From: a virus
Length of the DNA stretch: 36,237 nt
Virus record (IMG/VR): IMGVR_UViG_3300036766_000102
Location: 1-36,237 of that record
Reading direction: 5' to 3' (one strand)
This document shows, in pieces, positions 1-36,237 of this stretch. Positions within the stretch are counted from its first letter, which is position 1; the number at the start of each line of letters is the position of its first letter. Both the position numbers and the translations under genes were made by a program. Under the pieces are notes generated by a model. That model searched no databases. It worked only from the letters and a program-made list of their open reading frames with translations, and was not told where the DNA came from.

Positions 1-150
1 GGCGTCCGTGGCGGCGGCCCAGGCGGCGTCCGTGGCGGCGGCCCTGGCGGCGTCCCAGGCGGCCCTGGCGGCGTCCCTGGCGTCCGTGGCGGCGGCCCAG
101 GCGGCGTCCGTGGCGGCGGCCCTGGCGGCGTCCCTGGCGGCCCTGGCGGC
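1..150. repeat. Left end of 78-bp in-frame tandem repeat / terminal overlap
   Basis: Bases 1-78 form one unit (a 45-base part plus a 33-base part) and 79-123 repeat the first 45 bases. Bases 1-123 are identical to 36115-36237. The unit is 26 codons, so gain or loss of units keeps the frame. It codes for the Ala-rich helical part of the immunity-like protein. The exact 123-base identity at both ends is what an assembler produces when it closes a circle or breaks inside a repeat. Confidence 0.9.
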
Positions 151-561
151 GTACAGTTCCTTGTCTGTCGCCTCACCGCGTGCGAACCGCCGGGCGACCT
201 CGATGGCCTGCCGCGGCCGGGCATCCTTCGGGTACCGCTTCTCGAACAGCGGCAGGACGTGCTCCGCGCAGTCGACCGCGAACAGGCGGGCGGTGCGATC
301 GTTCCACGTCTCGACCCTTCGCACGATGCGCGCCTTGCGGGCCACGACCTTATCGGGCGCTTCGATGACCTCACCCTCGGTCTCGGCTTCCCAGATGACC
401 GGGCCGAGCCATCCGATGAGGTCCGCTTCACGGCACAGATGGAGCCCACGCTCGCAGGGCACCAGCGCGCCGGTGACGCTGCGCCAGCGCCCGAGCGTCC
501 ACTTGCCCGTGCCGCCGTGGATGCTGCGGCCTTCGGCGTCGGTCACCTTGTAGAGCGTCAT
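1..561 (-). CDS. Immunity-like Ala-rich repeat protein, N-terminal part (gene split by contig ends)
   Basis: The reading frame starts at ATG 561, which overlaps the stop of the previous gene (ATGA), and runs open off the left edge. Residues 1-80 form a small domain common in phage proteins (starts MTLYKVTDAEG, with C36 and C43). Residues about 90-140 (LFAVDCAEHVLPLFEKRYP ... RPRQAIEVARRFARGE) resemble the 'putative immunity protein' (Imm5-like) helical domain. From about residue 138 the protein becomes an Ala/Arg/Trp/Asp repeat of the type seen in that family (AARDAARAA, TDAAWAAA). The rest of the gene is at 35917-36237. The actual role is unknown; the immunity name comes from the domain family, not from evidence here. 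The high Ala content and helical periodicity are direct readings. Confidence 0.8.
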   Translation of the reverse strand, partial: MTLYKVTDAEGRSIHGGTGKWTLGRWRSVTGALVPCERGLHLCREADLIGWLGPVIWEAETEGEVIEAPDKVVARKARIVRRVETWNDRTARLFAVDCAEHVLPLFEKRYPKDARPRQAIEVARRFARGEATDKELYAARAARDAARAAATDAAWAAATDARDAARAAWDAARAAATDAAWAAATDA

Positions 562-752
562 CGCAGTCCCCTCGCAGTCGCTTCAGAGGCCGCCGCTTCC
601 TCGACGGTGAAGAACGGGCGGATGGGTTCGAGATCGTGGGACTGGTGCGGGCAGTAGAACGGCCTGCCGAGGGGTGCCCCGTTGAGACGGATGAGGGCAC
701 CGTGCTCCGGGGTTTTCGGGCAGGGCGGGCCGGCGAGCTGGCGGGGTTTCAC
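558..752 (-). CDS. Small Cys/His protein, zinc-ribbon-like
   Basis: A 64-residue protein starting at GTG 752, which overlaps the RNA ligase stop (GTGA); its own stop overlaps the start of the immunity-like gene (ATGA). It has a PPCPKTPEHG segment and a GRPFYCPHQSHD segment, so two Cys and three His could bind zinc, similar to small zinc-ribbon proteins of actinobacteriophages. Function not recognised. The tight overlap on both sides supports that it is a real gene. Confidence 0.65.
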   Translation of the reverse strand: MKPRQLAGPPCPKTPEHGALIRLNGAPLGRPFYCPHQSHDLEPIRPFFTVEEAAASEATARGLR

Positions 753-1363
753 CGGAAGTCCCGCGCCTTGATCTTGGCGATGACGCGCTCGCCCTTGCGG
801 TCGAAGAGGTCCACCGCCGGCCGGCCGACCATGCCCTCAGCCGGGAAGCTGCCCCACTTCGACATAAACCCCGACTTCGTCTGATCGGATGCCCACAGGA
901 GCGGCCCGTGACCAACGACCGGGACGACGTGGAGCCCGAACTTCGCGGCCACGTCGGCCACGTCATCGCGCCGGAGCCACCACGCGCCGACGGTGACATC
1001 GAAGAGGACGAACGCCTGGAGGGGTGAGTAGTTGCCGCCGCTCTGGATGCCCGCCCCGTAGCCCTCGCCATACAGGACGGCGGACGACTCCCCGAACACC
1101 TCAGCGAACCGCGAAAGGTCCGCGAAGAGATCACGTAGGACCGCCACGAGCTTCGTCGGCATCTGCGCGTTGGCCGTGCGGCCGCCGAACTCGACCGCCG
1201 AGCCATCCCAGCCGACGCGGACATTCGTCCCATCGACCTTCTCGGTCCATTCCCAGTCGAGGTCTGCGAGGTAGGCCAGCTCGGGGGTCGAGTAATCGCC
1301 CTCGATGATGCGGCCGCGCTCGTCACGCTTCCAAATCGTGTTGATCTTCGTGTACTCGTTCAT
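749..1363 (-). CDS. RNA ligase family protein
   Basis: A 204-residue nucleotidyltransferase-fold ligase. Motif I is EKVDGTNVRV with the expected AMP-accepting Lys at residue 42 (KxDG). A motif III-like LYGEGYGAGIQ follows in the middle and a motif V-like VIAKIKARDF closes the protein (Lys 197/199). Length fits the short RNA ligase family (T4 Rnl2-like catalytic domain without a large C-terminal domain). Such enzymes join RNA ends using ATP and in phages can repair cleaved tRNA. Starts at ATG 1363, overlapping the HNH stop by ATGA. It lies in a cassette with an HNH protein, an SSB-like protein and a PD-(D/E)XK nuclease. Family assignment is firm; the RNA substrate is inferred. Confidence 0.85.
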   Translation of the reverse strand: MNEYTKINTIWKRDERGRIIEGDYSTPELAYLADLDWEWTEKVDGTNVRVGWDGSAVEFGGRTANAQMPTKLVAVLRDLFADLSRFAEVFGESSAVLYGEGYGAGIQSGGNYSPLQAFVLFDVTVGAWWLRRDDVADVAAKFGLHVVPVVGHGPLLWASDQTKSGFMSKWGSFPAEGMVGRPAVDLFDRKGERVIAKIKARDFR

Positions 1364-1716
1364 GCCGCGCTCCGGTTCACTCGGGCGTTGGCTTCGATGA
1401 TGTAGGCCCGCAGCTCGGGCTTGTGGCCGAGTTCCCATCGCTGCCCGACGTGCCACGCGCAGCCGATGACCGTCTCTGCGAGGGTCGAACTGGCCCGCTT
1501 CCCGGTCATGCCGTAGCCCTCGTGGACGTGTTCGACGGTGAGGTAGCGGCGGTCATTCCAGGCCACGGGGTTGCCCCATTTGTCCCGGCATTCCCCGGCG
1601 GTAGCCGAGAGTCGGGGCACGACGCAGCCGTGGTCCCGGTCCATCAGCGCCGCGAAGAGTTCCGGCGTCACCGGGTCCTTGCGGGGCTTGCGGCGGAGGG
1701 GTGTTCTGCGCAGCAT
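1360..1716 (-). CDS. HNH-type endonuclease-like protein
   Basis: A 118-residue protein. An N-terminal basic stretch (LRRTPLRRKPRKDP) is followed by a Cys in DHGCVVPR, a second in GECRDKWG, then LTVEHVHEGYG and GCAWHVG. The order Cys, Cys, EHVH, CxxH is that of small phage HNH nucleases with a zinc-supported beta-beta-alpha fold. Starts at ATG 1716, two bases after the SSB-like stop, and overlaps the RNA ligase start. It differs from the HNH gene next to terminase (23280-23603). DNA nicking or cutting is expected from the family; a role in recombination or in host DNA breakdown is only inference. Confidence 0.75.
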   Translation of the reverse strand: MLRRTPLRRKPRKDPVTPELFAALMDRDHGCVVPRLSATAGECRDKWGNPVAWNDRRYLTVEHVHEGYGMTGKRASSTLAETVIGCAWHVGQRWELGHKPELRAYIIEANARVNRSAA

Positions 1717-1718
1717 CG

Positions 1719-2180
1719 TCAGAAGGGGATCGGGTCGTCTTCGATGTCCGCAGCGTCGCCCACAGGCGTCACAGAGGCCCGTGGTGCCACGGAAGGGGTC
1801 GGAGTGGCGTCGGAGGGCACCGTGGCCGTTGGTGTGGCCTTGCGGGCCGCTACGGCGGGGTAGACGTCCATCACCTTGGCGTAGCCCGCTTCGTTCGTCT
1901 CGACGGCCACGATGCAGGGCTTCCCGAAGAGCATCCCGATGGACTCACCCGGAACCGGGGCGCGACCGAGCACGGCCTTGGCCCAGCGCGAGGTCTTCGA
2001 AAGCGGGCCGGTGGCCAGGCTCGAGCTGCCCGAGAGGTCCACGCCTTCGGGAGTCTGGAAGCGCCAGATGCGGAACTCGCTGCCGTCCGCCTTCGAGGTC
2101 TTGCGTTCGATCCGTACCAGCGTCGCGTTGTACGCCCCGGCCTCGATGTCGTCGCCCGCGCTAAAGGTGTCGTCGCTCAC
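1719..2180 (-). CDS. Putative single-stranded DNA-binding (SSB-like) protein
   Basis: A 153-residue protein starting at GTG 2180 (GTGA overlap with the nuclease stop). An OB-fold-like core (GAYNATLVRIERKT, EFRIWRFQTPEG, LSGSSSLATGPLSKTSRW) covers about residues 10-105. A Ala/Thr/Pro/Val-rich linker follows, and the tail ends DDPIPF, close to the acidic DDIPF tip that SSB proteins use to recruit partners. Related phage proteins are annotated as ssDNA binding or hypothetical. Placed directly after a PD-(D/E)XK nuclease, it may act in recombination or repair. The tail motif is the best evidence; the OB fold is inferred. Confidence 0.65.
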   Translation of the reverse strand: MSDDTFSAGDDIEAGAYNATLVRIERKTSKADGSEFRIWRFQTPEGVDLSGSSSLATGPLSKTSRWAKAVLGRAPVPGESIGMLFGKPCIVAVETNEAGYAKVMDVYPAVAARKATPTATVPSDATPTPSVAPRASVTPVGDAADIEDDPIPF

Positions 2181-2917
2181 TGCCCAAGTCCTTTCTTCCA
2201 GCGCGCGAGCCGCTGGTAGACCTTCGCGAGGAACGCGAAGTGCTCGCGGTCGGCGTCGCTGATGTGCTTCTCGATCAGTTGGTAGCCGGTGGGGGAGAGG
2301 GCGAGGATGTAGTGCGCCTCGAGCTTCATGGGCTCTTCGCTGACACCAGGCGCCCCCCACGCCTCCCCACCGTCGTAGGCCGCGAGCTGGAGGATGTGCG
2401 TCGGCTTGTCGGCCCCGGTCTTCACGTCGACCTGGGCGAGCTTGCCTCGGAGGCCAGCCACGATGTCCAAGGTCCCGCCGTACCCGACGCTCGTGTTGAT
2501 GAGCATCTGTTCGGTGCGCAGGATGTCCGGCTTCTCTTTGAGCAGGAACCGACTCCAGCCGTACCAGTAGGGATGCGTGTCGGGGCCGGGAACGTGGTCC
2601 TCATCGCGGATCAGGGCTTCGATACCCCGATGGACGCGAGAGCCGCGATCTCTGGCCTCGGTGATGGAAGCCATCGCGGAGACGAGGGCCTGTTCGCGGC
2701 TTCCACCAGCGGCAAGGATGTCCGCGGTCTCCTCCGCCGCGATGCGGCCGGCCCAGTTCACCAGCCCGTCCGAGCCGTAGAGGGCGTCCTGGATGCGCAG
2801 GATCGTGGTCGCGCCCGGCAGCCACTCCCCTCCTCCGAGGCGGTACTGGTGCCACTGGTTGCGTTCGAGGCCCGAGGCTCGCGGCGTTCGTGTGCGAGGC
2901 GCGACGGCGACCGTCAT
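2177..2917 (-). CDS. PD-(D/E)XK nuclease (Cas4/RecB-like)
   Basis: A 246-residue nuclease. Signature residues are in the expected order: His 96 (RVHRGIE), Glu 136 (RTEQML), Asp 151 (GTLDIV), Asp 164 and Lys 166 (QVDVKTG) and the QLAAY motif at 177-181. These match Cas4/AddB/RecB-type exonuclease domains of phages. I chose ATG 2917 because it overlaps the previous stop (ATGA); an upstream extension is possible but unlikely. No four-Cys iron-sulphur cluster set is visible. With the SSB-like protein it forms a likely DNA end-processing pair. No RecT/Beta-type annealing protein was found beside it. Confidence 0.82.
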   Translation of the reverse strand: MTVAVAPRTRTPRASGLERNQWHQYRLGGGEWLPGATTILRIQDALYGSDGLVNWAGRIAAEETADILAAGGSREQALVSAMASITEARDRGSRVHRGIEALIRDEDHVPGPDTHPYWYGWSRFLLKEKPDILRTEQMLINTSVGYGGTLDIVAGLRGKLAQVDVKTGADKPTHILQLAAYDGGEAWGAPGVSEEPMKLEAHYILALSPTGYQLIEKHISDADREHFAFLAKVYQRLARWKKGLGQ

Positions 2918-3177
2918 CGCGCGCACCCGTCCGCGTGCCCACCAGCGTGGAACCCGCACTCCGGGCAGACATCAGACGCTCCGAGGATGTAGGGCAGTTC
3001 TTGGCGCACCGAGGCGAGATCGTCACGGACCACATCACCGGCCTGACGATGCCGGTTGGCCAGGGCGTAGTCGCCCTTGGCATCCGCCTCTATCGCCAGT
3101 TCCGCCCGGATGCGCAGGCGTAGCTCGAGCGTCTCCACGAGACGTTCCGCGGCGCGGTTCGTGGTTGCGAGGGTCAC
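2914..3177 (-). CDS. Small protein with C-terminal zinc-finger-like motif
   Basis: An 87-residue protein starting at GTG 3177 (GTGA overlap). Residues 1-65 are helical and charged (RLVETLELRLRIRAELA). The C-terminus carries CPECGFHAGGHADGC, a compact Cys/His cluster that can bind zinc. It precedes the nuclease gene with an ATGA overlap, so it may be made with it. Function not recognised. Confidence 0.65.
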   Translation of the reverse strand: MTLATTNRAAERLVETLELRLRIRAELAIEADAKGDYALANRHRQAGDVVRDDLASVRQELPYILGASDVCPECGFHAGGHADGCAR

Positions 3178-3428
3178 GAGGCCGACTCTTCCTGGAGGAC
3201 CACGAGGTTGGAGACCATGACCCAGCCGCTCACCTCGGCCACGTCACGGGTGACGAACACGAGGCTGGTGTCTTCGTCGACGGCTGTAACGGTGCCGACC
3301 CATAGGCCGCTCGCGCCCTTGCTCCCAGCCGCGTTGACCCGTGAACCGAGACGGATCAGCGGCGCTGGGTCGCTACGAACCGGCCCGCTCGTCACGTCAT
3401 CGTCGTAGAACTCGTCCCCTGCGTACAT
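3174..3428 (-). CDS. Small hypothetical protein, SH3-like beta fold possible
   Basis: An 84-residue protein with an acidic start (MYAGDEFYDDDV) and a beta-rich body (LWVGTVTAVDEDTSLVFVTR ... GWVMVSNLVVLQEE). Its ATG at 3428 has a strong ribosome site, GGAGGAGG, about 6 bases upstream, unusual here because most neighbours rely on overlaps. A 9-bp inverted repeat lies just upstream (3452-3493), so this gene may begin a separately controlled unit with the nuclease and ligase genes. Function not recognised. Confidence 0.7.
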   Translation of the reverse strand: MYAGDEFYDDDVTSGPVRSDPAPLIRLGSRVNAAGSKGASGLWVGTVTAVDEDTSLVFVTRDVAEVSGWVMVSNLVVLQEESAS

Positions 3429-3451
3429 GTCGCTCCTCCTCCGTTTGGTGT

Positions 3452-3493
3452 GAGGCCCGCCCGGGACGCACCCCTGCCTACCGAGCGGGCCTC
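3452..3493 (-). terminator. 9-bp inverted repeat upstream of the nucleic-acid cassette
   Basis: GAGGCCCGC at 3452-3460 pairs perfectly with GCGGGCCTC at 3485-3493 around a 24-base loop. No T-run follows on the minus strand, so it is not a classical terminator; it may be an attenuator or a partial terminator between the XRE group and the cassette that starts at 3428. Confidence 0.4.
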
Positions 3494-3510
3494 GTTTCCG
3501 TGACCTGGCC

Positions 3511-3600
3511 TTACCAGCGGCCCGCCGGATGTCCGGCCACGGCGGGGCGCGCCAAGGTGGGGGGAACCTCAGCGCGCTTCGTCGGGGTCGAAGTCGTCAC
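3511..3600 (-). CDS. Very small ORF, 29 residues, coupled by GTGA
   Basis: GTG 3600 overlaps the stop of the DWRTW protein (GTGA) and the frame runs to TAA at 3511. The peptide (starts VTTSTPTKRAEV, Pro/Arg-rich) has no recognisable domain. The overlap pattern is the same as for real genes around it, but size and composition leave this uncertain. Confidence 0.3.
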   Translation of the reverse strand: MTTSTPTKRAEVPPTLARPAVAGHPAGRW

Positions 3601-3782
3601 CCGATGCTCCGGGGCTTCGCAGGGGTGCCCGGCCACCATGCGATGAGGTCCAGCGCGACGGCGAGCAGTGCCCGCCACGTCCGCCAATCCGTGAAGTGCA
3701 GCCGGATCGTGGTCGCGTCGGGCACGCCGTTGAACAGCTCGATGGAGTACCAGCCGCGGGACACGCGCCGTCGCCCGGTCAT
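3597..3782 (-). CDS. Small DWRTW-motif protein
   Basis: A 61-residue protein whose ATG 3782 overlaps the XRE stop (ATGA). It contains IRLHFTDWRTWRALLAV followed by a hydrophobic stretch (ALDLIAWW), so a single membrane segment or amphipathic helix is possible. The LHxxxDWRTWxAL element is also present in the Gly-rich protein at 4130-4327 on the other side of the XRE gene, so the two look related. Function unknown; it is likely co-expressed with the repressor. Confidence 0.6.
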   Translation of the reverse strand: MTGRRRVSRGWYSIELFNGVPDATTIRLHFTDWRTWRALLAVALDLIAWWPGTPAKPRSIG

Positions 3783-4000
3783 GCCGCAGCCTCGGGCTCG
3801 CGGACCTTTCGCAGCGCGTCCATGACGGCCTGATATTCAGCCCCGGAGGGGACGAGGCGCCCATTCTCAGCTAGGGAAAGGATGGCCTTATCCACGCCGG
3901 AGAGTTCCTGGAGCTTGCGGAGGCTCACGCCGAGCGCGACCCGTTCCGGTCCCCATGCGCGGCCACCCGTGCGGAGTGGCGTCCGTGTGCTGTTCTGCAT
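3779..4000 (-). CDS. XRE/Cro-CI family HTH regulator
   Basis: A 73-residue single-domain DNA-binding protein. Helices about 17-66 carry the XRE pattern (VALGVSLRKLQELSGVDKA, then LSLAENGRLVPS, then a helix MDALRKVR). No dimerisation or peptidase domain, so closer to Cro or a small repressor than to CI. It has its own promoter (4008-4037) with a palindrome between the hexamers, which suggests self-control. The ATG is about 7 bases after the -10, so the transcript is probably leaderless. It is followed by the DWRTW gene with an ATGA overlap. Whether it controls a lysogenic state is unknown, since no integrase is seen. Confidence 0.82.
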   Translation of the reverse strand: MQNSTRTPLRTGGRAWGPERVALGVSLRKLQELSGVDKAILSLAENGRLVPSGAEYQAVMDALRKVREPEAAA

Positions 4001-4007
4001 GGCGCAG

Positions 4008-4037
4008 ACCCTAACACCGCGTTATAACGGCTGTCAA
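4008..4037 (-). promoter_or_regulatory. Promoter of the XRE gene
   Basis: On the minus strand a perfect TTGACA (4037-4032) is followed after 18 bases by TAGGGT (4013-4008), which keeps the key TAnnnT positions. The ATG of the XRE gene lies 7 bases downstream at 4000. The spacer holds a 10-bp palindrome. This gap (4001-4129) has no other convincing gene. Confidence 0.65.
4020..4029. promoter_or_regulatory. Palindromic operator candidate in promoter spacer
   Basis: CGTTATAACG is a perfect 10-bp palindrome between the -35 and -10 elements of the XRE promoter. A repressor dimer bound here would block RNA polymerase, so it is the natural candidate site for the XRE protein. Confidence 0.5.
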
Positions 4038-4129
4038 GCCCTACTTCGGCATCGGGCTCTGGCTCGCGGGGGCCGGAGGGGTCGTGGGGGTCATCGCGGG
4101 GTTCGTCGCGGCTACGCTCGGGCAGTAGC

Positions 4130-4327
4130 CTAGAAGTAGGTGATCACGCGCACGAAGCCGTCGGCCCCGTTGCCGCCACCGCCAGAGCCGGTGCTGGCAT
4201 CGGTCGCCGCCCCGCTGCCAGTGGCACCAGCCGCCTCGACGCCGAGCGCCCACCAAGTGCGCCAGTCGCGGTAGCGCAGATGAAGGGCCACGACCTTGCC
4301 GCCCACGATGTCATCAGCCGAGGTCAA
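4130..4327 (-). CDS. Gly-rich tail accessory protein candidate with DWRTW motif
   Basis: The frame ends GFVRVITYF, typical of Gly-rich phage tail proteins. It contains VALHLRYRDWRTWWALGVE followed by a Gly/Ser/Ala-rich tail. The start is uncertain: TTG 4327 overlaps the end of the fibre gene and gives 65 residues; GTG 4306 gives 58. Position right after the fibre suggests a tail tip or fibre-linked role. The DWRTW element is shared with the 3597-3782 protein. Confidence 0.6.
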   Translation of the reverse strand: MTSADDIVGGKVVALHLRYRDWRTWWALGVEAAGATGSGAATDASTGSGGGGNGADGFVRVITYF

Positions 4328-7300
4328 TCGCAACGATGAGGGCGGGGGTCGTCGCTGATGCCTTCTTCGTGATGTTGCCCGTTCCATAGTCGCGCGCCGC
4401 TGAGAGCTTGTAGGTGTGTGCGGCAGCCGAGGGCTGGACGTATACCATCGCCGTCAACGTGATGCCATGGTTCGCCGGGGTGCCGACGGGGCCGTAGGTG
4501 GTCTCTAGGGTGGTCGACCCTTCGCGGATCGCGAGCAAGACGCCATCGTTCGCCACGCTCGACTGCAATAGACAATGGCCCATGATCAGATAGGTGTGTC
4601 CAGTCACGGCGGTGAATGTGACCGTCATGCTGGTCAAGTCGGTCAGCGCAGTAAACGTGCCTTGGTCCGACTCGGTTGCCGAGAGACCTGTATAGACCTG
4701 CGGCATCGCGTGCTTGTGGTCTTCCATCGCGGCGTTCGGCCCGGTCCCGATCGCTGCGGCGTCTCCGAAGGCCTGCGTCGAGGGCGTCCCGGCGCCGGTC
4801 GGGTGGACGTGGTCACGGCGAGCTGCCGTCGTCGCGACCCCCGCTGCCGCCGTACCGACTGCGGCAGGAACGGTCGCGTCGAACGCGAGGATCGTGGCAT
4901 CGGAGCGAACCAGCGTCGTGGCGACGCCAGCGGCAGCAGCCGTGCCGAGCGCGATGGTGTTCGTGGCGAAGGCTTCGCGGGCATGCTTGTGGTCGCGCCG
5001 CGCGGCGACTGTTGCCGTTCCGACGGCGGCCGCATCGCCCACGGCGCTGGTGGTCGGGTTCGTGACGTCGAAGGCCGCGATCGTGGCATCCGAGCGAATG
5101 ACGGTCGCCGCCGCTCCGGCAGCGTTCGCGGTGCCGAGGACGACCGCGGGAGTCGCGAACGCGGGCACACCGGGGTCGGCCGGCATCCCATGCTTATGGT
5201 CGCGATGGGCTGCGGTGAGAGCCGTTCCTGCTGCGGCAGCGTCGCCGAAGGCTTGCGTCGAGGGAGCGGTGCCGTCATGGACCGCCTTCCATGAGGCCGT
5301 CGTTTCGCCGTTGACCACGCCCAGGACTTCGAGGATGTTCGCGGCCGGGACGGTGATGGCGAGCCTGACCGCGGTATCTGCCGCCGAACCGACCGCGAGG
5401 TCACCAGCCGCATTCCAGAGCGTGTCGTGCGCGACGTGCGCCGCTTCATGCGCGTGGACGTGGTCGCCCCGTGTGAAGGTATCGGCGGTGCCTGTTGCCG
5501 CAGCGGTTCCCACGGCACTCGGAGAGGCAGAGGCGACCCACTTCAGGCCCGATGCAGCCGCGGCATCGGCCATCAGGATCGTGTCATCAGCGCCCACGGT
5601 GACGATGGACGGCGTGTTGTCTGCCGTCGCGGAGATGAGGTCGCCCTTGGCGTTGACGATGGTGGAGGCGATAGCACCGACGGAAGCTGCTGATGGAGCG
5701 GCGGGCATGGCGTGCTTATGGTCTCTGCGAGGGGCGACGGTCGCCGCTCCCACTGCGGCAGCATCGCCGAACGCCTGCGTGCTCGGGTCCGTCGCGTCGA
5801 AGGCCAGGATCGTGGCGTCCGTCCGAACCGCGGAAGATGCTGCACCCGCGGCGTTCGCCGTTCCGAGCGTCAGGGCAGGGACCGCATAGGCCACGGGGTC
5901 GGCCGGCATCCCGTGCTTATGGTCGCGTCTCGCTGCTACCGCGGCAGCTCCCGTCGCAGCGGCATCAGCGAACGCTTGCGTGACCGGAGCGGTCACATCG
6001 AACGCGAGGATGGTCGAGTCGCTGCGGATGACGGTCGAGGCAGCTCCGGCCGCGGCTGCCGTACCGAGCACGATTGCCGGGGTCGCGAAGTCCGGGGCGT
6101 CGGCCAGGTCCTTGCGCTCCAACCGCACGTCCGTGACGTACACCGAACCTGAGGCACCCGCGGCTTCGGCGTCACGTTTGAACCCGACCCGCATCCGCAG
6201 ATAGGCCGGTTGCGACCCTGTTCCCCCGTCAGCCGTGGCACTCAAGGTTGCGGCGACTCTGGACATCCCCGCGGGCAGGGAGACCGTGGTGGCGGAGTTC
6301 GATGCGGTGGCGGTGCCGAGCACGACGGATTGCGCGAAGCCGCCGCCATCGACCATCGTGAAGTTGCCATCGACCACGGTCGATCCGTCCGTCGGATAGG
6401 CCGGTTGCGTCGCTGCGGTGGTTCCGCTGACGTTCGGCGAGACCCAGTAGATGTGTCCGTTCGCTGGACTCGGATAGACGGCGGCGACAAAGCCCAGGTA
6501 CCAGGCCGGGACACTCGGGTGGGCAGCGGTGAACTCGACCGCAAGCGCCTCCAGCCGAGAGACCGTCTGCACGGCCGGAGGCCAGACCTCGGAGGCCAGC
6601 CCGCATGGCATCCACGTCACGGTGCCATCGACCACGAACCCGGCAACGGCCCCCGCGACCCAATCTGGTTCGGCCGCTCCCGTAGTGCCGGTGTAGGAAA
6701 CCCAGAGGTTGGCATCTGCGGTCGGTTTCAGATATTGGACGCGGTTCGTGTTCGCGACCCCCATCGCGGCGGCCTGCACCGCGCCATAATCCGTGAGTGC
6801 TGACCAGCCCTCGACGTAGACGAGTTGCTGGACCGCGCTGAGGTCGGAGAACTGCGGCTGTGATGTTCCTGCGGGTGCGTCCATCACATCCAGCGCCAGC
6901 GTGACCTTCATGAGGTTCGGCGAGCCATCCGGGGTCACGGCAGCAGAGAAGGCCAGGGCGACGGCGTCTTTCAGCGCGGGACGGATCGCGACGAGCTGCT
7001 CGAGGTACGCCTCATCACCCGCCGCTCCGGGACGTATCTCGAACCTGACCCCGCCGGCGACGGAGGGATCAACGAGCACGTCCGGGCTGCCCGAGACGCG
7101 GCGGAACGAGAACCCCGGCAGCGGGTTGTTGTCATCGTCGATGGGCTCCAGGGGGTTTTCCGGGAGTTGGCCGAAGTCGCCGTTGTACACACCGTGGCTG
7201 ATGAACCGAGCAAGCGAAGGGCCGAAGCCCTGCTCACCCGAGGCGCCCTCTTCGGAACTCAGCGTGCCGCCGAGTTCGGCGACGTACTCCGCCGGTCTGG

Positions 7301-7346
7301 TCGCCCCTTCGTGGGCTCGGCGGGAGGATTTGATGGTGAGGCTCAT
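4314..7346 (-). CDS. Tail fibre / receptor-binding protein with HxH repeats
   Basis: A 1010-residue protein; ATG 7346 overlaps the previous stop (ATGA). Residues 1-400 are a virion-attachment and beta-structured region (MSLTIKSSRR start, Trp-rich YWVSPNVSG segments). From about 420 to 880 repeated modules occur (TPAVVLGTA, ATVIRSDATI, TQAFGDAAA, RRDHKHGMP). Each ends in a DHKH or DHVH motif; the first His of each is at residues 476, 543, 629, 717, 786, 846 and 877. The last 120 residues form a C-terminal beta domain (GLSATESDQGTFT start). HxH motifs in T4 gp37 bind iron in a needle; a similar trimeric fibre is inferred. Likely the main host-recognition protein. Confidence 0.8.
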   Translation of the reverse strand: MSLTIKSSRRAHEGATRPAEYVAELGGTLSSEEGASGEQGFGPSLARFISHGVYNGDFGQLPENPLEPIDDDNNPLPGFSFRRVSGSPDVLVDPSVAGGVRFEIRPGAAGDEAYLEQLVAIRPALKDAVALAFSAAVTPDGSPNLMKVTLALDVMDAPAGTSQPQFSDLSAVQQLVYVEGWSALTDYGAVQAAAMGVANTNRVQYLKPTADANLWVSYTGTTGAAEPDWVAGAVAGFVVDGTVTWMPCGLASEVWPPAVQTVSRLEALAVEFTAAHPSVPAWYLGFVAAVYPSPANGHIYWVSPNVSGTTAATQPAYPTDGSTVVDGNFTMVDGGGFAQSVVLGTATASNSATTVSLPAGMSRVAATLSATADGGTGSQPAYLRMRVGFKRDAEAAGASGSVYVTDVRLERKDLADAPDFATPAIVLGTAAAAGAASTVIRSDSTILAFDVTAPVTQAFADAAATGAAAVAARRDHKHGMPADPVAYAVPALTLGTANAAGAASSAVRTDATILAFDATDPSTQAFGDAAAVGAATVAPRRDHKHAMPAAPSAASVGAIASTIVNAKGDLISATADNTPSIVTVGADDTILMADAAAASGLKWVASASPSAVGTAAATGTADTFTRGDHVHAHEAAHVAHDTLWNAAGDLAVGSAADTAVRLAITVPAANILEVLGVVNGETTASWKAVHDGTAPSTQAFGDAAAAGTALTAAHRDHKHGMPADPGVPAFATPAVVLGTANAAGAAATVIRSDATIAAFDVTNPTTSAVGDAAAVGTATVAARRDHKHAREAFATNTIALGTAAAAGVATTLVRSDATILAFDATVPAAVGTAAAGVATTAARRDHVHPTGAGTPSTQAFGDAAAIGTGPNAAMEDHKHAMPQVYTGLSATESDQGTFTALTDLTSMTVTFTAVTGHTYLIMGHCLLQSSVANDGVLLAIREGSTTLETTYGPVGTPANHGITLTAMVYVQPSAAAHTYKLSAARDYGTGNITKKASATTPALIVAIDLG
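4700..5930 (-). repeat. Seven degenerate repeats coding HxH modules of the fibre
   Basis: Seven modules of about 31-88 codons each share the coding pattern GDAAAxGxAxxAARRDHKHxMP and VLGTAxAAGAAxTxIRSDATI. Spacing between HxH motifs is 67, 86, 88, 69, 60 and 31 residues. The DNA copies are similar but not identical, so the duplication is old or under diversification. Such arrays allow in-frame recombination that changes fibre length. Confidence 0.8.
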
Positions 7347-8569
7347 CCGGCCGTCCCCGCGAGACGCTGCGCGGAGGTGGGCAGCGCCGCCGTGCCGTTG
7401 ATACCCACGCCAGCCGAGGTGAGCGCGGAGACGATGCGCGCGGTGCCCGAGGGCGGCAGTCCGCCGAAGTACACCTCGTGACGGTGGGCACCATTCCCGC
7501 CCACGAACCAGGTCCGCACGCTCGACGCGCGGAGGCTCGACGCCGCGAGGCCGAGGGCGGTGTTCGTGAGCGTGAAGGTCGAGAGCGCATTCCAATGTCG
7601 CGCGGAACCGGAGGCCGGGGCGTAACACGCAGCTCCCTCGACCTCGAAGTGCCCTCTCACCACGGCGTCCTTGTGGTCGATGAGGTAGGCCCGGCCGTAG
7701 TTCGTCGCGGCGGTGAGACTCGTGGCGGAGGGCTGATCGACGATGCCCTGGCGGACGCCGTACTTCGTCTGTGAGGCGGTGTCGTTGACCCAGACCGAGT
7801 TGGCCTTGGACGAGCCCCGGACGTAGACGCTGTTGATGATCGCCGACTCGTCGTACTCCAACGTCAGCTTGTCGGCCGTGATGAGTCCTGCGGAGGGAGC
7901 CGCGTCGGTGATGTTCGCCGGTTGGGCGTAAGTCCAGGCTGAGAGCTTCAGGATGAACAGGTACTTGGCCGGGATGGTGAGGTAGCCGAAGGGGGTGTTG
8001 GCGATGCCCTGAGCACGGCTCACCAGTTGCTCGACGATCGAGCGGGCTGGTATCCCCTGGAACGCCAGCGGCGCCGCCGTCGAGGCCGGGATGACGGTCG
8101 AGTCCGAGGGGCAGGACGCGGGCATCGGGAAGCCGATGTAGCCCATGATGTTCGTCAGGATGTCCTGCACCGTGCGGTTGATGAAGGTCTGCCACAGCGA
8201 CACGAGCACCCGGCGGTCGAGGGCGAGGCTGTAGTCCGTGCAGATGCAGCGCACCGACAGGCCGCCGGGGCCGAAGCCGGGCACCAGTTCACGGGACACG
8301 AGGTAGCCGCCGAAGAGCAGCGGGCCGACGGGGGTGCCGGCGCGGAAGTCCTGGAACGTCATCTCGGCTCCCGCAGGCAGGGCATAAGCCAAGGCCGGGT
8401 CCTCATGCGTGAAGGTCAGCGTCGAGGCGGCGTTGATGCCGTTGTCGGTGATCTCGATGGAGTCGAGGGGCACGCCGTTCTTCGCACCGGCGATGGGCGA
8501 GATGATGTTGCGGCCGGCGACAGTCAGGGTTGCGATCGGGGCGGTGAGACCCTGCGGGATGACGGCCAT
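7343..8569 (-). CDS. Minor tail protein / tail hub candidate
   Basis: A 408-residue protein between the preceding 201-residue tail protein and the fibre. It starts MAVIPQGLTAPIATLTVAG and has features of actinophage minor tail proteins that form the hub or distal tail, such as SIEITDNGINAASTLTFTHE near the start and a segment RTVQDILTNIMGYIGF in the middle (a common element of phage hub proteins that process a field between two barrels). Its stop overlaps the fibre start. Function by position and general likeness, not by a catalytic motif. Confidence 0.65.
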   Translation of the reverse strand: MAVIPQGLTAPIATLTVAGRNIISPIAGAKNGVPLDSIEITDNGINAASTLTFTHEDPALAYALPAGAEMTFQDFRAGTPVGPLLFGGYLVSRELVPGFGPGGLSVRCICTDYSLALDRRVLVSLWQTFINRTVQDILTNIMGYIGFPMPASCPSDSTVIPASTAAPLAFQGIPARSIVEQLVSRAQGIANTPFGYLTIPAKYLFILKLSAWTYAQPANITDAAPSAGLITADKLTLEYDESAIINSVYVRGSSKANSVWVNDTASQTKYGVRQGIVDQPSATSLTAATNYGRAYLIDHKDAVVRGHFEVEGAACYAPASGSARHWNALSTFTLTNTALGLAASSLRASSVRTWFVGGNGAHRHEVYFGGLPPSGTARIVSALTSAGVGINGTAALPTSAQRLAGTAG

Positions 8570-8572
8570 GGG

Positions 8573-9178
8573 TTACAAATACGCGCGGAGGCTGAAGGTG
8601 ACGACGATGCTGATCGTGTCGGTCGCGATGCCGGCCACGGCCTTGAAGCACAGACCGTTCGTGACGCCAGTCGGGATGATCCAGGGCTTCATACCCACCG
8701 GCGGCGTCCAGACGTACTCGGGTTCCACGCTCGTGGTGCGCGCCACGATGAGCGGGAAATCGATCTGGTCGAGCTGCACGCCTTCGGCGCCCTTGACCGT
8801 GGGCAGGGTCATCGCCGTGGCATCCGCGGCAGAATCGGCGGAGTCGAAGGGGCGCGGCGTGACGACCCCACCGCCCGTCCCCGCGGAGGTGAGGCGGAGG
8901 ACCGCGAGCGAGAGGATGCCCGCCGTGCCGATGGTCACTTGCTTGACCCGGACCCGTTCGATGGCGACGTAGTTCGTGGCCCCGGCCATGATCTCGAGGA
9001 TGTGACTGGCGGCAGTTGCGGTGGAGATGCTCGACGCGATGACGGAGTACGCCGGGAGGTAGGGCGGCCCCAACAGGAAGGTCTGCTGCTGGTAGGCCGT
9101 GCCGCCGATGGACCGCTCTTGCGCGTCGATGTTCTTGCCGGCGCCATCGGTGTACGCCAAGAGGCTCTGCGTGGGCAT
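8573..9178 (-). CDS. Structural tail protein, unknown
   Basis: A 201-residue protein just after the tape measure gene. It starts MPTQSLLAYTDGAGKN, a beginning I associate with uncharacterised tail proteins of high-GC phages, and is beta-rich with many Thr/Val/Ile. ATG 9178 has a GGAGC ribosome site. Position after the tape measure is that of a distal tail protein. No enzyme motif was seen. Confidence 0.6.
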   Translation of the reverse strand: MPTQSLLAYTDGAGKNIDAQERSIGGTAYQQQTFLLGPPYLPAYSVIASSISTATAASHILEIMAGATNYVAIERVRVKQVTIGTAGILSLAVLRLTSAGTGGGVVTPRPFDSADSAADATAMTLPTVKGAEGVQLDQIDFPLIVARTTSVEPEYVWTPPVGMKPWIIPTGVTNGLCFKAVAGIATDTISIVVTFSLRAYL

Positions 9179-9188
9179 CGTTTCGCTC

Positions 9189-10841
9189 CTACGTTCTCAG
9201 GCCGGTGGTGGCGGCGAGGCCGACGCCGTAATGGAGGTTGCGGTCGACGATGCGGGCCAACACCTGCCCGTCGACCACGACGTTGAGGGTTACGGGCGCG
9301 CTCGACGATGACCCGCCGCGGTTGGGGATGACGTAGGCGCCGCCGTTCGGCAGGGCTACCATCGTTTCGCGGCCCCGCTCGCCGACGTTCCAGATCGTGC
9401 CGGGCGCCGCGTAGCCACCCTCAGCCATCCCGCCGCGAGGGCCCGTGAATGACGAGGATGGAGCCGCTGGAAGGCCCGGCACACCCGCGAGGCGGGCGAG
9501 CTGGTTGTACGCGTCGACGGCGTCTTGGCCGAGGAGCTGGACCTGCGACCGCTGGTTCAGGAGCCACGCATGCAGTTCGTCAGCCGCAGGCTTATCCCCG
9601 ATGGCCGCGAGCTTCGCGTCGGTGGTCACGAGGTCTTCGTTGAGGCCGCCGATCTTCTCCTTGGTCTGGGCGATGTCCTCCCTGACGGCACGGGTCGGGT
9701 GCTTGACCTTCTCGAGATCCGCGAGGTGCTCCTTGGCATCCTTCAGCTCGAGCTTGATGCCCGCGCGGTGAGCACGAGCCACGCCGGGGCCGAAGATGAG
9801 TTCTGCCAGCGCGTCGGCGGCTTTCTGGGCAGCGTCCTTGACATCCTTCAGCTGTGGCGCGAGGTCATGCGACGCCGTCGCCGCGTCGTCGAGGCCTCTG
9901 GCGGCGCCGCGGGCGGCGTCGCGGAGGACGCCAGCCATCTCGGCGGTCGTGTCGAAGTCGCGGGCGGCATCGGTCATCGCTCTGTGCAGCCCGAGTGGAT
10001 CATTACTCGTGTTGAGCCAGGTCGTCTTCCAGAAGTTGTCCCAGATATCGACCGCCTGCGATAGGACGGGGACCTGATGCGCGACGTCGCCGACGCCATC
10101 AGCGATATTCCCCAAAACATCCACGACCTGGAGACCTGTGTCGACTAGCGTTGAGAGCGCGTCCACGAGCGACGGGACGATGGCCGAGCCGAGCCTCTCC
10201 ATCGCCTCGTTGACCTTGATTTGCGAGGCGAGCAACTTGCCGCGGTTTGTGTTCGCGTAGGCTTCAGCCTGACCGGCCGTGACCTTCTGGACAGCGGCGA
10301 GAGCCTCCTGCTGCGTCGCACCGTCACGGAGGACGATGCCCAGCCCCTTCAGGCTGCGATAGACCCCGCCCTCGACCTTGATGAGGGCCTCCGATGCGGT
10401 CTTGAGGTCGATACCCTTGAAGCGCGCCAAATCTTGGGCGATGCCCATGACCTCGAAGGCCTTGCCCACGTCGTGCGTGGAGCCCACGAGCACCGTGAGC
10501 GAGTCGCGCAGGCCCTCGTCCTCGAAGCCGAGCTTCTGGCCCGCGAGGATACGCCGCTCGATGGCGTCGGTCGTACCGTCCCATGCCGGGACGTTCGTCT
10601 TCAGCGAGGCGCGGAGGCGGTTCTGCGACTCCTCATCGGCAAGCGCGCCCTCGACCATCTGGCCGGCGAGGTCCACCACGCCGCTCATGGCCCTGTCCAG
10701 CAGTCCAAGAGCCTTGGTCCCGATCGCGGCGCCGGCGCCCGCGGCCAGTCCGAACTTGCCCAAGTCATGGTTCAGCGAGTTGACGGCACCCGAGGCCATG
10801 TTCTTGGCAGTGAAGAGGAGTTCGAGGCGGGCTTGTGCCAT
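9189..10841 (-). CDS. Tail tape measure protein
   Basis: A 550-residue helical protein with Gly/Ala-rich membrane-active segments (KFGLAAGAGAAIG), long helices (about 335-410) and a C-terminal part typical of tape measures: MAEGGYAAPGTIWNVGERGR, then ETMVALPNGG and AYVIPN. It directly follows the two assembly-chaperone frames, the standard order. At roughly 0.15 nm per residue, the length suggests a tail near 80 nm, at the short end for siphophages. ATG 10841 lies one base after the preceding stop. Confidence 0.88.
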   Translation of the reverse strand: MAQARLELLFTAKNMASGAVNSLNHDLGKFGLAAGAGAAIGTKALGLLDRAMSGVVDLAGQMVEGALADEESQNRLRASLKTNVPAWDGTTDAIERRILAGQKLGFEDEGLRDSLTVLVGSTHDVGKAFEVMGIAQDLARFKGIDLKTASEALIKVEGGVYRSLKGLGIVLRDGATQQEALAAVQKVTAGQAEAYANTNRGKLLASQIKVNEAMERLGSAIVPSLVDALSTLVDTGLQVVDVLGNIADGVGDVAHQVPVLSQAVDIWDNFWKTTWLNTSNDPLGLHRAMTDAARDFDTTAEMAGVLRDAARGAARGLDDAATASHDLAPQLKDVKDAAQKAADALAELIFGPGVARAHRAGIKLELKDAKEHLADLEKVKHPTRAVREDIAQTKEKIGGLNEDLVTTDAKLAAIGDKPAADELHAWLLNQRSQVQLLGQDAVDAYNQLARLAGVPGLPAAPSSSFTGPRGGMAEGGYAAPGTIWNVGERGRETMVALPNGGAYVIPNRGGSSSSAPVTLNVVVDGQVLARIVDRNLHYGVGLAATTGLRT

Positions 10842-10842
10842 C

Positions 10843-11040
10843 TCAGCGCTTCCGGTTCGCGGCTTCGTTGGCCTTCAGCCCGACCAGGCGTAGCAGACCG
10901 AGCATGTGCTCGGGCGTGGCGTCGAGGTCGGCGGGCGTCCAGCCCGGATGGGCGTGCAGGAAGAGGGCATCGGTGAGGTCGGGGTCGGCCTCATCGAGGT
11001 CCGCGACAGACACCGCCGAGCCGTTCGCGTACATGCTCAC
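10843..11040 (-). CDS. Tail assembly chaperone, downstream (T-like) frame
   Basis: A 65-residue acidic reading frame (VSVADLDEADPDLTDALF, then HPGWTPADLDATPEHML) between the upstream chaperone frame and the tape measure. GTG 11040 overlaps the upstream stop, but the frame is open upstream to a slippery site at 11058-11064, so it is probably made as a -1 fusion, as in lambda G/GT. Independent start at the GTG cannot be excluded. Confidence 0.75.
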   Translation of the reverse strand: MSMYANGSAVSVADLDEADPDLTDALFLHAHPGWTPADLDATPEHMLGLLRLVGLKANEAANRKR

Positions 11041-11345
11041 GAGCTGGCGGCTCCGTCGTTTGGGGGGGCCGTGCCCCTCTTGCGGATGTCCCGGATAGCG
11101 GTGAGCACCGGCACCAGCAGCTCATCAGGTGCGCTGTCGATGTCCGTTACCGGGAGGTCCTGCCCATCCTCGCCCCGGACGTGCCAAGCGATCAGGAACG
11201 CCGAGATGATGGCGGTCGGGATGTCCGCCGCCTTCGTGATGTCCTCACGCGCCGCGAGCCCGGCTTTCGTGATGGCCTTCTCCCGGCCGTGCGTCACCAT
11301 GTCCGCGATGTCGGCCCACTGCCCTTCGGGAAGTTCGACTCTCAT
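11037..11345 (-). CDS. Tail assembly chaperone, upstream (G-like) frame
   Basis: A 102-residue protein (starts MRVELPEGQWADIADMV) between the major tail protein and the tape measure. By position it is the G-like chaperone that binds the tape measure during tail assembly. Near its end a C CCA AAC heptamer sits in the correct phase for -1 slippage into the next frame, which would give a 167-residue fusion. ATG 11345 has a GGAGC ribosome site. Confidence 0.8.
   Translation of the reverse strand: MRVELPEGQWADIADMVTHGREKAITKAGLAAREDITKAADIPTAIISAFLIAWHVRGEDGQDLPVTDIDSAPDELLVPVLTAIRDIRKRGTAPPNDGAASS
11058..11064 (-). promoter_or_regulatory. -1 ribosomal frameshift site C CCA AAC
   Basis: On the minus strand the heptamer CCCAAAC lies with zero-frame codons CCA and AAC, the X XXY YYZ arrangement. 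Slipping back one base leads directly into the frame of 10843-11040. It lies 8 codons before the zero-frame stop. A short stem (GAGC...GCTC) follows. This matches the conserved frameshift of tail assembly chaperone genes. Confidence 0.75.
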
Positions 11346-11365
11346 AGGTTGCTCCGATCCGGGTC

Positions 11366-11399
11366 GACGGGAGCCGCCGGATCGGGGCCGGCTCCCGTC
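11366..11399 (-). terminator. Strong 11-bp hairpin after the major tail gene
   Basis: GACGGGAGCCG at 11366-11376 pairs perfectly with CGGCTCCCGTC at 11389-11399 around 12 bases. It fills the only gap in the tail region (11346-11404). No T-run follows, so it may be an attenuator that lowers expression of chaperone and tape measure genes relative to the abundant major tail protein, or an RNA stability element. Confidence 0.55.
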
Positions 11400-11404
11400 A
11401 TGGT

Positions 11405-12412
11405 CTAGACCAGGGTCGCGATGCTATTCGCGGTTACGAATTGGGCCGACTTGGCGCTCACCGAGTCGTAGGCGACGTGGGCGGTGGCGTGGTAGGTGTT
11501 CACGCCGTCGTCTTCGGCGTTGAGGATCTCGGGCATCTCGTAGTAGACCGGGAGGTCGATCTGCGAGTCATACGTCACGCCGCCGATGGCCGCCGTGGTG
11601 TTCTTGAAGCGCAGGAACGAGACGGTCCCGGCCTTGGCCTTGTCGTAGAACTCACTGACCGCTTGTGCGGTGGACTCGACGGTCATGCCCAACGTGCCGG
11701 TGATGTCCTTGGCCTCGATCGCCTGCGCGAGGTAGAGGTTGCCGTCGAGGTAGTGCCTGCCGACGATGCCTGTGGTCAGCTCCAGGTCGAAGTCGAGCAG
11801 GAGGTTGGCAATGACCGACGCCGCTGCGAGGCCGGAGATAGCCGAGGCCTGCTTGAGCGTCCAGAGGTCGGACTGGATCTTCACGGCGCTGTTGATGGCG
11901 GGAGCGGAGGCGGTGGTCTTCACGGCCCGCTGCGCGAAGCCGCTGGCTTCCAGTTCGGTGACCCCGCCGCGCGACGAGGAGAGCTTGATGGTCTGCCACT
12001 GGAGGCCCTGAAGCCGCCAGTTCTGGATGTCATCCCCGACGTCGGCGGAGAAGCTCTTCGGCGCGTTGAGCGTCGAGGTCATGCCCGGCGTCTGCGTCCA
12101 GGTCTTCGTGGCCCCGCCACCAGATCCCACCGCGGCGCCGTTGAACATGTTCAGGAACCAGACCAGCGCGTCGAACGAGATGCCCTGCGTGGTCTTGAAG
12201 CTCACCGCCACGTCTTCTGTGGTGGCGGTCGGAGAACGGGCGATGCGCGTCCGAAGCGAGCGGTTCTCGTTCTCATGGAAGTTCAGCCCGGCCGACTCGG
12301 TGAAGCTGCCTTCCCCGTAGAACTGGCGGATGGTGGCCACCGGGGTCCCGTAGACCGTCTCGGGGGCCATGAACATGTGGCTGAATAACCTGGTACCTTG
12401 CGTAGCGGCCAC
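11405..12412 (-). CDS. Major tail (tube) protein
   Basis: A 335-residue protein beginning MAATQGTRLFSHMFMAPETV, with an APETVYGTP element common at the start of siphophage tail tube proteins. It is beta-rich with paired elements (TTEDVAVSFKT, LELTTGIVGRHYLDG, KDITGTLGMTV). It lies after the tail terminator candidate and before the chaperone frames, the usual place. A strong hairpin follows it. Ring-forming tube subunit is inferred from place, length and pattern. Confidence 0.8.
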   Translation of the reverse strand: MAATQGTRLFSHMFMAPETVYGTPVATIRQFYGEGSFTESAGLNFHENENRSLRTRIARSPTATTEDVAVSFKTTQGISFDALVWFLNMFNGAAVGSGGGATKTWTQTPGMTSTLNAPKSFSADVGDDIQNWRLQGLQWQTIKLSSSRGGVTELEASGFAQRAVKTTASAPAINSAVKIQSDLWTLKQASAISGLAAASVIANLLLDFDLELTTGIVGRHYLDGNLYLAQAIEAKDITGTLGMTVESTAQAVSEFYDKAKAGTVSFLRFKNTTAAIGGVTYDSQIDLPVYYEMPEILNAEDDGVNTYHATAHVAYDSVSAKSAQFVTANSIATLV

Positions 12413-12414
12413 GG

Positions 12415-12579
12415 TCAGGTCTCCTTCGTTGGCGCCGGGTCAGCCGGCCTGGTCAGGGATACGAGGCCGGCGGCCTCCCATTCGGCGGCGAGTTCCGGCG
12501 CGACCTCCGCGCCTTCAGCGGGGACGCCGGGCAGGAAACTCCCCGGCGGAAGAGTCGGGTAGACCATCACGAGCTTCAT
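12415..12579 (-). CDS. Small protein between tail terminator and major tail protein
   Basis: A 54-residue protein; ATG 12579 overlaps the previous stop (ATGA). It contains LPPGSFLPGVPAEGAEVAPE and AAEWEAAGLV, a pattern found in small phage proteins with a 'pG...ae...a..li..G.a' layout in the head-tail region. Role unknown. Confidence 0.65.
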   Translation of the reverse strand: MKLVMVYPTLPPGSFLPGVPAEGAEVAPELAAEWEAAGLVSLTRPADPAPTKET

Positions 12580-13016
12580 CCGGTCGGACTCCAGGGCTCT
12601 GCGGTGCGGAAGTGGACGGTGAGTTCGATACCCGCGTAGGACTGCCCGCCGTAGTCCAACTGGCCCACGGACCACTTCATGGTCCTAACGCCGCCAGTGG
12701 CCACACCGCCGAGGTAGACGTCGGTCAAGTGCTGGTCCACGAGCACCGTCAGCCACTTGCGCAGGGCGCTCATCTGGCGGGGGAGGTCGGCAGCTTTCTC
12801 GAAGTAGAAGCGCACGAGGCAGTCGTGGTGACCACCCCGTGTCCCGTTGCCCGTATCGAAGGTGCCGTCATTCGGGAAGACGATGACGCACGGCGCCACG
12901 AGGTTGTCCGGGGCGTCGGCGGTCGACGTGCGGATGTTGTCCATGCCCGCCGGGGGGGTAACCTGACCGGGGGCGTAGCGCGCCGCGACGGCCGTAAGGA
13001 TCGCATCGAAGTCCAT
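12576..13016 (-). CDS. Tail terminator / tail completion protein candidate
   Basis: A 146-residue protein (starts MDFDAILTAVAARYAPG) one base after the gp10-like stop. Helical start, then beta segments (HHDCLVRFYFEKAADLP, YAGIELTVHFRT) fit the alpha/beta fold of tail terminator proteins (lambda gpU-like). Gene order (gp10-like, this, major tail protein) supports that role. No unique motif was seen. Confidence 0.65.
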   Translation of the reverse strand: MDFDAILTAVAARYAPGQVTPPAGMDNIRTSTADAPDNLVAPCVIVFPNDGTFDTGNGTRGGHHDCLVRFYFEKAADLPRQMSALRKWLTVLVDQHLTDVYLGGVATGGVRTMKWSVGQLDYGGQSYAGIELTVHFRTAEPWSPTG

Positions 13017-13017
13017 C

Positions 13018-13548
13018 TCAGCCCTTCGACCCGGCGGCGATGTTCGCTGCCATGACATCAGCCGTGGCTAGAGCCGTGCGTGCCATGATCGGCTCGATCT
13101 GCCCCTCCAGGCTCAGCGTGGCGCGCTGCCAGAAGTGGTCGGCCTGGAAGCCGGGATGCTGGATGGCGCCGAAGATGAAGGCGTTGCCGATCTTGAGATA
13201 GAGACCGTGGAGAGGCTTGATGTCGTGCAGCTTTGCTCCCGACCCGACGATGTTCGCGATGGGCGGCGCTTTGACCCGGGAGACGGTGTTGAACCCGCCG
13301 CGTTTCGTGGACAGCGAGATGTGCTTGCGCAGGTCCCCGTGGCCCCGATGGGACCTTCGCTGCCACTGCGAGAGACGCCCCCTGCCCAGCGGCGCCTCTT
13401 CGCGGACCTTCTCGCGGAACTCCTTGGCCATGAGTACGACGGCTTTCTCGATCTGCGGCCCTGCGAGAGACTGGACGCCCGACGCGGAGATGACCCGCTG
13501 CGCCGCCGAGAGGCCGCGGATGTCGACGGCGAACATCGGCCCGGGCAT
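13018..13548 (-). CDS. HK97 gp10-like neck / head-tail joining protein
   Basis: A 176-residue protein with an N-terminal helical region (VVLMAKEFREKVREEAPLG) and a C-terminal part (GAIQHPGFQADHFWQRA) that matches the HPG...PFxxxA motif of HK97 gp10-type proteins. It lies between the connector and the tail terminator candidate. The TGATG overlap with the preceding gene supports the start at 13548. Confidence 0.8.
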   Translation of the reverse strand: MPGPMFAVDIRGLSAAQRVISASGVQSLAGPQIEKAVVLMAKEFREKVREEAPLGRGRLSQWQRRSHRGHGDLRKHISLSTKRGGFNTVSRVKAPPIANIVGSGAKLHDIKPLHGLYLKIGNAFIFGAIQHPGFQADHFWQRATLSLEGQIEPIMARTALATADVMAANIAAGSKG

Positions 13549-14792
13549 CAGGCAGCCCTTGCCTTGTACCAGTCGAGCTTGAGCTTCGCGTCGAGCGAGT
13601 AGGCCCGGCCATAGATGGGGCGGCCCATCTCGCTGAAACCCGTGACGTCGGAGGTCCCCGCGGCTTTGCTCTGGAAGGCCCGCACGGTGGCATTGGCGGC
13701 GATGTCGTCGATGTCCGCGGGGATGCTCTCGAAGCCCAGCCCCATCGTCACGCGAACCGTCCGCTTGCCCTGGTAGAAGTACGGCACGGAGCCCGTGATG
13801 ACGTCGGCGATGACGATGGACGTGGCCGGCCAGCCGTAGTCGCGCTCCTGCTCGGGCGGGTCGAGGAACCAGTCCGACGCCGTGACCGTGGTGAAACTCC
13901 CCCCGGTGGCCGTGGCGACCTCCAACAGGGACGCTTCGGCGATGCCCGCGGGGATGCGCAGACAGCGGCTGCCCGTGGCCCCGACGTCGAAGAGGAACGT
14001 CTTCGTTCCAGCCGAAGGTGAGCGGGCGAACCGTCGGCCCGTGCGGCCCATGATGTCAGCGCTGATGTCGGCGATGAAGTCGAGCAACTCTTCGTCGCTG
14101 GTCAGGTCGGTCGTGGCGATGCCGAGCCGCCGCTTCACTCCGGAGAGCTGGCAGAGGTAGCCCGAAGCCGCGATCTCGACGCCGATGACCGCCGCTCCGA
14201 TGGCGCCCGTCCAGCTCGGGTCGATGCTGGTGTCATTCGCCGCCCTTGCAGCGGTAGCGAGGGACTGCGCCGGGGTCGCAGCATCGACGTCGCAAAGGCT
14301 GGTGAAGCCGGTGGCGACGGTCCAGGCTCCCGTGGAACCCTTGGCGGCCGCCATGAAGGTGCCGTTGTTGCTCGAGCGGAAGGCGGAGAGCGTGGCCGTG
14401 ACCGAGGTTCCGGCATCCGCTGTTCCAGAGGCCGACTGCACGACCCCATCGGCGGTCACGGTCTCGACGTCGGTGAACTCGTCGAGCGACCAACAACACC
14501 CGGTCTCCGTACCACCGAAGGCGATGACGAGCGTGCCCGAATAATCCACCGTGGGCACACCGGAGAGGACGGTGAGGCGTTGTGTCGGGGCCCCGTCGCT
14601 GTTGAAGCTCACCGTGGCGACGCTCGACCAGGTCGGCCCGCCCGTCACCGAAGAGACGGCATCGGGGGCTGCCGCCTTCGAGTTCGTCACCGAAAGGAGG
14701 TAGAGACGACCTACGCGCAGGGCGACGGACGCGGTCGTGTAGCTCGCCGCATCGGTCGAGCTGGAGCTGGCCGCGAGGTTCGCCCGACGCAT
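13548..14792 (-). CDS. Head-tail connector fused to an N-terminal beta domain
   Basis: A 414-residue protein; ATG 14792 overlaps the previous stop (TGATG). Residues about 1-215 form a beta-sandwich-like domain (YTTASVALRVGRLYLLSVT, TWSSVATVSFNSDGA, LVIAFGGTETGCCWSLDEF) of a kind seen in surface or decoration proteins of high-GC phages. From about 220 (GYLCQLSGVKRRLGIAT, DEELLDFIADISADIMGRTG) it looks like the helical gp6-type connector, followed by DWFLDPPEQ and KLKLDWYKARAA. The fusion is unusual: connectors are normally about 100-200 residues. A role as an adaptor with a decorated collar is inferred. Confidence 0.7.
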   Translation of the reverse strand: MRRANLAASSSSTDAASYTTASVALRVGRLYLLSVTNSKAAAPDAVSSVTGGPTWSSVATVSFNSDGAPTQRLTVLSGVPTVDYSGTLVIAFGGTETGCCWSLDEFTDVETVTADGVVQSASGTADAGTSVTATLSAFRSSNNGTFMAAAKGSTGAWTVATGFTSLCDVDAATPAQSLATAARAANDTSIDPSWTGAIGAAVIGVEIAASGYLCQLSGVKRRLGIATTDLTSDEELLDFIADISADIMGRTGRRFARSPSAGTKTFLFDVGATGSRCLRIPAGIAEASLLEVATATGGSFTTVTASDWFLDPPEQERDYGWPATSIVIADVITGSVPYFYQGKRTVRVTMGLGFESIPADIDDIAANATVRAFQSKAAGTSDVTGFSEMGRPIYGRAYSLDAKLKLDWYKARAA

Positions 14793-15643
14793 CAGTAGGG
14801 GCCGGACTGGAAGTGCGTCAGCGCCAGCGTCACGTTCGTGTTCGACGAGATGGCCAGACGCAGGTAGCGCCAGAAGACGAGTTCCTGGAGCAGGTACGTC
14901 GTGGCAACCGCCGTGGTGATCGTCAGCTGCGTCAGCACGAAGGTGCGAGGCGTGGCCACGAGGGCGTAGGGGACGTTGAACCAGTTCGTGCCGTCCACCG
15001 AGCCCTGGATGTCCACCTTCGTGGTCGCGGGCGCGGTGCCGATGGTCGATGTGATGACGCAAGCTCCGCCGCCATTCGCCGCGCCGCGGTCGATGACGTC
15101 GGAGTAGTAGAGCTTTTTCGTGTAGTGCGCCGCCGTGGTGGAGCCCGCGACGGTGGTCGGTGTTGCGGAGGTCAGGACGCGGAAGGCCGTGGTGCTCTCG
15201 ACGGCGGTGACGACCTGGTCACCGTCGAGGTCCGGCGTGGAGCCAGAGGCCACGATGGTCACGGTGTCCCCGACGCGCAGACCGTGCGCCCGTCCGGCGT
15301 TGATGAGCGGAGCGGCGGCGGGCGTCGTGGGCGTGGAGAGGATGGAGACGTCGTATGCCCCTGCCGTAGCCCCCGCCACACCGCAGTTGACCGGCACGGT
15401 GAACTTCTTCAGGCCGGTCACGGTGACGACCTGCTGCGGCGTCGCGGTGAGGGCCGCGTTGGCCGTCGTGGAGGAGGTGAAGAAGATGCGGTCGAGGCTC
15501 GTGAGTCCGTGGTTGTCGAGGGTCGTGACCTCCGTGGGGCTGGCTTGCGTGGAGCTGACGATCTGCTCGACACCTCCCGGACGGAGGGTGCCGATGTCCG
15601 ACGCCGGGTTCGTGGCGACGGTGCCGTAGGTGATGGTCGCCAT
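14792..15643 (-). CDS. Virion structural protein with beta domains
   Basis: A 283-residue, Thr/Ala/Val-rich protein. Two units share a pattern: NHGLTSLDRIFFTSS ... VVTVTGLKKFTV and AHGLRVGDTVTIVASG ... VVTAVESTTAFRV, like the small beta module 'HGLxxGDxVxI...VxxvtsttFtV' common in phage structural proteins. The last third (VDIQGSVDGTNWFNVPYAL, FWRYLRLAISSNTNVTL) resembles discoidin-like 'DGTNW' modules. Probably exposed on the head or collar. ATG 15643 follows the small upstream ORF by 3 bases. Confidence 0.65.
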   Translation of the reverse strand: MATITYGTVATNPASDIGTLRPGGVEQIVSSTQASPTEVTTLDNHGLTSLDRIFFTSSTTANAALTATPQQVVTVTGLKKFTVPVNCGVAGATAGAYDVSILSTPTTPAAAPLINAGRAHGLRVGDTVTIVASGSTPDLDGDQVVTAVESTTAFRVLTSATPTTVAGSTTAAHYTKKLYYSDVIDRGAANGGGACVITSTIGTAPATTKVDIQGSVDGTNWFNVPYALVATPRTFVLTQLTITTAVATTYLLQELVFWRYLRLAISSNTNVTLALTHFQSGPY

Positions 15644-15646
15644 GTC

Positions 15647-15775
15647 TCAGACTCCCTTGTCGGCTGGTCGCCGGATCATCTTGTCCTGCGGTCTCTTGCG
15701 GGAAGGGGGCGGCGCTTCCTGCTCTTCGGGCGTGGGCTCAGGCTTCGGCTTGCGAAGGAACGGGAAGCGCCGCAT
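15647..15775 (-). CDS. Small basic/Pro-rich protein, 42 residues
   Basis: The frame MRRFPFLRKPKPEPTPEEQE continues to a stop at 15647. It fills the gap between the second decoration-like protein (stop 15780) and the next gene (ATG 15643) with 4 and 3 bases to spare. It is rich in Pro, Arg, Lys and Glu and probably unstructured. The close fit supports a real gene; function unknown. Confidence 0.5.
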   Translation of the reverse strand: MRRFPFLRKPKPEPTPEEQEAPPPSRKRPQDKMIRRPADKGV

Positions 15776-15779
15776 CGGA

Positions 15780-16247
15780 CTAGACCTTGGTGGCGGCGCC
15801 GGGGTTCGACGTCGTGGTGTAGACCACCAGCATCCGAGTGCGACCAGCGGTGCCGCCGGTGCTCGATGTCGTGATCTCGCCAGTGACGACCCGGGCCAAC
15901 GTCGAGTACATGGTTGAACGCTGCCCCGTCGCGGTGACGAGATAGGCGCCCTCTTGTCCGCCGGGATTGTTGAAGTCGATGACCTCGTTGGGCACGATGT
16001 CCGTCGCCTTCAGATCGATGGCGTCATACCAGCCGTTCGGGTCGACGCCATCTCCGACGATCATCGCCGCGGTGCCGGAGTTGGTCCAGTACGCGGCGTT
16101 CCAAATCTTGATGTCGAGGAGCCACGACTCGGCCGGAACTGTGACGGAACCGGTGTAGACACCGGAGCCGCTGGTCTCGGTGAACGTGATTTCCTCGGCG
16201 CGGATTTCTGCGGAACCCAGAACAGTCCCGCCAGAGAGAACGGGCAC
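15780..16247 (-). CDS. Decoration-like head protein 2
   Basis: A 155-residue protein directly after the major capsid gene, with a GTG start at 16247 and ribosome site AAGGAGGG. Its core (FTETSGSGVYTGSVTVPA, LLDIKIWNAAYW, AAMIVGDGVDPNGWYDA) is clearly related to the C-terminal half of the 307-residue protein at 18293-19216 (FTETAGTGVYTATVAIPA, VIWRNTVVWNAG, LVVGDDDDANGYIEA). Position and beta-rich pattern suggest a capsid decoration or head-fibre subunit. Confidence 0.7.
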   Translation of the reverse strand: MPVLSGGTVLGSAEIRAEEITFTETSGSGVYTGSVTVPAESWLLDIKIWNAAYWTNSGTAAMIVGDGVDPNGWYDAIDLKATDIVPNEVIDFNNPGGQEGAYLVTATGQRSTMYSTLARVVTGEITTSSTGGTAGRTRMLVVYTTTSNPGAATKV

Positions 16248-16276
16248 GATGGCCCTCCTTTCTCAGCGTCAGGCTG

Positions 16277-17503
16277 CTAGAGGCCCGTAACGGTGGCGAA
16301 AGCGGAAGGCCTGAACGAGGCCACCGACAGGCGGCGGCTGACGGCCAGCGCGACCTTCCGCTCGGTGAAGTAGGTGCTGTGCTCGGTCGAGGCCTCCACG
16401 ACGACGCCGCCGTTGTTGAAGACCTGGGCGTACTGCTTGAAGGCGCCCACGCCAGCGGTGCCCGCGGCACCGATGCCGGTCGAGACCCGAACGGGCAGGC
16501 CCCACAGGCTGAAGGTGGCCCCAGCGTCGCCGGGGTTGCCCAGGATGTAGATGCCCTGGGTGGTCCGGGTGAGCCGCATGTTCCACCAGTCGGTGGGATG
16601 CATGACGATCGCGTCGGCCGGCGCATCGCCGGTGATGGTCACGAGCTTGATGGCCTTGCCGATGGCATCGAAGACGGGATCGGCGCCCTTCGCCTGCGTC
16701 TGGAAGCCGACGCGGATGAACGCGCCCCAGAGCTGCGGCGTGGTGCCGGTGCCCGAGAGGAGCTGCTGGTTGACCTTGGCCTGAAGCTCGTAGCCGAGCC
16801 GGCCGGTCACCATCGACTGCATCCCCGCGTTGTTGTTGAGGAACTCGCGAGTGACGGGGATCCACGCCTGGATGGTCTCGACCTCATCGGTCGTCTTCGT
16901 CCAGACGTAGGCGCTGTCCGTGACCGCGGAACCCTCCGCGACAGCCGCGGCGTTCGTGGTGTTCGTGGTCTGGATGAAATACTCGATGTTGCTCGAGTCG
17001 GTCGAGCCGGGGGCGAAGAGGTCCTCGACGTCGCCGTAGAACGCCGCCATGCCGGTCGTCCGGAGACGCTCAGCGGGCGGGTAGTGGTCGGCGAGGGTGA
17101 CGAGGGTCTTGGACTCGACGGGAAGCTCGAAGCGGACGGTGCCCGTGCCGCCATCGGCGAGGGCCTTGAGGGCCGGGCCGTGCTGCTTGAAGGCGCCCTT
17201 GAAGGCGGCCTCGAGGCCTTCGGGGGACTTGATCTTGCCCTCGTAGGGCTCTTCACTCCCACCGGAGATGATGCGGCCCTGCGGCGCGAGCTTGGCTTCG
17301 TTCTGCGCGGCCGACTTCTCGACCACGAGGGCGGTCTCGTACTCGCCCTGGAGCTTGTCCAGCTCCTCATTGCGCTTCTGGAACTCGCCCACCTGATCGG
17401 TGGGCATGTCGTAGCCGCCATCCTTCTTGAAGGTGGCGAGCCAGGCGGTGTGCTCCTGACGCTTCGTCGTGAGCACGCCGCTCAGTTCGGTTGCGGTTGC
17501 CAT
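16277..17503 (-). CDS. Major capsid protein, HK97 fold
   Basis: A 408-residue protein. Residues 1-70 are a charged helical delta domain (EFQKRNEELDKLQGEYETA) that serves as internal scaffold. The body has HK97 family landmarks: EDLFAPGSTDSSNIEYF, AEGSAVTDSAYVW, ETIQAWIPVTREFLNN, NQQLLSGTGTTPQLWG, and a C-terminal TYFTERKVALAVSRRL. It follows the prohead protease, which is expected to remove the delta domain. ATG 17503 has an AAGGAGA ribosome site. The cleavage site cannot be fixed by eye. Confidence 0.92.
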   Translation of the reverse strand: MATATELSGVLTTKRQEHTAWLATFKKDGGYDMPTDQVGEFQKRNEELDKLQGEYETALVVEKSAAQNEAKLAPQGRIISGGSEEPYEGKIKSPEGLEAAFKGAFKQHGPALKALADGGTGTVRFELPVESKTLVTLADHYPPAERLRTTGMAAFYGDVEDLFAPGSTDSSNIEYFIQTTNTTNAAAVAEGSAVTDSAYVWTKTTDEVETIQAWIPVTREFLNNNAGMQSMVTGRLGYELQAKVNQQLLSGTGTTPQLWGAFIRVGFQTQAKGADPVFDAIGKAIKLVTITGDAPADAIVMHPTDWWNMRLTRTTQGIYILGNPGDAGATFSLWGLPVRVSTGIGAAGTAGVGAFKQYAQVFNNGGVVVEASTEHSTYFTERKVALAVSRRLSVASFRPSAFATVTGL

Positions 17504-17518
17504 GGTGTGCTTGTCTCC

Positions 17519-18283
17519 TTAGACCGTCACGCCGTTGCGGCGTGCGGAGGCGATGAGGATGTCGATCTCGGTGCGGCGGAGGCGGTCGGCCTTCGTGGGG
17601 TCGGTCGCCTCGAGCAGCGCCCGCAGTTCGTCGGCCACGGCCGGGAACTCGTCGAGCGCCTTGACCAGCGCGTCCAGGTCATCGCGGTTCGCCACCGAGA
17701 GCCCACGGCCCTCTTCGGCTCGCCACGCGGCCCGTTCGCCGGTCCGATCCGTGAACGCCGCCACCGCTTCCCGTAGCCAGGAGGCATGGGCGGCATACGG
17801 CAGGTCCGGTTCCGGGCTGCCGCTCTTGATCGCGAGGGTGTGGGTGCCGATGCCGGCACCGATGAGCACGGGGGAGACTTCGAAGACGTCGAGCGAGCGC
17901 AGGAAGCGGACGTTCTGCCCGTCCTGCTGCCCGAAGCTGTAGTCGAGGGGGTTGTAGCCGTAGCTGTATTCGGCCAGGGCACCGAGGCCCTTGATGGTGG
18001 CGTGCGTGTCGCGCCCGGCCGCGGTGTCCATGAAGAACTGGCCCGTGAAGATGGCCCAATCGCCCTGTTCGCTGATGCCGCCCTTACCGATCGGCAGCGC
18101 CCCATCCCATGAGCTGTGGCCGTAGGCGGACATCGGCACGTCCTTGGCCGGGAACGCCCCGGGCAGGGTCACGTCGCCGTCGTGGTCGATGATGCTGAGC
18201 TGGGCGAAGGCGAAGGTGATGGAACCGGCCTCATCGACCTTCAGCTCGTGCGGCGTGAACGCCTTGCGAAGGATGTCGGTCAT
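17519..18283 (-). CDS. Prohead (HK97-type) serine protease
   Basis: A 254-residue protease of the U35 type. His 56 in MSAYGHSSW and Ser 107 in LAEYSYGYN form the catalytic pair, with Glu 135 in VFEVSPVLIG nearby. The C-terminal 80 residues are helical and charged and may act as a scaffold or targeting part. It lies directly before the major capsid gene, whose N-terminal region it should cut during maturation. ATG 18283 has a perfect AGGAGG ribosome site. Confidence 0.92.
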   Translation of the reverse strand: MTDILRKAFTPHELKVDEAGSITFAFAQLSIIDHDGDVTLPGAFPAKDVPMSAYGHSSWDGALPIGKGGISEQGDWAIFTGQFFMDTAAGRDTHATIKGLGALAEYSYGYNPLDYSFGQQDGQNVRFLRSLDVFEVSPVLIGAGIGTHTLAIKSGSPEPDLPYAAHASWLREAVAAFTDRTGERAAWRAEEGRGLSVANRDDLDALVKALDEFPAVADELRALLEATDPTKADRLRRTEIDILIASARRNGVTV

Positions 18284-18292
18284 GGGAACCTC

Positions 18293-19216
18293 CTATGCCT
18301 TCGACGCGGCGGCGACCGACGGCAGGGCGTACTCGACGAGAAGCCGGGAGCGACCCGTGGTGCCAGCGGCGGCCGAAACCGTCGTGACCGTGGCCGTGAT
18401 GGTCTTCGCGGTGGCACAGAACCTGCCGCCACCGCCCTTGTAGGCACCGACAGTGGCTCCGAGCGAGAGCCGAGTGGAGATGCCGGCCCCGGCGCCGTTC
18501 ACATCGGCGATGGGCGCGGTCAGCACGTCGGTCGCCTCGATGTAGCCGTTCGCGTCATCGTCATCGCCGACGACGAGAGAGGCCGAAGTGCCGGCGTTCC
18601 AGACGACGGTGTTGCGCCAGATGACATCGAGGACCGTCGCGCCGGCGGGGATCGCAACCGTGGCGGTGTAGACGCCGGTTCCCGCCGTCTCGGTGAAGGT
18701 GCGTTCTGCGACCTGGACTGGTGGAGCGGTGGCCCCGTCGAGGAGGTTGAGTTCCGCCGCCGTGGAACTGATCGCCGTACCCGCATCGGCGCCGAGGGCC
18801 AATCCGCCATCGGTGATGACGAGGGCGTCGATGTGCTTGTTCGTGGTCGTGACGATGGCCTTACCAGCGGCCACGGTGCCCGCCGTGACCCCCGCGAGGG
18901 TGTTGAGTTCTGCCGCGGTGGCGGTGAGGCCAAGCTCGACCGCGACCTCGGAGGGTGGGGTGCTCGCGAGAGCCGAGGTCTGCACGGGCGCCCGGACCTG
19001 GTACGCCGTCGCGCCCTGACTGTGAGCAGCCGGGGTCGTGGTGTTGTATCCCCGGATGGTCTCGACGCGCCAACCGCTGTCATGGGCGCCAGCGCCCACC
19101 AGCAAGAGCACTTCGGCGTCGATCTGGAGCATGTCGCCGGCCGTCGGTTCCGGCGTGCCGCTGAGCAGAAACGCCTGGTCGGCATCGTTGAGCGCGGCGG
19201 TGAGGGTCAGGGCCAT
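18293..19216 (-). CDS. Decoration-like head protein 1 with repeat segment
   Basis: A 307-residue protein between portal and protease, an unusual place for a structural gene. The middle holds the repeated element TATAAELNTLAGVTAGT and STAAELNLLDGATA, typical of phage surface and fibre proteins. The C-terminal 140 residues (from FTETAGTGVYTATV) are related to the protein at 15780-16247. Beta-rich and without enzyme motifs, so a decoration or head fibre is likely. ATG 19216 has an AGGAGA ribosome site. Confidence 0.7.
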   Translation of the reverse strand: MALTLTAALNDADQAFLLSGTPEPTAGDMLQIDAEVLLLVGAGAHDSGWRVETIRGYNTTTPAAHSQGATAYQVRAPVQTSALASTPPSEVAVELGLTATAAELNTLAGVTAGTVAAGKAIVTTTNKHIDALVITDGGLALGADAGTAISSTAAELNLLDGATAPPVQVAERTFTETAGTGVYTATVAIPAGATVLDVIWRNTVVWNAGTSASLVVGDDDDANGYIEATDVLTAPIADVNGAGAGISTRLSLGATVGAYKGGGGRFCATAKTITATVTTVSAAAGTTGRSRLLVEYALPSVAAASKA

Positions 19217-19225
19217 CGGAATCTC

Positions 19226-20632
19226 CTAGAGCGGGGCCAGGTGGCCGTTCGACTCGGCCTTGAGCGGCGGCGGCGCCAGTTCATTGAGCGACGGGGAGGC
19301 AGGGTCGAGCGTCACGGTCACCGGCACGAGGCCGGTGTGCGTCATGGCGGGCAGGTTCAGCGCAGCAAGGGCACTGGCGGGGTCGAAGCCGGCGCGGACG
19401 TAGATACCCGCGGCGTTGACCCGGTCGCGGTAGGTCATGCCGTTGACGTCGTAAGACGAAGCCGGGACGGAGTTCAGCGGCCAGAGGATGTGCTGGCGGT
19501 CGTCTGCGGTGAGGGGGTTGAGGTCCTCGAAGGCCCGGATCTCGTCGTCGGTGTAGATGCCGTTCTGGCGCATGAGCTGGTAGAACTCGGCGCGGTCCTT
19601 GGCGTTGCCCCGCAGCAAGGCCCCCACGTTGTGCTTGCTGTAGTACGGCCCACTGAGCAGATCCTTGTTGACCTGCTGCTCGAACTTCGTCAGGGGCGGC
19701 ATGAGCGTGCCGATGACGTAGTCGATGTTCGACTCTTCGATGTTCGTGAAGTGGGCGTTGGTCAGGTCGCTGAGCTTGTGGGGCGGGAGACGCAACAGTT
19801 GGGCCATGTCGATGGTCGTCTGCTGTTTCGTCTCGAGGAACTGCGCGTCCTGCGGCGGGAAGCCGATCAGCTCGAGACTCATGCCCTCATCGAGCACCGC
19901 CGTTCGCTGCGTGTTGCTGAGGCCCTGGTGCGCCTCATCCCAGCTCTCGCGGAGGTTTTTCTTGGCATCCTTGCTGAGCGACTGCGGGTGCTTGATGGCC
20001 ACGCCGGGCTGCGCGCCGTTGGCGAACGTGTAGAGGCCGTATTCCTCGACGGCGATGGCGTTCTCGAAGGCTCTGCGGGCGAGGGTGATGCGCGAGTAGC
20101 CCACGAGCCCATCGAAGCCGAAGGCGGGGACGTGCAGGACGTTGCGGGCCGGGAGTACGACGGTGGTGCCATCGGGCAGCAGGTAGGGATAGATGCGCTT
20201 CCCGGAGCTGTCGCGCTTGGGCGTCATGCGATCCGGCCGCAGCGGCCAAAGTCGGACGGTGTTGCCGAGCCCGTCGAACTCCTTCTCGCTGTAGCAGTTG
20301 CCCCACGTCAGGTAGTGGCCGAGCATCGTCTCGTGCCAGACCATCGCGGTCATGTCGGGGTTGGCCGCGTCGTGCAGCGTCTTATAGGAGGGGTGGTCGA
20401 AGGCTTTCCGTGCTCCCCCGCCGGTCATGTGCACCATGACGTTGAAGGGCAGTGAGGCGCCGTCTTCGGCGATGAGCCGGACGCCGGCTGAGAAGGCGCC
20501 CACGCTCATGGCCGTGTCGGCGTTGACGGTGATGTCGGTGATGGACTTGCCGGTGTAGCCCGGAGGCGGCTGCCAGCCGACGTTCGGCCAGCCCACGCCT
20601 TGCTTCAGACCCCGGGCGAAGAGGCCCATCAC
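19226..20632 (-). CDS. Portal protein, HK97 family
   Basis: A 468-residue portal. Family landmarks: an N-terminal FSAGVRLIAEDGASLPF, then KTLHDAANPDMTAMVWHE, LGHYLTWGNCYSEK, LWPLRPDRMTPKRD, VLHVPAFGFDGLVGYS, and LLRLPPHKLSDLTNAHFTN with the following NIEESNIDYVIGTLMPPL. These match HK97 gp3-type portals that form the dodecameric DNA channel. Start is GTG 20632 or ATG 20629; both overlap the stop of the small membrane protein (GTGATG). It stands between terminase and protease as usual. Confidence 0.93.
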   Translation of the reverse strand: MMGLFARGLKQGVGWPNVGWQPPPGYTGKSITDITVNADTAMSVGAFSAGVRLIAEDGASLPFNVMVHMTGGGARKAFDHPSYKTLHDAANPDMTAMVWHETMLGHYLTWGNCYSEKEFDGLGNTVRLWPLRPDRMTPKRDSSGKRIYPYLLPDGTTVVLPARNVLHVPAFGFDGLVGYSRITLARRAFENAIAVEEYGLYTFANGAQPGVAIKHPQSLSKDAKKNLRESWDEAHQGLSNTQRTAVLDEGMSLELIGFPPQDAQFLETKQQTTIDMAQLLRLPPHKLSDLTNAHFTNIEESNIDYVIGTLMPPLTKFEQQVNKDLLSGPYYSKHNVGALLRGNAKDRAEFYQLMRQNGIYTDDEIRAFEDLNPLTADDRQHILWPLNSVPASSYDVNGMTYRDRVNAAGIYVRAGFDPASALAALNLPAMTHTGLVPVTVTLDPASPSLNELAPPPLKAESNGHLAPL

Positions 20633-20850
20633 TTGCCCCGCAGGAGGATGCGAAGGGCAGCGCCGATGGGCGTCACGAGCACGAGCAGGAAGCCGGTCAC
20701 GATGAACGCCAGGGGCAGGGCGAAGAGCGACAGGCCGTACCAGACGAAGGCCAGGGCGGCGAGGGTCAGGAGGTCCCCGCCGTCGAAGACGTTGACCTTT
20801 CGGACGACCGCGGCGAGGCCGAACCAGATGCGGTTGCGCGTTCGGAGCAT
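20629..20850 (-). CDS. Small two-helix membrane protein
   Basis: A 73-residue protein (MLRTRNRIWFGLAAVVRK start). Two hydrophobic stretches, LLTLAALAFVWYGLSLFA and PLAFIVTGFLLVLVTPIGA, predict two membrane helices with a basic end (LRILLRGK). It is placed between terminase large subunit and portal, with a stop overlapping the portal start. Such small membrane genes occur at this place in some siphophages; function is unknown and a holin role is possible but not supported by position. Confidence 0.75.
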   Translation of the reverse strand: MLRTRNRIWFGLAAVVRKVNVFDGGDLLTLAALAFVWYGLSLFALPLAFIVTGFLLVLVTPIGAALRILLRGK

Positions 20851-20876
20851 CAGGGACCTCTAGGTGAGGACAGCGG

Positions 20877-22517
20877 CTAGGCCAAGAAGGTCAGCCGTTC
20901 CGTTTCGTAGGAGCTGCGGAAGGGCGGAGGAGCCGGCTGGGCGGCGTGCAGTGAGGCGCGGTCATACCCACCCACGGCGCAGATGCCGAGGTCGATGGAG
21001 CGCGGTGAGCCGCGGTGTTCCTTGACCGGCCTAGGCCCCAGCCGGTCGACCTTCAGGGCCATGTTCCCGACGTGCCTCACGAGGCGCGGGTCGCCATCGT
21101 GGGTGAGGGTGCCGTTGATGACCGCGTCGTAGAACTTCGCCCAGGCGGGCACCATCCGGGACGGTGAGGAGGTCGGGTATTCGATGACGGGTAACCCGTC
21201 GGCGGCCCATTGCTCCATGAGCTGCGCCCAGCGGAACGGGTCGCAGGGGAGTTCGATGACCGTGCGGTCCCGGCAGGTCTCGCGGACCTTGGCGTCGACT
21301 TTCGAGATGGGGACTCGCCACCTTGCATCGTCCAGCGGACGTTCCCAGCACTCGATGACGAAGAGGTACGGCTTCGGTTCGACGGTGACGCCCAGGAGGG
21401 CCGTGCAGTCGTGGTTGAACGAGCCGTCGAAGAAGGCCACGATCGGGACGTCTGCCGCGATGACCCGTGGAGCCTTGCGCGCCTCGAACGCTCCCGAAGG
21501 AAGGGCGGCCTGCGATGAGGTCACCCACTGGTTGAGGCGCTTGATGCGGAACTCCGACTCCGGGGTTCTGCCCGGTTGTGCCGCGGCGCGGATGTCCGCG
21601 ATGTCGAGGATGTCCCCAAGGCCGGGGTTGGCCTGCGCCCAGACCTTCGGGTCATCGATCCTTGCGTCGGTCTTCGTGGGCTCCCACCAGGCCATGAAGA
21701 AGGTCGGGTCATCGACCTCGCCCGTCGCCACTCTCCGACCGTGCTGGTAGAGCGTGTAGGCGATGCTGTCTTGTCCGGTGGCGTCGGTTCTCACCCCCGC
21801 CGTGGTGACGATGAGCATGAGCGGATCCACCCGGGCGCCCATCGCCAGGGCCATGACGTCGTACAACTCGCGGTTCGGCGCGGCGTGCAGCTCGTCATAG
21901 ATGACGAGCGTCGGGCTGAGGCCTTCCTTCGTGTAGGCCTCAGAGGACAGGGCCCGGTAGACCGAGCCGGTCGGTTTGTCCTCGATCGCGTCGCGGAAGA
22001 TGCGCGTCCGCGCCGAGAGTTCCGGGTCCAGCTCCACGATGCGCTTCGCGGCGTGGTGCATGAGCTTGGCCTGGTCCCGATCCGCGGCGCAGGAGTAGAC
22101 CTCCGCCCCATCCCCCTCGGCGCAGAGCCCGTAGAGAGCTACTGCGGCCATCAGGCCCGTCTTCCCGTTCTTGCGGCCCATGCCGACCATCGCGATGCGA
22201 TGTCTGCGCCTGCCGTCAGGGGTCCGGGCGAAGATCGGACCGATGAGCTTGCGCTGCCAGTGCCGGGGGTCGAGCGGGTTCCCGGAAAGCCCGGCGATGC
22301 TGTCTTTCGTGATCTTGCCGTAGGCGTCGACGAAGGCCAGGACATCCGACCCGTCACCCCGACGGGTGTCCCCAATCGGTACGGGGGTCAGCCAGCGCGG
22401 GGGCCAGCCCGGATCTCGCGGCGGTCCCGCAGCTCTTCGAGCTTCGTTCGGGCCTTGACCTCGGCCACGCCCATGCGGGAGCGATCCGACGCGGTCAGGC
22501 CAAGGAGCGATTGCCAC
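20877..22517 (-). CDS. terL: Terminase large subunit
   Basis: Motor and nuclease of DNA packaging. Walker A is GMGRKNGKT (about residues 112-120 from the GTG 22517 start), Walker B with catalytic Glu is LVIYDELH (about 204-211), followed by the coupling motif IVTTAG. The RNase H-like nuclease starts with the Asp of AFFDGSFNHD (about 364). The start is uncertain: GTG 22517 overlaps the small subunit gene by about 130 bases and keeps a WLTP segment often seen in relatives; a CTG at 22391 overlaps the small subunit stop (CTGA). No ATG fits before the ATPase. Confidence 0.93.
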   Translation of the reverse strand: MAIAPWPDRVGSLPHGRGRGQGPNEARRAAGPPRDPGWPPRWLTPVPIGDTRRGDGSDVLAFVDAYGKITKDSIAGLSGNPLDPRHWQRKLIGPIFARTPDGRRRHRIAMVGMGRKNGKTGLMAAVALYGLCAEGDGAEVYSCAADRDQAKLMHHAAKRIVELDPELSARTRIFRDAIEDKPTGSVYRALSSEAYTKEGLSPTLVIYDELHAAPNRELYDVMALAMGARVDPLMLIVTTAGVRTDATGQDSIAYTLYQHGRRVATGEVDDPTFFMAWWEPTKTDARIDDPKVWAQANPGLGDILDIADIRAAAQPGRTPESEFRIKRLNQWVTSSQAALPSGAFEARKAPRVIAADVPIVAFFDGSFNHDCTALLGVTVEPKPYLFVIECWERPLDDARWRVPISKVDAKVRETCRDRTVIELPCDPFRWAQLMEQWAADGLPVIEYPTSSPSRMVPAWAKFYDAVINGTLTHDGDPRLVRHVGNMALKVDRLGPRPVKEHRGSPRSIDLGICAVGGYDRASLHAAQPAPPPFRSSYETERLTFLA

Positions 22518-22870
22518 TTCGTGATCTGCGCCTCCGTCGTGGCCAAAGCACCCTGCGCGGGGTTGAGATAGGCGTAGCCCTTGTCCGTGTAAAGGACCGT
22601 TCCCTCCTGCGCCAGCAGCGCCAGCAAGGCCGAGTGGCGGTCCAAAGCGAGGCAGTAGAGCCGCAGGACGGTCAGGTCAGAGGGCGCGATCCAGGCGCAG
22701 GTCGCGAGGACGTGGCGCCACTCCGCGGCCCCGATGTCACCCACCGTCGGAGGTGGTTCGAGCGACCGATCGGCTGGCGCGATGATGGTCAGCGCGCCCT
22801 TGGGTGTGCGGTCCTTGCGCAGCGTCCCGAGGCGGCGCTTCGCTTCGATGGGCTTGGTCGGCGGGGCCAT
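22388..22870 (-). CDS. terS: Terminase small subunit candidate
   Basis: A 160-residue protein from ATG 22870 (MAPPTKPIEAKRRLGTLRKD) that precedes the large subunit. It has the layout of P27-like small subunits: a basic start, then an EWRHVLATCAWIAPSDLTVL helix region and a long helix (HSALLALLAQEG), then LGLTASDRSRMGV near the end. It should recognise the packaging site. The gene upstream is on the opposite strand, so this gene probably starts a transcript or is read through from the HNH gene. Upstream extension to 22915 would overlap the antitoxin-like gene and is not needed. Confidence 0.8.
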   Translation of the reverse strand: MAPPTKPIEAKRRLGTLRKDRTPKGALTIIAPADRSLEPPPTVGDIGAAEWRHVLATCAWIAPSDLTVLRLYCLALDRHSALLALLAQEGTVLYTDKGYAYLNPAQGALATTEAQITKWQSLLGLTASDRSRMGVAEVKARTKLEELRDRREIRAGPRAG

Positions 22871-22880
22871 CTGCTCACCC

Positions 22881-22898
22881 TGTACGGGGTTGTACAAT
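22881..22898 (+). promoter_or_regulatory. TGTACA operator-like site and -10 of the antitoxin-like gene
   Basis: TGTACG (22881-22886) and TGTACA (22891-22896) are spaced 10 bases apart, one helical turn. TGTACA is the core of the YefM-YoeB operator in E. coli. A -10-like TACAAT (22893-22898) overlaps the second copy and lies 6 bases before the ATG at 22905, so a leaderless transcript under self-repression is plausible. No good -35 was found. The site also sits in front of the terminase small subunit gene on the other strand. Confidence 0.5.
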
Positions 22899-22904
22899 CG
22901 TGCG

Positions 22905-23195
22905 ATGGATACCATCCCCAGCGCCGAGTTCCGAAAGGTCTACGCGAAGCTCACCGAGACGATCGTGGTGACGGTCAACGGTCACGCGATCGGGACGTGG
23001 CGTCCGGTGAACGCCCCCGTGCAGGTCTTCGAGTCCGTCCGGCTCGCTGCCGATGAGGATGTGGTCGACCATCGCCTCGGAACGCCCGCGCAACAGGCCG
23101 TCGCAGCGTCACGGCTTCAGCAGGGCAAGCCGGGCACCACGCTCATCGAGCCGACCTACAGCAGCCGGCCCTTCACGCCCGCTCCGAAACGCTGA
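22905..23195 (+). CDS. Phd/YefM-like antitoxin (solitary), only plus-strand gene
   Basis: A 96-residue protein. Its first 34 residues (MDTIPSAEFRKVYAKLTETI, then VVTVNGHAIGTWRPV) match the Phd/YefM DNA-binding N-terminal fold: a short strand, the helix AEFRKVYAKL, and two strands with the NGHAIG turn. The C-terminal 60 residues differ from known toxin-binding tails. No toxin gene lies next to it. It is transcribed against all other genes and sits between the HNH and terminase genes. Possible roles: neutralising a host toxin, or a DNA-binding regulator of the packaging genes. The family is likely; the role is open. Confidence 0.7.
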   Translation: MDTIPSAEFRKVYAKLTETIVVTVNGHAIGTWRPVNAPVQVFESVRLAADEDVVDHRLGTPAQQAVAASRLQQGKPGTTLIEPTYSSRPFTPAPKR

Positions 23196-23202
23196 CTGCC
23201 GG

Positions 23203-23219
23203 GGGGTCGAAGTGACCCC
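23203..23219 (+). terminator. Hairpin after the antitoxin-like gene
   Basis: GGGGTC and GACCCC form a perfect 6-bp stem around GAAGT, 7 bases after the stop. Lacks a T-run but is placed to end the plus-strand transcript before it meets the HNH gene. The rest of the gap to 23280 shows no gene. Confidence 0.45.
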
Positions 23220-23279
23220 GTGTGCGCTTGGCTAGCATGGGGTCCTAGCAGAACCGCCTCGCGCAGAGATTTGACCCCC

Positions 23280-23603
23280 CTACCCCGTGCGCCGAGCGAG
23301 ATGCGACCGACTCGCGCCATCCGCACTGTTGCAGTGGTGGCACGCAGGTCTGAGGCGACCGTTGAAGTGGTCCGCCGTGTCCGCGATGCCCGTGCAGCCC
23401 TGCCTTCGGATGGCACACGGTTGACCGATGACCGTCAGGCGTTCGCGTTCGTAGGCTGAGTCGTACCCGCGCTCTCTTGGGGGAGGTCGACGGTTGTGCT
23501 CGTAGATGAGCGCGTGGCGCGGGCACCTAGCGCGGTACGTCAGCTCGGAGCAGCGTGTGCCGTCGGGGAGGCCAAGGCAGGGCCTCTTGATGGTGAAGGC
23601 CAT
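23280..23603 (-). CDS. HNH endonuclease beside terminase
   Basis: A 107-residue protein (MAFTIKRPCLGLPDGTRCSE start). Four N-terminal Cys (CLGL, RCSE, RCPRH) and the core RGYDSAYERERL, CAIRRQGC, ADTADHF and ACHHCNSADG fit the HNH family with structural zinc and the DHF ... HxxCN active region. In HK97-like cos phages an HNH protein encoded next to terminase works with it in cutting cos ends. Here it lies between a hairpin-rich gap and the terminase genes, with the antitoxin-like gene inserted in opposite orientation. ATG 23603 lacks a clear ribosome site. Confidence 0.8.
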   Translation of the reverse strand: MAFTIKRPCLGLPDGTRCSELTYRARCPRHALIYEHNRRPPPRERGYDSAYERERLTVIGQPCAIRRQGCTGIADTADHFNGRLRPACHHCNSADGASRSHLARRTG

Positions 23604-23938
23604 CAGAACGGGTAACGCCCCGCCGATGAGGACGGGGCGCTGTGCTGGAACCGGCTTGCGCTGGGCTCCAGCCCCTGGGGCCGCGATGGACCCGCGACGT
23701 CCGCCCATGTCTCCCGTATCAGGAGACCGCTTCGGCTGAGACCCTTCGGCCCATAGGGCGGAGTGACCTCAGCGTCTGGCCCGTGTTCCGGGCCTTGGCG
23801 GACGCAGCGTCGATGATACGTCATCGGGGGTCAGCGAAGCTTGAGGTGCGTCCCGCGGCGTCAGGGTCGCAGTGCCGGAGCCTGCCGTCAGCCTCTGGCA
23901 GGTAGGCGTCTCGATTGGCCGCAGTCTACACCACGCCG
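23604..23938. other. Hairpin-rich non-coding gap, candidate cos/packaging region
   Basis: No convincing gene in these 335 bases. Perfect inverted repeats: CGCCCCG/CGGGGCG (23616-23639), GTCTCC/GGAGAC (23709-23727, 7-base loop), GGCCC/GGGCC (23778-23794), CGATGA/TCATCG around TACG (23811-23826), CCTGCC/GGCAGG (23881-23902). The sequence TGATACG occurs at 23814 on the plus strand and in the 23709 hairpin on the minus strand. Being directly upstream of HNH and terminase, this is the best place for the packaging site, and could also hold a promoter or end of the lysis transcript. Inference only. Confidence 0.45.
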
Positions 23939-24172
23939 CTAGGCCGCCTCCGGGTGTAGCCCGTCGAGGGTCTGGAGGAGACCCCGGTTCCGGTAGGTCG
24001 CCGTTTCGGTGTCGGATAACCCGTCTCGACACTCGCTCAGCAGGGCCAGGGTCTGCGTGGTATCGCAGGGCCAGATGCGCCCGCACCCGCCGCAGATGTG
24101 ATGTGGCGCATCGTCCGTGATGACGACCTCCCAGTGTCGCGCCACGATCGCGGCCAGCTCTCCGGGTTTCAC
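23939..24172 (-). CDS. Small Cys-rich protein with ELAAIVAR start
   Basis: A 77-residue protein (GTG 24172, GTGA overlap). Starts MKPGELAAIVARHWEV, related to the 27111-27356 protein (MTTEELAAIVARDAAW). A HICGGCGRIWPC cluster could bind zinc and is like CDGCEEDWPC in the 29319-29573 protein; both continue with LxxxxECRxxL. It seems to mix two small-protein families of this phage. Function not recognised. Confidence 0.65.
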   Translation of the reverse strand: MKPGELAAIVARHWEVVITDDAPHHICGGCGRIWPCDTTQTLALLSECRDGLSDTETATYRNRGLLQTLDGLHPEAA

Positions 24173-24777
24173 GCCGCCTCCTTGATGACCCGTGCCGGGG
24201 CCTCGGTGCGATACGCCTCATACAGCCGCTCCAGGGCTTTCTCCGTGGTCGCCGCGGGGAGCAGTGGGCTGTAGAGGACGGCCACGCTGGTGTAGCTGAA
24301 GGCGTTGCGCGCGATACCGCGGAGCATCGCCGCCATCACTGCGCCCTCCGAGGGTGGAGGACTATTCGAGTCCGGCTGCCAACCCCTGGTCCCTTCGAGC
24401 TTCGCCAGAGCCGCGAGGATGGGGAACTGGTAGAAGCCGTCGGGGTCCTGCCCGAAGGGTGAACCTTCGAGATACCTTCGGAACTCGTCAGCCCATGCAT
24501 GGGCGCCGAGCCGGCTCCCGCCACCCCCCGAGTCATCGATGACGTGGTCGTGCCAGAGCGCCGCCTGATGGAGGCGCGAGGGACACTCCGCGAGCACGGC
24601 GGCCTCAAACCAGCGCAGCAGATCGTAGAGCCCGATGGGCCGCCGGAGGGGTGAGCGGCTGCGCGCGTTCTCACCGAGGTAGTGCGAGGGGCCGTCGCGC
24701 ACGATCTCCTGGTCCGTCTTCGGCGGGCGGCGGCCTGCGTAGACAGCGTCAGCTTGGCTGTCGCTGATGCCGCGCAA
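24169..24777 (-). CDS. Hypothetical protein after the holin
   Basis: A 202-residue protein. The start is probably TTG 24777, two bases after the holin stop; no ATG occurs before residue 148. It is mostly helical with several Trp/His (LHQAALWHDHVIDD, GAHAWADEFRRYLEG). A C-terminal half AMLRGIARNAFSYTSVAVLY is moderately hydrophobic. No known domain was recognised. By position it belongs to the lysis unit or the end of the early transcript. Confidence 0.65.
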   Translation of the reverse strand: MRGISDSQADAVYAGRRPPKTDQEIVRDGPSHYLGENARSRSPLRRPIGLYDLLRWFEAAVLAECPSRLHQAALWHDHVIDDSGGGGSRLGAHAWADEFRRYLEGSPFGQDPDGFYQFPILAALAKLEGTRGWQPDSNSPPPSEGAVMAAMLRGIARNAFSYTSVAVLYSPLLPAATTEKALERLYEAYRTEAPARVIKEAA

Positions 24778-24779
24778 GG

Positions 24780-25073
24780 TCAGGACTTCCCGTTCGTCGG
24801 GCCGGCCGCAGCCGTGGCCGCTGCCGTCGTGGAGCTGCCCGCCGCGACGGCGCGTTCGGTGGCGCGTGCCGTGCTCGTCTGGGTCTCGCGGTTGAAGACG
24901 AACTGCACCGCCGCGCCGATGAACCCGGCGATGAGCGGCACCAGCGTGGCCGACTGGCCCGCGTTCGGGTCGTCGTTGCGCACGAAGAACAGGAAGGCCA
25001 GCCCGCCGCCGATGAGCAGCGTGGCGATGGCGTAGGTGAAGACGACCTTGAGGCTGTCGATCTGCATGCTCAC
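24780..25073 (-). CDS. Holin candidate, two membrane helices
   Basis: A 97-residue protein (GTG 25073, GTGA overlap). Two hydrophobic helices, VVFTYAIATLLIGGGLAFLF (about 10-30) and ATLVPLIAGFIGAAVQFVF (about 42-60), with short charged RNDDPNAG between, then an Ala/Thr-rich hydrophilic tail. This layout and the nearby peptidase gene fit a holin that opens the membrane for the endolysin. No family is certain. Confidence 0.7.
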   Translation of the reverse strand: MSMQIDSLKVVFTYAIATLLIGGGLAFLFFVRNDDPNAGQSATLVPLIAGFIGAAVQFVFNRETQTSTARATERAVAAGSSTTAAATAAAGPTNGKS

Positions 25074-25222
25074 TCCTCGTCGATGACCGGCTCGTCCCGT
25101 GGTTCGGGCTGGCCGGGCTTCAGGTGCTTGTGCTCGTCGCGCTCGAGGATGACCTTGGCGTCAGCCTTGGCCTTCCGGGGCTCGCGGTACTCGGGGTGAT
25201 TCTTCGGTTCCTTGTGCGGCAT
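25070..25222 (-). CDS. Small highly charged protein
   Basis: A 50-residue protein (MPHKEPKNHPEYREPRKAKA start, ending PVIDEE), rich in Lys, Glu, Arg and Pro and probably unstructured. It is locked between the C39-like peptidase (TGATG overlap) and the holin candidate (GTGA overlap), so likely real. Role in lysis timing is only a guess. Confidence 0.6.
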   Translation of the reverse strand: MPHKEPKNHPEYREPRKAKADAKVILERDEHKHLKPGQPEPRDEPVIDEE

Positions 25223-25815
25223 CAGGGCACCGTGTCCTTCGTGAAGAGCGCGCAGTAGACGCCGCCCGGCCGGAGGGCCGCGCAGACGCGCTGCAGGACC
25301 GTCCACTTCCACCACTCCGGTCCCTGGGGGATGCCCGCTCTTCGATGGTCGGCGAGCGGGTCGTAGACGAGGAACTGGTAGTAGCCGCGGGTGGCGTTCC
25401 AGCGTCTCCGGTCGACGTAGATCCAGTGCGAGGCGTTGCAGGTCGGGCAGGCGTCGTGGACGTTGCCGTGCAGCGCCGCGTAGCCCATGTTCGTGATGGC
25501 GCCGCGGCCCGACACGATGAGCGTCACGTAGTCCGCCCAGGAGAGGTTGTAGCGGGTCGTCAGCGCCGCGCCATAGAGCCGCGTCGCGGCCTTCGTGAGG
25601 TCGATCGAGCTGGTGCCGCTGACGCCGTTCTCGATGCCGAGCGCGATCATCCGCGATCGGATGTTGGCGGGCGTGGGCTTCCACAGTTCCGTTCCGGGCG
25701 GGTCGACCCCGAGCTGGTGACGGTCGAGGGCGGAGCTGAGCGAGGCTGGCCCGCAGTTCGTGTGCTGATGCGCCGAGCCGTCGAGCTGCTTGCGGAAGAC
25801 GGGGTCGAAGGTCAC
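25222..25815 (-). CDS. C39-like cysteine peptidase, endolysin candidate
   Basis: A 197-residue protein from GTG 25815 (GTGA overlap). The papain-like triad order fits C39: Cys 21 in HTNCGPASLSSAL, His 130 in CNASHWIYVD, and Asp 152 in FLVYDPLADH. N-terminal and central helices bind the fold. No cell-wall-binding domain is attached. In phages of high-GC bacteria C39-like peptidases occur as lysin modules that cut peptide bridges in peptidoglycan. The neighbouring holin candidate supports lysis. A CPTC pair (123-126) may be structural. Confidence 0.72.
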   Translation of the reverse strand: MTFDPVFRKQLDGSAHQHTNCGPASLSSALDRHQLGVDPPGTELWKPTPANIRSRMIALGIENGVSGTSSIDLTKAATRLYGAALTTRYNLSWADYVTLIVSGRGAITNMGYAALHGNVHDACPTCNASHWIYVDRRRWNATRGYYQFLVYDPLADHRRAGIPQGPEWWKWTVLQRVCAALRPGGVYCALFTKDTVP

Positions 25816-26234
25816 GACGCCACGATCTGGAAGTGGACGTTGCCGAACAGGGCGAAGACCGCGGCCAGCACGATGGCCACCAGGCGCCAGTTGCGCCCGA
25901 CGAGGTCGAGGGTGAAGCGCAGGATGCCGAGAGCGCCGGCCTTGCGCGCCTGGTCGATCTCCGCCGTCCGGATGAAGGCGTCGTAGCGCCGATGGGCGGT
26001 GTCGCGCTCCTCGAGCAGCTGCCCGTGCAGGCCGAGATGGGTGCCGGTCCACGACGTGAAGTCGTTGCGCAGGGACGTGATGGCGCTCACGACGCGGCCC
26101 TCGGACTGCTCGATGGCGCCCTGGTAGTCGCCGCGCAGCATGTCGATCGCTGCGAGCAGGTCGCCGGTCGTGGGGGCCGCGGGGACGACGCCCGGCAGGC
26201 GATCGGTCCAGCGCCGGCGTGGGTCATCGCCCAT
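25812..26234 (-). CDS. Coiled-coil protein with C-terminal membrane helix
   Basis: A 140-residue protein (ATG 26234). The middle is a long helical part (AIDMLRGDYQGAIEQSEGRV, LLEERDTAHRRYDAFIRTAE), the end a membrane segment LVAIVLAAVFALFGNVHF. First gene after the 26.4-kb promoter and directly before the peptidase, so likely part of lysis (for example a second holin or spanin-like helper). Family not recognised. Confidence 0.65.
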   Translation of the reverse strand: MGDDPRRRWTDRLPGVVPAAPTTGDLLAAIDMLRGDYQGAIEQSEGRVVSAITSLRNDFTSWTGTHLGLHGQLLEERDTAHRRYDAFIRTAEIDQARKAGALGILRFTLDLVGRNWRLVAIVLAAVFALFGNVHFQIVAS

Positions 26235-26393
26235 TCACGACGACCGCGCGGAGGTGGTTGCGGGCCGGCGAGTCGGACGCCGCTCTTCGAGGGTATGAGC
26301 CTCGCGTGCTCCCCGAGCTGCCCGCACGGTGAACGCCGACCGCCCCCTGCGGAGGATGGCAAGGGGCGGCCACCCGAGGGCCATGTTCGGCAC
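26235..26393 (-). CDS. Possible leaderless leader ORF, 52 residues
   Basis: GTG 26393 lies 6 bases after the TACACT -10 and opens a frame that ends in TGA directly before the ATG at 26234. The product is Arg-rich (starts VPNMALGWPPLAILRRG) and unlike known families. It could be a leader peptide or chance. A GACCGCCCC/GGGGCGG inverted repeat at about 26338-26370 lies inside. Confidence 0.25.
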   Translation of the reverse strand: MPNMALGWPPLAILRRGRSAFTVRAARGAREAHTLEERRPTRRPATTSARSS

Positions 26394-26399
26394 GGGCAG

Positions 26400-26430
26400 A
26401 GTGTAGCCCCTCGGACTAGGGCGGTGTCAA
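26400..26430 (-). promoter_or_regulatory. Promoter of the lysis unit
   Basis: Minus strand: TTGACA (26430-26425), 19-base spacer, TACACT (26405-26400). The -35 overlaps the stop codon of the 26427-26627 gene. It drives the genes from 26234 down through the peptidase, holin and possibly HNH/terminase. The 190-base gap to 26235 has only a leader-like ORF and a GC hairpin. Confidence 0.6.
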
Positions 26431-26627
26431 GCCGTCCAGCCTGACCCCGGAGGCCACTGGCCGGCCCGTTCGATGAGACTCACGAGGTAGGGGTCGCTCT
26501 GGGTTTCGGAGGGGGCGTAGAGCGCGCCGCCGTACTCGAATGGCATGGGCTTGCCGTGACGGGCCACGATGATGACGAGGGCTGCGAAGGCCACGGCTCC
26601 GAGGACCATGCCGAATAGGAGCTTCAT
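26427..26627 (-). CDS. Small membrane-anchored protein
   Basis: A 66-residue protein; ATG 26627 overlaps the preceding stop (ATGA). A membrane helix LLFGMVLGAVAFAALVIIVA lies at residues 3-22, followed by a soluble part (MPFEYGGALYAPSETQSDPY, SLIERAGQW). Last gene of the early chain before the lysis promoter. Function unknown. Confidence 0.65.
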   Translation of the reverse strand: MKLLFGMVLGAVAFAALVIIVARHGKPMPFEYGGALYAPSETQSDPYLVSLIERAGQWPPGSGWTA

Positions 26628-26764
26628 CGGCGGTACCGCCATCGTGCGAGCCAGTAGCCGGGGTGCCACCAGCGCACGCGGAAGGTGAAGACCACGGCCT
26701 TACCGTCGGCCGAAAGCACGCCCTTGGATGGCCCGATGCTCTTCAGCCAGCCCGGCGGCTTCAC
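26624..26764 (-). CDS. Small Trp-rich basic protein, 46 residues
   Basis: GTG 26764 overlaps the previous stop (GTGA) and the stop at 26624 overlaps the next ATG. Sequence begins VKPPGWLKSIGPSKG and ends HPGYWLARWRYRR; four Trp near the end with many Arg suggest membrane contact. Function unknown; the exact overlaps on both sides are the main evidence. Confidence 0.6.
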   Translation of the reverse strand: MKPPGWLKSIGPSKGVLSADGKAVVFTFRVRWWHPGYWLARWRYRR

Positions 26765-27114
26765 TCCGCACCGTCCACAATGCGCAGGACGGACATCCGG
26801 TCACAGAAGTCGGAGTTCAGGTAGTGAACGTTGCCAGCGCCGTATTCGAGCCCATCCAGCCCTTCCACCGCAGCCTTGATGCGGGCTCTCTCCCCCGACT
26901 CCCCATCTTCGCGGCCCGCTTCGTAGGCGAGGTCCATGTCCCCGTTCCCGAGACGGCGGCGCTCGGTGGCGATGGCCTCGGCCTGATGTGCGGCACAAGC
27001 CTGCGCGGCTTCGGTTTCGGTTTCGGCGAGCAGCCCCCGAAAGACGTCGACGCGCTGCTCGGACTTCGAGGGATGGCGGTTGTCGGGACGGGCCGACGTC
27101 CGCTCGGTCGTCAC
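26761..27114 (-). CDS. Hypothetical helical protein
   Basis: A 117-residue protein (GTG 27114, GTGA overlap). A helical, charged body (FRGLLAETETEAAQACAAHQ, AIATERRRLG, ARIKAAVEGLDGLEYG) with a short C-terminal SDFCDRMSVLRIVDG. Resembles many small early proteins of actinophages; no domain recognised. Confidence 0.6.
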   Translation of the reverse strand: MTTERTSARPDNRHPSKSEQRVDVFRGLLAETETEAAQACAAHQAEAIATERRRLGNGDMDLAYEAGREDGESGERARIKAAVEGLDGLEYGAGNVHYLNSDFCDRMSVLRIVDGAE

Positions 27115-27356
27115 GGCTCCAGCCCTTCGAGGGTCGAAAGGAGGGCCTGTTCCGCCTCGTTCGCGCTGGGCGGGCCGAACTCACCCTCGACCACGGCGGC
27201 AAGGGAGCGCAGCGCCGTCCGGCACTCGCGCAGCAGGGCTAGGAGGGCATGAACCGCCAAGGCGTCGGGGGTCGCGGGGTCCGCGTACTCATCAATCTCA
27301 TCGTGGCCCCACGCCGCGTCCCGTGCCACGATCGCGGCCAGCTCTTCGGTCGTCAT
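27111..27356 (-). CDS. Small helical protein with ELAAIVAR start
   Basis: An 81-residue protein (ATG 27356, ATGA overlap). The start MTTEELAAIVARDAAW is shared with the 23939-24172 protein, and the body has LLALLRECRTALRSL like other small proteins here. At DNA level 21 bases around 27329-27349 are also present around 24140-24160, which suggests a duplicated gene start. Function unknown. Confidence 0.6.
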   Translation of the reverse strand: MTTEELAAIVARDAAWGHDEIDEYADPATPDALAVHALLALLRECRTALRSLAAVVEGEFGPPSANEAEQALLSTLEGLEP

Positions 27357-27781
27357 GGCAGGGCTGCGAGGTAGCGACTGGCTTTGCGGTCGAAATAGGC
27401 CAGCGCGCCCACCTCATCCAGCGGTGCGTTGCCGTCATCGCTCGGGTCGCATTCCCTCAGCGCCGCTGCCAGGGACTCGACGTTGACGAGCCTCCAACCC
27501 TGCGCGGCGAGGGTCGTCTGGATGGCAGCCGCTTGCGCCCAATGCTCGCGATCGATGGCCTCCGGGGTTGACTCGTGGAGTTGCCCCGCGAGATGGTTGG
27601 TGCCGCAGAGTGCGGCCGCCAACACCTTGCCCAGCTCGCTCACGGTGTCCACGTCGTTGCGGCAGGGGCAGGGACCGCCCGTGCTGTCAGCGCCAGCGCC
27701 GCACTCGTGCCAGTGCATCGGGTGATTGCAGCGTCCGCACAGCGTCTGCGTAACCGTCGTCTCGGGCATGGTGTACCTCAC
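27353..27781 (-). CDS. Cys/His-rich hypothetical protein
   Basis: A 142-residue protein (GTG 27781; an ATG at 27769 is a possible alternative). N-terminal LCGRCNHPMHWHECG and GGPCPCRND form a zinc-ribbon-like cluster; the rest is helical (ELGKVLAAALCG, AIQTTLAAQGWRLVNVES, ALRECDPSDDG). Similar N-terminal clusters are found in early proteins of high-GC phages. Function not recognised. Confidence 0.65.
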   Translation of the reverse strand: MRYTMPETTVTQTLCGRCNHPMHWHECGAGADSTGGPCPCRNDVDTVSELGKVLAAALCGTNHLAGQLHESTPEAIDREHWAQAAAIQTTLAAQGWRLVNVESLAAALRECDPSDDGNAPLDEVGALAYFDRKASRYLAALP

Positions 27782-27917
27782 GGTGTCTCCTCACAGATGG
27801 CCCAATAGCCGGGCCAGCACTCCGCCCAGCCCGGCGGCATCGTCCACAGCGGGTCCGGCGTCCAGAGCGGATCGATGCCGATGGCCAGGCACTCGTCGAC
27901 GGTCAGTCTGCGGTCAT
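27778..27917 (-). pseudogene. Small Trp-rich gene, broken start or CTG start
   Basis: A good coding stretch (LTVDECLAIGIDPLWTPDPL, WTMPPGWAECWPGYWAI) ends at TGA 27778 with a GTGA overlap to the next gene, but has no ATG/GTG/TTG in frame. ATG 27917, overlapping the previous stop, opens only MTAD before a TGA. One extra C at about 27906 would fuse MTAD to LTVDECLAIG and give a normal 46-residue gene. Either a real or sequencing frameshift, or initiation at CTG 27906 through a CTGA overlap. Confidence 0.6.
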
Positions 27918-28300
27918 TCGTAGATGCTCCTCGCCGCGACCATGCGGGCTAGGTGGTTTAGGTCGGTGATGCGGGCCGAGTCCTGACGCAGCCGGGGCCG
28001 GTACCAGAGTTCATCGGGGGAGCGGCGCAGGATCAGCTCGCCATCCTCGCCATCCCAAGGGGCCCATGGCGCGCCCAGCGACGCGCCAAGCGGGGCAAGT
28101 ACCATCCCCGCCCCGTAGCTGACCCACGCCGAGCGCGACGGAGCGCCTGCACCGAGTAGCTGCCGCGCCAGTCGGTCTGCAAGGTCCACGCAGCGCACCA
28201 AGGCCTCCGCGTCAGCCCGCCGGATTGCCTCGCGCTCGGCTTCCTGTTGCGCCGCCTTCTCCGACAGCAGCCTCTCTCCAAGGGCGTGGAGGGCGGTCAT
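27914..28300 (-). CDS. Hypothetical protein
   Basis: A 128-residue protein (ATG 28300, ATGA overlap). N-terminal helix KAAQQEAEREAIRRADAEAL, then a Gly/Pro/Trp-rich middle (GASLGAPWAPWDGEDGELIL) and C-terminal ITDLNHLARMVAARSIYE. No recognised domain; sits in the early small-gene chain. Confidence 0.6.
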   Translation of the reverse strand: MTALHALGERLLSEKAAQQEAEREAIRRADAEALVRCVDLADRLARQLLGAGAPSRSAWVSYGAGMVLAPLGASLGAPWAPWDGEDGELILRRSPDELWYRPRLRQDSARITDLNHLARMVAARSIYE

Positions 28301-28593
28301 TCGGAGCCTCCTTCGATTACGCGCCGGATTGCCTCATCGATGGTGTCCAGCACGCCAACGAGACTCACGGCTCCGTGGCCCATCGTGTAGGGCAGCGTGT
28401 CGATGACGGCCCGGACCTGTCGAAGCACGAGAACATCGGGCCGCTCGACCTCCCGCCCATCGGGCAGGAAGACCGCACCGGTGGCGAGGATGCGGTCTGT
28501 GAGTTCCTGACAGTCGAACGGGAACCCTTGAGGCTCGTCAACGTGGAGGCGATGCAGCAGCTTCTCAAGTGCCGCAGCCCCGTTGTCGGTCAT
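28297..28593 (-). CDS. AAALEKLL-family small protein, copy A
   Basis: A 98-residue protein from ATG 28593, preceded by GGAGGTGA; an ATG at 28611 overlapping the previous stop is an alternative. It contains NGAAALEKLLHRL, ILATGAVFLPDGREVERP, a helical middle, GHGAVSLVGV and ends EGGSE. It is a clear paralogue of the 28996-29322 protein. Similar 'FLPDGREV' proteins occur in early regions of high-GC phages. Function unknown. Confidence 0.7.
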   Translation of the reverse strand: MTDNGAAALEKLLHRLHVDEPQGFPFDCQELTDRILATGAVFLPDGREVERPDVLVLRQVRAVIDTLPYTMGHGAVSLVGVLDTIDEAIRRVIEGGSE

Positions 28594-28607
28594 GGCGTCA
28601 CCTCCGG

Positions 28608-28847
28608 TCATGCTTCGTTCTCCCGGTCGAGGCAACGGTCACAGGACGGGTCCGTCGTCTCATGGAAGCGGTCGTGGATGCGCTGGTTGATGGCCCCGAA
28701 GAACATGGCGATGGCTCGCCAGCGGTAGATGTGCCAGATGCGCCACCAGAGGCTCATGGCGTCACCTCTTCTGTGAGTCGGGCGACGCCACGGTCCCGGT
28801 GTCGCCTCGGCCAGCAGGGCACGGAGGCGGGTGGGGCCTGCGGTCAT
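28608..28847 (-). CDS. Chimeric-looking small protein (TPGPWR start, membrane-like end)
   Basis: A 79-residue frame from ATG 28847 (ATGA overlap). The start, TRLRALLAEATPGPWRR, is the well-known 'ATPGPWR' beginning of many actinophage proteins, which are usually longer. It then passes through a 30-base sequence that is also at 29319-29348 and continues as MSLWWRIWHIYRWRAIAMFF, which has its own ATG at 28757 with an AGAGGTGA ribosome site. So either one protein or a truncated first gene plus a 49-residue second gene with one hydrophobic segment and a CDRC pair. Confidence 0.5.
   Translation of the reverse strand: MTAGPTRLRALLAEATPGPWRRPTHRRGDAMSLWWRIWHIYRWRAIAMFFGAINQRIHDRFHETTDPSCDRCLDRENEA
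28754..28783. repeat. 30-bp direct repeat, copy 1
   Basis: Thirty bases starting TCATGGCGTCACCTC are identical to 29319-29348. Both cover a gene start and its upstream sequence, and a similar 13-base core occurs at 28590. This marks a duplication junction within the small-gene region. Confidence 0.85.
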
Positions 28848-28999
28848 CGGTCGGTCCTCCACTCCCTGAGCTGCGCGAGCGGGATATGCCGATACTCGCC
28901 TCGGTTGACTTCGAGAACGAGCACGCCGTCTCGGACGTGGGCGATGGACGAGAGGCAGCGTTCCTCTCGTCCATCGAGCCAGATGAGCAGCACGGTCAT
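28844..28999 (-). CDS. Small beta-rich hypothetical protein
   Basis: A 51-residue protein (ATG 28999, ATGA overlap): MTVLLIWLDGREERCLSSIA, then VRDGVLVLEVNRGEYRHIPL. Alternating hydrophobic residues point to a small beta fold. Function unknown. Confidence 0.6.
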   Translation of the reverse strand: MTVLLIWLDGREERCLSSIAHVRDGVLVLEVNRGEYRHIPLAQLREWRTDR

Positions 29000-29322
29000 T
29001 CGGAGCCTCCTTCGAGAGCATCGAAAATGGCGCGGGCTAGGGTGTTGCGGTCCACCCATGAGGCGGTCCCGTGGCCGGTGCGGTAGATACCCCATTCGTT
29101 CGCGTCACACACCGCGATGACCACGGAGCGCAATCGCTCCAACGTGAGGGGCCGCTCGACCTCCCGCCCATCGGGCAGGAAGACGGCACCGTTGGCGAGG
29201 ATGGCGAGAGCCCTGTCCCGGTGAAACTCCGGCGTGGAACAACGCACGTCGGGGCCTGTGGCGTGATGGTCCAACCGGGCCAACAACTTTTCCAGTGCCG
29301 CTGCGCCGTTCGTGTCGGTCAT
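28996..29322 (-). CDS. AAALEKLL-family small protein, copy B
   Basis: A 108-residue protein from ATG 29322, which overlaps the previous stop (ATGA). Paralogue of copy A: NGAAALEKLLARL, ILANGAVFLPDGREVERP, GHGTASWVDR and the same EGGSE end. The middle differs more, with VRCSTPEFHRD in place of FPFDCQELTD. Function unknown. Confidence 0.7.
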   Translation of the reverse strand: MTDTNGAAALEKLLARLDHHATGPDVRCSTPEFHRDRALAILANGAVFLPDGREVERPLTLERLRSVVIAVCDANEWGIYRTGHGTASWVDRNTLARAIFDALEGGSE

Positions 29323-29348
29323 GGCGTCACCTCTTCTGTGAGTCGGGC
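29319..29348. repeat. 30-bp direct repeat, copy 2
   Basis: Identical to 28754-28783. Here it codes for the C-terminal ARLTEEVTP of the upstream protein and the start of copy B, which is the natural context; at copy 1 the same bases are read in another frame. Confidence 0.85.
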
Positions 29349-29573
29349 AAGGAGGGCACGGACGACAACCGCCCCGCAGTCGCACAGGGCGACCTCCCAT
29401 AAACAGAACGGCCGATGCCCACTGCGTTTCTCCAGCGCCTCCCGGCACTCCCGAAAGAGCCTGACCGTGGCGCAGGGCCAGTCCTCTTCGCAGCCGTCGC
29501 ACCATGGCGGGTCGCAGTCCAGGGTGTGCGGATGCCAGTCCGCGATGATGCTCGGCAGGGTCGGCGGTGTCAC
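29319..29573 (-). CDS. Small Cys-rich protein
   Basis: An 84-residue protein (GTG 29573, GTGA overlap). The cluster LDCDPPWCDGCEEDWPC and a second CLWEVALCDCG give seven Cys with nearby Trp, so zinc binding is likely. VRLFRECREALEKR links it to the 23939-24172 protein (ICGGCGRIWPC ... LLSECRDGL). Function unknown. Confidence 0.65.
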   Translation of the reverse strand: MTPPTLPSIIADWHPHTLDCDPPWCDGCEEDWPCATVRLFRECREALEKRSGHRPFCLWEVALCDCGAVVVRALLARLTEEVTP

Positions 29574-29818
29574 GACGGGCTCCACGATCGCGCCCCTTCC
29601 CATGTCACCGTGCTTCTCACCCGTTGGCAGGTGAAACAGACCTGGGTGAGCGCGTTCATGAAGCTGCTGTAGGCGACTTGCTGAACGTGGCGACCCTCGC
29701 AGGCTTTGACCTGCTCGCGGACGGCCGCTAGGTCGGCCAGCAGGTCGTACTGGAAGGTCAGGGTCGGCGGTGTCGCAGCCTGCGCCGCTGCGTCGAGGGC
29801 ATCGAGGTCGATGGTCAC
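29570..29818 (-). CDS. Small hypothetical protein
   Basis: An 82-residue protein (GTG 29818, GTGA overlap). Helical start (IDLDALDAAAQAATPPTLTF, DLLADLAAVREQVKACEG) and a C-terminal CFTCQRV pair with Trp. The TPPTL element recurs at the start of the next gene's product, a sign of local duplication. Function unknown. Confidence 0.6.
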   Translation of the reverse strand: MTIDLDALDAAAQAATPPTLTFQYDLLADLAAVREQVKACEGRHVQQVAYSSFMNALTQVCFTCQRVRSTVTWEGARSWSPS

Positions 29819-30060
29819 GGCTGGGCCTCGCCTTGGACGCCTTGCACCTTCCCGAGGTCGGCATACAGCATCGAAAGGAACTCCTGCGCACGATCGAGTT
29901 CGCGGGTGGCAATAGCCTCTACCGCCTGAGCGTCAAGAAGGAGTAGCCGGCGCCGAGTCACTTCGTCGCGGGCAACCCATGAACGGCGCTCGGCCTCATT
30001 CCGGTGTTGGAGGGCCTGTTCGATCATTCGCCATGCTGTCTGTCGCAGTAGTTCGCTCAC
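29815..30060 (-). CDS. Small coiled-coil-like protein
   Basis: An 81-residue protein from GTG 30060 (GTGA overlap). Nearly all helical and charged (RMIEQALQHRNEAERRSW, VTRRRLLLLDAQAVEAIATR). Function unknown. Confidence 0.6.
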   Translation of the reverse strand: MSELLRQTAWRMIEQALQHRNEAERRSWVARDEVTRRRLLLLDAQAVEAIATRELDRAQEFLSMLYADLGKVQGVQGEAQP

Positions 30061-30587
30061 GGAACCCTCCTCCATTCCACGGTGTGGTTGCTAGGCCGGC
30101 CAAAGAGCCACGCCGAAGCGGCTAGGGTCATATCCACGAAGTCCCGGGCGCTCTTGCCGTGGCGGTCACGGACCTGCACCAGCAAGGAACGGTCGTGCCA
30201 GCGGAGCACGATCCAGCTTCCCAGCGGCACGGAGTTCATCGCCACCGCGAACGTCCCCGGGCGGAACAGCCCCCCGTCCGCGAAGTGGTGCGTGCCATCG
30301 TCCAGACCGTCCGACCCTCCGAAGAAGGTCGTCCGGATGAGGTGCCAGCGGCCCTGTCCACCGCTGGCGACCGGCGACACGCGGGGACTCGCAACCCTGA
30401 CAGGACCGGCGATGCCTTCCGACACCGAGAGAGACGCAGGAGCCGCCAGGGGCGATGCCGCGCTGGCATGGACCGTCTCGGGACGGGGCTGCTGCGCCTC
30501 TCTCGTGGTCGCAAGGGCGTCTGAGAGGAAGGCCACCACGAGCAGGATGGCCAGGAGGGTGTCGAGGAAGAGCAGGCGGCCGGTCAC
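30057..30587 (-). CDS. Membrane-anchored RlpA-like (double-psi beta-barrel) protein
   Basis: A 176-residue protein from GTG 30587. A signal anchor (LLFLDTLLAILLVVAFLSDALA, residues about 5-26) is followed by a Ala/Pro/Ser linker and, from about 82, a double-psi beta-barrel of the RlpA type: TTFFGGSDGLDDG, FADGGLFRPGTFAVAMNSVP, LGSWIVLR, VQVRDRHGKSARDFVDMT with the conserved Asp 152 in the DFVDMT stretch. RlpA-like domains bind or cut peptidoglycan glycan strands. Here it lies in the early region away from the lysis genes. A role in entry, superinfection control or wall remodelling is inferred. The usual leading Tyr of the family is Phe here. Confidence 0.7.
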   Translation of the reverse strand: MTGRLLFLDTLLAILLVVAFLSDALATTREAQQPRPETVHASAASPLAAPASLSVSEGIAGPVRVASPRVSPVASGGQGRWHLIRTTFFGGSDGLDDGTHHFADGGLFRPGTFAVAMNSVPLGSWIVLRWHDRSLLVQVRDRHGKSARDFVDMTLAASAWLFGRPSNHTVEWRRVP

Positions 30588-30844
30588 GGCTTCGTCACCG
30601 TGACGCGAACAGCCGTCGGCAATCGCCAGCCATGCGGCTCATGGCGGAGGTCCGGTCTCTGGCGGATGTAGCCGTACCGTTCCTCGATGTAGGCCCGCGT
30701 TTCACGGCGGGTCCGGAACAGCCGGAAGCCCGCCCCAGCGCCCGTCCCGTAGTCCCAGATCAGGTGCCGCTGGTCACCATCGAGCCGGTTGACGCTGTGC
30801 CACTCGACGGCCCATGCCGTGAGGGGCTGCTGGAGGCGGGTCAC
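30584..30844 (-). CDS. Hypothetical protein
   Basis: An 86-residue protein from GTG 30844 (GTGA overlap). Contains AWAVEWHSVNRLDGDQRHLI, then FRLFRTRRETRAYIEERYGY, a pattern found in small phage proteins that read 'W.V.(W)HS.N.LDG....L'. Basic and aromatic; may bind nucleic acid. Function unknown. Confidence 0.65.
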   Translation of the reverse strand: MTRLQQPLTAWAVEWHSVNRLDGDQRHLIWDYGTGAGAGFRLFRTRRETRAYIEERYGYIRQRPDLRHEPHGWRLPTAVRVTVTKP

Positions 30845-31182
30845 CGCAGCACCGCTTCCACGGTCCCGTCCCACCGGAGCGCCCGTTCCACGAGCGTCAG
30901 GGCTTGGCCGGACTCGACCATCTTCCGGGTCACCCGCAGGACCCGCCAGCCCAGCGCCGCGGCCTCGGAGAACTTCGCGGCGTCCGACTCGATGCCGGGG
31001 CCGGTGGTATGACGGCCACCCGTCCACGTCCCTCCGTCGACCTCGACGGCGACCCTGCGATCCGGCCAAGCCAGGTCGAACCGCCACCGCCTCACCGGGT
31101 GGAAGCGGACCTCCCGCTCCGGGATGAGGCCGACGGCACGGAGCTGCCACGCCAGAGTCTCGACCAGCTCGGAGACGGTCAC
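30841..31182 (-). CDS. Vsr/DUF559-like endonuclease
   Basis: A 113-residue protein (GTG 31182, GTGA overlap). RFDLAWPDRRVAVEVDGGTW contains the Asp ... Glu-x-Asp set of the Vsr/DUF559 branch of PD-(D/E)XK enzymes, followed by GWRVLRVTRKMVESG, the typical end of this fold ('GwrvlRvtw..v'). In phages such small nucleases take the place of RusA-like junction resolvases or nick DNA. It follows the replication-initiator-like gene, which fits a role in replication or recombination. Confidence 0.75.
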   Translation of the reverse strand: MTVSELVETLAWQLRAVGLIPEREVRFHPVRRWRFDLAWPDRRVAVEVDGGTWTGGRHTTGPGIESDAAKFSEAAALGWRVLRVTRKMVESGQALTLVERALRWDGTVEAVLR

Positions 31183-31799
31183 GACGGGAGCCCCGGCTTC
31201 CCGGTGACATCGGGGCGGACGCCGTGCTTCGTCATCTTCTCGTCGAAAGGCGTCTTTCCATTCGTCCCCGACGCCGCAATCGGCGGCGCGGCGGGCTCGG
31301 ACGGGATGGGCTTGGATGGGCTTGTACGGGATGGGCTAGGCGGCGCGGCGCGGCGTTTCGCCGCAGAACGCCGCAGGACCTCTTCATGAGCCTTCGCGAA
31401 GGTCGCCGGAGCCCCTTCGATGCCGTACACGATGTCCATCCAGCCGGGCGGGCAGGGGTAGCGCGAGGGGTAGGCGCGGCGCTGGAAGCTCTGGTACTGC
31501 CACCAGTCCGAGATCTGGATGTAGGGCTCGCCGCGGCGTTCGTAGAGCCGCAGCGACCGCTGGGCGGCCAACTCCTGGAGCGCCGCCGCAACCTCCGCCA
31601 CGGTCACGTCGGGCATCTTCGGGAAGCACAGGCCCCGGATGTCCTGCGCGTCGCCGTGGAGCCGCCCTTGGTCATCGGCCTGCACGATGAGGCGGGGCCA
31701 GAGGGCATTGGCCATGATCGAGCAACGGGAGAGCGTGCGGCTGTCGCACATCTCGGGGTAGATGCTGCGCGGGCCAGTTGTGCCGAAGGTCTTCGGCAT
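31179..31799 (-). CDS. Replication-initiator-like winged-helix protein
   Basis: A 206-residue protein; ATG 31799 overlaps the previous stop (TGATG). The N-terminal 120 residues (MCDSRTLSRCSIMANALWPR, IVQADDQGRLHGDAQDIRGL, VAAALQELAAQRSLRLYERR, GEPYIQISDWWQYQSFQRR) match the winged-helix domain at the start of many phage replisome-organiser proteins ('ll..aDdeGrl.gdp..ik....p....v...l..L...gli..Ye..g..yiqi.nw...Q'). A Pro/Ser linker and short tail follow; no helicase-loader domain. Iteron-like repeats lie in the linker part of the gene (31305-31339), as in lambda O. Confidence 0.75.
   Translation of the reverse strand: MPKTFGTTGPRSIYPEMCDSRTLSRCSIMANALWPRLIVQADDQGRLHGDAQDIRGLCFPKMPDVTVAEVAAALQELAAQRSLRLYERRGEPYIQISDWWQYQSFQRRAYPSRYPCPPGWMDIVYGIEGAPATFAKAHEEVLRRSAAKRRAAPPSPSRTSPSKPIPSEPAAPPIAASGTNGKTPFDEKMTKHGVRPDVTGKPGLPS
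31305..31339. repeat. Iteron-like 10-bp direct repeats, origin candidate
   Basis: GATGGGCTTG at 31305-31314 and 31315-31324 and GATGGGCTAG at 31330-31339. They lie in the Pro/Ser linker part of the initiator-like gene. Direct repeats inside an initiator gene are the layout of lambdoid origins, but low-complexity coding can also explain them. Confidence 0.4.
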
Positions 31800-32017
31800 C
31801 AGGCCGCCGCCCGCTTCCGGCGCATCCACTCGGCGTTGTACGCCCGCCGTTTCTCCGGGGTCGGGCACTCGTGCGCGAAGCCGAGGTGGTTGTATCGGTG
31901 CCCGCCGATGACCTCTGCGCGCTGGCCGCAGCCGGGGCACCACTCCTTGGCGTGGAAGTAGCAAACGCGGCGCGGAGTCTGGACAGGGCAGCCCGGTACG
32001 GCGCAGGTGGGGGTCAT
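31799..32017 (-). CDS. Small zinc-finger-like protein
   Basis: A 72-residue protein (ATG 32017, ATGA overlap) with TCAVPGCPVQTPRRVCYFHA, EWCPGCGQRAEVIGGHRYNH and HECPTPEKRR: six Cys and several His suggest two zinc sites. The end is strongly basic (AEWMRRKRAAA), so nucleic-acid binding is plausible. Confidence 0.7.
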   Translation of the reverse strand: MTPTCAVPGCPVQTPRRVCYFHAKEWCPGCGQRAEVIGGHRYNHLGFAHECPTPEKRRAYNAEWMRRKRAAA

Positions 32018-32307
32018 CCGACGCTCGCGCAGATCGTGGCCCGGATAGCCCGATGGGCCTCTCGGGGACTCATGGCGGCTCGCCAGCCAGACTTAGCGCG
32101 GGCAATGGCCTTGGCCCGCCAACCGCGCTCGAACGGACGCGAGCCACGCTCGCCATCCTGCCAGCAGTCGCCGCATCCGAGGCAGTACCACGTGACGCCA
32201 TACCAGCCAGCGAAGGTGCAGTAGAGCCGGCGACGGCGCTGCTCGGTCGGGCAGAACTGGACGCGCCGGAAGTCAGCGTCATAGCCGCCGCAGATGGCCC
32301 CGCTCAT
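32014..32307 (-). CDS. Cys-rich zinc-binding-like protein
   Basis: A 97-residue protein (ATG 32307, ATGA overlap). RRLYCTFAGWYGVTWYCLGC and GDCWQDGER form a Cys cluster, as in small early proteins of mycobacteriophages. The C-terminus is basic (FERGWRAKAIARAKSGWRAA). Function unknown. Confidence 0.68.
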   Translation of the reverse strand: MSGAICGGYDADFRRVQFCPTEQRRRRLYCTFAGWYGVTWYCLGCGDCWQDGERGSRPFERGWRAKAIARAKSGWRAAMSPREAHRAIRATICASVG

Positions 32308-32684
32308 CGCCACGCCGGCCATTCCGTCGCCCGAACCTTCCGACCTTCCGGGACCGGGAGGTCCACCACGAGGGGCCGGTCCTCGACGGCCTTGATGCGT
32401 TTCGCGGTTGCCCTCAAGGCTCTGGCCGTGATGAACTGGTGCGCCGCCCGGATGCGCAGCCGTCGGCAGCATTCCACGATCTCGGCGGAGTCCTTGGCGA
32501 GGCGGTAGCCCTCGGCCGAAGAGATGATCGCGGCCCCGTCGAGGCGGTAGGACTGCACGAGGGCTTCCACGGAGCGCGTGTCGGGCTTGCCCGTCGCCGT
32601 GTAGAGGCCCAGCTTCTCCGCAAGCTCTGCCTTCGTGGCGGGGTCGAGGGTGAGGGCGGAGAGTAACGTCGGGGCGGGGTTCAT
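32304..32684 (-). CDS. Winged-helix DNA-binding protein
   Basis: A 126-residue protein from ATG 32684 (ATGA overlap). Residues 13-60 (DPATKAELAEKLGLYTATGK, RSVEALVQSYRLDGAAIISS, AEGYRLAK) match phage winged-helix proteins with the pattern 'R.vq..v..lR..G.pi.S...GY.la'. The second half is helical and basic (CRRLRIRAAHQFITARALRA). May be a regulator or part of replication control. Its first 22 residues are closely like the micro-ORF at 33865-33933. Confidence 0.75.
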   Translation of the reverse strand: MNPAPTLLSALTLDPATKAELAEKLGLYTATGKPDTRSVEALVQSYRLDGAAIISSAEGYRLAKDSAEIVECCRRLRIRAAHQFITARALRATAKRIKAVEDRPLVVDLPVPEGRKVRATEWPAWR

Positions 32685-32956
32685 CGGGTCCCAATCGGCC
32701 ATCGCCGGAAGTCCAGTTTCTCCTGACACTGCGGGCACCGAAATCGGTCCGTGCCGTAGGCCAACCCGGCATAGCCCGGCTGGGTATGCGCGTAGCTCGT
32801 GCGTCCCTCCGGGACCGGGTGCAATCGGTGCTCCTCACCACCGCGCAGACAGAGCCAGGCGACATGGCGGCGCCCGCGCTCGTCATGGATGGCGATGCGG
32901 TAGCCGCGGTCGCGGGGGTCCATAGGGTCGATGGGCTCAACGATGTGCACGCTCAC
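32681..32956 (-). CDS. Small protein with C-terminal CPQC motif
   Basis: A 91-residue protein (GTG 32956, GTGA overlap). Beta-like start (VHIVEPIDPMDPRDRGYRIA, RHVAWLCLRGGEEHRLHPVP) and CPQCQEKLDFRRW near the end. Function unknown; one of several small Cys proteins in a row. Confidence 0.65.
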   Translation of the reverse strand: MSVHIVEPIDPMDPRDRGYRIAIHDERGRRHVAWLCLRGGEEHRLHPVPEGRTSYAHTQPGYAGLAYGTDRFRCPQCQEKLDFRRWPIGTR

Positions 32957-33147
32957 GGACGTGAACCCATCGGCGCGGCGTAGCGATGGAACCGGGCCAT
33001 GCTGTACCTCTCATGGCCTTCGGGGAGGAGGCAGGGCGAGTCACTGACAGACGACCGGACCGGGCAAGCGGGCAGAACCGCCCCGCAGCTACCGCAGACG
33101 GGGACCCTCACCGCGAACACCGGGCGGGGATGCGTACAGGCGGTCAC
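32953..33147 (-). CDS. Small Cys-rich protein
   Basis: A 64-residue protein (GTG 33147, GTGA overlap). Cys at TACTH, VCGSCGAVLPAC and SPCLLPEGHERY; the last resembles 'CxlpeGHegpHr' zinc motifs of actinophage proteins. Function unknown. Confidence 0.65.
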   Translation of the reverse strand: MTACTHPRPVFAVRVPVCGSCGAVLPACPVRSSVSDSPCLLPEGHERYSMARFHRYAAPMGSRP

Positions 33148-33485
33148 AGCGAGCCCAGCCCTTCGGTGAGGGTGAGAAAGTCGCAGGCGTCACAGTCCAG
33201 GTCGCCCTGGCCATTCGGTTGGTGCATGTCCTCGGTGAGGGCGTAGCGCGCCTTATCGAGTAGGGCGAGGAGCGTTCCGCGGTCGATGTGGGCCTGCTGG
33301 AACGAATCGAACAGGGCGCTTGAACCGTACTTATCCCGCCATCCGTCCTTGACATGACGCGCCATGAGGTGGACAAGATTGTCGAATGTCGGCCCGCTAA
33401 TCGGGTCCTTGCCCGGCGCAGAGGCCAAGTCGTGCCGGGGCGACACGGCACTGAACGAGTTCCCGTGCCGATCGGAAGTCCTCAT
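33144..33485 (-). CDS. Hypothetical protein
   Basis: A 113-residue protein (ATG 33485, ATGA overlap). Helical middle (FDNLVHLMARHVKDGWRDKY) and a C-terminal DCDACDFLTLTEGL. No domain recognised. It follows the excisionase-like gene in the early chain. Confidence 0.62.
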   Translation of the reverse strand: MRTSDRHGNSFSAVSPRHDLASAPGKDPISGPTFDNLVHLMARHVKDGWRDKYGSSALFDSFQQAHIDRGTLLALLDKARYALTEDMHQPNGQGDLDCDACDFLTLTEGLGSL

Positions 33486-33868
33486 GGCCTCACTGACAGC
33501 AGCAGGGCCATGTGGCGCAACAGCGGCCGGATCTGGTCATACAGGACCTCTAGGCGCTGCCATGCCTCCGCTAGTAAGGGGTCCGCGATCTCGTCTGAGC
33601 GGATGCCGTATTCGAGAGTGGCGAGGATGCCGCCTTCCCATCGGACCTTGGAGGCAAGCAGGGCGCGGTCCACGCCCACGGGTTCCGGCACGGCGGTCGT
33701 GTGCTCCTCGACGTACTTCGCGGCATCTTCGGGCCGCACCCGCACCGCCCGACCGATGCGCATGGACGGGATGGCGCCCTGGTCGATGAGCTTCCAAGCG
33801 AACCCCCGACTGACTTGCAGAAACGCAGCGAGGTCCCTCAGCGACCAGAACGCCTGAGTGTCGCTCAT
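33482..33868 (-). CDS. Excisionase/MerR-like HTH protein
   Basis: A 128-residue protein from ATG 33868, with AGAAGG about 7 bases upstream. Residues 8-55 (WSLRDLAAFLQVSRGFAWKL, IPSMRIGRAVRVRPEDAAKY) are the classic excisionase-family winged HTH ('l.dvAe.l.vs..tv.rli..G.ip..riG...ri...d...y'). The C-terminal 65 residues are helical. No integrase is present, so a regulator of early genes is more likely than an excisionase. Confidence 0.8.
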   Translation of the reverse strand: MSDTQAFWSLRDLAAFLQVSRGFAWKLIDQGAIPSMRIGRAVRVRPEDAAKYVEEHTTAVPEPVGVDRALLASKVRWEGGILATLEYGIRSDEIADPLLAEAWQRLEVLYDQIRPLLRHMALLLSVRP

Positions 33869-33933
33869 CGCAAGCCTTCTTTCGTCTGGGGGTCGAAGGT
33901 GAGGGCGTCGAGGAGGGTCGGGGCGGGGTTCAT
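33865..33933 (-). CDS. 22-residue micro-ORF, partial copy of the winged-helix start
   Basis: ATG 33933 overlaps the previous stop and its own TGA overlaps the next ATG (ATGA at both ends). The peptide begins MNPAPTLLDALTFDPQTK; the winged-helix protein at 32304-32684 begins MNPAPTLLSALTLDPATK. It therefore looks like the remnant of a duplicated gene reduced to a coupling leader. Confidence 0.5.
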   Translation of the reverse strand: MNPAPTLLDALTFDPQTKEGLR

Positions 33934-34220
33934 GCGGGCACCCGCTCCATGAGGTCGACCCACTCGCCGAACTCCTCCGCGTATTCCTTGCCAACCGTGA
34001 AACCCCGGCGCAGCAGCATCCCCGCGAGACGGAGCGAGAGGATGGTCGGGAACACGACTCGGCGGTCGCGCGGCAACTGGTCCAGATAGCGGCCCACGTC
34101 GCCGCTACCCTCGCGCTCGGCGGCAATCCAGCCGACGTAGAGGCCCCGGTCCGTCTCCGTCGCGTAGCCGAATACGCCCGGCGCCAACCGCTCCTGCCCC
34201 GTCAGCAACTCGTGGCTCAT
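33930..34220 (-). CDS. Hypothetical protein, weak acetyltransferase-like features
   Basis: A 96-residue protein (ATG 34220, ATGA overlap). RDRRVVFPTILSLRLAGMLL followed by RRGFTVGKEYAEEFGEW resembles the end of GNAT-like phage proteins (conserved '...RL.gmL.rrGF'). Too short for a full acetyltransferase, so the assignment is tentative. Confidence 0.55.
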   Translation of the reverse strand: MSHELLTGQERLAPGVFGYATETDRGLYVGWIAAEREGSGDVGRYLDQLPRDRRVVFPTILSLRLAGMLLRRGFTVGKEYAEEFGEWVDLMERVPA

Positions 34221-34357
34221 CGGAACCCCTGCGCCTTCGCAGCACAGAGCACATGCGCCAAGTCGATGCCGACCATCCGCGTCTCGCCCGTGATGGGCTT
34301 GGCGCAGACGATGCAGATGAGCTTCGGACGGGTGTAGCGGCGCATGGGGCGGGGCAT
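34217..34357 (-). CDS. Small zinc-ribbon-like protein, 46 residues
   Basis: ATG 34357 overlaps the previous stop (TGATG); its stop overlaps the next ATG. MPRPMRRYTRPKLICIVCAK, then IDLAHVLCAAKAQGFR: a basic start, a CxxC pair and a later H/C. Function unknown. Confidence 0.6.
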   Translation of the reverse strand: MPRPMRRYTRPKLICIVCAKPITGETRMVGIDLAHVLCAAKAQGFR

Positions 34358-34626
34358 CACGACCGAGGCTCCGCGTTCGCGTTGATGAGAGCGATTACGC
34401 CTTCGTAGATGTCCAGCAGGTCCAGCACCGTCTGTGGCGCCACGCTCAGGGCCTGCGGCCGTCCCCTGTCGTACTCGTGGTTCTCTTCGGGCCCCGGCCA
34501 GCGGTTGTCATGGATGACATGGGCCGGCCCCACCTTGCAGGTACCGCCGCCGGGGAAACGATGAGCGCAAGGCGGCTCCGCGATGGCGAGTGCCGCCTCC
34601 GCACGGAGGGCATCGAACTTGCTCAC
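34357..34626 (-). CDS. Hypothetical protein with Cys/His motif
   Basis: An 89-residue protein (GTG 34626, GTGA overlap). PPCAHRFPGGGTCKVGPAHV is a Cys-His-Cys-His cluster seen in small actinophage proteins; C-terminal helix TVLDLLDIYEGVIALINANA. Function unknown. Confidence 0.65.
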   Translation of the reverse strand: MSKFDALRAEAALAIAEPPCAHRFPGGGTCKVGPAHVIHDNRWPGPEENHEYDRGRPQALSVAPQTVLDLLDIYEGVIALINANAEPRS

Positions 34627-34790
34627 GAGGCGCTCAACAGGAACACCAGGAAGCCCCAGCCCACGATCAACGTGGCGGTGGCCTGGAGGACGATGAGGCA
34701 GCCGGCCCAGATGCCGGAGGGTGCGCGGCGGTCGCCGAGCCGTTCCCAGAGTTCGTCATCGGTCATGGGGCGGGCTTGCTGGCGGGTCAC
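34623..34790 (-). CDS. Small single-helix membrane protein, 55 residues
   Basis: GTG 34790 overlaps the previous stop (GTGA), and the stop at 34623 overlaps the next GTG. Soluble start (MTDDELWERLGDRRAPSG) and a C-terminal membrane segment (CLIVLQATATLIVGWGFLVF). Function unknown. Confidence 0.65.
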   Translation of the reverse strand: MTRQQARPMTDDELWERLGDRRAPSGIWAGCLIVLQATATLIVGWGFLVFLLSAS

Positions 34791-34978
34791 GGCTTCGGCT
34801 CTTTCACGATGGGCCGAATGACCTCACGCAACAGGGCGCCCGAGAGAAGGATGGACTCGACGGAGACGGTGAGATCCCCGGCGCCGAGTTCGATGCTGCC
34901 CGGGCGTATCTCGACGATGCCGTAGCCCAGCTCGTCCGCGGCCTCACCGAGTTCCCGGAGCCACGTCGCCGCGTTCAC
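34787..34978 (-). CDS. Hypothetical small protein
   Basis: A 63-residue protein from GTG 34978 (GTGA overlap): VNAATWLRELGEAADELGYG, then IVEIRPGSIELGAGDLTVSV and a helix. Helix-strand-strand-helix layout. Function unknown. Confidence 0.62.
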   Translation of the reverse strand: MNAATWLRELGEAADELGYGIVEIRPGSIELGAGDLTVSVESILLSGALLREVIRPIVKEPKP

Positions 34979-35184
34979 GTCGCCCGCCTCTTGATGCTGA
35001 ACACTGTGAGGTCCCCCATCCCCTTGAGCTTGCTGATGCAGGCGTTCGACGGGCCTTGTGCGAGCGGGTCCGAGGTCAACCGCACCCCTAAACCTCCGAC
35101 CTGGACACGGGCACGGAGGGAGGCTGCGGCACGTCCGGGGCCGAGGTCGCGGTACTGCATGGAGCCGCCCTCTTTGAGGGTCAT
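34975..35184 (-). CDS. Hypothetical small protein
   Basis: A 69-residue protein (ATG 35184, ATGA overlap), MTLKEGGSMQYRDLGPGRAA start and a basic end (LTVFSIKRRAT). No domain recognised. Its start overlaps the end of the gene that carries the 45-bp repeat. Confidence 0.55.
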   Translation of the reverse strand: MTLKEGGSMQYRDLGPGRAAASLRARVQVGGLGVRLTSDPLAQGPSNACISKLKGMGDLTVFSIKRRAT

Positions 35185-35780
35185 CGGGCGATGTCCTCAG
35201 CGCAGGAGTAGTCGCCCGCCTTCGGGGCGAGGCCGAGCGCCCGATGTCGCGCAGGGCGGCCGCGATCTGCGCATCCCGCCACGCTTCGGGGTCGGTCGAC
35301 GGAGGGGCCGGCCACCACTTCGCGGAGGTCACGCAGTCGAACTTCAGCGCAGGAGTAGTCGCCCGCCTTCGGGGCGAGGCCGAGCGCCTTATCCGTCGCC
35401 ATCGCCTCGGCGAGCGTTGCGGTCCGGTGCCCGCGGAGGGTCAGGAGCCCGAGAAGCGCGTCGGCTTCGTCGAGCAGGGCCCGGGCTTCGGCCGGATCGC
35501 TCTTGCTGCTCGGCTGGAAGCCGTGGCCGATGTCGAGGGCGCGGTCCTGCAACTTCAGGGCGCGGTCCCATTCCGAGCGCGGCACACCGCGGCGGGGGCG
35601 GTGGAGGTCGTACAGATGGTCGCTCGCGCCATTCGCCCACGTCTCGACCCCGCTCTCAGCGAAGAGGTCGGGGTTGCGCTGGCGCATCTGGGCTTGGAAC
35701 GCGACGGAGCGAGCGAGACGGGCGCGGTGGTTGACGAACTGGCGGAGGCACGTCGCATAACCCGCCCCGAACTCGCTCAT
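35181..35780 (-). CDS. Conserved phage protein with an inserted, repeat-flanked segment
   Basis: A 199-residue frame from ATG 35780 (ATGA overlap). Residues 1-145 match a phage family with landmarks YATCLRQFVNHRARLARS, ETWANGASDHLYDLHRP, RALDIGHGFQPSSKSDPAEA and the end ALGLAPKAGDYSCAE. That end occurs twice, 49 codons apart, because of a 45-base direct repeat; the stretch between (VRLRDLREVVAGPSVDRPRS ...) looks like a wrong-frame reading of another gene. Without the 147-base insertion the protein would be 150 residues. Function unknown; helical, possibly DNA- or membrane-associated. Confidence 0.65.
   Translation of the reverse strand: MSEFGAGYATCLRQFVNHRARLARSVAFQAQMRQRNPDLFAESGVETWANGASDHLYDLHRPRRGVPRSEWDRALKLQDRALDIGHGFQPSSKSDPAEARALLDEADALLGLLTLRGHRTATLAEAMATDKALGLAPKAGDYSCAEVRLRDLREVVAGPSVDRPRSVAGCADRGRPARHRALGLAPKAGDYSCAEDIAR
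35197..35241. repeat. 45-bp direct repeat, copy 1
   Basis: Identical to 35344-35388; the distance of 147 bases is a multiple of three. It codes for the end of the conserved protein. The 102 bases between the copies contain, in another frame from GTG 35332, a gene-like start (VTSAKWWPAPPSTDPEAWRD). Confidence 0.95.
35344..35388. repeat. 45-bp direct repeat, copy 2
   Basis: Second identical copy (see 35197-35241). Either a duplication in the genome or a junction between two strain variants joined by the assembler. Confidence 0.95.
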
Positions 35781-35920
35781 TCGTCGTCTCCAGCTACAAA
35801 CGTCACCGTCCTACGCCGCACAACAGCAACAAGACCCGTCCAGAGCAACCGCAAGGCCATACCGATGGCACGACTCCCCGAGACGCAGACCTCGAGGACG
35901 GCGTGGTCGTGGGCTTTCAC
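35777..35920 (-). CDS. Small membrane-type protein, 47 residues
   Basis: GTG 35920 overlaps the stop of the immunity-like gene (GTGA) and its stop overlaps the next ATG (ATGA). It has a hydrophobic stretch IGMALRLLWTGLVAVV flanked by Arg. Function unknown; linked in translation to the immunity-like gene upstream. Confidence 0.6.
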   Translation of the reverse strand: MKAHDHAVLEVCVSGSRAIGMALRLLWTGLVAVVRRRTVTFVAGDDE

Positions 35921-36237
35921 GAGGCGCGGCCTTCGAGGTAGTCCATGAGCCGGGCGCGCTGCCATGTGCGCTCGGCGGCCCTGGCGGCGTCCCTGGCGTC
36001 CGTGGCGGCGGCCCAGGCGGCGTCCGTGGCGGCGGCCCTGGCGTCCGTGGCGGCGGCCCAGGCGGCGTCCCTGGCGGCCCTGGCGGCGTCCCAGGCGGCC
36101 CTGGCGGCGTCCCTGGCGTCCGTGGCGGCGGCCCAGGCGGCGTCCGTGGCGGCGGCCCTGGCGGCGTCCCAGGCGGCCCTGGCGGCGTCCCTGGCGTCCG
36201 TGGCGGCGGCCCAGGCGGCGTCCGTGGCGGCGGCCCT
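35917..36237 (-). CDS. Immunity-like Ala-rich repeat protein, C-terminal part
   Basis: This is the end of the gene that begins at 561. Codon phase matches: codons here end exactly at 36237 and those at the left edge begin at base 1. The repeat of Ala, Arg, Asp, Thr and Trp continues until about 35974, then the protein ends with ERTWQRARLMDYLEGRAS and a TGA at 35917-35919. If the duplicated 123 bases are merged, the whole protein is 252 residues; if not, 293. The stop overlaps the next start as GTGA. Copy number of the internal repeat cannot be fixed from this assembly. Confidence 0.8.
   Translation of the reverse strand, partial: RAAATDAAWAAATDARDAARAAWDAARAAATDAAWAAATDARDAARAAWDAARAARDAAWAAATDARAAATDAAWAAATDARDAARAAERTWQRARLMDYLEGRAS
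35974..36237. repeat. Right end of 78-bp in-frame tandem repeat / terminal overlap
   Basis: A GC-rich array of mixed 9-24 base sub-units (built from GGCGGCGTCC, GGCGGCCCAG and GGCGGCCCTG variants). The last 123 bases contain one full 78-base unit (36115-36192) and 45 bases of the next, and equal the first 123 bases of the window. The part from 35974 to 36114 is less regular but made of the same sub-units. Confidence 0.9.

Follow-up and report, generated by a model that had tools for sequence, protein, structure and literature searches.

Genomic Setting of the Fiber Gene

The window, meaning the whole stretch of DNA that was analyzed, is a 36.2-kb phage contig from a virus record, with a G+C content of 68%. 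On its minus strand, from 22.9 down to 16.3 kb, it encodes the small terminase, large terminase, portal, protease and HK97-type capsid protein, in that order. The capsid gene is followed by tail-region genes without database names and then by a tail-fiber-like gene at 4314–7346. This is a single open minus-strand frame of 1010 residues beginning with an ATG at 7346; the plus-strand translation of the same segment is full of stops. An earlier note on this DNA had the extent of the gene right and did not give its strand, which is minus. The placement of the gene, in a phage genome, downstream of the head and tail genes and on the same strand, fits a phage tail fiber. Its ATG overlaps the stop of an unnamed upstream gene of 408 residues (7343–8569, minus strand). 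That upstream gene has relatives in G002, G003 and G004 and is kept beside other fiber regions in phages with related heads. In the four capsid relatives whose fiber region was read (G002, G003, G004 and G005), there is no DHxH fiber among the frames of at least 330 residues around the expected position.

The fiber protein has no family match in Pfam, PHROGs or NCBIfam. Searches of the named phages, both near-DNA and protein, returned no match to the window or to the fiber, and low-complexity filtering probably hides the repeats from such searches. A near-identical phage has been assembled elsewhere, since the capsid protein at L071 5388–6611 is 99% identical to that of the window; it lies on a 9.1-kb contig that ends short of the fiber. 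The rest of the window includes an RNA ligase domain (PF09414, E = 1e-16) at 749–1456 on the minus strand. An exonuclease (phrog_298; 2177–2959) and a replication-initiation-like protein (phrog_1408; 31179–31964), both also on the minus strand, are at opposite ends of the contig.

Modular Organization of the Fiber Protein

The seven DHKH or DHVH motifs previously reported at residues 476–879 are all present exactly there. The first histidine of each HxH is at residue 476, 543, 629, 717, 786, 846 or 877, the last histidine is at 879, and the third site is extended to H-x-H-x-H (629/631/633). Successive spacings are 67, 86, 88, 69, 60 and 31 residues, matching the separation of 31–88 given before. 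The motifs are not a product of composition: 20,000 shuffles of the same-composition protein gave DHxH 0.04 times on average and twice at most, as against the seven observed. They are confined to a 468-residue repeat region that holds 19 of the 27 histidines of the protein. The motifs were said to end repeated modules, and each DHxH does close a module of about 31–34 residues, here called A, with the consensus xxPxTQAxGDxAAxGxAxxxARxDHxH[GA]xPA (also written TQAFGDaAaxGtaxxaARxDHxH[GA]mPA). The account of repeats thus stands, and what it missed is a second, His-less module behind the uneven spacing. This module, B, has the consensus PAxxLGTAxxAGxAxxxiRSDATIxAFDxT. It retains the glycine and aspartate of A, and both histidines of the pair are absent. 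Profile–profile alignment of A with B spans 18 columns (P = 2.4e-5, a value made optimistic by composition bias).

By pattern search, the order of modules is BABA-GA-GA-BABAA, where G is a GDL-type module. All features are on the minus strand. The N-terminal part (residues 1–415; 6102–7346), presumed to serve in tail attachment, is almost an orphan; among viral contigs, L070 alone shows a weak relationship to it, covering residues 178–279. The repeats then begin with B1 (421–452; 5991–6086) and A1 (453–484; 5895–5990; DHKH, His 476/478), followed by B2 (488–519; 5790–5885) and A2 (520–552; 5691–5789; DHKH, His 543/545). Next is the first GDL-type spacer module, at residues 553–607 (NAKGDLISATADNTPSIVTVG...; 5526–5690), and A3 (608–638; 5433–5525; DHVHAH, His 629/631/633). 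The second GDL-type spacer module, at residues 639–691 (AAGDLAVGSAADTAVRL...; 5274–5432), precedes A4 (692–726; 5169–5273; DHKH, His 717/719). The boundaries of both GDL-type modules were set by eye. The B–A arrangement resumes with B3 (731–762; 5061–5156), A5 (763–792; 4971–5060; DHKH, His 786/788) and B4 (793–825; 4872–4970). The series ends with a two-module cassette composed of A6 (826–852; 4791–4871; DHVH, His 846/848) and A7 (853–883; 4698–4790; DHKH, His 877/879). The remainder is a C-terminal domain (884–1010; 4317–4697), a probable beta-rich tip. It is related to segments of other tail proteins, L036, L037 and L038 (phmmer E about 1e-11), in which it lies either at the end or internally. 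Its matches to the PDB were marginal (E about 0.08) and were not accepted, leaving no solved relative.

The uneven spacing of the motifs is explained by what stands between successive A modules. A spacing of 31 is A directly followed by A, 60–69 is one B plus A, and 86–88 is a GDL-type module plus A. The B–A register is fixed. Among 26 B modules in this protein and its relatives, a few of which are near-duplicate proteins, the distance from B to the next HxH module is 32 residues in 24 cases, 29 in the other two, and never anything else. Two of the A modules here have the GDL-type module in front in place of B. A third type of unit, TDITTNNxSTxxHGFxPKAxAPxxGNLNVxGIANxET, precedes A in L096 3876–6173, L097 4623–6998 and L098 3780–5555, where it takes the place of the B and GDL units of the window.

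Conservation of the Histidine Pair

The first relatives had for the most part been retrieved through peptides that themselves contain His, and two tests with less of this bias were therefore added. One used a profile lacking the D-H-x-H columns. It was trained on DHxH modules, and reversed sequences gave no hit at or above 10 bits. At that threshold it found 171 modules. HxH is present in 170 of them; it is in register in 169 and displaced by one residue in the other. The other was a His-blind scan of viral contigs for the codons of TQAFGD[AST]A only. It returned 53 places, with a few contigs appearing twice under different locus ids. Modules were found at 47 of these places, every one of them with HxH at precisely the expected offset; 21 of the 47 entries are on contigs that the His-based searches had not returned. 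The other six places do not have the module's glycine and look unrelated or out of frame. The earlier note would have been undercut by histidines that vary among relatives, and the pair is instead essentially invariant.

The other positions of the motif differ in how strictly they are held. The aspartate ahead of HxH is kept in 45 of the 47 modules, so the histidine pair is the stricter of the two, with two modules replacing Asp and none replacing His. The glycine nine residues before the aspartate is 99% conserved among A modules. The middle position of HxH is free, with K, T, V, A, R, G, L and I all occurring.

Probable Exchange of Modules among Phages

A comparison of module number had been proposed, and among relatives that number varies widely, from one to seven DHxH motifs with this protein included. 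All seven modules of the fiber find their best match in another phage and not in their own protein. Over all multi-module proteins, the best match lies elsewhere in 81 cases and in the same protein in 11, which is indicative only, as there are far more other modules to choose from. The A6–A7 pair behaves as a fixed terminal cassette and recurs in 12 further frames, among which several are near-duplicates. Among bacterial assemblies, mostly MAGs, relatives are present in SAR202, other Chloroflexi, Anaeromyxobacter, Fibrobacteres, Falkowbacteria, Nitrospirae and Gemmatimonadaceae bins. This spread of the module across several bacterial phyla fits an exchange of cassettes between phages.

It had also been suggested that recombination among the modules changes host range. 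From their best matches, the modules look exchanged between phages. The effect on host range is not supported as proposed: the modules look shaft-like, and the copies in this gene have long since diverged; host range more likely resides in the C-terminal domain.

Some module-sharing relatives match PHROGs with the names tail fiber, tail protein, head decoration or virion structural protein, largely outside of the modules. Two A-module relatives, L057 5785–7281 and L062 5740–7503, match PHROG 2647 (head decoration) beside tail-fiber PHROGs, and that name looks doubtful here. In L095 5490–8054, a DHxH-module protein runs into what by eye are two apparent LamG-like domains, a possible carbohydrate-binding tip. 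Proteins of Gordonia phage Yvonnetastic and Methylophilales phage Melnitz-3 match a relative of the module proteins; they were set aside, as they have no A-type DHxH module.

A Proposed Trimeric Fiber with Axial Metal Clamps

The protein has a real and well-conserved modular fiber shaft, which bears out its original description as a modular, fiber-type protein. We interpret it, with a probability of roughly 0.6, as a trimeric tail fiber or fiber-like receptor-binding protein whose A/B-module shaft has putative metal clamps on its axis. Residues 1–415 would attach to the tail, residues 421–883 would form an elongated shaft as a chain of modules of about 32 residues, and residues 884–1010 would be the tip. 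Each A would end in a short strand, probably with both His side chains toward the threefold axis. An Fe (or Zn) ion could then be held by six His ligands, two from each of the three chains, in the manner of T4 gp37 and the R-pyocins. The aspartate ahead of the pair may be a second-shell residue, a possible role suggested by the second-shell residues around the iron of phi11 Gp45. B would be a related module without a metal site, always paired with the following A, and the GDL-type modules would be alternative spacers. By analogy with the solved fibers, as many as seven ions probably lie on the axis of the shaft, and these seven clamps would set the register of the chains and stiffen the shaft.

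A trimer is implied by classical collagen triplets, which occur in the same chain as the modules in the relatives L007, L098, L104, L119, L133 and L180. Structure prediction contributed less. An AF2 monomer of residues 416–1010, made with 24 aligned sequences, had a pLDDT of 42 and was unusable. A monomer of one B–A pair was of moderate quality (pLDDT 71, pTM 0.41) and places the two histidines on a strand that follows a short turn. The model of the pair has no fold match in the PDB, the module has none among solved or predicted structures, and neither the fiber protein nor the module profiles match PDB sequences.

The similarity of the copies, up to 76% of amino acids, might suggest a recent tandem expansion that is confined to this gene and serves no conserved role. 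We regard that as very improbable. The most similar pair has 76% protein identity and only 71% DNA identity, so the silent sites have diverged. That divergence, together with the location of the best match of every one of the seven copies in another phage, contradicts the expansion. A different possibility is that the His pairs sit on the outer face of the shaft and bind a metal or a receptor there, for instance in adsorbing to a metal-loaded surface or a siderophore receptor (a "Trojan horse"), and do not hold the trimer together. Something of the kind has been proposed in general for HxH fibers of marine phages (PMC11705849). It seems improbable here, in that a pair invariant across phages of unlike hosts and located in the shaft, not the tip, is better accounted for by a structural site than by a host-specific contact, and HxH sites already characterized lie buried at the axis (PMC6116203).

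The conservation, being within one sequence family, could also reflect a purely structural role. The Asp and His would then close each module in the trimer by hydrogen bonds and ring stacking, with no metal in the virion. The aspartate is nearly as conserved as the histidines, and the 99% conserved glycine points to structural constraint over much of the module. Against this, two histidines around a free middle position match what is seen in established six-His iron sites, and B keeps Gly and Asp and drops both histidines together, as expected if they are one functional unit. We consider the metal-free version rather unlikely, though the strongest of these three alternatives to an axial metal clamp.

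A broader idea can be put forward tentatively, at less than even odds. There may be a fiber-building code in which the clamp module A, of about 32 residues, is placed after a spacer (B in fixed register, a GDL-type module or another A) and shuffled among phages of several bacterial phyla, with the module count setting both the length of the fiber and the number of clamps. If confirmed, this would be a compact, recurring metal-clamp unit for phage fibers with a simple grammar, and it would make otherwise unannotated fibers of metagenomic phages recognizable. It would also give an estimate of the metal per fiber, here at most seven ions for each trimer, a figure relevant to the debate over phages as iron carriers.

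Comparison with Known HxH Fibers

We found no description of the DHxH or DHVH module in the literature, and block A is not in the protein-family libraries searched (Pfam, NCBIfam and PHROGs). In the solved trimeric HxH fibers and spikes, one iron is held on the axis by six histidines from three chains (PMC6116203), and, as in those iron-binding fibers, the HxH motifs here are conserved within an elongated repeat region. Since there is no sequence homology to a solved member, we class the protein as working like the HxH iron fibers and not as a member of them.

The distal long tail fiber protein gp37 of T4 (PDB 2XGF) also has seven HxH per chain, and its three chains coordinate seven axial irons. 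It differs in having tip gaps of 32, 14, 37, 14, 9 and 9 within a needle, in lacking a DHxH module and a His-less partner, and in having no sequence match to the module; the aspartate ahead of HxH and the motif spacing set the present protein apart. The earlier statement that this is not the T4 layout is therefore right as to the regular module and the His-less partner, neither of which T4 has, and too strong as to spacing, since two of the T4 gaps are in the one-module range. Burkholderia phage E094 gp23 (PMC8174754) likewise has seven HxH in a fiber predicted to be trimeric, but it has a T4-tip-like C-terminal needle and needs a Mu-type assembly chaperone.

In the R1 and R2 pyocin fibers (PMC6116203), HxH from three chains form an octahedral iron site in the shaft, and the fiber is built as a shaft and knob of repeats. 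However, each pyocin chain has a single HxH, and its sequence does not match the module. Alteromonas phage R22Y gp12 (PMC11705849), compared by its description, has six HxH, placed in the shaft part of a predicted trimer and not at its tip; several of its motifs are 22 residues apart, no B-type partner is reported, and its metal is likewise predicted. Gp45 of Staphylococcus phage phi11 (PMC4901313) has an octahedral six-His iron site in the trimer stem with second-shell residues around it, but the site is single and is made by His-X7-His in a helical bundle. Next to these systems, it is the A/B arrangement for which we found no earlier description, while the metal-clamp chemistry itself is probably the one already known in phage fibers.
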